A DNA stretch of 43,354 nt from Deltaproteobacteria bacterium. GTDB lineage: Bacteria; Myxococcota_A; Polyangia; JAAYKL01. The DNA lies in contig JAUVDV010000047.1 of the NCBI GenBank assembly GCA_030595125.1, positions 1 through 43,354 of the forward strand, given 5' to 3'. How positions within the stretch are numbered: the first letter of the stretch is position 1; the number at the start of each line of letters is the position of its first letter. The position numbers were made by a program, and so were the translations under genes. Under the pieces are notes generated by a model, which saw only the letters and a list, made by a program, of their open reading frames with translations, ran no database searches and was not told the DNA's origin. Below are positions 1 through 43,354 of this stretch, in pieces.

Positions 1-45
1 CTGCGGGGGGAGGAGATCGGCGCTGATCGCCGTTCCCTTTTTCTT

Positions 46-70
46 CCCCCTCCCTGCGGTGGGGAGGGGG
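46..70 (-). terminator. GC-rich hairpin downstream of the UDP-sugar dehydrogenase
   Basis: Arms CCCCCTCCC (46-54) and GGGAGGGGG (62-70) pair perfectly around a 7-nt loop, about 25 nt past the stop of the minus-strand dehydrogenase gene. No U-tract follows on the minus strand (the next bases are A-rich), so it is not a canonical intrinsic terminator. It could instead be an mRNA 3'-end stabiliser or a dispersed intergenic repeat. The rest of 1-95 shows no gene. Confidence 0.35.
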
Positions 71-95
71 ACTGAGGGGGTGGGGTCGGCCGGGG

Positions 96-1580
96 TCAAA
101 GTTTCACAATGTGGTTCGCGGATATGCCGCGCGATCCAAAGGCGTTGCGGCAATCGAGGATCAGCGGGGTGTCGCTCGCCAGCTTCTTGTAGTCGAAGGC
201 GGTGTGGTCGGTGACGAGGACCGCCGCGTCGAAGGTCTTCAGCTGCCCTTCGTCCACGGGTGAGGACTCCACCGTCTTTTCCAGCATGGAGATGAAACTC
301 GAAGCGTGAGGATCGTTGAACTCCACCCAGGCGCCCTTTTCGCGAAGCAACCGATATACCTCGAGCCCCGGGGATTCCCGCAGGTCGTTCACGTCCTTCT
401 TGTACGCCATGCCGAGGATCATTATCCGCGATCCCTTGAGCGAGCGTTCCCTATCGTTGAGCAGATCCCCGAGCTTGGAGATGACGAACCTGGGCATGTT
501 GCCGTTGAGATCGGTGGCGAGCTCGATGAACCGGTTGTAGAAGTCCACCGCCTTGGCCTTCCACGACATGTACATGGGGTCCAGGGGAATGCAGTGCCCG
601 CCGATGCCCGGCCCCGGGTAGAACGGCATGAACCCGAACGGCTTGGTGGCCGCCGCGTCGACGACATTCCAGATGTCGATGTCCAGCCGGTTGCACATGA
701 GCAGGAACTCGTTGACCAGGCCGATGTTGACCGCGCGGAAGGTGTTCTCCAGTAGCTTGACGGTCTCCGCTTCCGTGGCCGATCCGACCGTGTGCACCCT
801 GTCCACGATAGCCGAGTAAAAGACCCGGGCCACCTCGGTGCAGGCCGGCGTAACCCCGCCGAGCACCTTGGGGGTGTTCTTGGTGCCCCACTTCTCGTTT
901 CCCGGATCCACGCGCTCGGGGGAGAACGCGACGAAGATGTTCTGCCCGACGACAAGGCCCGGCAACTGCGCGATGCGCGCCGCAATCAGCTCATCGGTGG
1001 TGCCCGGGTAGGTGGTCGACTCCAGCACCACGAGCACGCCCTCTCTCAGATGGGGAAGGAGCGCTGAGACCGCAGAGGAGATGTACGAGATGTCCGGCTC
1101 CTTGGTCTTGGTGAGGGGCGTGGGTACGGCGATGGATATGCAATCGGTCTTTGCGAGTTGTGCGTAGTCGGTGACGGCGCGGATCTTGCCGCTGTCGACC
1201 AGGGGCTTCAATCGCTCGGAGGAGACATCCCCGACGTGAGACTCCCCGCTGTTCACCGAGGCCACCGTCTGTTCGCTGATGTCGACGCCGATAACCGAAA
1301 ATCCGGCGCTCGCGGCCTCCACGGCCAGGGGCAACCCCACGTAGCCGAGGCCCACCACGCCGACCACCGCGTCCTTGATGTTGATCTTGCCGATCAGCTC
1401 TTCTTTCATATTTGCTCCGGATTCATAGGGTGAGCCCTGGTAGCTCACCTGCGTGTAGTTGGTGGATGAGTAGCTCGCGTCCCTGTATTCGGTCTGTCCG
1501 AACTCGGAAGGCGCGTAGCCGCTTCGCACGTACGGCTCGTTCTTTTTATTGCTCTCGCTCAGAGGTTCTCCCGGTACCAC
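96..1580 (-). CDS. UDP-N-acetyl-hexosamine 6-dehydrogenase (WecC/WbpO/TviB-type nucleotide sugar dehydrogenase) with tyrosine-periodic N-terminal tail
   Basis: This cytosolic NAD-dependent enzyme should oxidise C6 of a UDP-HexNAc to the uronic acid, supplying a precursor for surface polysaccharide. Visible are the Rossmann motif GLGYVG (residues 77-82 of the long form) and the catalytic Cys330 in GGHCIPLDP, followed by the usual C-terminal UDP-binding domain (MILGMAYKKDVNDLRESPG). The family normally begins just before the Rossmann strand, and an ATG with a GGAG Shine-Dalgarno sits exactly there (1409). The reading frame is nonetheless open upstream to a GTG at 1580, inside the end of the epimerase gene. 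The extra 57 residues carry an aromatic residue every fifth position, which argues that they are translated. The upstream start is uncertain (GTG 1580 or an atypical codon nearby). The exact sugar substrate cannot be told from sequence alone. Confidence 0.9.
   Translation of the reverse strand: MVPGEPLSESNKKNEPYVRSGYAPSEFGQTEYRDASYSSTNYTQVSYQGSPYESGANMKEELIGKINIKDAVVGVVGLGYVGLPLAVEAASAGFSVIGVDISEQTVASVNSGESHVGDVSSERLKPLVDSGKIRAVTDYAQLAKTDCISIAVPTPLTKTKEPDISYISSAVSALLPHLREGVLVVLESTTYPGTTDELIAARIAQLPGLVVGQNIFVAFSPERVDPGNEKWGTKNTPKVLGGVTPACTEVARVFYSAIVDRVHTVGSATEAETVKLLENTFRAVNIGLVNEFLLMCNRLDIDIWNVVDAAATKPFGFMPFYPGPGIGGHCIPLDPMYMSWKAKAVDFYNRFIELATDLNGNMPRFVISKLGDLLNDRERSLKGSRIMILGMAYKKDVNDLRESPGLEVYRLLREKGAWVEFNDPHASSFISMLEKTVESSPVDEGQLKTFDAAVLVTDHTAFDYKKLASDTPLILDCRNAFGSRGISANHIVKL
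1425..1532 (-). repeat. Period-5 aromatic tract in the N-terminal tail of the dehydrogenase
   Basis: In the long form of the dehydrogenase, residues 17, 22, 27, 32, 37, 42, 47 and 52 are Tyr (Phe at 27), exactly five residues apart. The four residues between are small or polar and vary. At DNA level only the TAC/TAT/TTC codons recur at 15-nt steps while the intervening bases differ, so this is a protein-level pattern and not a recent DNA tandem duplication. It lies upstream of the ATG at 1409 that would start a conventional enzyme. Confidence 0.7.
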
Positions 1581-2497
1581 TCGATGGACTTCTCGAGGCC
1601 GGTCATGACGTCAAACTTTGGGGAAAAACCCAGGATTCGCCGGGCCTTCTCGATGTCGGCCAGGCTGTGGAGCACGTCGCCCTGTCGCACAGGCCCGTGC
1701 GTAGGCGCAAGATCCACGCCCAGAAGCTCGAGAATACGGTTGCAAAGGGCGTTGATCGTCACGCTCTTGCCGGTTCCGATGTTGAACACCTGGCCGTCGG
1801 CCTCGGGCCCCGCCTCGCACGCTTTGAGGTTGGCCTCGATGACGTCCTCGATGTAGACGAAGTCCCGTGTCTGCTCCCCGTCTCCAAAGATTACCGGTTG
1901 CTCGTTGCGCAGGGCCTTGTGCACGAACACCGGAATGGCGGCGGCGTAGGCGCTTTGCGGATCTTGCCGCTTGCCGAATACGTTGAAGTAGCGCAGGCCA
2001 ACCGTGGGCAGGCCGTAAATCCTGGAGAACAGGGCCGCGTATATCTCGTCCATGAGCTTGGTGGCCGCGTAAGGGGAGAGGGATTGTGCAGGCTGATTCT
2101 CGCGGCAGGGCATGATCTCGGTGTCCCCGTAAGCGGCCGAGGTCACGGCGGCGACCACCTTTTTCACCCCCGCGTCCCTCGCGGCGACCAGCACATTGAG
2201 GGTGCCAGTCACATTATGATCGTGGGCCAGGACCGGATCGTCCACGGACCACGGCACGGAGGCCAGGGCGGCGTGATGCAGGACGAAATCAACTCCATCG
2301 CACAGTTTACGCATGAGCGGCAGGTCCCGGATATCCCCCTCGTGGAACTCCATTCGATCCTGGAAGGCCGCGATATTCTCTCGTTTTCCCGTGAGGAAGT
2401 TGTCGACGCCCACCACCCGGTGGCCCCCGGCAAGGATCTCCTCAGCCAGATTGGAGCCGATGAACCCGGCGACACCGGTGACGAGATATCCGGTCAT
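1559..2497 (-). CDS. NAD-dependent UDP-sugar 4-epimerase (extended SDR, WbpP/GalE-like)
   Basis: This extended short-chain dehydrogenase of 312 aa should act on a UDP-hexose or UDP-HexNAc at C4. The N-terminal TGVAGFIGSN (GxxGxxG, residues 7-16) binds NAD, and the catalytic Tyr and Lys are seen in SPYAATK near residues 145-151. The usual Ser-Ser-x-Tyr-Gly motif reads TSAAYGD. The ATG at 2497 is preceded by AAAGG at suitable distance. The gene ends inside the first codons of the dehydrogenase gene, so the two are probably co-translated. An epimerase plus a 6-dehydrogenase is the WbpP-WbpO/TviC-TviB pairing that makes UDP-GalNAcA-type precursors. No glycosyltransferase lies in the window to confirm the polymer. 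GalE or UDP-glucuronate epimerase remain alternatives. Confidence 0.88.
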   Translation of the reverse strand: MTGYLVTGVAGFIGSNLAEEILAGGHRVVGVDNFLTGKRENIAAFQDRMEFHEGDIRDLPLMRKLCDGVDFVLHHAALASVPWSVDDPVLAHDHNVTGTLNVLVAARDAGVKKVVAAVTSAAYGDTEIMPCRENQPAQSLSPYAATKLMDEIYAALFSRIYGLPTVGLRYFNVFGKRQDPQSAYAAAIPVFVHKALRNEQPVIFGDGEQTRDFVYIEDVIEANLKACEAGPEADGQVFNIGTGKSVTINALCNRILELLGVDLAPTHGPVRQGDVLHSLADIEKARRILGFSPKFDVMTGLEKSIEWYRENL

Positions 2498-2607
2498 GAA
2501 TCAGCCTTTCTTGAAAGATTTTTCAAAGCCGGCCTTCGTGCCGCGCCCTGATGAGGGTGCGGTCAGGATGACCTACGTTTCCGTGAACCCCATTGGAGCT
2601 ACCGGCC

Positions 2608-2661
2608 AAGCCCACAGGGCTTGCGCGAAGCGCATCGTGGCCGCGGGTTTTATACCCGCGG
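2608..2661. repeat. REP-like cluster of short palindromes in a 384-nt intergenic gap
   Basis: Three hairpins follow one another: AAGCCC/GGGCTT (2608-2622), GCGC/GCGC (2623-2633) and CCGCGGG/CCCGCGG (2641-2661). The last is embedded in ATCGTGGCCGCGGG, which resembles the palindrome at 26408-26427 read on the other strand. This looks like a dispersed extragenic palindromic repeat. The remainder of 2498-2881 contains no convincing gene. The promoter of the epimerase gene must lie here, but no clear -35/-10 pair was identified. Confidence 0.5.
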
Positions 2662-2881
2662 GACGTAAGCCGAAAGATGCCTTAATTGGCCAAGCATTTT
2701 GATAGGCTTCGCCCCCTTCGGTTACACAATCAACCGATGTTCTGCCCGCATCCCGTGGACCGGGCGCACGTACCAACTTGAAAACATGCATTTTTAGTAC
2801 GTTATAGGGGACGGCTATATTTGGTAGCACATGGCCGAACGCCGGGAAACCAAAAAAGACCGTACACCAAAGGACTTAGTA

Positions 2882-5020
2882 TCATTTTGGAGGCCTGGCG
2901 TTCATCCTGATTGATCCTTCGTCAAAATGAAAGGCGTGAATCTGCGCTTTCAGGTGGTCTATCTCCCCTTCCTCGAACCCGAAGCCGCCGAAACGGACTT
3001 CGTGGTAACGCCTGGTTATCAGAGCCGGCGCCTCGCCGATATCGACGCCGAGCGCAACCAGGGATGAGAGATATTCGTTCGGTGTTTGATTTATTTTCCG
3101 ATCGAGCCCCAGTCGCGTCATCCGTTTTTGGAACTCCAGGTAGAGGGAGGTCGCCGCCGCCTCAGACCGGGTCATCACCCTTCGCTCCGATCCCCCGCGA
3201 CGCCGGTTCCACCGGAACCTGGAAAGCAGCCGAAACCCCAGCATCGCGAGAACCAGGACGGCGAAGATCAGTCCGACCGACTTCCACGAGATGTATTCGA
3301 ACGGGCTCGACGAGTTCCCCGAACCTTTCCACATGGCGGCGAGTGTTTTTGCCATCGCGACCTGGGTGGACGCGTCGTAGCCGATTACGTGCCTGTGCCA
3401 GCGCATTCCGATGGCGTCGATCACCATGGCGAGGGTGGACGGGGGGGCGCGTAAAATCCCGTCATCGGAGGCAGGTGTCGCATCCAGAGTGGTCCACACG
3501 CCGTCGATGTAGGCCTCGGTCCACGCGTGGGCCGATTTTGTTCTCACGGCGTAGAATCCGCCGATGGGGTTGTAGTCGGCGCTGGAAAACCCGGTGATCA
3601 TTCGGGATGGAATGCCGATGGTGCGGAGCATCAGCGTGGCGGAGGTGGCGAAGTGCTCGCAGGTGCCCGAACCCCTTGAAAAAAGGAACCTGTCGAGGGG
3701 CGTGTCACCCTTGGCGAGCGCATCTCCAAACTCGGAGACTGCGGAGTAGCGATACTTTTGCTTGAGGCCGGCTACCAGCTTTCGCGCCCGGACGGCATCG
3801 CTCCCCTGCCCCGCGAGATCGCGAGCCAGATCCGCCATGGGCTCTGTTCCCGGGGGTGTGGCCAGGTAGGCGGGGTCGTCGGATGACGTGCCCGGGAGCT
3901 TTGCGTCGGTGATGAAGACGCGGTACCGGATACCCACCCTTGAGGGATCCTCGTACCGGATCACTCCCGTGCGGCTGATCGAAAGCTTTCGCCTTTTCAG
4001 GAGTCCCACGGAGGCGATGGGTTCGGTCTCGATGAGACCCGTGCCGCCCGGCACGAACAGGAAGGGCGGGTTCATGGACTCGAGCATCATCGAATACCCC
4101 GGCGAGCCGGCGGGCACCGGGCGGTTGTCCAGGGAGTAGTGCTTTCCGCGAGCGGCCATGGGTTTCCAGAAGCGCTGCGGTGAGCGTTTCCATGTATCGT
4201 TCTCGTATACGTCGAACACGGCGCCCCGAAGCCTGAGGAACAGGCGATCCGGCCGGTCCGCGTCGGCATCGAGCGGCTCGAACCTGAGGACCACGATTTC
4301 TTCGCTGCGGGTGCGGTCCAGATCTCCGATCTTCACCTCGCTGGTAAACCCCGCCATGCTGTTCGTCGGGGAGAGCCTCCCGAAGAACCCCAGGCCGAAT
4401 CGGGGAAATCCTATGAAGAGGGCGATGGTGACCAGCAGAACGGGAATGCTGAGCAACCCCGTGCCGATGATGAACTTCCCGGATACCACCCGCCGCGAGG
4501 CGAGGAGTCTCCGCAGAGCGACGCGTCCCTCCACGGTGTCCTCGTGCCGAAACCGGTGCTCCATCTCGTTTCGCAGGTGGGCCAGCGAGAGGACGCTCGG
4601 ACACAGAACGACAAAGGCCAGGAACCCGACCGCGTAGGACACATCGAAGGTCGCGATGGTCGCGCCGATCACCTGCAGGAACGACAGGACGGCTATCTGC
4701 TGGTAGTCGGAAAAGCGGTTTCTGCCGCACATCTTGAGGCCCAGGAGGATCAGGGCGTACTCCAGCGCCGCCCTCGCAACGGGAGCGCCGCCGACCACCC
4801 GGACGACCTGGACCAGGAGCGTCGCGAGCATCAACGCCGCGAGCACCCGCCGATACCGGACGGTCGCGACAAGGGGCGGCTCCAGAAACCAGCTCGCCAC
4901 GAGCAGGACACCGAACCCCACCGCAACCGGGAGCCCCACCTCGCCCGACAGGATCATGGGGGTCGATGCGGCCAGAGCCATGAGGAACGTCAACAGCTTC
5001 TGTGTGGCCGCGAACCTCAT
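2882..5020 (-). CDS. TgpA-like membrane protein: DUF3488 plus periplasmic transglutaminase-like domain
   Basis: The 712-aa protein has an N-terminal bundle of hydrophobic helices (about residues 1-220, with one more near 570-590), a large extracytoplasmic region and a cytoplasmic DUF4129-like C-terminus. The transglutaminase-like core shows the catalytic triad: Cys454 in SGTCEHFAT, His498 in KSAHAWTEAY and Asp513 in TTLDATP. By family knowledge (TgpA), this domain faces the periplasm and acts as a peptidase or transamidase, probably on envelope proteins. It is the last gene of the MoxR-DUF58-transglutaminase set, and its ATG overlaps the DUF58 stop as ATGA (5017-5020). The substrate is unknown. 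Confidence 0.9.
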   Translation of the reverse strand: MRFAATQKLLTFLMALAASTPMILSGEVGLPVAVGFGVLLVASWFLEPPLVATVRYRRVLAALMLATLLVQVVRVVGGAPVARAALEYALILLGLKMCGRNRFSDYQQIAVLSFLQVIGATIATFDVSYAVGFLAFVVLCPSVLSLAHLRNEMEHRFRHEDTVEGRVALRRLLASRRVVSGKFIIGTGLLSIPVLLVTIALFIGFPRFGLGFFGRLSPTNSMAGFTSEVKIGDLDRTRSEEIVVLRFEPLDADADRPDRLFLRLRGAVFDVYENDTWKRSPQRFWKPMAARGKHYSLDNRPVPAGSPGYSMMLESMNPPFLFVPGGTGLIETEPIASVGLLKRRKLSISRTGVIRYEDPSRVGIRYRVFITDAKLPGTSSDDPAYLATPPGTEPMADLARDLAGQGSDAVRARKLVAGLKQKYRYSAVSEFGDALAKGDTPLDRFLFSRGSGTCEHFATSATLMLRTIGIPSRMITGFSSADYNPIGGFYAVRTKSAHAWTEAYIDGVWTTLDATPASDDGILRAPPSTLAMVIDAIGMRWHRHVIGYDASTQVAMAKTLAAMWKGSGNSSSPFEYISWKSVGLIFAVLVLAMLGFRLLSRFRWNRRRGGSERRVMTRSEAAATSLYLEFQKRMTRLGLDRKINQTPNEYLSSLVALGVDIGEAPALITRRYHEVRFGGFGFEEGEIDHLKAQIHAFHFDEGSIRMNARPPK

Positions 5021-6066
5021 GCGACCGCTTCTGGCCGTCGACCGATGACGATGGCCTCCGCGCTTCGACCCACGGGGGCGGGCCCCCGCGCGATCCGTTT
5101 TGGATCGAGAAGAGCCAGGTGCTCCAGTAACCTGACGGCTCCGACGCCGCCGCCTGTCTCCAGGCCGACCGATCCCGAGGTTACCAGTCTGATGTTCAGG
5201 CCGCGCGCCGTCATCCGGCGGATCAGGGTGGCGGCCACGCTGATATCGTGCTCCACGTTTTCGAGGGCAACGTCGGTCCCGTCGACGGGTGACGCATCAA
5301 GGACAATCTCCACAAATCCCTCGGCATCGCGCTCGGTCTCCCTCACCACGGGGCGCCCGAGCCGGGCCGTCGACCTCCAGTCCACTCGGCGCGAATCGTC
5401 GCCCGGGACCATCTCTCGCAGTTCCAGGAAATCCTGGCCCGATCCGCACACCCCGGATTGCAGGGCGCCCTCGTTCGTCATGGACGTGCGCGGGGGCGCG
5501 TCAACGGGGACGCTCGCCGGCAATACGATCACTTCGTCTTTCAGATCGATGAACCGGGTCTTTTCGAAGAGGCCGAAGGGAAAGCGCGTGGAGACGATAG
5601 TCCCGTCGAAATGCGAGAGGCCCCGAATAGGCAACTCACCCCGGTAGGCGATCGATCTCTCCGATCCCGGCCCGATCTTGAGAAAGAAACATCGCCTGCG
5701 AAAGGGGCGCCCGTCTATCTCGTCGCGCAGCTCCACGCTGAAGGACGCGGCCCAGCGCTTGTCGTTTTTCAGGGCGAGCTGTGCGGGGAAGATGGTATTG
5801 GCCTCCACCCTTCTGGGTACACGCCTGGTTATCGTGACGTTCCGCAGGGTGATCTCCGAGAGGATGCCGCTGACGATGATCATCCCGAGCATCATGCCCA
5901 GGACGAGGAACAGGAGGTTGTTTCCGGTGTTCACCGCGGCAAAGCCGACTCCCAGGGAGATGAGGACGAAGACCTTGCCGTCCCGCGTGAAGGTCAGGCC
6001 TCGCGGCATGAGCCTTCGCCTCGGTTTTATCCGTGGCTGCGGGTGCTCGGGCCGCGCGTTTTTCAA
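5017..6066 (-). CDS. DUF58 domain protein of the MoxR-associated set
   Basis: This 349-aa protein has a basic N-terminus, two hydrophobic segments (about 32-47 and 50-69), a beta-rich middle and a C-terminal von Willebrand A-like DUF58 domain. The hallmark DFLELREMVPGDDSRRVDWR lies near residues 208-232. DUF58 proteins are typically partners of MoxR ATPases and may present clients to them at the membrane. Translation starts at a TTG that overlaps the MoxR stop (TTGA, 6063-6066). It ends overlapping the transglutaminase start, so the three are translationally coupled. Confidence 0.9.
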   Translation of the reverse strand: MKNARPEHPQPRIKPRRRLMPRGLTFTRDGKVFVLISLGVGFAAVNTGNNLLFLVLGMMLGMIIVSGILSEITLRNVTITRRVPRRVEANTIFPAQLALKNDKRWAASFSVELRDEIDGRPFRRRCFFLKIGPGSERSIAYRGELPIRGLSHFDGTIVSTRFPFGLFEKTRFIDLKDEVIVLPASVPVDAPPRTSMTNEGALQSGVCGSGQDFLELREMVPGDDSRRVDWRSTARLGRPVVRETERDAEGFVEIVLDASPVDGTDVALENVEHDISVAATLIRRMTARGLNIRLVTSGSVGLETGGGVGAVRLLEHLALLDPKRIARGPAPVGRSAEAIVIGRRPEAVA

Positions 6067-7007
6067 AGGGGGATCTCCAGGGAGTCGACGATCTCCGCGA
6101 TTGCCCGCGCCGCCGTTTCCCTGTCCTGCACACTGTCACCGCTGGCCCCCGCAGGGATCACCCGGTGGGTCAGCACCGACGTGGCCAGGCCCTTGATGTC
6201 GTCGATGAGGCAGTAGTCCCGCTCCTTCAAAGTGGCCATCGCTCTGCTTGCCCGGTGGAGGTCCATTCCACCCCGGGGGCCGACGCCCATGGCGAGCAAA
6301 TCCGTTGTGCGGGTTCGGGCCACGAGCTCCATGAGGTAGTCGAGCACGGTGTCGTCCATCTTCACCCGATCCACCTGGGCGACCAGGTCGGGCATGGTCT
6401 GCGCCGAAATGACCGGCTCCACGAGATCGACCGGATCGTCGAGGGTCTGCCGGCTCACCACGAGGCGCTCTGCATCCCGGTCCGGGTATCCCATGTTTAT
6501 CCTCATCATGAATCGATCAAGCTGGGATTCCGGAAGCGGGTACGTCCCGTGCTGCTCCTGCAGATTTTGTGTCGCCACGACCATGAAGGGATCCGGGAGC
6601 GGCAACGGACGGCCGTCCACGGACACCTGCCGCTCGCTCATGGCTTCGAGCAATGCGGACTGGGTCTTGGGGGGCGCCCGGTTGATCTCGTCGGACAGAA
6701 CCACGTTTCCAAAAACAGGCCCGGGCTTGAACACGAACTCGCTGCTGGAAGGATTCCATACAGAGACCCCGGTAATATCTGCGGGCATGAGATCGGAGGT
6801 GAACTGGACCCTGCGGAATTCGCCGCCGGACGCCTTTGCCAGCGCTCTTGCGAGGGTGGTCTTGCCAACGCCGGGCACATCCTCGATGAGCAGGTGACCA
6901 CCGGCGATAAAGGAGCACGCGGCCAGCTCTACCGCCTCTTTCCTGCCCAGGACGGCCCGCCCGATCATCTGTACGAGCTTGCCTGGAATACCTTCAACCG
7001 TCGTCAT
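6063..7007 (-). CDS. MoxR-family AAA+ ATPase
   Basis: The 314-aa cytoplasmic AAA+ ATPase has Walker A DVPGVGKTT at residues 43-51, Walker B VVLSDEINRAPP with Asp106-Glu107, a sensor-1 stretch with ATQN and an alpha-helical lid. MoxR ATPases are chaperone-like and work with DUF58/VWA proteins in maturation or remodelling of protein complexes. The ATG at 7007 has a GGAAGGA ribosome site. It sits 32 nt after the kinase gene and overlaps the DUF58 gene, so it belongs to the same transcription unit as both. The client protein is not evident. Confidence 0.95.
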   Translation of the reverse strand: MTTVEGIPGKLVQMIGRAVLGRKEAVELAACSFIAGGHLLIEDVPGVGKTTLARALAKASGGEFRRVQFTSDLMPADITGVSVWNPSSSEFVFKPGPVFGNVVLSDEINRAPPKTQSALLEAMSERQVSVDGRPLPLPDPFMVVATQNLQEQHGTYPLPESQLDRFMMRINMGYPDRDAERLVVSRQTLDDPVDLVEPVISAQTMPDLVAQVDRVKMDDTVLDYLMELVARTRTTDLLAMGVGPRGGMDLHRASRAMATLKERDYCLIDDIKGLATSVLTHRVIPAGASGDSVQDRETAARAIAEIVDSLEIPL

Positions 7008-7039
7008 CTGCGGTTCCTTCCTCTTTTTCCAGGATAATC

Positions 7040-8971
7040 TTACCCCGCGTCACCCGCCTCGTCCAACGGCACCGTGATAGAAATAACCAGCTCGTCGTCC
7101 GGACCCTTGCTCATCACCACGTCACCACCGTGCAGCTTGAGTATTCTCCGGGCGAGGGACAGGCCCAGTCCCATTTCGCCGGACTCGCCGTCGACGTCGG
7201 CGGCCTCGAGAACGTTGAACACCGCCTCGATCCGCTCACGTTGCGCCGGGTCGATGGCTTTTTGCGAGTCAATGATCTCCACCTTCAGTCCCTCGTCTGT
7301 CTTCTTCGATTTGCGCACTCGCGATGCCTTGAAGACCACGGTTCCCACCTCCATGGCATCGACCACCCGGGCGATCAGGCTGAGCAGCGCGCGTCCGATC
7401 CGGTCCTTGTCCACCAGCACCGGGGGAAGGCCGGGTTCGAACTTGGCGACGAAGCCGACGTCCTTGGACGCAACCAGGCGCTGCGCCGACACCTCGCATT
7501 CGATGAGAATCTCCACGGACGGCACCCAGGCGCGTTCCAGATCGAAGTGACCGGCGTCCATCTTTGCCGTGTCCAGGATGTCGCCGATGAGCACGAGCAG
7601 TCGTTCGGATTCCTGGGAGATCTTGTGGATCGTCGATAGCTGGGGCGCGCTCAGGCTTCCGTCCATCCCCTTGAGCAGCAAGTCGGTGAAGCCGATGATG
7701 GAGTTGAGCGGGCTGCGCAGATCGTGACTCATGGTGGCGAATACACGCCCCTTCTTGTCCTTTGTCTTGTGGCCGGTGCTGATCTTCTCTTCCTGGTTAT
7801 GGCATACCTCCAGGTATCTTCGCCGCGCCTCCACGAGACTCAAGTCTATCTGCGAGATCTGCGAGACGGGCGAGGGGATCGGGGGTTTTAGATCCATGTC
7901 CCAAAAAGCATCGACGGCGGCGACGCGCTCCTCGAGGCGCAACCGGATCCAGCTTCCCAGTCTCATGGAGATCAGCGCGCTGCCGAACGCGGCGGCCAGG
8001 ACAAGGGCGACGATGATGTGCCAGAACATGGTTCGGTCTGCGTTGCCGACCAGACGCACTCCGACCACGTCTCTCCCGTCTTTCAACGTGTTCCACACCA
8101 CGGCGGTGCCCAGACGATCTTCCACCATGATTCCACGGGAGCGGCCGATAATAGCCGCCTCTATGGCTGCGGCCTCCTTCTCGTCACCCCCGCCGCGCCA
8201 TCGGCCGTCCTCACCCATTACGAAGGGCGCCGCCTCGTCGAACCGGGTCAGGTTGTCGAAGACCGCGCCCGCTCCCGATCCGCGTGGTATGGGCGCCGCC
8301 TCGACGACACCTTCGATCAGATCGCTGTAACTCGTTATCAGGCCGTGCATCGACTCGGCTCTGACCACCATCCTCGTCACCAGACCCAGACAGATGGCGA
8401 TACCCGTCGCCGACACAACCAGGCCGAGGAACAGAGCGGTACCCGCCGAGCGTTGCTTTCCGAGCTGTATCGAGAACCCTTCTCCCACCAATCCGCCGGC
8501 CATGCGGCGAACCCGGGCCACCGTGCCCCGGTGAACTGCGAGGAGGAACATCGCCTGGGACACGAGGTAGATCGGAGCAAAATTAGCGATGGCGACAAAG
8601 GGTTCCAGACCGAATATCCGGGACCAAATCTCGATCATGGGCAGACCCACGACGACCGCAGTCGCAGCGGTCACCATCACCACCTTGCGGGGAAAATGGA
8701 CGATGGCGTCCCGGTCGCTTTGCGTCATATCAGTCTGCGTTCTGCGAAACCTCATCTTGAGGCGCGACGCGAAGATCTGCACCATCAGGATTTGAATTGC
8801 GGCGGCGGAGAAGGTCCCCGCGAGCACGGCGATGGTCTCGGTGATCCAGTCGCCGAAAGGTCCAACGGCCGCAGCGGGGATCGCCGCAGAGACGAGCATG
8901 ACCGGGGCCAGCAGCTTCATAAGGCTTCCGATCAACCGGGGACCGCGATCACTGTGGACAGACGCAGTCAT
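7040..8971 (-). CDS. Membrane histidine kinase with phospho-accepting His but degenerate ATP-binding domain (HK-A)
   Basis: The 643-aa protein has about six hydrophobic segments (residues 17-36, 45-68, 97-113, 125-146, 178-202, 316-337), then a linker, a HisKA helix pair and an HATPase-like domain. The H-box is canonical: His416 in TMSHDLRSPLN. The ATP-binding domain is eroded. The N-box position that should be Asn is Arg535 (ALLSLIARVVDAM), and the G1 box DxGxG reads DSQKA (568-572), keeping the Asp but losing both Gly. The G2-like GLGLS (601-605) remains. The reading frame is intact, so this is divergence and not pseudogenisation. The ATG at 8971 overlaps the upstream kinase stop as ATGA; frame upstream of it is out-of-frame kinase sequence. 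No response regulator is adjacent. HK-A may be phosphorylated in trans by the upstream kinase. Confidence 0.9.
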   Translation of the reverse strand: MTASVHSDRGPRLIGSLMKLLAPVMLVSAAIPAAAVGPFGDWITETIAVLAGTFSAAAIQILMVQIFASRLKMRFRRTQTDMTQSDRDAIVHFPRKVVMVTAATAVVVGLPMIEIWSRIFGLEPFVAIANFAPIYLVSQAMFLLAVHRGTVARVRRMAGGLVGEGFSIQLGKQRSAGTALFLGLVVSATGIAICLGLVTRMVVRAESMHGLITSYSDLIEGVVEAAPIPRGSGAGAVFDNLTRFDEAAPFVMGEDGRWRGGGDEKEAAAIEAAIIGRSRGIMVEDRLGTAVVWNTLKDGRDVVGVRLVGNADRTMFWHIIVALVLAAAFGSALISMRLGSWIRLRLEERVAAVDAFWDMDLKPPIPSPVSQISQIDLSLVEARRRYLEVCHNQEEKISTGHKTKDKKGRVFATMSHDLRSPLNSIIGFTDLLLKGMDGSLSAPQLSTIHKISQESERLLVLIGDILDTAKMDAGHFDLERAWVPSVEILIECEVSAQRLVASKDVGFVAKFEPGLPPVLVDKDRIGRALLSLIARVVDAMEVGTVVFKASRVRKSKKTDEGLKVEIIDSQKAIDPAQRERIEAVFNVLEAADVDGESGEMGLGLSLARRILKLHGGDVVMSKGPDDELVISITVPLDEAGDAG

Positions 8972-10413
8972 TCGGCCCCCGGGAGGATCACGGTAAACTT
9001 GGTCCCCTTGCCGATCACGGAGCTGACGCGGATCTTTCCGCCGTGCAATTCGATCAGCCGCTTGCAGATCGCCAGTCCGAGGCCGGTGCCGCGCTTTCGG
9101 CCGGTACGTCCTCCGAGCTGGCGAAATGTGTCGAATACGGTGGCCTGATCGAGGGAGGCTATCCCCACGCCGGTGTCCTCGACAATCAGTATCACGGAGC
9201 CGTCCTCTCGCCGGCTCACGCTCACGTTCACGCCGCCGGACTCGGTGAACTTGACCGCGTTGCTGACCAGGTTTGTGATCGCCTGCCACAGCCGCTGTCG
9301 GTTGCCACTCACGAAGGCTCGTTCATCGGACTTTGCATCCATCGAAAGGGAGAGGGACTTCTTTCCAATGCCTCCGCGGGCCACCTCGATCACGTCCGTG
9401 GCCAGCTCGGTCATGTCCACGCGCTCGAAATCGAGGTTCAGGTCATCTTCGAGCAAGGAGGAGAGATCCAGAATCTCGTTCACCATCTCTCTCAGGCGCG
9501 CGGCGGCCTTGAGAATAATCTGGACGTCCTCCTTCTGAGATCCTTTCAACTCGCCGTCCTCGCCCGCCAATAACCTCTCCGAGAGGGTGACCAGCTCGTT
9601 CAGCGGGCGGTATAGCTCCACCGTCACGGCCGATAGAAGGTTGTCCCTCTTGCCTTCGAGGGAATCGACTTCCTTTCGGGCGCTGAGATACTGTCCCATC
9701 TCGGAATCGAGCTTTTCCTTGAGGCGGCCTACCGCGTGGGACAATTCGACGAGTTCGCTGACCGACGGCTGTATAGCCGGTGAATGATCTGCACCGTCGG
9801 GATCCATCACCACCGCATTGAGGCGACGCACAATTTCCCCGAGCTCCGTCCGGTAGTCCAGCCCGAAGCACATGCCGAAGACCACCGCCGCAAGCATGAG
9901 AACCAGCGCGGCGACGGCCAACCGGATAAGCGGTTCCGGCCGGATGGCGGCAAGGCCCTCCTTGCGCACCGCCACCACCACGTTCATGCGGCTCAATGGC
10001 GGGCGAAGGCTCGTGGATGCCAACCTGTAAACCTCGCCGGATATGGTGGCCTCCAGGATCTCTCCCGCGAGGGCTCTCCGCAGCGTGTCACTCGGGATTT
10101 TCTCCAGGGGTGTGGGCGCCAGCGCGTCTCCGTGGGTGCCGAACAACCCGGTCTTGAGGTCCATTTTACTTGCCGCGCGCTCCAGGAGTTTGGGGCGCTC
10201 TTCATCGCCGACGACGGCGACACGGTCGGACAACCAGGCGCTCGCCACCCGGGCCTTGCCCTCCTCCAGACTGCCGTTGATACCGTTGAGGCGGGCCAGC
10301 ACCACACAGAACACCATCGCGACACAGATGATCGGGACGATCACTGCTGTCTGCACCACTCTGGTGGTGGCCGAACGCGGCCGACCCCTAAAAATAATAC
10401 CAGATAGACTCAT
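8968..10413 (-). CDS. Membrane histidine kinase-like protein with intact ATPase but no phospho-accepting His (HK-B)
   Basis: The 481-aa protein has two membrane segments (about 20-41 and 162-184) flanking a roughly 120-residue extracytoplasmic sensor region, then a HAMP-like linker, a dimerisation helix pair and an HATPase domain. The HATPase is complete: N-box NLVSNAVKF with Asn385, G1 DTGVG (413-417), an F-box region and G2 GTGLGLA (442-448). The H-box aligns without gaps to the family but reads SAVTVELYRPLN, with Val265 (GTG, 9619-9621) where the His belongs. No other His occurs in the dimerisation helices; the nearest is His226 in the linker. The start chosen is the ATG at 10413, which overlaps the end of the radical SAM gene by 26 nt. 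The stop overlaps HK-A. Confidence 0.9.
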   Translation of the reverse strand: MSLSGIIFRGRPRSATTRVVQTAVIVPIICVAMVFCVVLARLNGINGSLEEGKARVASAWLSDRVAVVGDEERPKLLERAASKMDLKTGLFGTHGDALAPTPLEKIPSDTLRRALAGEILEATISGEVYRLASTSLRPPLSRMNVVVAVRKEGLAAIRPEPLIRLAVAALVLMLAAVVFGMCFGLDYRTELGEIVRRLNAVVMDPDGADHSPAIQPSVSELVELSHAVGRLKEKLDSEMGQYLSARKEVDSLEGKRDNLLSAVTVELYRPLNELVTLSERLLAGEDGELKGSQKEDVQIILKAAARLREMVNEILDLSSLLEDDLNLDFERVDMTELATDVIEVARGGIGKKSLSLSMDAKSDERAFVSGNRQRLWQAITNLVSNAVKFTESGGVNVSVSRREDGSVILIVEDTGVGIASLDQATVFDTFRQLGGRTGRKRGTGLGLAICKRLIELHGGKIRVSSVIGKGTKFTVILPGAE

Positions 10414-12277
10414 AGTCCCAGGGGGTGCACCCGTTCTCGGACTCCAGGCGCCTGAGGTACTCGAATATGGGAACAATCTCTCCCACGTAGCTGCCCTGAT
10501 CGACGATGTTCTTCTCCCAGGGATGGAACTCGTAAACGCGGGTGCCGTCGGCCTTGATGGTGAGGATATCCCGATGCTGGGAAGCTCGCAGGTAGTTCTT
10601 TCCGAGGCGCGGAACGTTGTAGACGGCCTCGTCGGTGCGGGTCAGCCCGGGCATGAGCCTCGCCTCCTCGGATTCCTCCTGCAGGAGACGGGATAGGGGA
10701 ATGCGGTAGTCGGCGGTCTCGGTTTTTCCCTTGGGGAGGAAGGTGTAGTACGGATCTATGCCCACTCGCTTGAGCAACTGCCGTAGCAGCGTCGCCTCGA
10801 AACGCCGGGAGACGTAAAAGGTGAAGACCAGCTGATTGTACGCAGCGATCCCGCACATGCGGATCTTCTGGATGGCGTCGGCCATGTCCTCGTTGATCTC
10901 GTAGGGATGCTCCACGTGGGTGACTATTGCCACCTCCCTGTTCCGTGTGCGGTACTTCCCGAGCAGGGACGCAAACTCATCGGTAAACCTCATGGGGAGG
11001 GTCACCGGCGTACGCGTGCCGATCCGGATCCGCTGGATGCTGGGCAGCGCGGCCACCTTGCTCAGCAACTTGTCCAGATCGTCGTCCTCCAGAAGCAGGG
11101 GATCGCCGCCCGTTATCAACACCTCGTGTATGGCCGGGTGGTTTCCGAGCCATTCGATGGCCGCGTCGATCTTTTCCCAGGAGGCCATGGCGTTGGGATC
11201 GAGCACCTCGTCTATCTCCCAGTTTCGCTGGCAGTAAACGCAGATCTGGGGGCACGTATTGAACGGCTTGAGGATGGCAATGCTCGGGTAGCGACGGGTT
11301 ATGAGATCTATGGGGGACGTGTCGGCCTCGCCCATAAAGTCGAAGGCTTCTTCTCGGTTGTGCCGATCGGCGACCATCTTGTCGACGTACCTGACGGGCG
11401 GGAAAACCTGCATTCGAACAGCCTGGTCACGGTTTTCGCCGTCTGTGTCCATGAGGCTGAGATAGAAGGGCGTGACGCCGAACGGAATCCTGCTCTTGCA
11501 TGTGCGGCGTATGTTGTCCTCTTCCTGTGCCGACAGGTTCACCAGCTTCTTGAGGGTATCCGCGTCCTTGCCCACGTGTTCAACGTGCCATTTCCAATCG
11601 TCCCAGTCGTCCTGTGTGGCTCCCAGGGTATCGAGGATCTCGTCGCGCCTGTTTTTCCTGCGCTCCAGGGTTTCGGGCTCCAGCCCGTGGCGGTACTGCC
11701 CCATCCAACTATCCACGCGTTCCCACAGGGCGTCGAGCTCCCGCGAGCGCTTCTGCGCGGCTTCGCGACCTTCGTAATTGCCGGCCGTGGATTCCCGGTC
11801 GTACATGGGCTGGTCCACCGTGCGACCCTCGAGGCCCCAGACCAGATGGATCATTTCGGCGAAGAAACCGGGCTCGAGATCCGGGCGGGAGATGCCCCGG
11901 GCCACGTCCCAGAGGGCCCTGGCCACGCTGAACCCGGAGTCATCCTCGGACTTGCTCGAGAGCATGGATAGAAACGCCCGGGTGCAGTCGCGCGTCCTCG
12001 CAGTTGTCCGGTGCCACGGCTTGTTCTCGTCGACGGTGCTCTCCACCCGAAGCCTCATGGTCCGGTCCCTGAGGGTGTCCCTGGCGCCGTCCAGGGTTCG
12101 GCATCCCTTCAGCGGGTAGAGGAATCCCTCGCATTCTCTCTGAAATTGCTCCAGCGTATACTCGTCGATGGCGAGCAGTTTGCCCGGCTCGTATCCCTGA
12201 GGTTTCGGCTCGGCAGATCTGAGTCCGGCCGGGCGATCACTCTCTCGTTTTTTGTCGTTTTTCTTCAATATTTCCAT
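10388..12277 (-). CDS. KamA-family radical SAM protein (lysine 2,3-aminomutase-like) with long N-terminal extension
   Basis: The 629-aa protein contains the radical SAM cluster motif CPQICVYC (Cys342, Cys346, Cys349) that holds the [4Fe-4S] cluster for cleaving S-adenosylmethionine. KamA-like sequence surrounds it (ITGGDPLLLEDDDL, RIRIGTRTPVTLPMRFTD, VTHVEHPYEI). Classical aminomutases are about 400-470 aa with the cluster near residue 125-140. Here about 200 extra residues precede it, rich in charged residues and without a domain I recognise. PLP-dependent interconversion of an alpha- to a beta-amino acid is the family reaction, but the substrate cannot be assigned. It is first in a tight unit with the two kinases and follows a strong promoter (12328-12356). 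Confidence 0.85.
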   Translation of the reverse strand: MEILKKNDKKRESDRPAGLRSAEPKPQGYEPGKLLAIDEYTLEQFQRECEGFLYPLKGCRTLDGARDTLRDRTMRLRVESTVDENKPWHRTTARTRDCTRAFLSMLSSKSEDDSGFSVARALWDVARGISRPDLEPGFFAEMIHLVWGLEGRTVDQPMYDRESTAGNYEGREAAQKRSRELDALWERVDSWMGQYRHGLEPETLERRKNRRDEILDTLGATQDDWDDWKWHVEHVGKDADTLKKLVNLSAQEEDNIRRTCKSRIPFGVTPFYLSLMDTDGENRDQAVRMQVFPPVRYVDKMVADRHNREEAFDFMGEADTSPIDLITRRYPSIAILKPFNTCPQICVYCQRNWEIDEVLDPNAMASWEKIDAAIEWLGNHPAIHEVLITGGDPLLLEDDDLDKLLSKVAALPSIQRIRIGTRTPVTLPMRFTDEFASLLGKYRTRNREVAIVTHVEHPYEINEDMADAIQKIRMCGIAAYNQLVFTFYVSRRFEATLLRQLLKRVGIDPYYTFLPKGKTETADYRIPLSRLLQEESEEARLMPGLTRTDEAVYNVPRLGKNYLRASQHRDILTIKADGTRVYEFHPWEKNIVDQGSYVGEIVPIFEYLRRLESENGCTPWDYESIWYYF

Positions 12278-12327
12278 TGCTTACAACCCCATCTGGCATG
12301 ATATCCGGAACTCTCGCCGAATCGCGT

Positions 12328-12356
12328 TATATACAGTAATTGTACTTATATTTCAA
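12328..12356 (-). promoter_or_regulatory. Sigma70-type promoter for the kamA-kinase-MoxR operon
   Basis: Read on the minus strand, TTGAAA (12351-12356) is followed after exactly 17 nt by TATATA (12328-12333), about 50 nt before the radical SAM start codon. The spacer contains the short inverted repeat TACA/TGTA. It lies in the AT-rich gap 12278-12426, the only clear promoter-like site upstream of the six-gene unit. A pyrimidine-rich run (12409-12420) beside the end of the J-domain gene may belong to its 3' end. Confidence 0.65.
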
Positions 12357-12426
12357 GTTGAGGGGTGGATGGGCATCAACCGCAAAACGGTGCCAGTCAC
12401 TTTCATTCTTTTTTTATTTCAATATG

Positions 12427-13545
12427 TTAGGCGACGCGGGCGATGATTTGCATTATCTTGGCGCGGGCGTCTTTGGGCGGCGACATGGTGAGGGTTTTGA
12501 GCGCAAAGGCTCGGGCGCGGACGGTATTCCCGGCGTTGTGTGCGCTTACGGCTTCGGTGTACAGCTCCCGCCAACCCGAAGGTTGAATTTTGACGAGGTT
12601 GACTCGCGCTACGGGCTCCCCGCTCGTCGCCCGGACAGGGCGGGATCGCCGGGATCTCCTGATCCGTTCGTAGGCCGAAGCGGCCCCCTCGAAGGCTGTC
12701 TTGGCCATTTTGACTTCCGATTCGGGAAGCCGGCTGACACGATCCGGGTGGAGATCCAGGGAAAGCCTTCGAAATGCCTTATCCGTCACGCGGGGATCCG
12801 AGTCGTCGACGACCCCCAGCAGGTCGAAATCGCTGGCGGAGGATTGCAGACGCCGCAAGATCTTTACCGCAGCGGTCAGCCTGGGCAGAAGGCCCGGCTC
12901 CCACTCGCTACCCCACACACCGAGCAGGTTGAGCGCAACGATGAGAGCGCCCGCGTACCGGGGATCGAGCCCTCGCTTCCACAGGGCCATCGGGATCGGG
13001 GTGGGCACCTGGAGTCTGTGCAGAAATTCCCGTTCCGGACGGGTCAGGGGCAACTCGGAGATCAGGTGCATCTTGTGTTTTGGGATGGACAGGGTCTGGA
13101 CCGGGATCCGCTCCACGAGCACAGTGGGATCGAACAGGTCCCGCCGACCGGTCAACCCGCCGAGCACTACCCTCATTGGATCGAGCACCCTCCCGCGGGT
13201 GTCTCTTGAGCCCGGTGTCCACACGATGTGCGGCCGGGGCAGGGCAAAGAGCGAGGCGGCCTTGGTATAAGCCGGGAAGGGATCATACGGACGAGGCTGC
13301 TCCACAAGGGATCCGTCGACCGCCACATCCACGATTGAGCCCGCGCGGATGCTGACTTTGTGTATGTGACCCCGATCCCGCACCTCGATCAGGCCCGTTC
13401 GGCCGTCCCTGCGCGCTTGAGCGAGCACGGTGCCTAGCTTGAGCACCGGTGAAATGGGATCGCGTCGTTCCATTCCGCCTGGGGGAGTCATGGGAAAACT
13501 GTAGCTTCCAGATGGGCGCCGGGGCAATTTTTCGACCCGATCCAT
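12427..13545 (-). CDS. J-domain protein with DUF4388/PATAN-like N-terminus
   Basis: The N-terminal third of this 372-aa protein (about residues 33-80, LGTVLAQARRDGRTGLIEV onwards) resembles the DUF4388/PATAN module common in deltaproteobacterial signalling proteins. A compact J-domain-like segment follows near residues 240-295, with the HPD signature at 266-268 (LDLHPDRVSR) that stimulates DnaK-type ATPases. A C-terminal helical stretch (VSAHNAGNTVRARAFALKTL) looks like one tetratricopeptide-type repeat. Translation starts at the ATG at 13545 with GAGGAG 8 nt upstream. No DnaK partner is in the window. It is divergently oriented from the collagen-like lipoprotein/kinase pair. The function is probably regulatory or co-chaperone. 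Confidence 0.7.
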   Translation of the reverse strand: MDRVEKLPRRPSGSYSFPMTPPGGMERRDPISPVLKLGTVLAQARRDGRTGLIEVRDRGHIHKVSIRAGSIVDVAVDGSLVEQPRPYDPFPAYTKAASLFALPRPHIVWTPGSRDTRGRVLDPMRVVLGGLTGRRDLFDPTVLVERIPVQTLSIPKHKMHLISELPLTRPEREFLHRLQVPTPIPMALWKRGLDPRYAGALIVALNLLGVWGSEWEPGLLPRLTAAVKILRRLQSSASDFDLLGVVDDSDPRVTDKAFRRLSLDLHPDRVSRLPESEVKMAKTAFEGAASAYERIRRSRRSRPVRATSGEPVARVNLVKIQPSGWRELYTEAVSAHNAGNTVRARAFALKTLTMSPPKDARAKIMQIIARVA

Positions 13546-13585
13546 GTTGAACTCCTCGCGCAGTGGAATAGTATCAACTTTGTAA

Positions 13586-13597
13586 TCTCAGATGAGA
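13586..13597. promoter_or_regulatory. Inverted repeat TCTCA-GA-TGAGA between divergent genes
   Basis: A perfect 5-bp-arm inverted repeat lies in the 86-nt divergent gap between the J-domain gene and the collagen-like lipoprotein gene. Its position would suit a shared operator. It is short enough to occur by chance, and no clear -35/-10 pair was found beside it. Confidence 0.25.
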
Positions 13598-13631
13598 ATC
13601 TACGAAGGTAGGATTCAAAGGGAGGTGTCAC

Positions 13632-14852
13632 ATGACACGGTCTCAGTTCCTCCGACCGGGTATGGTGTTGGCCTCGGCAACGATGATGGTTGCGGTTTCC
13701 GGATGTTTTCTGTTCGGACCAAAGACCGAGTACATCTCGATTCTCGGCGGCAAGGTGGACGAGGTACAGGTCAGGCTCGAGGGAGTCGAGGGGGCCCTGT
13801 GTCCAGGAGAGGCCTACCAGGTGACCATTCGCGTGATGACCACATCCGGGAAGGATTACACCACCTGGCCGGCGCCAAAGCCCGACGAGAAGGCCGTAAA
13901 AACCGGGTTCATCGATTTTTCGGAATTCGAGTTCAAGCTGCAAGGAGGAGAGCTGGGGAAGGACGGCATGTTCCGTACCGATCCCGACGCCCTCGTCGCC
14001 GCGGGAACCGGCTACGGGATAGCGGTTGCGGTCAAGGACGACAACGCGGTAAACGCCCGGGCCTCCTTTACTCCCAGGATAGATTGCCAGAACACCGTTG
14101 ATTTCTCGGGTGACGACGGCGCCGATGGATTCGCGGGATCCGCCGGGACGGAACCCAGCGACGACGAGACAGCCGTGGGAATTCCGCAAGGCGGCCAGGG
14201 CGGTGACGGCGGATATGGAACCAACGCGGGCGAGGCGGAGATCACCTCTGCGATGGTCGCAACCCTGTTTCACAAGGCGGCGGTGCTGGTAAAGGTCGAG
14301 CCCAAGAACGGCGTGGTACGCCATTTCCTGCTGGATCCCCTGTCGAAGGACGGCTTTGTCGTCGACTGCGCAGGCGGGAACGGAGGCTCGGGAGGAACGG
14401 GCGGTAACGGAGCAACCGGGGGCAACGGGGGAAAAGGCGGCGGCGGCGGCGACGGGGGGGACGGAGGGATCATAAAGGGATTTTTCGACATGAATCAGAC
14501 GTCCTTGCGCAACTTCATGAAGTACGAACACAAGGGCGGCAAGCCCGGCGAGCCGGGAGCGGGAGGCGAGCCCGGAGGACGGGATTCGGAGGGACGCCCC
14601 ATGCTCGGAGGGCCCATCGGTGATCCCGGCGAGCCCGGAAAAGACGGGCCGTGGCCGGACATCCGTCCCGAGGCGGGCACCAACCTGTTCGCCGATCTGC
14701 CCGAGGGGGTCTTCGTCATGACGGATCCATGGGTTCCGCCCCCAGTGGCGGGTGTGCCGGATCCCGCCGCGTTTCCGGCTTCCGATCCTGCGGCGTTCCC
14801 GGATCCCGCACCCGCGCCGGTTCCCGCTCCTGCCAAGACGGTCGCTCAGTGA
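13632..14852 (+). CDS. Lipoprotein with glycine-rich and collagen-like Gly-X-Y region
   Basis: The 406-aa exported lipoprotein has a hydrophobic signal ending in the lipobox VSGC (Cys25). A beta-type domain follows to about residue 250. Then comes a Gly-rich stretch (GGNGGSGGTGGNG and continuation), a collagen-like Gly-X-Y segment (KPGEPGAGGEPGG; GDPGEPGKDGP), and a Pro/Ala tail with the repeat DPAAFP. The ribosome site GGGAGGTG precedes the ATG. The stop codon overlaps the GTG start of the large kinase gene (GTGA, 14849-14852), so the two products are made together, suggesting that the lipoprotein and kinase work in one pathway. The collagen-like part may form a triple helix or an extended stalk. 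Ligand and role are unknown. Confidence 0.85.
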   Translation: MTRSQFLRPGMVLASATMMVAVSGCFLFGPKTEYISILGGKVDEVQVRLEGVEGALCPGEAYQVTIRVMTTSGKDYTTWPAPKPDEKAVKTGFIDFSEFEFKLQGGELGKDGMFRTDPDALVAAGTGYGIAVAVKDDNAVNARASFTPRIDCQNTVDFSGDDGADGFAGSAGTEPSDDETAVGIPQGGQGGDGGYGTNAGEAEITSAMVATLFHKAAVLVKVEPKNGVVRHFLLDPLSKDGFVVDCAGGNGGSGGTGGNGATGGNGGKGGGGGDGGDGGIIKGFFDMNQTSLRNFMKYEHKGGKPGEPGAGGEPGGRDSEGRPMLGGPIGDPGEPGKDGPWPDIRPEAGTNLFADLPEGVFVMTDPWVPPPVAGVPDPAAFPASDPAAFPDPAPAPVPAPAKTVAQ

Positions 14853-17800
14853 ACGATACTCCGATCACGATGGCGCAGAGCTTCGGTCGGTACACCGTCA
14901 TCCGCAAGATCGGATCGGGAGGAATGGCCGAGGTCTTCCTCGCACGTTCCCGTGGCGCGCAGGGCACCGAGAAACTGCTGGTGATCAAGAAGATCCATCC
15001 GGCCCTGGCAAGCAACGCGCGGTTCATCGAGATGTTCGTCGACGAGGCCCGCGTGACCATGCGTCTCAACCACAGCAACATCGTGCAGGTCTACGCCTTC
15101 GAGCAAATTCAGGGAGATCACTTCCTCGCCATGGAGTACGTGGACGGCGGCGATCTTCATGAGATACTCACGGCCGCCGCGCGCCTCAACAAGCGCCTCC
15201 CGTTTGGGATATCGGCGTTCATTACCGCAGAGGTCGCCAAGGGGCTGGACTACGCCCACTCGAGGAAAGACGACCAGAGTCAGCCTCTGGATATCGTCCA
15301 TTGTGACGTATCGCCGCAAAACACTCTCATCTCTTCGGACGGCGCGGTCAAGGTGACCGACTTCGGAATAGCCCGCGCCAGATGGCTACACGAGGAGAAA
15401 TTTGGAGAGATCAAGGGAAAGCTCCGTTACATGTCCCCGGAGCAGGCTCGGGGCCTTCCCGTGGATCGGCGCTCGGATGTTTTCTCCCTCGGTGTCATGC
15501 TCCACGAGATGCTCGTCGGCCGCGCGCTCATATCGCTGGAAGATGACGTGGATCCCATGCCAATCGTGCGCGAGGGCGTGCATCCGTCCCCGTCCGAGGT
15601 CGATCCGTCGATACCCGGGGAGCTGGACGAGGTGGCGCGCCGGGCGATGGCGGTGGACCCCGTCGACCGATACGAATCGGCGAGGGAAATGGCCCAGGCC
15701 CTCGTGAGGTACCTTCACAAGGAAAGCACCATCTACGACAGCGCCGGCCTGGAGACATGGATAGAGGAGAACATGCCTGCCCGGCTCTTCGGGGATCCAC
15801 AACCCGAGATGGAGGATTGCACAACAGAGAGATCCTCGATTGTTTCCACATCCGACGAGGAGGAAACGGTCCCGTTGCGACCCCTGGGCGAGGTGGAAAA
15901 ACGGGTGGTGGTTATTGTCACGGCGCGCCTGTTGATAGAGGCCCAACCGGGCAGGGCCGCAGTGGACATCGAACTCAAGCGACTCGCCGCAGAGATCGCG
16001 TACAAGGCCGATGGCTTGCTGGAGGATATCCCCGACGGTCTGCGCATCTACCTGGGGTTGCCCCACTCCTCCATGGAGGATGCCATTCGGGGCCTGCGAC
16101 TCGCCAGTGACCTCATGGACGCCACCCGCGCTGTATCACGAGATCACAGGCTCCGCATCGATGCCTCTGCGGCGGTCAACCGCGGGTTCGTGTCCTGCAG
16201 ACGCGTCCGATCGACTGAGCAGCCCTCGTTCCAGCCGGAGCCCGGGTTGACCAACATGTCCTCGAACCTCCTGGCGTCGGCGAACGTCGGGGAGATCGTG
16301 GCAGGTGGTGGGGTCTACCGCCTGACGAGGAGAGATTATAAATTTTCGGCGCCCAGAAGCTCCATCGCCGGCGAGGACGCCTCTACGGATGAGGTGGGTT
16401 TCAAGGTCTACCGGGTGGAGGGCGCCAGGAGCCGACGGGAGCGGAGCCAGCCGCGAAAGGACTCCGGCGCGTTTCTCGGGCGCGACCTGGAAATCGGACG
16501 ACTTCGTAACATCATGGACCAGGCGTTCGAAGGAAAGACGCGCTTCCTCAAGGTCGTCGGGGAGCTCGGCATCGGCAAGACACGGCTCGTGCAACAGTTC
16601 CTGGAAGATCGCAAGGAGAGCGTTATAGAGGTGGAGAGTCTCTTCGTCGAACGGCACAGTCCTCTTGCCACGGTGGCGGCCGCGATACGCGCAACCCTGA
16701 ACATCGGCGACGACGGACCGGTCTCCAACCTGGATGAGATCCTCGAGCCGGCGCTGGGAAGCGCACCCAACTATCTTCGGCGGCAGGGGTTGCTCTTTTC
16801 GGATGTGTTGAGCTCCCCGGATCGGACATGGGCCATGGCGGACGGGCGCCAGCGGGAACTGATTCGTCGCGTCGGCTTCGGGCTCGGGGTTTTGCTCTCA
16901 CGCGCCTGCGCACACGGCGGCGCCATCCTCGTGATAGAGAACGCTCACTGGATGGATGGCCAGAGCGCTGACGTGCTCGCCGAGCTGGCGAGCCTGGACA
17001 GCGAACTCCCGATCCTGGTGCTCCTCCTGGGACGTCTGGAGACACTGTCGGATCGCGCGATAGCCGGTCTGGAAAAACTCGAGGTGGCGGAGCTGCCGGA
17101 CCCGTTGATCAAGCAGCTGGTTGTCGAACACCTCGGCGCCGGCAAGGACATGGAGGTCATCTCGGATCAGATAACCGGTCGCGCCCAGGGCAATCCTTTT
17201 TTTGCTGGCGAGATCATCGACTCCCTCATCGAGCGCGGAATCATCACCCCGGTAACAACGGCATCCGGCGGCGCCGACGGGATCAAGTATCGCCAGACCA
17301 GGCCCGGGGCAATCCGGCTTCCCACAACAATGGAGGGGCTCGCCGCGAGCCGCATCGACGCCCTGGGACCCCTGGACCGGACCACCCTCCGGGCGGCATC
17401 GGCCATCGGCGCAGTCTTCACCATCGAGACCCTGCGCGGACTGGTGGGCAAGCGCGTACAAGAGGAGGTCAGATCCCTGGTGGAGCAGGGCTTCCTGGTA
17501 GAGATGTCCCCGGATGAGGGCACCGCGACGACCTATCGTTTTCGCAAGGCGATGATGCGAGAAGCGGCCTATGGAGGACTGTCCAGAGAGGACCGGCATC
17601 GCATCCACCAGACCATGTCCGAAGAACTCATCTCAGGGGAAAACACCGGCGAGGCGGTTCCATTCACGCGTATAGCCTGGCACCTGGAGCACGGATCCGA
17701 TCACACCAGGGCCGGGGAGTACTACCTCAAGGGGGGCGAGGCGGCCATGGATGTCTACTCCAACCGGCGCGCCCTGCGGCTCTTCGACCGGGCGCTCGAC

Positions 17801-19099
17801 CTGCTACCGAGGGGCTCTCTCGAGCGGTTCGAGGCTCTGTCCCGGCGCCAGCGTTGCCTTCAGGATCTCGGCCACCACGCGGATCGAAAAGAAGCGATTT
17901 CGGAAATGATCGCCCTGGCAGCCGATCTCGAGGACCGGTCCTTGCAAGCCGAGGCGGCGAATCGCATGGCCCAGCTCCAGTATGACATGGCGGATTTCGA
18001 AGACTGCGCCGAAACGATATCCCGGTCGCTGGAGCTCGGAATGATCGCCGACAACCCGATGGAGCAAATACAAAGTTTGAGGCTCCTTGCCTACGTCTCC
18101 ATCGAGGTGAGCGACATGGGCAAGGCGCTCGACTGCTGCAATCGCGCCCTCGCGATCATCCCCCGGGATCGCGGCGGCTTGTACTCGAGGGGCCGCATCC
18201 TCGGCATCAAGGGTCTGGTGTTGCTGCACCAGGGCGACCTGGAGCGATCCCCGGCGTGCCTGGCCGAGGCCCTGGTGATCCTCCGTCGCCTTGGCAGGCG
18301 CAGAAACGAGTCCACGGTGCTGAGCAACCTGGCGCTCCTGGCCCAGGCTCGTGGCAACCTCGCCGAGGGAATCGATTTTCTCGAACGGGCAATCCTCATA
18401 GATCGGGCGAACCGCGATGTGAGCGCCCGCGGCCGCAAGCTCACAGCCACCGGGTGGATATACATGGAGATGGGAGACTTCGACAGCGGTCGGGCCCTCC
18501 TCGAGGAGGGCAGGCACATCTGCCAGGAGAACCGTGAGCCCATAGGAGAAGTGGAGGCCGATCTGGGGATGGCCAATCTCTATCTCGTCAAATCGGATCC
18601 AGAGGGCGCCCACGATATCCTCGACGAGGTGGCGGGCCGGGGGTTCGTCTCGCGAAGCAGAATCCTCCTCACACGTCACCGGCAATTAATGTCCCGGACC
18701 ATGCTGGATCTGGGAGATCCGGGCGGCGCCCTGGAGTCGGCGAACGAGGCGCAGGACATGGCGCGAAAGGCCGGGATGACCGGAGAAATCGCACACGGCC
18801 TCATCCACCGGGGGCTCGCCCTGTTACGCGCGGGCAAACCGCGCGAGGCGCTTGACGCGACAGACGAAATTGAGGATCTCATTGGGGAGTTCGGCGGGGT
18901 GAGGCGCTCGGAAATGATCTGGTACCACCGGGCGCGGATTCTCCACGCCGCAAAAGAACCCGACCTCGCTGCGCGAGCGCTGGCAAGAGCGAGAGCGGAG
19001 ATGGAGCGAAAGAGAGCCCTGATCGCCCGGAGCCGCCAGAAGACGTTCTACGACAATCACCCACTCATCAACGCCATCGTCGGGGGACTGCCCGATTGA
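14849..19099 (+). CDS. Multidomain Ser/Thr protein kinase: kinase, cyclase-like pseudo-domain, STAND-type ATPase, TPR
   Basis: The 1416-aa cytoplasmic protein has a kinase domain near residues 13-290: G-loop GSGGMAEVF (22-30), Lys47/48, catalytic loop HCDVSPQN (151-158, Asp153, Asn158), DFG 171-173 and YMSPEQ. The usual HRD Arg is Cys, so activation-loop control may differ. Residues about 350-525 resemble a class III nucleotide cyclase (DGLRIYLGLPHSSMEDA) but lack the metal-binding Asp residues. An AAA/STAND ATPase begins near 541 with Walker A GELGIGKTRL (about 570-579) and Walker B LVIENAHWMD near 695. Tetratricopeptide repeats fill about 950-1400. The GTG at 14849 was chosen because it couples to the preceding gene; an ATG 21 nt downstream is an alternative. 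The architecture is typical of Myxococcota PknK/transcription-ATPase-like kinases. Confidence 0.9.
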   Translation: MNDTPITMAQSFGRYTVIRKIGSGGMAEVFLARSRGAQGTEKLLVIKKIHPALASNARFIEMFVDEARVTMRLNHSNIVQVYAFEQIQGDHFLAMEYVDGGDLHEILTAAARLNKRLPFGISAFITAEVAKGLDYAHSRKDDQSQPLDIVHCDVSPQNTLISSDGAVKVTDFGIARARWLHEEKFGEIKGKLRYMSPEQARGLPVDRRSDVFSLGVMLHEMLVGRALISLEDDVDPMPIVREGVHPSPSEVDPSIPGELDEVARRAMAVDPVDRYESAREMAQALVRYLHKESTIYDSAGLETWIEENMPARLFGDPQPEMEDCTTERSSIVSTSDEEETVPLRPLGEVEKRVVVIVTARLLIEAQPGRAAVDIELKRLAAEIAYKADGLLEDIPDGLRIYLGLPHSSMEDAIRGLRLASDLMDATRAVSRDHRLRIDASAAVNRGFVSCRRVRSTEQPSFQPEPGLTNMSSNLLASANVGEIVAGGGVYRLTRRDYKFSAPRSSIAGEDASTDEVGFKVYRVEGARSRRERSQPRKDSGAFLGRDLEIGRLRNIMDQAFEGKTRFLKVVGELGIGKTRLVQQFLEDRKESVIEVESLFVERHSPLATVAAAIRATLNIGDDGPVSNLDEILEPALGSAPNYLRRQGLLFSDVLSSPDRTWAMADGRQRELIRRVGFGLGVLLSRACAHGGAILVIENAHWMDGQSADVLAELASLDSELPILVLLLGRLETLSDRAIAGLEKLEVAELPDPLIKQLVVEHLGAGKDMEVISDQITGRAQGNPFFAGEIIDSLIERGIITPVTTASGGADGIKYRQTRPGAIRLPTTMEGLAASRIDALGPLDRTTLRAASAIGAVFTIETLRGLVGKRVQEEVRSLVEQGFLVEMSPDEGTATTYRFRKAMMREAAYGGLSREDRHRIHQTMSEELISGENTGEAVPFTRIAWHLEHGSDHTRAGEYYLKGGEAAMDVYSNRRALRLFDRALDLLPRGSLERFEALSRRQRCLQDLGHHADRKEAISEMIALAADLEDRSLQAEAANRMAQLQYDMADFEDCAETISRSLELGMIADNPMEQIQSLRLLAYVSIEVSDMGKALDCCNRALAIIPRDRGGLYSRGRILGIKGLVLLHQGDLERSPACLAEALVILRRLGRRRNESTVLSNLALLAQARGNLAEGIDFLERAILIDRANRDVSARGRKLTATGWIYMEMGDFDSGRALLEEGRHICQENREPIGEVEADLGMANLYLVKSDPEGAHDILDEVAGRGFVSRSRILLTRHRQLMSRTMLDLGDPGGALESANEAQDMARKAGMTGEIAHGLIHRGLALLRAGKPREALDATDEIEDLIGEFGGVRRSEMIWYHRARILHAAKEPDLAARALARARAEMERKRALIARSRQKTFYDNHPLINAIVGGLPD

Positions 19100-19192
19100 G
19101 CAGGAAAGCCTGGTTGAATAACTGGCAACCCGATGCCTATCGGTGTAAACCGGTTTCGATGTAACCAGCGAAAAAATTCGGGAGAAGACGCC

Positions 19193-20197
19193 ATGCAGGA
19201 AAACATGATCTTCGTTATCGGTCCTCCGCGATCGGGCTCCACGATGCTCCAACGAATGCTCGGGTCCCATTCGCAAATCTACACACACCCGGAGCCTCAC
19301 ATCGTCACTCCGCTGGCCCACCTGGGCTATTTCGACAACGTGGACAAGGCGCCCTTCGATCACATAAACGCTGCGGTGGCCGTCCGCGAATACGTGGATG
19401 ATCTGCCGGGCCAGGAAGAGGACTACCTCGACGCGTGCCGGGCGTACCTGGACGTTTTATACGGTCGCATGCTGAAAAAGAGCGGCGTTAAAATGATGCT
19501 CGACAAGACCCCCGCTTACGGCCTGGTGTTACCGTTCCTCTCCGCGGTCTACCCGGAGGCCAAGTACATAGTCCTCACCCGCCATCCGCTGGCGGTGCTC
19601 TCCTCCTTTGCCAACTCTTTTTTCGAGGGCGACATGGATGCGGCCGTGGAGTTCAACGACATCCTGGGACGATATGTTCCCGCCATGGCCGATTTCCTGC
19701 GCTCGGACAAGGTGGCTTTTCACCAGATACGCTACGAGGATCTCGTCAGGGAGCCCGAGGCGCGGATGGCTGAAATCTTCGAGTTCCTCGGGCTACCCAA
19801 CGAGGAGGGCGCGGTCGACTACGGAAAGCACAACCACGTTGTAAAGAGCTACGGGGATCCCAAGGCGAGCCGGGAATCGAGGCCGACCACCAAGTCCGTG
19901 AGCGCGTGGGCGGTGGACCTGGCCAACGACGAGCACAAGCTGGAAATCGCAAGGCGGATGGTGGAGCCGCTCGATCCGACGGACGTGGAGATCTGGGGTT
20001 ACGACAAGTCGACCCTGTTCGACAAGGTGGCGCAGGCGAAGGGCGAAAAGCCGAAAAAAGACAAGAAATGGAAGTGGAATTCCTACCGCATGAAACGCAA
20101 GATGTTCATGTCTCTCAAGAAGGATATCCATTCAAGCGCGCGAGGCCGTTTGATAAAGCGCGTCAAGTATTTCTGCGACGTGTTGCTCAGGGAATGA
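19193..20197 (+). CDS. PAPS-dependent sulfotransferase family protein
   Basis: The 334-aa protein has an N-terminal GPPRSGSTM (residues 10-18), matching the 5'-phosphosulfate-binding loop, and VLTRHPLAVLSSF further on as the 3'-phosphate-binding segment. Such enzymes transfer sulfate from PAPS to a carbohydrate, lipid or peptide hydroxyl. The start is the ATG at 19193, because GGAGA lies 7 nt upstream and the signature begins immediately; an earlier in-frame start at 19133 adds 20 unlikely residues. The C-terminus is strongly basic (KKDKKWKWNSYRMKRK), which could bind membranes or acidic substrates. The acceptor is unknown. The preceding kinase gene ends 93 nt upstream. Confidence 0.85.
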   Translation: MQENMIFVIGPPRSGSTMLQRMLGSHSQIYTHPEPHIVTPLAHLGYFDNVDKAPFDHINAAVAVREYVDDLPGQEEDYLDACRAYLDVLYGRMLKKSGVKMMLDKTPAYGLVLPFLSAVYPEAKYIVLTRHPLAVLSSFANSFFEGDMDAAVEFNDILGRYVPAMADFLRSDKVAFHQIRYEDLVREPEARMAEIFEFLGLPNEEGAVDYGKHNHVVKSYGDPKASRESRPTTKSVSAWAVDLANDEHKLEIARRMVEPLDPTDVEIWGYDKSTLFDKVAQAKGEKPKKDKKWKWNSYRMKRKMFMSLKKDIHSSARGRLIKRVKYFCDVLLRE

Positions 20198-20232
20198 TTG
20201 CACATTAGTCCTGGCGGCCTTAAAATCAAATA

Positions 20233-21036
20233 ATGACAAAGAGACAGCCTGCGGTGGCCGGGTTCTTTTACCCGGGTGCGAGGGATTCCCTTCTTCGCGA
20301 GGTGGACGACTACCTGAAAGCAGTCGAAGACCCCGTAGAGGCGAAGATGGTGGTGCTTCCCCACGCGGGATACATCTACTCCGGGGCCACTGCGGGGAAA
20401 ACCGCAGCCATGGTGAACGTGCCCAAAAGGGTGATCCTTCTGGGACCCAAACACCGGCGGATGGGCGCGCGGGCGGCCGTGTCCTCGTCGGACGAGTGGA
20501 ACTTTCCTTTTGGAAATGTGCCGGTGGATCGGGAGCTGGCGGATCTCATTGTCGATCATACGGATCTCGAATTGGACGATCTAGCCCACCGGGAAGAACA
20601 CTCTCTGGAGGTTCAGGTTCCATTCCTGTGGAGGCGCAATCCTGATCTCGCGCTGACCCCCGTGGCCCTCGGAATACACAACCTGGATGAACTGAAAGCC
20701 GTGGGCGAGGGTATCGCCAGGGCCATCTCGAAACTGGACGAGCCAGTGCTCATCGCAGCGTCCACGGACATGTCGCATCAGGTTCCCATCGACCAGGCCA
20801 AGCAAATGGATCACATGGCCATCGACAAGATCCTCGCGCTCAACCCGACGGGTCTCTACGACACCGTCTTTGCCAACAACATATCGATGTGCGGCGTGAT
20901 CCCCACAACAGCGGCCCTCTTTGCGGCCAACGCTTGCGGGGCTTCAAGGGCAAAGCTCGTCAAGTACACTACCTCTGCGGACGCAACCGGAGACACCTCC
21001 AGCGTCGTCGGTTACGCGGGCATTATTGTAGAATGA
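20233..21036 (+). CDS. MEMO1-family protein (AmmeMemoRadiSam system protein B)
   Basis: The 267-aa protein is recognisable from RQPAVAGFFYPG at the start, VVLPHAGYIYSG, ILLGPKHRRMG, EEHSLEVQVPFLW, STDMSHQVP and the C-terminal GDTSSVVGYAG. The family fold is related to class III extradiol dioxygenases, with conserved His residues forming a metal site. In bacteria it usually travels with an AMMECR1-domain protein and a radical SAM protein. Neither partner is adjacent here, so this copy is an orphan within the window. The reaction is not established from sequence. It sits 35 nt after the sulfotransferase gene, so they may be co-transcribed. Confidence 0.9.
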   Translation: MTKRQPAVAGFFYPGARDSLLREVDDYLKAVEDPVEAKMVVLPHAGYIYSGATAGKTAAMVNVPKRVILLGPKHRRMGARAAVSSSDEWNFPFGNVPVDRELADLIVDHTDLELDDLAHREEHSLEVQVPFLWRRNPDLALTPVALGIHNLDELKAVGEGIARAISKLDEPVLIAASTDMSHQVPIDQAKQMDHMAIDKILALNPTGLYDTVFANNISMCGVIPTTAALFAANACGASRAKLVKYTTSADATGDTSSVVGYAGIIVE

Positions 21037-21053
21037 ACGGTTGGGACCGAGCA

Positions 21054-23582
21054 TCAGGGAAAACTGAGCATAGCCTCCAAAAGATTTGAGGATCCGGCCG
21101 TCAACCCGACGGTCTCACAGCCGCAACCACCCGAGTTGTTGTCTGTTCCACCGTCTGAAATACCAGCATCCACACTTTCCAGACCCTCGGAACACACTCC
21201 ATCGATACAAAGATCGCTGGAACACTCTTCATCCTCAATACACACTTCGCCCAGAGCCAGAGACCTGAGCATTACACCTCTTGTTCTCGCGGCGCGAAAT
21301 TCCGGATCAGGCATATATCGGCAATGGACTACCAGAGTTCTTCCAAGCCCATCCGATGCCATGGCCATTGACGCCACGTCCGAATCCGACTCTTCGACAA
21401 GCGCTATTCCCTCCGGATCGCGAACAGTCCCATCCGGGGAGACCCGGGTTGCCCAGATACTGCTTTTTTCATCAATATCTACTTGCTGGTCGATCCAGCT
21501 GACGACAAAGTCCGTTCCGTCAAAAACAACCTTTACGCTCGGGATGGACAGGCCCATATCTGCAATGAGAAATCCTCCCTGGTCCAGGACTTCGCCAGTG
21601 GAAGAGATTCTGGTCCCATAGATATCAGTTCCTGTTTGATCGAAATAACGCGAGTCTCTCCAGACAACCAGCCAATTTTCTCCATCGAACGCGGCGGATG
21701 CATCGACCTGCGCACCTGGAAACATGCATACTTCTATGGGTTCCGCGTCCAGAACGTCTCCGTCGGGGCGAACTCTGACAGCGAACAACTTGGTGTTGTT
21801 CACAAACACATCCCCGTAATCTCTGTTAAAAACGACCAGGTAGAGATCATCTCCAAATGAAATTGTTATATCTTCTTCGGCAGTTTCTTCCTCGGAAATA
21901 GGAAAGCCGTCGATATCGAGCACCTGACCTTCAGAGGTAATGCGCCCTCCCCAGAGATGCTCGGTTCCATCGTATTTTGAATGTTCCCAGGCAACCAGGC
22001 TCATACCATCTCCTCCTGAAGCAATGTATGGCGAAGACATATCGATGCTGGCATCGCAGACATGGTAGGGAGCCGAATCCACAATTTCTCCTGTTGCTGT
22101 CAGCCGGGAAGACAAAATGTGCGAAATTTTTGGTGGACCGAAGGTTATCAGATCATGCCAGACTGCCGAGAAGTACTGTCCATCGAAGGAGAGCCGGGTA
22201 CTTTCCAGGGGCGCCGCGTTCTTCGAGGCCATCAACGGATTTCCATCTACATCAAAAACCCTTGTGTAAGCGAAAGAATCATCTGTTTCATTTTTTCTGG
22301 TGTCCCACCATGAAACGAGAAACTGCTCACCATTGAAACCAACCTCCGAATAGTATTGGGAATTTGCGGACAGGCTTACCATGAACCCATCGGCATCAAT
22401 CAGAGTACCGTCAGTAGCGATCCGACTGGCAAAAATATCTCCATATCCCCATGTTCCAAAGTACATGTTGCCGCCAAACCCGAGAGAGGGCGTGTCGGGC
22501 CCATTTGAAGAATCATCCAGCTCGGTGCCTTGTGAGTCCGGGATAGAACCATCAGCAGAAACGCGTGTCCCCATGGGTTTCCAGTGAGAATTCTGTCGAT
22601 CACTCCAGATAACGTACCAATCTGAACCGTCCGAAGCCACATCCGGGTAATACTGCTCGTCAACCTCGGAGCTGATTTCAATGGGTGTTGCGTCCAGAAT
22701 GTTGAAATCACCTGTCACTCTTGCGCCGACCACATCTGCATCCGTCATGTGGTCACGCTGGCAAACAACAAGGTAATTGACGCCGTTGGAGGCTACCCCG
22801 GCCCGACCGTTGCTCGGCTCCTCAACAATGACAGGCTGACCATCGGGATCCTGCACAACACCGTCTGTCGAGATCCGCGCGGCCCACGTGTTTTGCCCCC
22901 ATCCACCCCCGCGTTCATCGTTCCAGACCACGAGGCAACCATCGTCGCCACAATCCACATCGGGCCCACCCTGATAACCGGCAGCACCGCAAATGGTAAA
23001 TATTTCGTCATCGACCAGGGAACCGTCCGAAGCGATCCGGGCACCGAAAATGTCCAACTCCGGGCCTGCAACGTCAATCCTATCACTCCAGACAAGAATT
23101 GAATTGGTGCCGTCAAATGCAAGAGAAGGATCATCCTGAAACGTCACTGTCTCCACTACGGGGAAACCGTCGGGATCCAGCACGACACCTGACGGGCTTA
23201 CTCGCGCACCCCATAAATCGCTGTAACTGGTTGCAAAATTTCTCGAATCCACCCAGACAACCAACCAGTTAAGGCCGTCGAACACAACAGTGGGATCGGT
23301 CTGAAACTCATCCACGCCCGTAGCAATGGGAAACCCCGTAGCGTCAATAGTGTTTCCGTCGGCGCTTACCCGAATCCCCCATATGTCATCCTTGATACTC
23401 GAATTAATCCAGACAACGAGCCAATCTGTTCCGTTGAACGCCGCAGCGCTCTCTTCCTGACAACCGCCCATTGGACCTTCCAGGATTTCATCTATCGGAA
23501 ACTCTTCACCGACCTTGGCCGCCGATGCATTCAATGTGACCAAAAACATCACAATGAAAAAGGATGGTGTCGCAAATTTCAT
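21054..23582 (-). CDS. Large secreted repeat protein, probable beta-propeller-like, with Cys-rich C-terminus
   Basis: The 842-aa exported protein has a signal peptide (MKFATPSFFIVMFLVTLNASA) followed by more than ten degenerate repeats of about 50 residues. Their core is a Phe-Asp-Gly-x-Asn/Asp-Trp-Leu-Val-Val-Trp-x-Asp-x-Arg pattern, with a second motif Arg-Val/Ile-Ser-x-Asp-Gly. This suggests beta-sheet blades. The C-terminus carries a Cys-rich motif (EECSSDLCIDGVC), an Asp/Gly linker and GGCGCETVGL, which resembles the start of a MYXO-CTERM sorting tail but stops before any hydrophobic segment or Arg cluster. The ATG at 23582 was chosen because a promoter at 23616-23644 would start transcription near the earlier in-frame TTG at 23615. 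Its base composition is visibly more AT-rich than its neighbours. The function is unknown, probably cell-surface or extracellular. Confidence 0.75.
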   Translation of the reverse strand: MKFATPSFFIVMFLVTLNASAAKVGEEFPIDEILEGPMGGCQEESAAAFNGTDWLVVWINSSIKDDIWGIRVSADGNTIDATGFPIATGVDEFQTDPTVVFDGLNWLVVWVDSRNFATSYSDLWGARVSPSGVVLDPDGFPVVETVTFQDDPSLAFDGTNSILVWSDRIDVAGPELDIFGARIASDGSLVDDEIFTICGAAGYQGGPDVDCGDDGCLVVWNDERGGGWGQNTWAARISTDGVVQDPDGQPVIVEEPSNGRAGVASNGVNYLVVCQRDHMTDADVVGARVTGDFNILDATPIEISSEVDEQYYPDVASDGSDWYVIWSDRQNSHWKPMGTRVSADGSIPDSQGTELDDSSNGPDTPSLGFGGNMYFGTWGYGDIFASRIATDGTLIDADGFMVSLSANSQYYSEVGFNGEQFLVSWWDTRKNETDDSFAYTRVFDVDGNPLMASKNAAPLESTRLSFDGQYFSAVWHDLITFGPPKISHILSSRLTATGEIVDSAPYHVCDASIDMSSPYIASGGDGMSLVAWEHSKYDGTEHLWGGRITSEGQVLDIDGFPISEEETAEEDITISFGDDLYLVVFNRDYGDVFVNNTKLFAVRVRPDGDVLDAEPIEVCMFPGAQVDASAAFDGENWLVVWRDSRYFDQTGTDIYGTRISSTGEVLDQGGFLIADMGLSIPSVKVVFDGTDFVVSWIDQQVDIDEKSSIWATRVSPDGTVRDPEGIALVEESDSDVASMAMASDGLGRTLVVHCRYMPDPEFRAARTRGVMLRSLALGEVCIEDEECSSDLCIDGVCSEGLESVDAGISDGGTDNNSGGCGCETVGLTAGSSNLLEAMLSFP

Positions 23583-23615
23583 GAGGTTTGCTATTGTCCC
23601 CCTAACTACCGTCAA

Positions 23616-23644
23616 ATTTTATTCGGTATCCTTGACGTCGTCAA
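23616..23644 (-). promoter_or_regulatory. Sigma70-type promoter with overlapping inverted repeat, for the 842-aa secreted protein
   Basis: On the minus strand, TTGACG (23639-23644) is followed after 17 nt by TAAAAT (23616-23621). The -35 lies within TTGAC-GAC-GTCAA, an inverted repeat that could bind a dimeric regulator. The predicted start of transcription is near 23609, which supports the ATG at 23582 as the initiation codon. Confidence 0.6.
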
Positions 23645-23658
23645 TCTTGCAGGGGTGA

Positions 23659-24786
23659 TCAATCAGCCTCGGCGGGTTTGGTTTCGGCCTCTTTTGCGGC
23701 CTCTTTCTTCATCTTCTTGCGAACTTCTTTCGCCTCGTCGTCGAGGAGCCAGGTCTTTTGCAAAGCCTTCAGAACGACGGACAGTTCGCGCATTGTGATG
23801 ACCATCTCCCGACTCATGGCAGGGATCTCCGGCCCGATCTTGGCCATCTGACTTGCCAGAAGAGCCATGTTATCGATGAGCCCCTCGAGCTTCTCCGCAT
23901 CCGTGAGCTTGTCCATGGACGTGAGCATGCGGTCCATGCGACCGTCGTTCATGAGCCTGTTGGCCCCCGCGAGGGTCGTCTGGAGATCGCCTCCCTCTTC
24001 CACCATGGTGTCCAGGTTCTTCGCGGTGACGTTCATCTGGTCGATCATGGCGAGGACCTTGTCCGGCTCGAAGGTCTTGCTCATGTTGCGCATGACCTTC
24101 CTCATGTTGGGATCGTTGAACACCTTGTCCGCCCCGTGGAACGTGCGTTTGAGCGCCGGATCCTTGATCAGGGCGGCCACGGGCTCGTTTATCTCGCCGA
24201 GCAGGTGGTTCACCTTCTGCATGGTGGGTCCAAGCTCGTCGAAGGCCTCCACCATGCGCTCCATCCGATTGTTCTCCTCCAGCTTTTCGAGCAACACCTC
24301 CAGGGAGCTGACCGCTCGATCCATGGTCTCCAGGTAATTGCCCAGATCCACGTCCGCCACCGCGTCGAGGATATCGAGTGGCTCGTCAGCGGTTATGGTC
24401 GCGCCGGGCGGGAGCTTTTCGCCCTTTTTCAGAGGAGATTCGAGCTGGATCCTCTTCTCGCCGATCCCCAGAAGTCTGCGAATCACCGCCTTGCTCCCGC
24501 GTTGAACCCGAAAGGCGTGCTCCTCGAGGATGATCAACTCCACGTTGATGCGGTTGTCGTCCATGATGGTCAGATCCCCGATCTCGCCCACCTCGATACC
24601 GGACAGCAGCACCGGCGACCCGGGCCTCAATCCCTCGCCGCGCATCACGTATGTGTGAAAGGTAACCCTCGGCGCAAACCACTTGTTCTGTATCGCCGCG
24701 CCCACCACGAACACAATCACCAGCGCCAGGGACATGACCAGAAACAGTCCGGCCATCCGCTCGCGATATGTGAGATGTATCTTCAA
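23659..24786 (-). CDS. mlaD: MCE-domain substrate-binding protein of an Mla-type lipid transporter
   Basis: The 375-aa protein has one N-terminal membrane anchor (about residues 11-33) and an MCE domain (about 40-130) with VMRGEGLRPGSPVLLSGIEVGEI. A long alpha-helical or coiled region follows with many Met/Asp/Glu heptads, and the C-terminus is charged (KKMKKEAAKEAETK). MCE proteins form periplasmic hexamers that shuttle phospholipid or other hydrophobic molecules between inner and outer membranes. The start codon is TTG at 24786 with GAGGAG upstream. It is the last gene of mlaE-F-D. The helical tail is longer than in E. coli MlaD and more like needle-forming MCE proteins. Confidence 0.9.
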   Translation of the reverse strand: MKIHLTYRERMAGLFLVMSLALVIVFVVGAAIQNKWFAPRVTFHTYVMRGEGLRPGSPVLLSGIEVGEIGDLTIMDDNRINVELIILEEHAFRVQRGSKAVIRRLLGIGEKRIQLESPLKKGEKLPPGATITADEPLDILDAVADVDLGNYLETMDRAVSSLEVLLEKLEENNRMERMVEAFDELGPTMQKVNHLLGEINEPVAALIKDPALKRTFHGADKVFNDPNMRKVMRNMSKTFEPDKVLAMIDQMNVTAKNLDTMVEEGGDLQTTLAGANRLMNDGRMDRMLTSMDKLTDAEKLEGLIDNMALLASQMAKIGPEIPAMSREMVITMRELSVVLKALQKTWLLDDEAKEVRKKMKKEAAKEAETKPAEAD

Positions 24787-24799
24787 CCTTGCGCTCTCC

Positions 24800-25516
24800 T
24801 CAAGCGATTCCCTTGTCGTGCAGACGCGAGTATTTGATTATCTCGCCGCCCTCGTCACCGAACCATTCCTCGAATTCGGGATTTCTACGAGAGAGGCATA
24901 TCGCCACGGCCGCGTCAACCGTCTTTCGATAGTCGCGAAATCTCGACCACGCTGTCCCACGGCCTCGATCCATCTCCCAATCACCTATCCCTTCGAGAAC
25001 CAGCCACCGGGGTCGCAGCACCATCGCACGAGCCAGGCACGTGCGCCAGCGGGTCGCGCCGTCCACATTATGGGGTAACATATTAGCCACATTGTCCAGG
25101 GCGAACTCATCGAGACAGCGATCGATGCGGCTCGTCTCGTCCGCGATGGAGAGGTTGCCATGGACAGACACGGGAAGGGCGATGTTATCCCTGATGGTAC
25201 GGTTCGACAGGAGGCCGCCGTATCCCTGCACGAATCCCAGCCGTACCCTCAAACGCTGTACGTCGCGGTAGCTGAGCTTGTTGACGTTTTCGTCCAGGAT
25301 CTCCACCGTCCCCTGCTCGGGGGTGGAGAGGCTGGCCAGAATACGCGCCAGCCGGCCCGATGGATCGATCGGGGGATCGGGTCCATCCGGGATCAACGCC
25401 ACTCCCTGTCCCTGGTAAAGTCTCAAGGATTCGATGGACCAGACGACGGGCCCGGTGTCGAACCAGATGCCGTCGGTCAGCCTGAGAATCGGGGTCTCGT
25501 TCTCGTGTCGATTCAA
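24800..25516 (-). CDS. Degenerate MlaF-like ABC ATPase subunit (predicted pseudo-ATPase)
   Basis: Position and overall alignment place this 238-aa protein as the ATPase of the Mla transporter, between MlaE and MlaD. Conserved framework remains, such as GRLARILASLSTPEQGTVEI, RLRVRLGFVQGYGGLLSNRT, IRDNIALPVSVHG and CLARAMVLRPRWLVLE. The catalytic motifs do not. Walker A (about 43-55) lacks GxxGxGK(S/T), the signature LSGG reads VDGA (151-154), Walker B ends LVLEGIG where LLLDEPT is expected, and the H-loop His is absent (CLSRRN). The Q-loop Gln also appears shifted or lost. No stop or frameshift interrupts it. Initiation is a TTG at 25516 overlapping the mlaE stop (TTGA) after a G-rich ribosome site; frame upstream is mlaE read out of frame. 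Confidence 0.8.
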   Translation of the reverse strand: MNRHENETPILRLTDGIWFDTGPVVWSIESLRLYQGQGVALIPDGPDPPIDPSGRLARILASLSTPEQGTVEILDENVNKLSYRDVQRLRVRLGFVQGYGGLLSNRTIRDNIALPVSVHGNLSIADETSRIDRCLDEFALDNVANMLPHNVDGATRWRTCLARAMVLRPRWLVLEGIGDWEMDRGRGTAWSRFRDYRKTVDAAVAICLSRRNPEFEEWFGDEGGEIIKYSRLHDKGIA

Positions 25517-26334
25517 AACATGCCCCCCATCATCGTTCCCATGCCCGAATACATGATCGTCGCCGCAGAGACCGCACCGTAGAGGACGACCAGGAAGACC
25601 AACGCGTTGAGTGAAGCCTTGGACACGGCCACCGGAACCTCGGTTGAGGAGCGCCCCACGGCCATACCATGGTAGCAAGCGATCAGGAACATACCGGCGC
25701 CGCCCACCAGCACCTTGACTGTGAGCCCGATGATATCCGCCTGGGTCACCGCGGAGAACACCGACCGGAAAAAGACGCTGGCGGGAATGGAGACCAGGAA
25801 CTGTGCGACCAGAAAGCCGCCGAACAGAGCCACCGTATCGAACAGGATATTGAGCCCAAAGACGGAAATCACCCCTCCGAAAATGCGTGGCGTGATGAGC
25901 TGGCGGATGGGGGACAGACCCATGGCCTCGATGGCCTCAATTTCCCTCTGCACGCGCATGACACCGATCTCCGCCGAGATGGCTGTCACCGATCGCACGA
26001 TGACCACCCCGCCAGTCAGTAGCGGCGCCACCTCCCGGAAGACCACTATCGTAATCATCCTCCCCAGATTCTCCGCCCCCGACAGGGCGCCAAACCCGCC
26101 GATACCCGCAACTATGGCGAAGGCTCCCACCCCCAACGCCAGCGTGGCTACCGGTCCCGCCGCCTGCACGCCGGTGAAGTAGATCTGGAGAAACACCTGG
26201 CGCAAGAAATCCCGCTGGCCGAGATCCCGATTTGTCCAGACGACCTTGATGGACAGGTAAAACAGGGCGATGAGCATGAACAGGTATTGCAGCAGCCCCA
26301 GAAAAGCAGATCCTATCCTGTCCAGAAAGCGCAC
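25513..26334 (-). CDS. mlaE: MlaE/YrbE-type permease of the Mla lipid transporter
   Basis: The 273-aa integral membrane protein has the family's five to six hydrophobic segments. Conserved features include GAFAIVAGIGGFGALSGAE, the cytoplasmic coupling-helix stretch ISAEIGVMRVQREIEAIEAM and LSPIRQLITPRIFGGV. It forms the dimeric inner-membrane core that moves lipid to or from the MCE ring, powered normally by MlaF. Here the adjacent ATPase is degenerate. The start is GTG at 26334 with GGGAGGA upstream. It is probably the first gene of the operon; a 277-nt gap with REP-like palindromes separates it from nikR. Confidence 0.92.
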   Translation of the reverse strand: MRFLDRIGSAFLGLLQYLFMLIALFYLSIKVVWTNRDLGQRDFLRQVFLQIYFTGVQAAGPVATLALGVGAFAIVAGIGGFGALSGAENLGRMITIVVFREVAPLLTGGVVIVRSVTAISAEIGVMRVQREIEAIEAMGLSPIRQLITPRIFGGVISVFGLNILFDTVALFGGFLVAQFLVSIPASVFFRSVFSAVTQADIIGLTVKVLVGGAGMFLIACYHGMAVGRSSTEVPVAVSKASLNALVFLVVLYGAVSAATIMYSGMGTMMGGMF

Positions 26335-26407
26335 TGATGATCCTCCCGGGTTGCGAAACGCCTAAATAGCACCTCATCCATCCACTACACATTCTGCCCA
26401 CCTCCGC

Positions 26408-26510
26408 CCGCGGTGTAAACACCGCGGCAACGATACCTGCCAATCTGAATCGGGCTTCCATGTCCATCGGTAAGCCCTTCGGGCTGCTTCGGGCGCTAGG
26501 CCGCACGGCC
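26408..26510. repeat. REP-like palindrome cluster upstream of the Mla operon
   Basis: CCGCGGTGT/ACACCGCGG with a 2-nt spacer (26408-26427) is followed by AGCCC/GGGCT (26473-26485) and GGCC/GGCC (26499-26510), with further GC dyads to about 26550. Read on the minus strand, the flank ATCGTTGCCGCGG matches ATCGTGGCCGCGG at 2634-2646, and both sites also carry an AGCCC/GGGCT hairpin. The cluster fills most of 26335-26611, which otherwise holds no gene. Confidence 0.5.
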
Positions 26511-26611
26511 TTGCGGCGCAGCCGCATCGTTGCCGCGTCGTTCACGGCGCGGTGCGAGGTCGGTCGATAGATTTCTTGGAGACGAAGTGCAGCGAATACA
26601 GAATCAGCTAT

Positions 26612-27028
26612 TTAAAGATCCTCGCCCGTTGATGCGAGGATGAGCTTGCCCAGCTTGACGCCCTTGGTGGAAACCAGGCTGTTCCCCATGCGTACCACCT
26701 GTCTGGCGGGGCCGCGCAGAACCAGTATCTCCAGGCAGTTGTCGTGATCCATGTGCACGTGCATCGTAGAGACCACTATCTCATGGTTGTTGTGTTGCTC
26801 GTGCATCAGCTGGTGCCCCAGATCATGTTGATCGTGATCGTACACGAGCATCACCACCGCCACCCTTGGCTGGGCGTCGGCAGCAACCTCCCACTCCTCC
26901 TTTACCATGGCCTCGCGAATCAGGTCGCGAACGGCCTCGGAGCGATTGTCATAGCCCTTGCCTGCAATCAACTCGTCGAACTTCGCGAGCAGATCATCGT
27001 CGAGCGATATCCCTACGCGGCTGAGCAT
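26612..27028 (-). CDS. nikR: Nickel-responsive ribbon-helix-helix regulator NikR
   Basis: The 138-aa dimeric regulator has an N-terminal ribbon-helix-helix (RVGISLDDDLLAKFDELI) and a C-terminal ACT-type nickel domain. The high-affinity Ni ligands align with E. coli NikR at a +3 offset: His79, His90, His92 and Cys98 (STMHVHMDHDNCLEIL). With nickel bound the family represses nickel uptake genes. AAGGAGGA precedes the ATG at 27028. No nickel transporter or hydrogenase/urease gene is in the window. It is divergent from a surface lipoprotein gene across a 204-nt gap, in which I did not identify an obvious NikR palindrome. Confidence 0.95.
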   Translation of the reverse strand: MLSRVGISLDDDLLAKFDELIAGKGYDNRSEAVRDLIREAMVKEEWEVAADAQPRVAVVMLVYDHDQHDLGHQLMHEQHNNHEIVVSTMHVHMDHDNCLEILVLRGPARQVVRMGNSLVSTKGVKLGKLILASTGEDL

Positions 27029-27232
27029 GGTGGTCCTCCTTGGGCGAACGACTGATGATCAATGAAAAAGGTCGTTGGGGCAACCCCCACCATCGGCGAA
27101 CGAAGAATCTTTCCTTTCGGGGTTTGCGCTATGGCATAATATCTTTCGGTGGGGCGATTTTGTCGCGAACACTGTTACAGCCAGGACATTACAACTAACG
27201 TACTCACGCCTGTGAGCAACGGGAGGCTTTTT

Positions 27233-28888
27233 ATGGATGGTAGATTTCTGACATCGCTGGCCATCCTTGTATTGGCTCTGATTATTGGAGCCTGCGACGG
27301 CGAGTCCGTTTCTCCGAGCGACGGCGGCACGGACACAGACACGAACACCGACACCGACACTGACACCGACACAGACACTGACACCGACACCGACGCCGAC
27401 ACTGACACTGATACCGATACCGGCCCGATCGAGTGCAATGGCGAGCAAATCGCAGAAGGCAACTTCGAGGTGAACTCCGCAGGGGAGCTCCTTGAACTGG
27501 CCGGGTATACAAAGATAACGGGTAATCTCACCCTTCATTGCCCCGATTGCCAGGATTTCTCGTCGCTAATATGCCTGGAATATGTGGGCGGCAATTTTTG
27601 GATCTGGGACAATGATATCTTGCACGAATTCTCCGGCCTGGAGAACCTGAGTGCGGTTGGCGGAAGTTTCACGATAAGCGCCAACCGGATAATCGAGAAC
27701 ATGACAGGACTGACCTCGCTGGAATCAGTCGGTCAGAACTTCACCATATTGGGCAATGAAAGTCTGTCTAGTTTTGAAGGGTTGCCGTCATTGTTGATCG
27801 TGGGCCTCGACCTGGTTCTGGACAGGAACGATTTTCTCCCCGATCTGACGGGACTCGGCAGTCTCCAGGAGGTTGGAAGAAACTTCACGGTAAAAAAGAA
27901 CGACGCCCTGTTGAATTTCGCCGGAGCCGGCGGATTGGTCAACATCCACGGCGAGGTGGAGGTCTATGAAAACATGGCGCTGACGAGCTTCGAAGGCCTC
28001 GACAGTCTCGAGGAAATCGGGAGATCGCTTGTCGTTCATGAAAACGATTCGCTGGACTCGCTGGACGGACTCGAAGCTCTTCAGAAAGTGGGAATCGACA
28101 TCGACATATACTGGTGCGATGCCATAGAGCACGTCGACGGGTTGTCCTCCCTGGCCGAGATCGGGAATAGGCTTCACTTTGGCGCCATGGACTCCCTGGA
28201 CAACATCGACGGCCTGTCGAATCTGGCGACCGTCGGCGATGACGTGAACTTGTCCAGTCTCATTTCCCTGAGAAATGTGGACGGCTTGATCGGCCTTTCG
28301 ATGATTCCCGCGGAATTGCGCATCGACGACAATGCCTCTCTCGAGGACGTGGACGGGCTTGCCGGCATCACCGATGTATTGGGTCAGCTGGTCATCTCCG
28401 ACAACCCGCTGATCGAAGATCTGAACGGCCTTGCAAATCTGGAACTCGTCGGGGCGACCCTGTTCATCAGCGGGAACAGCTTGCTGACCGACTTGAGCGC
28501 ACTCTCCGGGCTACAGACCACAGCGTGGGGCCTGTACATTATGGACAACCCGCTGATCACCAGCCTCGCGGGATTGGAGTCCCTGACCACCATCGGTGGG
28601 TACGGTCTTCAAATCGAGAACAACGCGTTGCTCGAAACCCTCGATGGCCTGGCCGGCCTGACGACCCTGGACGCAGCGTCGGCAATTCAGATCCGCGAGA
28701 ACGATGCTCTCATCAGCCTGCAGGGTCTCGGAGGAATTTTGGTCGCTGACTGCGGTACCGTCTTTGTCACCAATAACGTACAGCTCCCGACCTGTGAAGG
28801 CGACTGGCTCGTCTCTCACCTGGTGTCGCTCGGATGGAGCGCTGCGAGTTACGTCAGCGGAAACGACGATGGGGGTACCTGTGACTGA
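27233..28888 (+). CDS. Surface lipoprotein with Asp-Thr linker and leucine-rich, receptor-L-like repeats
   Basis: The 551-aa protein has a signal peptide ending in lipobox IGAC (about Cys21), then a Ser/Gly stretch and an Asp-Thr repeat linker encoded at 27329-27421. The body consists of about 15 repeats of roughly 24 residues of the form GL-x2-L-x2-V/I-G-x4-I-x2-N-x-L-x2-L/F, a leucine-rich or receptor-L-domain-like solenoid. A short Cys-containing C-terminus follows. The start is the ATG at 27233 with GGGAGG 6 nt upstream, preferred over an in-frame GTG at 27149 that would put 28 residues before the signal peptide. It is probably displayed on the outer surface; the binding partner is unknown. 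It lies 19 nt before the next lipoprotein gene, likely one operon. Confidence 0.85.
   Translation: MDGRFLTSLAILVLALIIGACDGESVSPSDGGTDTDTNTDTDTDTDTDTDTDTDADTDTDTDTGPIECNGEQIAEGNFEVNSAGELLELAGYTKITGNLTLHCPDCQDFSSLICLEYVGGNFWIWDNDILHEFSGLENLSAVGGSFTISANRIIENMTGLTSLESVGQNFTILGNESLSSFEGLPSLLIVGLDLVLDRNDFLPDLTGLGSLQEVGRNFTVKKNDALLNFAGAGGLVNIHGEVEVYENMALTSFEGLDSLEEIGRSLVVHENDSLDSLDGLEALQKVGIDIDIYWCDAIEHVDGLSSLAEIGNRLHFGAMDSLDNIDGLSNLATVGDDVNLSSLISLRNVDGLIGLSMIPAELRIDDNASLEDVDGLAGITDVLGQLVISDNPLIEDLNGLANLELVGATLFISGNSLLTDLSALSGLQTTAWGLYIMDNPLITSLAGLESLTTIGGYGLQIENNALLETLDGLAGLTTLDAASAIQIRENDALISLQGLGGILVADCGTVFVTNNVQLPTCEGDWLVSHLVSLGWSAASYVSGNDDGGTCD
27329..27421 (+). repeat. Hexanucleotide repeat tract encoding an Asp-Thr linker (LRR lipoprotein)
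   Basis: About 31 codons alternate GAC/GAT with ACx (with one Asn and one Ala), a degenerate 6-nt repeat placed just after the lipid anchor. Similar tracts occur at 29043-29102 (Asp/Glu-Thr), 38080-38264, 38559-38627, 40164-40250 and 41788-41919. Confidence 0.85.
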
Positions 28889-28907
28889 CAGGAGGAACTC
28901 AGAGGTA

Positions 28908-30533
28908 ATGGATATTCACCGTTCAAAGTCTGTGCTCTTCCTGATGGCTGTCGCCGTGTTGTGGTCGGTTGCCGGCCCCTGTTCGTGCGGCGGGGGAAAG
29001 AAGAATGATTCGGTCGATTCGGACAGCGATAGCGGCGTTCCGACTGATACCGACACGGAGACGGAAACCGAAACTGAGACTGAAACTGAAACTGAGACTG
29101 AGCCGGATGCCGGATCACCTTGCTCACCCTGGCTGCTACAGATGGGCGGGAGTTTTTCGGATTCCGTCTGTGACGTGGTCGCGAAGGATGACGGGTCGGT
29201 GGTCGTTCTGGGTAAATTCGCGGGGGCGATAACGTTTGGCGAGGGCGTCGGAACCGTATCCTTCGATGCGGCGGGACCTCATGATCTTTTCCTTGCCAGC
29301 TTCGACGAGGATGCATCGTTTCTCTGGGCTACGGTCATCACAGGCGATGGTTCGGAGGTATGTGGTGACTTGGCGTTGCTCGGTGATGACCTCTTGATAA
29401 GCGGTACTGTCTTCGACAACGATATCACTATCGGAACAGGCGGCACGGCCATATTTCTGCCCAATCTCTCCGGGAGTAATGAAATGTTTTTGGCATCACT
29501 TTCGCAGACAGGTGATCCAATATGGGCCAGGGCGCTGGCCAGTGATATCTGGGGTGTGGCCTATGCGAACCATGCTGCCCTGCCGGACGGCACCGGTTTT
29601 TACGCCGTGGGCGGATTCAGCGGAGAGATTGTCTTCGGTGGCGGTGAGCCTGGCGAGACAACGCTGGTTTCCTCGCCCGATATGTCCCCCTATTACGATC
29701 CCTCGGATATCTTTATCGCCAGATACACCCCGGACGGCACCCTCGAATGGGCCAATCGTTTGACAAGCGGTGATGGCCCGAAGATTCTCAAAGATGTCGC
29801 TGTAACTGCGGTCGGAGCGCTCTATATCGTGGGAACAATCGATATGCCGGTTGTTTTTGGCGAGGGAGAGGTAACCGAAGTGGAATTGATCGGAACACAG
29901 CCGTTCGATGCGTTTTTTGCCAGGGTTTCCAGTGATGGTTCCTTCGAATGGGCAACTATGGCAGTAGGATCCTTCACTGAGGAACCTACCGGTGTAAAAG
30001 CGCTCTCCAACGGTTCGGCGGTTTTCGCCGGTCGTTTCACCTCATCGATTACCTTCTCTGTGGGCACTCCCGAGGTGACGACTTTGCATGACAACAGTGG
30101 CAGCGGCGATATCTTCGTTGCCAGTTATTCCGAGGCCGGTGTTTTTAGTTGGGCTGTCCGCGCCGGTGGAAGCAGCACTGGATATTACGACGTTCCGAAT
30201 GGATTGGAAGTTTTGAATGGCGATCTGATCGTTGTCACCGGCTATATCAAGGGAAGCTCCACGTTTGGTGAGGGAAGTGATTCGATTGTGATAGTCGGCA
30301 ACGGCGAAAAGGATTTATTTACCGCTGTTTACATGGCGGATGGATCGCTGTCTGACGCCTGGGCCGGCGGAGGGGTTCTCGACGATTGGGGAACGGCCGC
30401 AGCGGCAAGTGGAGAGCACTATTTCATCGCCGGCGATTTTCAGGGAATGGCGGATCTTAGCGGACATTGTTCTACAGAGTGGCTTTCCGCCTCGGGCCCA
30501 CAGGACATTTTTGTCGGTCGATACCCCCTGTAG
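28908..30533 (+). CDS. Exported linker-bearing protein with SBBP/beta-propeller-like repeats
   Basis: The 541-aa protein has a hydrophobic signal followed by a Cys pair (GPCSCGGG). The residue before each Cys is not ideal for a lipobox, so lipidation is likely but not certain. The linker is Asp-Ser then Asp/Glu-Thr repeats, ending EPDAGSPC. The body is built of about 50-60-residue repeats with Asp-Leu/Ile-Phe-Leu/Val-Ala-Ser/Arg-Phe/Tyr motifs (HDLFLASF, DIFIARYTPDGTLEW, DIFVASYSEAG), as in SBBP beta-propeller proteins. The start chosen is the ATG at 28908 preceded by GGAGG and AGAGG; a GTG 27 nt upstream is an alternative. It follows the LRR lipoprotein gene by 19 nt. Confidence 0.8.
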   Translation: MDIHRSKSVLFLMAVAVLWSVAGPCSCGGGKKNDSVDSDSDSGVPTDTDTETETETETETETETEPDAGSPCSPWLLQMGGSFSDSVCDVVAKDDGSVVVLGKFAGAITFGEGVGTVSFDAAGPHDLFLASFDEDASFLWATVITGDGSEVCGDLALLGDDLLISGTVFDNDITIGTGGTAIFLPNLSGSNEMFLASLSQTGDPIWARALASDIWGVAYANHAALPDGTGFYAVGGFSGEIVFGGGEPGETTLVSSPDMSPYYDPSDIFIARYTPDGTLEWANRLTSGDGPKILKDVAVTAVGALYIVGTIDMPVVFGEGEVTEVELIGTQPFDAFFARVSSDGSFEWATMAVGSFTEEPTGVKALSNGSAVFAGRFTSSITFSVGTPEVTTLHDNSGSGDIFVASYSEAGVFSWAVRAGGSSTGYYDVPNGLEVLNGDLIVVTGYIKGSSTFGEGSDSIVIVGNGEKDLFTAVYMADGSLSDAWAGGGVLDDWGTAAAASGEHYFIAGDFQGMADLSGHCSTEWLSASGPQDIFVGRYPL

Positions 30534-30551
30534 TCGGAGTAGCTTGTTGGG

Positions 30552-30565
30552 GGAATTTTAATTCC
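30552..30565. promoter_or_regulatory. Inverted repeat GGAATT-TT-AATTCC upstream of the DUF4143 ATPase gene
   Basis: A perfect 14-nt dyad lies in an AT-rich 64-nt gap immediately before the ATPase start, together with TACATG repeated at 30578 and 30595. The site could be an operator; no clear -35/-10 pair was identified. Confidence 0.3.
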
Positions 30566-30597
30566 ATGTTTTAAAAATACATGCTAATTTAAAGTAC

Positions 30598-31749
30598 ATG
30601 TTTAAACGTGCACTGAATCTTCCAGCCGAACTGGAGGAGACTATTTTCCTCTGGGGGCCGCGTCAGACCGGCAAATCCACATTGCTCCGTGAGACGTACG
30701 CGGACGCCATATGGGTGGATCTACTCAAGGCCGACCAGTTTCGCAAGTATCTGAACGCTCCGGAGCGACTGCGACAGGAGATTTCGACGGGAAATGACAA
30801 TCGCATCGTAGTGATCGACGAAATCCAGAAGGTTCCCGATCTCCTCGATGAGGTTCACTGGATGATGGAAAACCAGAACAGGCGATTTGTTCTTTGCGGA
30901 TCGAGCGCACGGAAGGTCAGGCGCGGGCACGCCAATCTCCTGGGCGGCCGAGCAGTCCGATACGAACTGAGTGGCCTGGTGTCCGCCGAGTTGAAGGACG
31001 AATTCTCTCTGGAGCGAGTCTTGAATCACGGCTACCTGCCCCGTCACTACCTTTCAGAACGCCCCTTACGGATGCTGAACTCCTATGTGGCGGATTATCT
31101 GAAGGAGGAAGTCGCCTCGGAGGGGCTGGTCAGAAATCTCCCGTCCTTTTCCGGATTCTTAAACGCCGCCGCGCTGTCCGACACCGAGCCCGTGAGCTTT
31201 TCTACCATCGCCCGCGATTGCGGAGTATCTTCACCCACGATCAAGGCGTACTTCGAAATCCTTGTCGATACGCTCCTCGGACGCTGGCTGGAGCCCTTTA
31301 AAAAAAGACCCAAGAGACGCAGGGTATTGTCTCCCAAATTCTACTTTTCCGATGTGGGTGTGGTGAATTTTCTGGCCGAGAGAGGACGTCTTCAACCCGG
31401 CTCGGAACTCACAGGCAAGGCCTTTGAAAACTGGGTTCATCATGAAATGACCGCGTTCAACAGTTACAGTGAATCCTTCTGGAACATCACCTATTGGAGG
31501 CTCTCCACCGGAGCGGAGGTTGATTTCATCGTCAACGATCTGGAACTTGCCATCGAGGCCAAAGCCACCCGAAGAGTCACGAACAACCATCTCAAGGGGC
31601 TTCGAAAACTATCTCAAGAACATCCGCAGACCGGGGCGAAAATAGTGGTTTGCATGGAGGACACCGCTCGAATCACCGATGACGGAATTCTCATCCTTCC
31701 GGCAGAAGAATTCACTGCGCGTTTGTGGGCACACGATCTGGGTTGCTGA
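30598..31749 (+). CDS. AAA_14/DUF4143 family ATPase with C-terminal nuclease-like domain
   Basis: The 383-aa protein has an N-terminal P-loop ATPase: Walker A GPRQTGKS (20-27), Walker B IVVIDEIQ (70-77) and sensor-like LCGSSARKVRR. The C-terminal DUF4143 region contains GAEVDFIV and AIEAKAT near residues 306-324, a PD-(D/E)xK-like arrangement (Asp, Glu-x-Lys). The family is widespread and often lies in accessory regions, with poorly defined functions. The upstream gap is AT-rich (30534-30597). It converges on the activase gene with only 3 nt between stops. No toxin or transposase partner is visible. Confidence 0.9.
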   Translation: MFKRALNLPAELEETIFLWGPRQTGKSTLLRETYADAIWVDLLKADQFRKYLNAPERLRQEISTGNDNRIVVIDEIQKVPDLLDEVHWMMENQNRRFVLCGSSARKVRRGHANLLGGRAVRYELSGLVSAELKDEFSLERVLNHGYLPRHYLSERPLRMLNSYVADYLKEEVASEGLVRNLPSFSGFLNAAALSDTEPVSFSTIARDCGVSSPTIKAYFEILVDTLLGRWLEPFKKRPKRRRVLSPKFYFSDVGVVNFLAERGRLQPGSELTGKAFENWVHHEMTAFNSYSESFWNITYWRLSTGAEVDFIVNDLELAIEAKATRRVTNNHLKGLRKLSQEHPQTGAKIVVCMEDTARITDDGILILPAEEFTARLWAHDLGC

Positions 31750-31752
31750 TTT

Positions 31753-32463
31753 TCAGTGTCGTTCAGTCGTTTTTTCCAGCAGCGCTTTGGGGATCTCCCC
31801 GATTTCCGGGTTCTCGTCCCGGGCGAGGAACCAGAGGCCCGCGAGGGGAACCGTGCGTCCCATCAGCGCCACCTCGGTGTAGCGGCGCAGCACTTCTACG
31901 AACGGTCGATTCAGGGTAAATCCCCCGGAGAGGTAGAGCTTGTCGGGTTTGCCGGTGAAATCGAAACAGTTGCGGGCCAGGCCGTGGACAAAGCGGCCGA
32001 TGGCTTTTGTTGCGCTCTCCCCTGCGGAGACCTGATCCATGATCCGTTCTATGGCGTAGGTGCCGCAGGTGACGGGGGTCCATTTGTCCTCGATCTCGAT
32101 GGCGTCCCAGTCGATGTCGTAAAACTTTCCGAGCATCTCCAGAGTGGCCCCGGTGGCGGAAGCGCAACCAACGGACCAGTCGAGCTTGACCGGTCGGCGC
32201 CCGGCAAAGGCGACCAACTTGGCGTCCCGGGATCCCAGATCCAACACCGTGAAATTGTCATCGTCTACCAGAGCCAGGGCACCGCTGGACAGAGCGATGA
32301 GATCGTTCTCGAATCTTTTGGATCGGTTTCGCGCGGTGTGGCCAGTACCCCAGTCGAAACGAAGATCGCCCGCGGACAACTCCCTGGTGGGAACGATCTT
32401 CACAGAGTCATCACCCGCGCTGAAGAGCTTGCTCCACGACGATCCCGCATCGCCAAACTTCAT
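31753..32463 (-). CDS. HgdC/BadF-type ASKHA ATPase (2-hydroxyacyl-CoA dehydratase activator family), compact form
   Basis: The 236-aa protein aligns along its length with HgdC-type activases. Matches are phosphate-1 FGDAGSSWSK (3-12), the RNRSKRFENDLIAL segment, VLDLGSRDAKLV (phosphate-2), Cys100 in DWSVGCASATG, Cys133 in TPVTCGTYAIE and LSGGFTLN (179-186). In the family these two Cys per subunit bind a shared [4Fe-4S] cluster in a homodimer that delivers a low-potential electron upon ATP hydrolysis. Phosphate-1 differs from the canonical DxGSTTTK. The ATG overlaps the preceding gene (ATGA, 32460-32463), pointing to the Cys-rich neighbour as its electron acceptor. No recognisable HgdAB dehydratase is present. 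Confidence 0.75.
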   Translation of the reverse strand: MKFGDAGSSWSKLFSAGDDSVKIVPTRELSAGDLRFDWGTGHTARNRSKRFENDLIALSSGALALVDDDNFTVLDLGSRDAKLVAFAGRRPVKLDWSVGCASATGATLEMLGKFYDIDWDAIEIEDKWTPVTCGTYAIERIMDQVSAGESATKAIGRFVHGLARNCFDFTGKPDKLYLSGGFTLNRPFVEVLRRYTEVALMGRTVPLAGLWFLARDENPEIGEIPKALLEKTTERH

Positions 32464-33254
32464 GTCTTTACCCGCGACAGCCGAATAAACGCCTCGATCT
32501 TTGCCATGGTGGCGGCGCTCAGTGTGTCGTGCACGTCCACGTACATTCCCCGATGCTTGTGGGCCAGGTGTTTGGCTAGCATAGATTTGGCGCAGAAACC
32601 CTGGCTGAAAAAGACGATGGGAAGGCCATCGGGAACTGCTGTCTCCAGATCCAGATCAGCCGGGCGCCCCTGTTCCACGCAGCGGGTCCAGCCGAAGACG
32701 TGTGTGGTTTGCAAAAAGAGATCGAGCACCTCGATAGGGTGAGGCGGCGTTCCCCAAAAGCCGTGAGTGGGCTCGCATCGATCGGCTGTCGCTTGATGTT
32801 GCTCGTCAGAAGTGAGCGGCTCGATGATGGCTTCCATCGTGCGGATGATCCTCTTTTTCAGAGAACCCCTCGACTCGCAAAGCAACGGGGCGTCGGGATC
32901 ATTGCGACTCTCGTTCACGGTGACGACAACCTCAACGCCGGTAACCTCCTCCACAAGCCTCGCGGCGAACCTGCCCGCGTCGCATTTCTCCGGCCCGGTG
33001 GCCGCGACCACGCAGTGTAGCCTGTCTCCCAGAACGATTGCGTTGTCGACGCAGTTACGAATGATGTGGCAAAATGCATCCGGCACCGCGCCGCTTTTTT
33101 TTGCGTCATAAAACACGTCAAGATCAAAGAAGGTCGCGCCGTCGAAACGTTTGGATGCTTTCTCCAGATCTTGTCTGGGAGGAGCCCCCCAGAAGCCGAT
33201 GACCTTGTGGTTGCCGACAATGATCTCGGACAGGGTCTTGCGATTGAGCAACAC
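32460..33254 (-). CDS. Unknown cysteine-rich protein between thiC and an HgdC-type activase
   Basis: I do not recognise this 264-aa protein with confidence. It has eight Cys residues and two similar motifs, GFWGAPPRQDLEKA near residue 20 and GFWGTPPHPIEVLDLF near 164, suggesting an internal duplication with two related half-domains. No signal peptide or membrane segment is seen, so it should be cytosolic. Initiation is GTG at 33254, directly after the thiC stop, and its end overlaps the activase start. By context it is the likely partner of the activase, possibly a distant HgdB/D-type component or another Fe-S protein needing a low-potential electron. This is inference from neighbours only. 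Confidence 0.65.
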   Translation of the reverse strand: MLLNRKTLSEIIVGNHKVIGFWGAPPRQDLEKASKRFDGATFFDLDVFYDAKKSGAVPDAFCHIIRNCVDNAIVLGDRLHCVVAATGPEKCDAGRFAARLVEEVTGVEVVVTVNESRNDPDAPLLCESRGSLKKRIIRTMEAIIEPLTSDEQHQATADRCEPTHGFWGTPPHPIEVLDLFLQTTHVFGWTRCVEQGRPADLDLETAVPDGLPIVFFSQGFCAKSMLAKHLAHKHRGMYVDVHDTLSAATMAKIEAFIRLSRVKT

Positions 33255-34577
33255 CTAGAGCTTGTCCTTGACGACCCGGGTCACCTTCAAGGCGCAGTGT
33301 TTGGGACCGCACATTGAGCAGTAGTCGGCCTTGATGTCCTCGGGGCGAACGTGGGACTCGGAGTGCATCATCCGGGCCCTCTGAGGATCCATCGACAGCT
33401 CGAATACCCGGTTCCAGTCGAAGGCGGCCCTCGCCCTGGAGAGCTCGTCATCCCGGTCCCTGGCCCCGGGCCGATGCCTGGCTATGTCCGCCGCGTGGGC
33501 GGCAATCTTGTACGCCACAACCCCCTGGCGTACGTCCTCCAGATCAGGCAGACCCAGATGCTCACGCGGGGTCACGTAGCACAGCATAGACGCGCCGCTG
33601 AACGCTCCCATGGTAGCCCCTATTGCCGACGTGATGTGATCGTAACCTGGCGCAATGTCGGTCACGATGGGCCCCAGGATGTAGAACGGCGCCTCGTGGC
33701 ACCATTCGCGCTCCTTTTGCATATTCATGGCGATCTGATCGAATGGAACGTGGCCGGGCCCCTCAACCATGACCTGCACCTCGGCGTCGTGGCAGCGCTT
33801 GACGAGCTTGCCCAGGGTCTTCAGCTCGGCGAACTGGGCCTCGTCGCTGGCATCCGCCAGACAACCGGGTCGTAGTCCGTCTCCCAGGCTGAGCGTCACA
33901 TCATGACGCCGACAGATATCCAGGAGTCGGTCGAACTCCGTGTACAGAAGGTTCTCCCGATCGTGGTGGATCATCCACAGCGCGGAAAGGGATCCCCCGC
34001 GGCTGACTATTCCCGCCAGGCGCTCTGTGGCCATGGGAACGTGTTCCCGAAGCAAACCGCAGTGGACGGTCATGAAGTCGACGCCCTGTTCCGCCTGTTC
34101 CTCGATGACTCCAAATAGGATGTCCGGCGTAAGATTTTCGGGCTCGTCCACGCGCTCTATCGCCTCGTAGATGGGGACCGTTCCCAGCGGCGCCGAACAG
34201 TTGTCGAGCAATGTCTTTCTGATATCCACGATGTACGGGCCCACGGATAGATCCATCACCGCGTCCGATCCCAGTGCCAGGCAGAGGCGTAGCTTCTGTA
34301 GTTCCTCGTCCGCGCTGGACCTCACCGGGGATCCGCCGATGTTCGCGTTTATCTTGCAGGTGACCGCGTCCCCTATTCCCTGGGGATCGAGGGTGTCGTG
34401 GTGGATATTGGCGGGGATGACCAGTCTTCCGCGTGCAATCTCGTCACGCACCAGCTCGGGATCGATTTTCTCTCGTTGCGCCACGCGGGCCATCTCGCCG
34501 GTGATCTCCCCGGCACGGGCGTAGTGCATTTGAGTGACGACCTCGCCAGTTCTTCCCTTTATCCAATCTTTTCGCAT
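33255..34577 (-). CDS. thiC: Phosphomethylpyrimidine synthase ThiC (or BzaF-like paralogue)
   Basis: The 440-aa radical SAM enzyme converts 5-aminoimidazole ribotide to HMP-phosphate for thiamine biosynthesis. It is the short form typical of anaerobes. The C-terminal cluster motif is CSMCGPKHC (Cys420, Cys423, Cys428). Conserved [31 protein letters not shown] and [18 protein letters not shown] are all present. GGAGG lies 9 nt before the ATG. I see no TPP riboswitch in the short upstream gap (34578-34635). The closely related BzaF (hydroxybenzimidazole synthase for B12) cannot be excluded by eye, and the neighbouring activase pair is not a normal thiamine gene. YjbQ, once linked to thiamine synthesis, is encoded 2.8 kb away. 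Confidence 0.88.
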
Positions 34578-34635
34578 CCGACGGTCCTCCAGGATGGGGT
34601 TGGGGTCAACGCAGTGGTTTTATATGATCGGTTGG

Positions 34636-35208
34636 TTATCTGCGCAACAGGGATAGAAAGCCGCTGATGATCCGTCCGGTGGCGCCCCAGATGACATAGT
34701 CGCCCACGAAATAGCGATGGTCTTTGAAGCTGACTCCCTTGTGCTCCAGCACCTGCATCATGTGGTTGGCGGGGTTGAGAAGAGTTGAGAAAGACGCCTC
34801 GAACACCTCGGCGACCTCGGCGGAATCCGGGACCAGCTCGGCCTCCCCCGAGGCGAATCCCACAACGGGGGTGATGACATACCCTGTAGTCGTCACGCTG
34901 TCGTCCAGCAGGCCAACCACCTCCACCAGATTGGGCTCCAGGCCGATTTCCTCCATCGCTTCGCGCAGCGCCGTTTCGGCAATGTCTCGGTCTTCGGGCT
35001 CGACGACGCCGCCGGGGAGAGCTACCTGGCCCTTGTGCGCGGCCACGGTCATGGTGCGCCGAGTCAGGATCAGGTGTGGTTCCCCGCCCCGATCGATGAT
35101 GGGCAAAAGAACGGCGGACCTGGTGAGATCTGGTCGATCGAGGACAACCCTATCGGCCCTCATCGCCTGGATCACCTGCTCCTTGAACCGGTCGAACGCA
35201 TCGATCAT
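34636..35208 (-). CDS. Nudix hydrolase, CoA pyrophosphatase (NudL)-like
   Basis: This 190-aa cytosolic protein has a Nudix box at about residues 66-88 (GGVVEPEDRDIAETALREAM then EEIGL), which coordinates Mg2+ for pyrophosphate cleavage. The upstream LTRRTMTVAAHKGQVALPGG matches the CoA-pyrophosphatase signature (LxxRxxxLxxHxGQVxFPGG), pointing to CoA or acyl-CoA as substrate. The ATG at 35208 starts the conserved region; an in-frame ATG at 35283 adds 25 residues with no family support. It is followed by thiC 58 nt downstream on the same strand and may share its transcript. Confidence 0.88.
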   Translation of the reverse strand: MIDAFDRFKEQVIQAMRADRVVLDRPDLTRSAVLLPIIDRGGEPHLILTRRTMTVAAHKGQVALPGGVVEPEDRDIAETALREAMEEIGLEPNLVEVVGLLDDSVTTTGYVITPVVGFASGEAELVPDSAEVAEVFEASFSTLLNPANHMMQVLEHKGVSFKDHRYFVGDYVIWGATGRIISGFLSLLRR

Positions 35209-35314
35209 GACGTGAACTACAACACAGAACTGTGTGCGCGGTACATGACAGTCATCACAATGCACAAGCCACCTTGTATTCATTCATCAACATCCATATA
35301 AGAAGCCCCTGCAA

Positions 35315-35327
35315 CGGGTGAAACCCG
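35315..35327. repeat. Small hairpin CGGGT-GAA-ACCCG in the gap before the ClC gene
   Basis: A perfect 5-bp stem with GAA loop, flanked by GCAA and CTTT, lies in the divergent gap 35209-35343. It resembles a minimal extragenic palindrome and could be related to the REP-like clusters at 2.6 and 26.4 kb. The match is too short to prove relation. Confidence 0.25.
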
Positions 35328-35343
35328 CTTTGGGAGAAATTGC

Positions 35344-37395
35344 TTGGTAGAGCTACGTTTACCCAGAATGATCTCCGTGAGTCACAGGCTCGAGCGCCTG
35401 CTCGGGGAAAACGTGTACCTGCTGTTGCTCGCCGCCATCGTGGGCGTGATGGGTGGTTTCGGCGCGGTGCTGTTCCGGTGGCTCATCACCACATTCAACG
35501 ATTTCTTCTTTCCCATGGGAACGTCTATCGAGATACTCGAAGCCTTGCCCTGGTACTACAAGGTCATCCCCCCCGCCGCCGGCGGATTGATCGCCGGACC
35601 GCTGGTTTATTTTCTGGCCCGCGAGGCAAAGGGCCACGGGGTGCCCGAGGTGATGAACGCCGTCGCAAACAGGGGCGGCCGAATACGCGCGCGGGTGATG
35701 GTGGTCAAGATCCTGGCGTCGGCGGTGACAATCGGTTCCGGCGGATCGGTGGGCCGCGAGGGTCCCATCGTGCAGATCGGATCCGGGTTGGGCTCGACCC
35801 TCGGGCAGCTTCTCGGTTTCGAAGGTAAACGTCTGGTGGTGATGCTCGGGTGCGGCGCCGCAGCGGGGATGGCCGCCACTTTCAACGCCCCCATCGCCGG
35901 TGTGTTCCTCGCGATCGAGGTGATCATCGGCTCGGCTTCCATCAGCATCTTCAGCCCCCTGGTGGTGGCTTCTGTAATGGGCACCATCGTGGCGCGCATG
36001 ATGTTCGGCAACGAGCCGGCGTTCCTCAACGTCCCGGAGTACACTCTGGTCAATCCGATGATCGAGCTCCCCCTCTACATTGTGCTCGGCGTGTTGGCGG
36101 GGCTGGTGGCCTTGTCGTTTACAAGAGGCGTGGGGTTACTGGAAGATCTCTGGGAGAAGGTACCCATCCCCGGATGGATCTCGGCCGCCGTCGGAGGCGC
36201 CATTGTCGGCGGCATCGCGTTGATGTTTCCGCATGTGCTCGGCGTCGGCTACGAGAGCATCAACCTTTCTCTGCAGGGAGGGGGGGTCATCTGGGTGTTC
36301 GCGGCACTGGTGCTCGTGAAAATTCTGGCCACCGGGACGTCCCTGGGATCGGGCGGCTCGGGCGGTATCTTCGCGCCCTCCCTGTTTCTCGGCGCGAGCT
36401 TAGGGGGCGCCTTCGGACTGCTGGTGGAAATGGCGTTCCCCGGTCAGACCGCCCACGCAGGCGCGTTTGCTCTCGTGGGGATGGGGGCGGTCGTTGCCGC
36501 GACCACCCACGCGCCGATCACAGCGATACTCATCCTGTTCGAGCTCACCAGCAACTACACAATCATCCTGCCGCTCATGTTCGCGTGCATCATTGCCACG
36601 GTCCTGGCCTCGCGCTTGTTCTCCCCCTCCATTTATACGATCAAGCTCCTCAAGCAGGGCGTACGCCTGCGGGGATCCACGGAGTCCGAGCTCATGCGCG
36701 TCACCAAAGTTCGCCGGCTCCTGCGCCCGTTCCCCGAGACGATGCTCCCCGGCACACCCATGAGTCAGGTCATGCGAAAAACCCTGGACGGCACGATGGC
36801 CCACCAGTACGTGGTGGACGAAAAGGATCAACTACTGGGCGTGATCACCCTGCGTCGCCTGAAGGTCATCTTCGGCGAGACTGGCATGGAGGATGCCATG
36901 CTGGTAGCCGCAGACGTGATGAAATCTCCGGTGACGACCGTGTCCCTCGACGACACACTCGACGTGGCCATGGCACACCTCTCACGCCTCGACACGGAGA
37001 TGATCCCCGTACTGAACAGCGAACAGCGCCTGGTCGGGAGCATCACGCGACACGACGTGCTCGTATTTTTCGAGCACGAGATTCTCAAGGATGGCGGCTT
37101 CGGAATGGATTTCGTACCGGACGGCCGCCCCGAGGAGGCGAGGTTCGTGGAGTTGCCGGAGGGTCACACGGTCATGTCTGTCAAGGTGACCGACTTCCTG
37201 AACGGCAGGACCTTGCGTGAGCTGGATTTGCGGGCGACCGCCGGGTTGAACGTGGTCGGGATACGACGCAACACACCCGAGGGCGTGGAGCGTATTTCGC
37301 CGGAGCCGAACCGCAAGCTCATCAAGGGAGAGGTGCTGTTGGTCGTGGGCGACAAGGTGGCCATCGACAGCTTTACAAAAGCGATTTCCATGTGA
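35344..37395 (+). CDS. ClC-family chloride channel/exchanger with CBS pair and TrkA-C domain
   Basis: The 683-aa membrane protein has about ten hydrophobic helices in the first 430 residues. Anion-selectivity motifs seen are GHGVPEV, GSGGSVGREGP (about 130-140, with the gating Glu in GREGP) and GSGGSGGIFAPSL (about 336-348). The cytoplasmic C-terminus has two CBS motifs (about 472-577, beginning MSQVMRKTLDGT and DVMKSPVTTVSL), which usually bind adenine nucleotides. A TrkA-C-like domain (about 600-683, GRTLRELDLRATAGLNVVGI) ends the protein. A TTG at 35344 preceded by GGGAG at 7 nt is the likely start; the ATG at 35368 has a poor ribosome site. Channel or H+/Cl- exchanger cannot be decided by eye. 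Confidence 0.92.
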   Translation: MVELRLPRMISVSHRLERLLGENVYLLLLAAIVGVMGGFGAVLFRWLITTFNDFFFPMGTSIEILEALPWYYKVIPPAAGGLIAGPLVYFLAREAKGHGVPEVMNAVANRGGRIRARVMVVKILASAVTIGSGGSVGREGPIVQIGSGLGSTLGQLLGFEGKRLVVMLGCGAAAGMAATFNAPIAGVFLAIEVIIGSASISIFSPLVVASVMGTIVARMMFGNEPAFLNVPEYTLVNPMIELPLYIVLGVLAGLVALSFTRGVGLLEDLWEKVPIPGWISAAVGGAIVGGIALMFPHVLGVGYESINLSLQGGGVIWVFAALVLVKILATGTSLGSGGSGGIFAPSLFLGASLGGAFGLLVEMAFPGQTAHAGAFALVGMGAVVAATTHAPITAILILFELTSNYTIILPLMFACIIATVLASRLFSPSIYTIKLLKQGVRLRGSTESELMRVTKVRRLLRPFPETMLPGTPMSQVMRKTLDGTMAHQYVVDEKDQLLGVITLRRLKVIFGETGMEDAMLVAADVMKSPVTTVSLDDTLDVAMAHLSRLDTEMIPVLNSEQRLVGSITRHDVLVFFEHEILKDGGFGMDFVPDGRPEEARFVELPEGHTVMSVKVTDFLNGRTLRELDLRATAGLNVVGIRRNTPEGVERISPEPNRKLIKGEVLLVVGDKVAIDSFTKAISM

Positions 37396-37417
37396 CTTGA
37401 CGGGAAGGAATCCGCGC

Positions 37418-37837
37418 ATGAAACAGTCTCAGGGTTCGCTTGACATTCACACTGACGGAAATGGACTCATCGACATAACCTCCCGAATAGAGGGGTGGCT
37501 GCGCGAACAAACCATTTCCACCGGACTGCTCACCGTCTTTATTCGTCACACCTCCGCCTCGCTGACGATTTCGGAGAACGCCGACCCGGACGTTCTGACG
37601 GACCTGGAATCGTTTTTTAAAAGGACCGTTCCGGAGAATCCCGATCACTATTCGCACACCGCAGAAGGCCGGGACGATATGCCCGCTCACATCCGGTGCG
37701 CCCTGACGGACGTACAGCTATCGATCCCCGTCACCGGGGCTAATCTGGCGCTCGGAACCTGGCAGGGCATTTATGTCTACGAACACCGGGCAAGACCACA
37801 TCGAAGACGCGTGGTGCTGCACCTGATCGGCGAGTAG
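37418..37837 (+). CDS. yjbQ: YjbQ family protein (UPF0047)
   Basis: This 139-aa soluble protein matches the small beta-barrel UPF0047 family. It shows VFIRHTSASLTISENADPDV near residues 40-59 and the C-terminal LGTWQGIYVYEHR with conserved Gln, Tyr, Glu and His. Family members can complement thiamine-phosphate synthase deficiency (secondary thiamine-phosphate synthase activity), although their main role is unsettled. GGAAGG lies upstream of the ATG at 37418, which follows the ClC gene by 22 nt, so the two are probably co-transcribed. Confidence 0.92.
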   Translation: MKQSQGSLDIHTDGNGLIDITSRIEGWLREQTISTGLLTVFIRHTSASLTISENADPDVLTDLESFFKRTVPENPDHYSHTAEGRDDMPAHIRCALTDVQLSIPVTGANLALGTWQGIYVYEHRARPHRRRVVLHLIGE

Positions 37838-37879
37838 CAAAAACCCGCGTGTGCTCCACGCCGACAAGAAAACATCGCA

Positions 37880-37909
37880 TTGTTGATTTTTGTAGTACCA
37901 TGTTAATAA
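37880..37909 (+). promoter_or_regulatory. Candidate promoter for the linker-only small exported protein
   Basis: TTGTTG (37880-37885) and TAATAA (37904-37909) are separated by 18 nt in an AT-rich gap. GTTGAT (37882-37887) and ATCAAC (37912-37917) form inverted arms around the -10, a possible operator. The downstream gene starts at 37972 after GGAGG. Confidence 0.4.
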
Positions 37910-37971
37910 GGATCAACTTTATTTACACCATTATGAGTTGCCCCTTTCGCCATTAACATGGAGGCCTGGTC

Positions 37972-38295
37972 ATGGCGCGCTTGATACTTACCTTAACCAT
38001 CGTTTCACTTTTCTTCATGTTGCTGTTGCGGTGCAATACCGGGCCTATCAGCCCGCCGCCGGACCACAGTGGCGATGTTGACTCCGACGGAGACACGGAT
38101 GCCGATTCCGATTCCGATGCCGACACGGATTCCGATACGGATTCCGATACAGATTCCGATACGGATACGGACACCGGTACTGACACCGACACTGATACTG
38201 ACACCGACACTGATACTGACACGGATACTGACACCGACACGGACACCGACACGGACACCGACACAGAAGTGGACGGCGGACCGGACGCCGGCTAG
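37972..38295 (+). CDS. Small exported protein consisting of a signal sequence and an Asp-Thr/Asp-Ser linker only
   Basis: The 107-aa protein has a hydrophobic signal (about residues 3-20) ending LLLRC. The Arg before Cys21 is unusual for a lipobox, so lipidation is doubtful. After NTGPISPPPDHSG the rest is almost entirely Asp alternating with Ser, Thr, Ala or Gly (encoded at 38080-38264), ending EVDGGPDAG at the stop. No folded domain follows, unlike the neighbouring proteins that share this linker. GGAGG lies 7 nt before the ATG, supporting real translation. It may be the remnant of a larger lipoprotein gene, or a true polyanionic surface or periplasmic peptide that could bind divalent cations. 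The downstream 158 nt contain no continuation of a domain. Confidence 0.65.
   Translation: MARLILTLTIVSLFFMLLLRCNTGPISPPPDHSGDVDSDGDTDADSDSDADTDSDTDSDTDSDTDTDTGTDTDTDTDTDTDTDTDTDTDTDTDTDTDTEVDGGPDAG
38080..38264 (+). repeat. Longest Asp-Ser/Asp-Thr hexanucleotide tract
   Basis: About 62 codons alternate GAC/GAT with TCC, ACx, GCC or GGx. The 3' part is a regular GA(C/T)AC(C/T/G) hexamer array. Slippage by whole 6-nt units would change linker length without shifting frame. Confidence 0.9.
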
Positions 38296-38347
38296 CGTGG
38301 CGATGTGAGCTCAAAACAACAATTATGAAAATCGATTGGCTGGCTTA

Positions 38348-38377
38348 TTTTTTTTTTTTTGGTAAAAGATGTTTTAC
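38348..38377. promoter_or_regulatory. T13 run and inverted repeat GTAAAA-GATG-TTTTAC upstream of the first PPC lipoprotein
   Basis: A run of 13 T (38348-38360) is followed immediately by a perfect 6-bp inverted repeat (38362-38377), about 75 nt before the lipoprotein start codon. The T-run could end the preceding transcript, although no strong hairpin precedes it. The dyad could be an operator. The remainder of 38296-38453 shows no gene. Confidence 0.35.
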
Positions 38378-38453
38378 AGACAAACATTCTTGATTGAATA
38401 AATGGCATTGGAGAAGTGTTCATCCGACCTTCCCAACAGAAAGGACTTGAGAA

Positions 38454-39926
38454 ATGAAACTTTGGAAATTATTGGTCTTGTGCGTTCTGGCCCTCGCCGT
38501 AGCAACGGGTTGCGACGACAGCACCAGCGACGCCGATGCGGGTCCCGACGGCTCTACCGACACGGACACCGACACTGACAGCGACACGGATACCGACACC
38601 GATACCGATACCGAGACAGATACCGATATCAGTACCGGATGCGACGATGCCGTTCCAATGGACACGGCGGGAACCTTCGTCCAGGGCATGCTGGAGCAGC
38701 CGGACGACATCGACTACTTTTCAATCACGCTCGCCGCCGGGGATTTCGTTCAGCTCTACACCGACATCCACGCCGACAACGATAGCACGGACCTGCTCGA
38801 TCCTGTCATCACCCTCTGGTCCGAGGACGGAGCCACCCTCCTGGCCTCCGCCGACGACCAGATTCCGCGCGTGGACATGGACAGCGAGATGATCTACCGC
38901 GCACCGTCCGCCGGCACCTACTGCGTGGCCATCGAAGGTTTTGGGAACTGGAGCGGTGACACCGGCGTCAACACCGACTGGCAGTACAACATGGCCGCCC
39001 TGCTCATGGACCCGGCCCAGGCCGGCTGGAAGGAAGATCTCCTCAACCCGGAGGCAGAGACCAACGACACCATCGCCGAGGCCAACGCCATGACCATGGC
39101 CGCAGGCACAGCTGACGCCAACTACGGCCGCGCTTACGGTGACCTCAGCGGCGACACCGACGTAGACGTCTTCAGCTACACACTTCCTGCTGCGGCTGTC
39201 GCGACCTCCATCAGTTTCTACAAGCCCTTCGGCGCCGGCTCCGCAGGTGTGCAGGGCCATGGCTCCACGCTGACAAACGGCATGGTCACGCTCACCAACG
39301 CGGCCGGCGACGTGATTTCCACCCTCGACTTCAGCTTCGATGGCGCGGACTGGGCACCCCCCAATAGTCCACCGGACGCCAACATACCCCTGGCCGGCGG
39401 CACCGAGGTCTTCGTGCACTTCGAGGGCGGCACCGACTGGACCCCGGGCACCAACGATTTCTACGTAGCCGATGTCTATAACCAGACCAGCGACAACACC
39501 ATGGAGGTCGAGCCAAACGAGGTCACGGGCACCGCCAGCACAACGACCTTCGCTGCCAATACCTCCGGCGGCGAGTCCGGCTTCATCATGGGCACCGTCG
39601 ATGTCGCGGGCACTGACGTTGACTACTGGGAGTTCGACGCTCTGGCCGGTGAGGAGATCACCCTGGCATGCGGCGCTGCAAGCAACGGTTCCGGCCTCGT
39701 GGACGCAACCTTCGCTATTCATAATGCCGCCGATACAGAGCTTCAATCGGAGACCGAGAGCGGCTACAACAGCATTCTTTGGAGCAGCACCTCCGGCGCC
39801 TCCATGCCGCCCATCGACGTGACCGCGAACGCCACCTACTACCTGGTGGTTTCGGCTGCGAGCCAGAGCGGCGACATGTCCGCCAACCATTACCGCTGCG
39901 GCATCCACAGGGGCATCCCGGAATAG
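38454..39926 (+). CDS. PPC-domain lipoprotein, tandem paralogue 1
   Basis: The 490-aa lipoprotein has signal and lipobox VATGC (Cys20), an Asp-Thr linker (38559-38627) and then a three-part body. A first bacterial pre-peptidase C-terminal (PPC)-like beta domain begins PMDTAGTFVQGML and contains DIDYFSITLAAGDFVQLYT. A middle domain begins DVDVFSYTLP. A second PPC-like domain begins VDYWEFDALAGEE. Conserved Cys occur in YCVAIEG, LACGAAS and YRCGIHR, probably for disulfides. PPC domains are non-catalytic secreted modules; no peptidase is attached here. AAGGA precedes the ATG. It is followed by two close paralogues. The function is unknown, presumably at the cell surface. Confidence 0.85.
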   Translation: MKLWKLLVLCVLALAVATGCDDSTSDADAGPDGSTDTDTDTDSDTDTDTDTDTETDTDISTGCDDAVPMDTAGTFVQGMLEQPDDIDYFSITLAAGDFVQLYTDIHADNDSTDLLDPVITLWSEDGATLLASADDQIPRVDMDSEMIYRAPSAGTYCVAIEGFGNWSGDTGVNTDWQYNMAALLMDPAQAGWKEDLLNPEAETNDTIAEANAMTMAAGTADANYGRAYGDLSGDTDVDVFSYTLPAAAVATSISFYKPFGAGSAGVQGHGSTLTNGMVTLTNAAGDVISTLDFSFDGADWAPPNSPPDANIPLAGGTEVFVHFEGGTDWTPGTNDFYVADVYNQTSDNTMEVEPNEVTGTASTTTFAANTSGGESGFIMGTVDVAGTDVDYWEFDALAGEEITLACGAASNGSGLVDATFAIHNAADTELQSETESGYNSILWSSTSGASMPPIDVTANATYYLVVSAASQSGDMSANHYRCGIHRGIPE

Positions 39927-40058
39927 TCCGCCCAAGCCTTTCTAACTTTCAACAGTCACACCTTATTAGATACTGAATCAGGCGGCCTCGCCCTCCCCTT
40001 CCTGAAGGGCGAAATCGTGGTATCATTGTTGCTCAACAGGCATCGAGGAGAAATTCTG

Positions 40059-41558
40059 ATGAAGTATCAATTCTTGATTCCTTTTTTTTTGGCCAGTGTC
40101 TCCCTGGCCGGGTGCTGGTCAGTGCAGGATATAGACGTAGTTAATCCGGATGAAGGCGCGTCTGACTCCGATACGGACACGGACACCGACACCGACGCCG
40201 ACGCCGACACGGATAGCGACACGGATTCCGACACCGACACGGATACCGATGTCAACGGCTGCGACTATGCCATTCCCATGGACACGGCCGCCACCTTCGT
40301 CCAGGGCATGCTGGAGCAGATCGACGACATCAACCATTATTCAATCACGCTCGCCGCAGGGGATTTCGTTCAGATCTTTACCGACATCCACAACGGCGAC
40401 GGCACCCTGAGCCTGCTCGATCCTGTCATCACCCTCTGGAACGCGGACGGAACCGCCCTCCTGGCCACCGCCGACGACCAGATTCCGCGTCTGGATATGG
40501 ACAGTGAGCTTATCTACCACGCGCCGACCGCCGGCACCTACTGTGTGGCCATCGAAGGTTGGGAGCACTGGAGCGGTCAGACCGCCGGCCTCACCACGAA
40601 CTGGCACTATGCCATGGCCGCCTTGCTCATGGACCCGTCACAGATCGGCTGGTCCTCCGATTTCCTCCACCCGGAAGCCGAGACCAACGACACCATCGCC
40701 GATGCCAACGACATGACCTCCATGGCCGTCGGCAGCAGCAACACCACCTACGGCCGCGCCTACGGTGACCTGAGCGGCGCCACCGACGTGGACGTCTTCA
40801 CGTACACGCTTCCGACGGAAGCCGTAGCGACCTCCATCGGTTTCTACAAGCCCTTCGGCGCCGGCTCTTCCGGCGGCGGCGGCGTGCAGGGTCACGGCTC
40901 CACGCTGACCGACGGCATGTTCACGCTCACCGACATGAGCGGCAACGTGATTTCCACCCTCGACGTCAGCTTCGACGGCGCGGACTGGGTAACCCCCAAC
41001 AATCCTCCGGACGCCAACGTGCCCATGGCCGGCGGCACCCAGGTCGCCGTGCACTTCGAGGGCGGCACCGGCTGGACCCCGGGCGCCAACGATTTCTACG
41101 TGCTCGAGATCATTAACCAAACCAGCGACAACACCGGGGAGGTCGAGACAAACGACACCGCAGGCACCGCCAGCACGACAACCTTCGCCGCCAACACCTC
41201 CGGCGGCGAGTCAGGCTTCGTGATGGGCGCCATCGATCCCGCGGGCACGGACGTTGACTACTGGGAGTTCGATGCGCTGGCAGGCGAGGAGATCGCCCTG
41301 GCATGCGGCGCTGCAAGCAACGGCTCCGGCCTCGTGGACGCAACCTTCGCCATCCACAATGCCTCCGATACGCTGATTCAGGAGGAGACCGAGAGCGGCT
41401 ACGACAGCATTCTGTGGAGCAGCGCCACCGGCGCCTCCATGCCTCCCATCTCAGTATCCGCGAACGCCACCTACTACCTGGTAATTTCAGCCGCGAGCCA
41501 GAGCGCCGCCATGACCGCCAACCATTACCGCTGCGCCATCCACAGGGGCATCCCATGA
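40059..41558 (+). CDS. PPC-domain lipoprotein, tandem paralogue 2
   Basis: This 499-aa lipoprotein shares the architecture of its neighbours. The lipobox is SLAGC (Cys20), and the linker (40164-40250) is rich in Asp alternating with Thr, Ala and Ser. The first PPC-like domain starts PMDTAATFVQGML, the middle domain is DVDVFTYTLP, and the second PPC-like domain ends YRCAIHRGIP. The ATG at 40059 with GAGGAG upstream begins a proper signal peptide; an earlier GTG frame start at 40017 does not. The gap to paralogue 1 (39927-40058) resembles the gap to paralogue 3 (41559-41697), indicating duplication of gene plus leader. Its middle segment is nearly identical to paralogue 3 at DNA level. Confidence 0.85.
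   Translation: MKYQFLIPFFLASVSLAGCWSVQDIDVVNPDEGASDSDTDTDTDTDADADTDSDTDSDTDTDTDVNGCDYAIPMDTAATFVQGMLEQIDDINHYSITLAAGDFVQIFTDIHNGDGTLSLLDPVITLWNADGTALLATADDQIPRLDMDSELIYHAPTAGTYCVAIEGWEHWSGQTAGLTTNWHYAMAALLMDPSQIGWSSDFLHPEAETNDTIADANDMTSMAVGSSNTTYGRAYGDLSGATDVDVFTYTLPTEAVATSIGFYKPFGAGSSGGGGVQGHGSTLTDGMFTLTDMSGNVISTLDVSFDGADWVTPNNPPDANVPMAGGTQVAVHFEGGTGWTPGANDFYVLEIINQTSDNTGEVETNDTAGTASTTTFAANTSGGESGFVMGAIDPAGTDVDYWEFDALAGEEIALACGAASNGSGLVDATFAIHNASDTLIQEETESGYDSILWSSATGASMPPISVSANATYYLVISAASQSAAMTANHYRCAIHRGIP
40887..41183 (+). repeat. Near-identical 297-nt segment shared by paralogues 2 and 3 (copy 1)
   Basis: By eye this segment differs from 42550-42846 at about seven positions out of 297, mostly third-codon changes, with no indels. 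The flanking parts of the two genes diverge much more, including linker and N-terminal domain. The segment encodes the middle domain from VQGHGSTLTDG to GTASTT. Confidence 0.85.
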
Positions 41559-41697
41559 CGCAACCACCCGGGCCTTTCGAACTTTCAACAATCACACCTC
41601 ATTATGAGCTGAATCAGTCGGCTTGAGTCTCCCTTTTCTGAAGGCTAAAATCTTTTGATATCTTTACCGATCAACAGATACCAAGGAGGATAATGTT

Positions 41698-43218
41698 ATG
41701 AAGTATTTCCGGTTTGTTTTATTGGCCATGTGTCTTGTCCTGAACGGCGGCTTGATCGGCTGCTCCAGTAGCGGCGATGGCGCTTCCGACAGCGACTCCG
41801 ATTCCGACTCCGATTCCGACACTGATTCCGATACTGATTCCGATACCGATTCCGATACTGATTCGGACACTGATTCCGATACCGATTCCGATACTGATTC
41901 GGACACTGACACCGATACTGCTGTCCCCACCGAGTGCGAACTAGCCACTCCCATGGACACGGCGGGAACCTTCGTCGACTCCAATCTGGCCACACCCGAC
42001 GAGATCGACTACTACTCAATCACGCTCGCTGCTGGGGATTTCGTTCAGATCTTCACCGACATCCACGATGGTGACGGCACTCCACAGCTACTCGATCCCG
42101 TTATCACTCTCTGGAACGAGGACGGAACCACCCTCCTGGCCACCGCCGACGACCAGATTCCGCGCGTGGACATGGACAGTGAGCTCATCTACCGCGCGCC
42201 GGCCGCCGGCACCTACTGTGTGGCCATCGAAGGTTGGGAGAACTGGGCCGGTCAGACCACCGGCACTACCACCGACTGGAACTACAGCATAGCCGCCCTG
42301 CTCATGGACCCGGCCCAGGTCGGCTGGACCACCAATTTGCTCAACCCGGAAACCGAGACCAACGACACCATCGGCTCTGCCAACACCATGACCATGGTCC
42401 TCGGATCCAGCAACGCCACCTTCGGCCGCGCCTACGGCGACCTGAGCGGCGCCACCGACGTGGACGTCTTCACATACACACTTCCGGTTTCTGCTGTCGC
42501 CACCTCCATAGGTTTCTACAAGCCCTTCGGCGCAGGCGCCGCCGGCGTGCAGGGTCACGGCTCCACGCTGACCGACGGCATGTTCACGCTCACCGACATG
42601 AGCGGCAACGTGATTTCCACCCTCGACGTCAGCTTCGACGGCTCGGACTGGGTAGCCCCCAACAATCCTCCGGACGCCAACGTGCCCATGGCAGGCGGCA
42701 CCCAGGTCGCCGTGCACTTCGAGGGCGGCACCGGCTGGACCCCGGGCGCCAACGATTTCTACGTGCTCGAGATCATTAACCAGACCAGCGACAACACCGG
42801 GGAGGTCGAAACAAACGACACCGCGGGCACCGCCAGCACAACAACCTTCGCTGCCAACACCTCCGGCGGCTACTCCGGCTTCTTGATGGGTACCATCGAT
42901 CCCGCGGCCACGGACGTGGACTACTGGTCGTTCAGCGCAGTGGCCGGCGAGGAGATCGCCCTGGCATGCGGCGCGGCCAGCAACGGCTCCGGCCTCGTGG
43001 GAGCGACCTTCGCCATCCATAATGCCTCGGATACTCTGATTCAGACGGAAACCGAGAGCGGCTACGACACCATTTTGTGGAGCAGCGTCACCGGCGCCTC
43101 CATGGCGGCGATCACAGTGACCGCGAGCGCCACCTACTACCTGGTGATTTCGGCCACGAGCCAGAGCGCCTCCATGACCGCCAACCATTACCGCTGCGGT
43201 ATCCACAGGACCCCCTAG
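41698..43218 (+). CDS. PPC-domain lipoprotein, tandem paralogue 3
   Basis: The 506-aa lipoprotein has signal and lipobox GLIGC (about Cys22), followed by a long Asp-Ser/Asp-Thr linker (41788-41919), the longest of the three paralogues. The same three-domain body follows: PPC-like domain (PMDTAGTFVDSNL), middle domain (DVDVFTYTLP) and second PPC-like domain ending YRCGIHRTP. AAGGAGG precedes the ATG. Compared with paralogue 2, the N-terminal and C-terminal parts have diverged while the middle is almost the same DNA, suggesting gene conversion. The linker is dominated by Asp-Ser, whereas paralogue 1 uses mostly Asp-Thr. Confidence 0.85.
   Translation: MKYFRFVLLAMCLVLNGGLIGCSSSGDGASDSDSDSDSDSDTDSDTDSDTDSDTDSDTDSDTDSDTDSDTDTDTAVPTECELATPMDTAGTFVDSNLATPDEIDYYSITLAAGDFVQIFTDIHDGDGTPQLLDPVITLWNEDGTTLLATADDQIPRVDMDSELIYRAPAAGTYCVAIEGWENWAGQTTGTTTDWNYSIAALLMDPAQVGWTTNLLNPETETNDTIGSANTMTMVLGSSNATFGRAYGDLSGATDVDVFTYTLPVSAVATSIGFYKPFGAGAAGVQGHGSTLTDGMFTLTDMSGNVISTLDVSFDGSDWVAPNNPPDANVPMAGGTQVAVHFEGGTGWTPGANDFYVLEIINQTSDNTGEVETNDTAGTASTTTFAANTSGGYSGFLMGTIDPAATDVDYWSFSAVAGEEIALACGAASNGSGLVGATFAIHNASDTLIQTETESGYDTILWSSVTGASMAAITVTASATYYLVISATSQSASMTANHYRCGIHRTP
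42550..42846 (+). repeat. Near-identical 297-nt segment shared by paralogues 2 and 3 (copy 2)
   Basis: This is the counterpart of 40887-41183, of equal length without gaps and about seven substitutions. It covers the same protein region of paralogue 3. Confidence 0.85.
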
Positions 43219-43354
43219 AGCACCGACCGGTTTGAAAGACCACGCGAGAACGGCTGGTGGTCGACGTGCCTTTTGCCGAAAATTTGCGACAGCACACCGA
43301 TGATGACCTGCTTGACCTAAGGAGCGAGCAGGCGCTCGTTCTCGGAGGTGCTGT
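43219..43354. other. Unassigned 3' edge of the window
   Basis: No complete gene is seen after the third paralogue. A short frame on the plus strand beginning with GTG near 43259 (VVDVPFAENLRQHTDDDLLD onwards) stays open to the window edge and could be the start of a gene. It lacks a clear ribosome site and I cannot assign it. The gap does not resemble the conserved leaders between the PPC paralogues. Confidence 0.2.

Follow-up and report, generated by a model that had tools for sequence, protein, structure and literature searches.

Histidine kinases are treated as homodimers with both catalytic halves on each chain. The window analyzed here, a stretch of DNA of 43,354 nucleotides, encodes two overlapping putative sensor kinases, HK-B and HK-A, of which one lacks the phospho-acceptor histidine and the other has a degenerate ATP site, and it poses the question of whether one kinase can be made of two such proteins. 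The coordinates and residues given in a preliminary description of the locus stood when re-read from the sequence, but the strand did not: HK-B and HK-A are both encoded on the minus strand. The features of the pair are as follows.

8968..10413, minus strand: HK-B, 481 aa, putative membrane sensor kinase without a phospho-acceptor His
9439..9678, minus strand: DHp hairpin of HK-B (aa 246-325), without a histidine
9619..9621, minus strand: Val265 at the H-box His position of HK-B (VTVELYRPLN)
8980..9303, minus strand: HATPase_c domain of HK-B (aa 371-478), complete
9259..9261, minus strand: N-box Asn385 of HK-B (Asn in 75/75 HK-B)
9163..9177, minus strand: G1 box DTGVG of HK-B (aa 413-417; D, G, G invariant in 75/75 HK-B)
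9070..9090, minus strand: G2 box GTGLGLA of HK-B (aa 442-448)
8968..8971, minus strand: ATGA stop/start overlap of HK-B and HK-A
7040..8971, minus strand: HK-A, 643 aa, polytopic putative sensor kinase with a canonical H-box and a degenerate HATPase_c domain
7700..7741, minus strand: H-box of HK-A, FATMSHDLRSPLNS (MSHDLRSPLN core), with His416 at nt 7724-7726 (His in 81/81 HK-A)
7367..7369, minus strand: Arg535 at the N-box Asn position of HK-A (Arg/Glu in all 8 unfused family members)
7256..7270, minus strand: degenerate G1 box DSQKA of HK-A (aa 568-572), in which Asp is kept and GxG is lost

HK-B is translated before HK-A, as the minus-strand orientation and the ATGA overlap at 8971-8968 dictate. 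HisKA and HATPase_c were the only domains detected in the two proteins (59 and 39 Pfam bits in HK-A, where HATPase_c still scores above the Pfam cut-off, and 30 and 98 bits in HK-B); membrane segments are present in both, and each is without a receiver domain. The residue states reported earlier were confirmed: HK-B combines a full HATPase_c domain with an H-box in which Val265 occupies the His position and with a histidine-free hairpin (the sole histidines of HK-B are at positions 94, 210, 226, and 457), and HK-A combines the canonical His416 with an N-box carrying Arg535 and a G1 box reading DSQKA, its G2 box being largely kept as EMGLGLS (599-605). An annotation or start-site error as the source of the His-less H-box of HK-B was ruled out, because the hairpin holds no alternative His and because two more genomes have the same state. 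The extracytoplasmic domain of HK-B is flanked by two strongly hydrophobic segments, and the hydrophobic-segment pattern bore out the description of HK-B as a two-segment and HK-A as a polytopic membrane protein. Neither protein is thus an orthodox HisKA kinase with His, N, G1, and G2 boxes in one chain; at the residue level, acceptor His and ATP catalysis reside in separate proteins, as they also do in two same-genus relatives, in the rest of the window's family except the fusion G007 described below, and in families f3 and f20.

These defects do not look like chance. The H-box His was present in 38/38 other HisKA domains of the same genome with an alignable H-box, just one other kinase-like protein in this genome lacks the N-box Asn, and both defects recur in same-genus genomes and across the class. 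The pair is found again in two other genomes of the genus, at 87-89% identity and with the same defects; the frames are open in all three genomes. In comparisons between these genomes, the His-less DHp domain of HK-B had an omega of 0.07-0.08 and the degenerate ATPase domain of HK-A one of 0.16, values that indicate purifying selection and show that neither non-catalytic domain is decaying; the neighboring MoxR gene gave a similar omega (0.12-0.14).

Profile and protein searches, followed by fetching of loci, yielded 81 HK-A genes and 75 complete pairs in about 14 families, all from one class (probably Polyangia of the Myxococcota). Genes were classified as HK-A or HK-B with profile HMMs trained on a first set of pairs, and three fetched loci that hold other kinases (L134, L135, and L081) were excluded. 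Among the matches listed for 237 genomes sampled from the phylum, none outside the class matched HK-A at E<=1e-75. In 75/75 complete pairs, HK-B immediately preceded HK-A in the same orientation, with an overlap of 4 nt in 58 of them, and each of the six HK-A genes without an HK-B was truncated by a contig end. Partners were therefore missing at contig ends only, and adjacency across homologues, which the preliminary description had put up for checking, was upheld, as the genes were never apart in the sample.

The H-box His was found in 81/81 HK-A proteins, a count to be read with the fact that the survey profile was built from HK-A sequences and may favor intact H-boxes, and the N-box Asn, the G1 D-G-G residues, and the G2 glycines were found in 75/75 HK-B proteins. 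The N-box Asn of HK-A was retained in families f5, f18, and f26 only and was lost in most pairs, being replaced by Arg or Glu in the window's family, by Phe/Tyr in f7/f10/f13/f20, mostly by His in f14/f25/f3/f30/f31, and by Thr/Ser/Val in f11. The G1 Asp of HK-A is kept in the window's family, where G2 is partly changed, and is also lost in other families. Loss of the HK-B His was confined to 11/75 pairs, comprising the 8 unfused members of the window's family, 2/2 members of f20, and the sole f3 member. Within the window's family, the unfused members have V, V, V, A, K, R, L, and Q at this position and retain the nearby Glu and Pro-Leu; six residue types at the former His position are what would be expected after constraint ends. 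Overall, 53 pairs had a His-bearing HK-B with an N-less HK-A, 11 had both losses, 9 had both residues, and 2 had an HK-A running off the contig; a His-less HK-B beside an N-bearing HK-A was not seen among the 75 complete pairs. Co-occurrence of the two losses, which the preliminary description had proposed as a check, thus holds in the window's family, f3, and f20, but not in most pairs.

A tree of concatenated HK-A/HK-B pairs, calculated with the trait columns removed, placed two changes in the HK-B His state and at least two in the HK-A Asn state. The HK-B His losses fall on two branches, and f3 and f20 group together. HK-A formed one supported clade (SH-aLRT 99) when placed in a second tree together with further kinases from the genome, and the N-bearing HK-A proteins of f5 and f18 branched at the base of this clade. 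On the simplest reading of these trees, the ancestral HK-A would have been a complete kinase, its ATP site would have been lost two to four times (the varied replacement residues favor a higher number), and the HK-B His would then have been lost twice, each time within an N-less HK-A background. This order is our best reading of a small number of independent events; a paired-change test for association of the two losses comprised 2 pairs only and had no power. The idea that the pair arose by division of a single kinase was not favored by this analysis: HK-A is a separate, old clade with ATP-intact members at its base, and the pair therefore probably did not originate by dividing one kinase.

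Two fusions bear on the relationship between the proteins. In G049 (L076), a natural fusion of 597 aa combines both transmitters, so that HisKA and HATPase_c each occur twice in a single chain, and the HK-A-type ATP site is degenerate. In G007 (L059), which belongs to the window's family, a rearranged fusion joins to HK-A an HK-B part without His and without the ATPase domain; downstream of it, in the same orientation, lie a third, complete kinase and a regulator of the NtrC type. At least one member of the window's family thus appears to be wired differently.

The most likely reading of this comparative evidence, and its best explanation, is that HK-B acts on HK-A: the two are never apart in the sample, HK-A always keeps the acceptor half and HK-B always the ATP half, and a natural fusion joins them. 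We consider it quite probable, judging from sequence comparisons, that in the window's family HK-A and HK-B form a two-subunit kinase in which HK-B phosphorylates HK-A. An obligate heteromer of this kind had been proposed for the locus; adjacency, the invariant halves, and the fusion support it as the likeliest arrangement, but the label obligate suits the window's family, f3, and f20 and not the other families, in which HK-B keeps its His. In the proposed mechanism, HK-B and HK-A would be co-translated from one operon mRNA and would assemble as subunits of a single heteromeric histidine kinase. HK-B would supply the ATP-binding catalytic domain and phosphorylate His416 of HK-A, and phosphorylated HK-A would in turn donate the phosphoryl group to a response regulator whose gene lies elsewhere. 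As the two subunits are each membrane sensors, output would depend on two input domains, and the AND-gate for two signals suggested in the preliminary description would be one possible logic of such a sensor.

Single-chain AlphaFold2 models (mean pLDDT of 79.8 for HK-B and 75.7 for HK-A) contained the expected sensor, DHp, and CA parts. The HK-B transmitter model matched HK853, ShkA, RetS, and DivL, and the best structural and sequence matches of HK-A included GacS, RetS, and the RetS-GacS co-complex 7n0e. The handedness of the DHp loop decides between cis and trans phosphorylation in histidine kinases (PMC5956149, citing Ashenberg 2013), and the HK-A and HK-B hairpins share one loop type. In a cis heterodimer, HK-B could not phosphorylate His416, so a trans loop or a contact between homodimers would be needed. 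A strict DHp heterodimer would thus require trans geometry, and it is a real weakness of this arrangement that the kinases similar to the pair by profile include ArcB, which is listed among cis kinases (PMC5956149).

Other accounts of the same observations deserve weight according to what they leave unexplained. HK-A could be a RetS-like non-catalytic modulator and HK-B a pseudokinase, both binding another kinase without mutual phosphotransfer. The matches of HK-A to kinase-inactive RetS and to 7n0e fit such a role, as do the lack of a response regulator near the pair on the window contig and the absence of the phosphatase-motif Thr/Asn (E/DxxT/N) from both proteins in the window's family. A purely structural role, however, would leave unexplained the His of 81/81 HK-A and the ATP-site residues of 75/75 HK-B, and a degenerate partner beside a complete kinase, as in the RetS arrangement, is not what the window's family has, because its HK-B is itself His-less. 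We regard this account as unlikely, and a RetS-type model as possible in families with an intact HK-B. It seems similarly improbable that HK-B phosphorylates some other acceptor (an Hpt protein or a kinase) and that HK-A receives its phosphoryl group from a different kinase, which would make the two proteins neighbors rather than enzyme and substrate: multikinase networks such as GacS/RetS/LadS are known (PMC5992135, PMC12189002) and the genome encodes about 40 other kinases, but independent partners are hard to reconcile with the adjacency, order, and translational overlap kept strictly across many families, with the natural fusion, and with the confinement of His loss to pairs with an Asn-less HK-A.

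We find it very hard to credit a third account, in which HK-A retains kinase activity through an atypical ATP site (with Arg535, Asp568, and most of G2) and HK-B serves as its helper, even though HK-A proteins of the window's family retain the G1 Asp and have an only partly changed G2, and the HATPase_c match exceeds the Pfam cut-off. Substitutions of the N-box Asn abolish histidine kinase activity, the N-box Asn and the G1 GxG of HK-A were lost together, other families lose the G1 Asp too, and the ATP site of HK-B never varies. The N-box mutant N419D of MtrB has served as a kinase-defective control (PMC5956149). Decay of both genes without joint function might be supposed from the lack, in each protein, of residues thought essential, but it is already largely refuted by selection and conservation and retains almost no credibility: frames are open in three same-genus genomes, omega is 0.07-0.30 across all HK-A and HK-B domains, and the pair has been kept across at least 14 families.

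DivL of Caulobacter, a sequence match for HK-B, has Tyr at the H-box His position. Like the proposed two-subunit kinase, the DivL/CckA system pairs a pseudo-histidine kinase with a partner kinase that it controls (PMC4211667, PMC9430884), but CckA is complete, and DivL reverses information flow and senses a phosphorylated regulator. The principle of split kinases is already known (CheA3/CheA4, PMC3591291; Hik36/Hik43, PMC7656254), as is interaction between membrane HisKA kinases (RetS-GacS, PMC5992135). In Rhodobacter sphaeroides, which provides an analogue in working principle, kinase and acceptor His reside in separate proteins, CheA3 and CheA4, neither of which autophosphorylates alone; these proteins are of the CheA class, lack whole domains (P1, or P3/P4), and belong to a cytoplasmic chemotaxis cluster (PMC3591291). 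HK-A and HK-B, by contrast, are membrane HisKA sensors of full length whose defects are due to substitutions, and have HisKA and HATPase_c domains only rather than a P1 Hpt domain, P3-P5 domains, and a chemotaxis cluster. The Rv0600c/Rv0601c kinase pair of Mycobacterium tuberculosis may also be a split kinase, and its two kinases are mentioned in the literature as cooperating with TcrA. Hik36/Hik43 of Synechocystis likewise represents one histidine kinase spread over two genes with interacting products (PMC7656254), but there a CheA-type kinase is cut into Hpt and catalytic parts and the genes are far apart. RetS-GacS and PA1611 of Pseudomonas are interacting membrane HisKA sensors of which one is kinase-inactive (PMC5992135, PMC12189002; 7n0e, 6dk7); GacS, however, is complete, RetS inhibits it, there is no reciprocal loss, and RetS and GacS are hybrid kinases whereas HK-A and HK-B have no receiver domains. 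The same two defects were made in the laboratory as MtrB H305Q and N419D (PMC5956149), but these affect one protein, a cis kinase, and did not complement, whereas the defects of HK-A and HK-B are natural and lie in two proteins. Among open-licence papers, we found no description of paired full-length membrane HisKA sensors with complementary losses of catalytic residues.

In the evolutionary course that we propose for the two-subunit kinase, two related complete kinases would have become a co-translated pair, the ATP site of HK-A would have been lost in most lineages, and the His of HK-B would have been lost later, only where HK-A was already ATP-dead. We lean toward the fuller view that, in one bacterial class, an old tandem pair of complete membrane kinases, linked to MoxR-DUF58-TgpA genes, was converted stepwise to an obligate two-sensor heteromer, ATP catalysis being lost repeatedly in one partner and the acceptor His afterwards in the other, with all intermediates still alive in related families. 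It appears that the classic His-minus/Asn-minus complementation experiment has been run in nature over a long stretch of evolution, and living lineages retain stages before, between, and after the losses. The pair may thus offer a test bed for two questions: how a homomeric enzyme turns into an obligate heteromer, and whether signals are integrated by two-sensor kinases.

Where the phosphoryl group might go, and what the pair might control, leads to the surrounding genes.

10388..12277, minus strand: radical-SAM gene, upstream, overlapping the start of HK-B by 26 nt
6063..7007, minus strand: MoxR-type AAA+ ATPase gene, 32 nt downstream of HK-A, conserved neighbor
5017..6066, minus strand: DUF58 gene, with a 4-nt overlap with MoxR, conserved neighbor
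2882..5020, minus strand: TgpA_N/transglutaminase/DUF4129 membrane protein gene, with a 4-nt overlap with DUF58, conserved neighbor

No receiver domain or response regulator is encoded on the window contig, and among the survey loci with the pair a receiver occurs nearby in L138, L059, L127, and L105 only. An NtrC-type regulator lies directly downstream of HK-A in L138 and downstream in the G007 fusion cluster in L059. As queries against the window's genome, these two regulators gave NtrC-family matches of 37-52% identity with no clear orthologue and disagreed on the best match. The MoxR-DUF58-TgpA gene cluster is widespread and poorly understood, and the pair may bring two-component input to it. 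MoxR, DUF58, and TgpA-like transglutaminase genes follow the pair in loci of f1, f7, f10, f13, f20, f25, and f31, and this recurrence of the downstream order in several families indicates that the association is old; in many f11 and f14 loci, the cassette is absent within the stretches read. The radical-SAM gene adjoins the pair in the window's genus and lies about 1.9 kb away in family member L062.

HK-B, the partner with a complete ATP site, and HK-A, the partner whose N-box Asn and G1 GxG are lost, are naturally fused in genome G007, which belongs to the window's family, and one chain of genome G049 carries both transmitters (HisKA plus HATPase_c).

L059:6971-10099 (-), HK-B/HK-A natural fusion of 1042 aa, G007
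L059:5313-6974, third kinase, canonical, after the G007 fusion
L059:3949-5328, NtrC-type regulator, after the fusion and third kinase
L076:5332-7125 (+), single-chain protein with both transmitters, G049

The HK-B portion of the G007 fusion retains the sensor and a His-less DHp (the hairpin domain bearing the H-box), lacks the ATPase domain, and is joined to a complete-length HK-A portion. Two HisKA and two HATPase_c domains are present in the G049 chain, where the sensor part is nearly absent and the degenerate ATP site is the second of the two.

Across all survey loci, every HK-B (75/75) kept the Glu adjoining the H-box His position, including the 11 that have lost the His itself, a hint that this Glu serves in structure or docking. 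Within the window's family, the H-boxes of HK-A and HK-B both lack the Thr/Asn of the E/DxxT/N motif, the residue normally associated with phosphatase function, and the pair may thus be without response-regulator phosphatase activity.

Other genes in the window and its genome were as follows.

Window 2882-7007 (-), MoxR, DUF58, and TgpA-like transglutaminase genes, downstream of the kinase pair
Window 14651-19099 (+), fusion of a long serine/threonine kinase with an ATPase and a repeat region, as judged from the sequence
L188:959-1690 (-), short kinase-like protein of about 244 aa, contig C186 of the window's genome

In several families of survey loci, the MoxR, DUF58, and TgpA-like genes come after the kinase pair, an order suggesting that the pair controls this cluster or senses for it. 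The short protein has an H-box His, Thr in place of the N-box Asn, and DQGAP as its G1 motif; judged by these residues, it is possibly another dependent acceptor kinase. The serine/threonine kinase fusion has matches in several survey loci.
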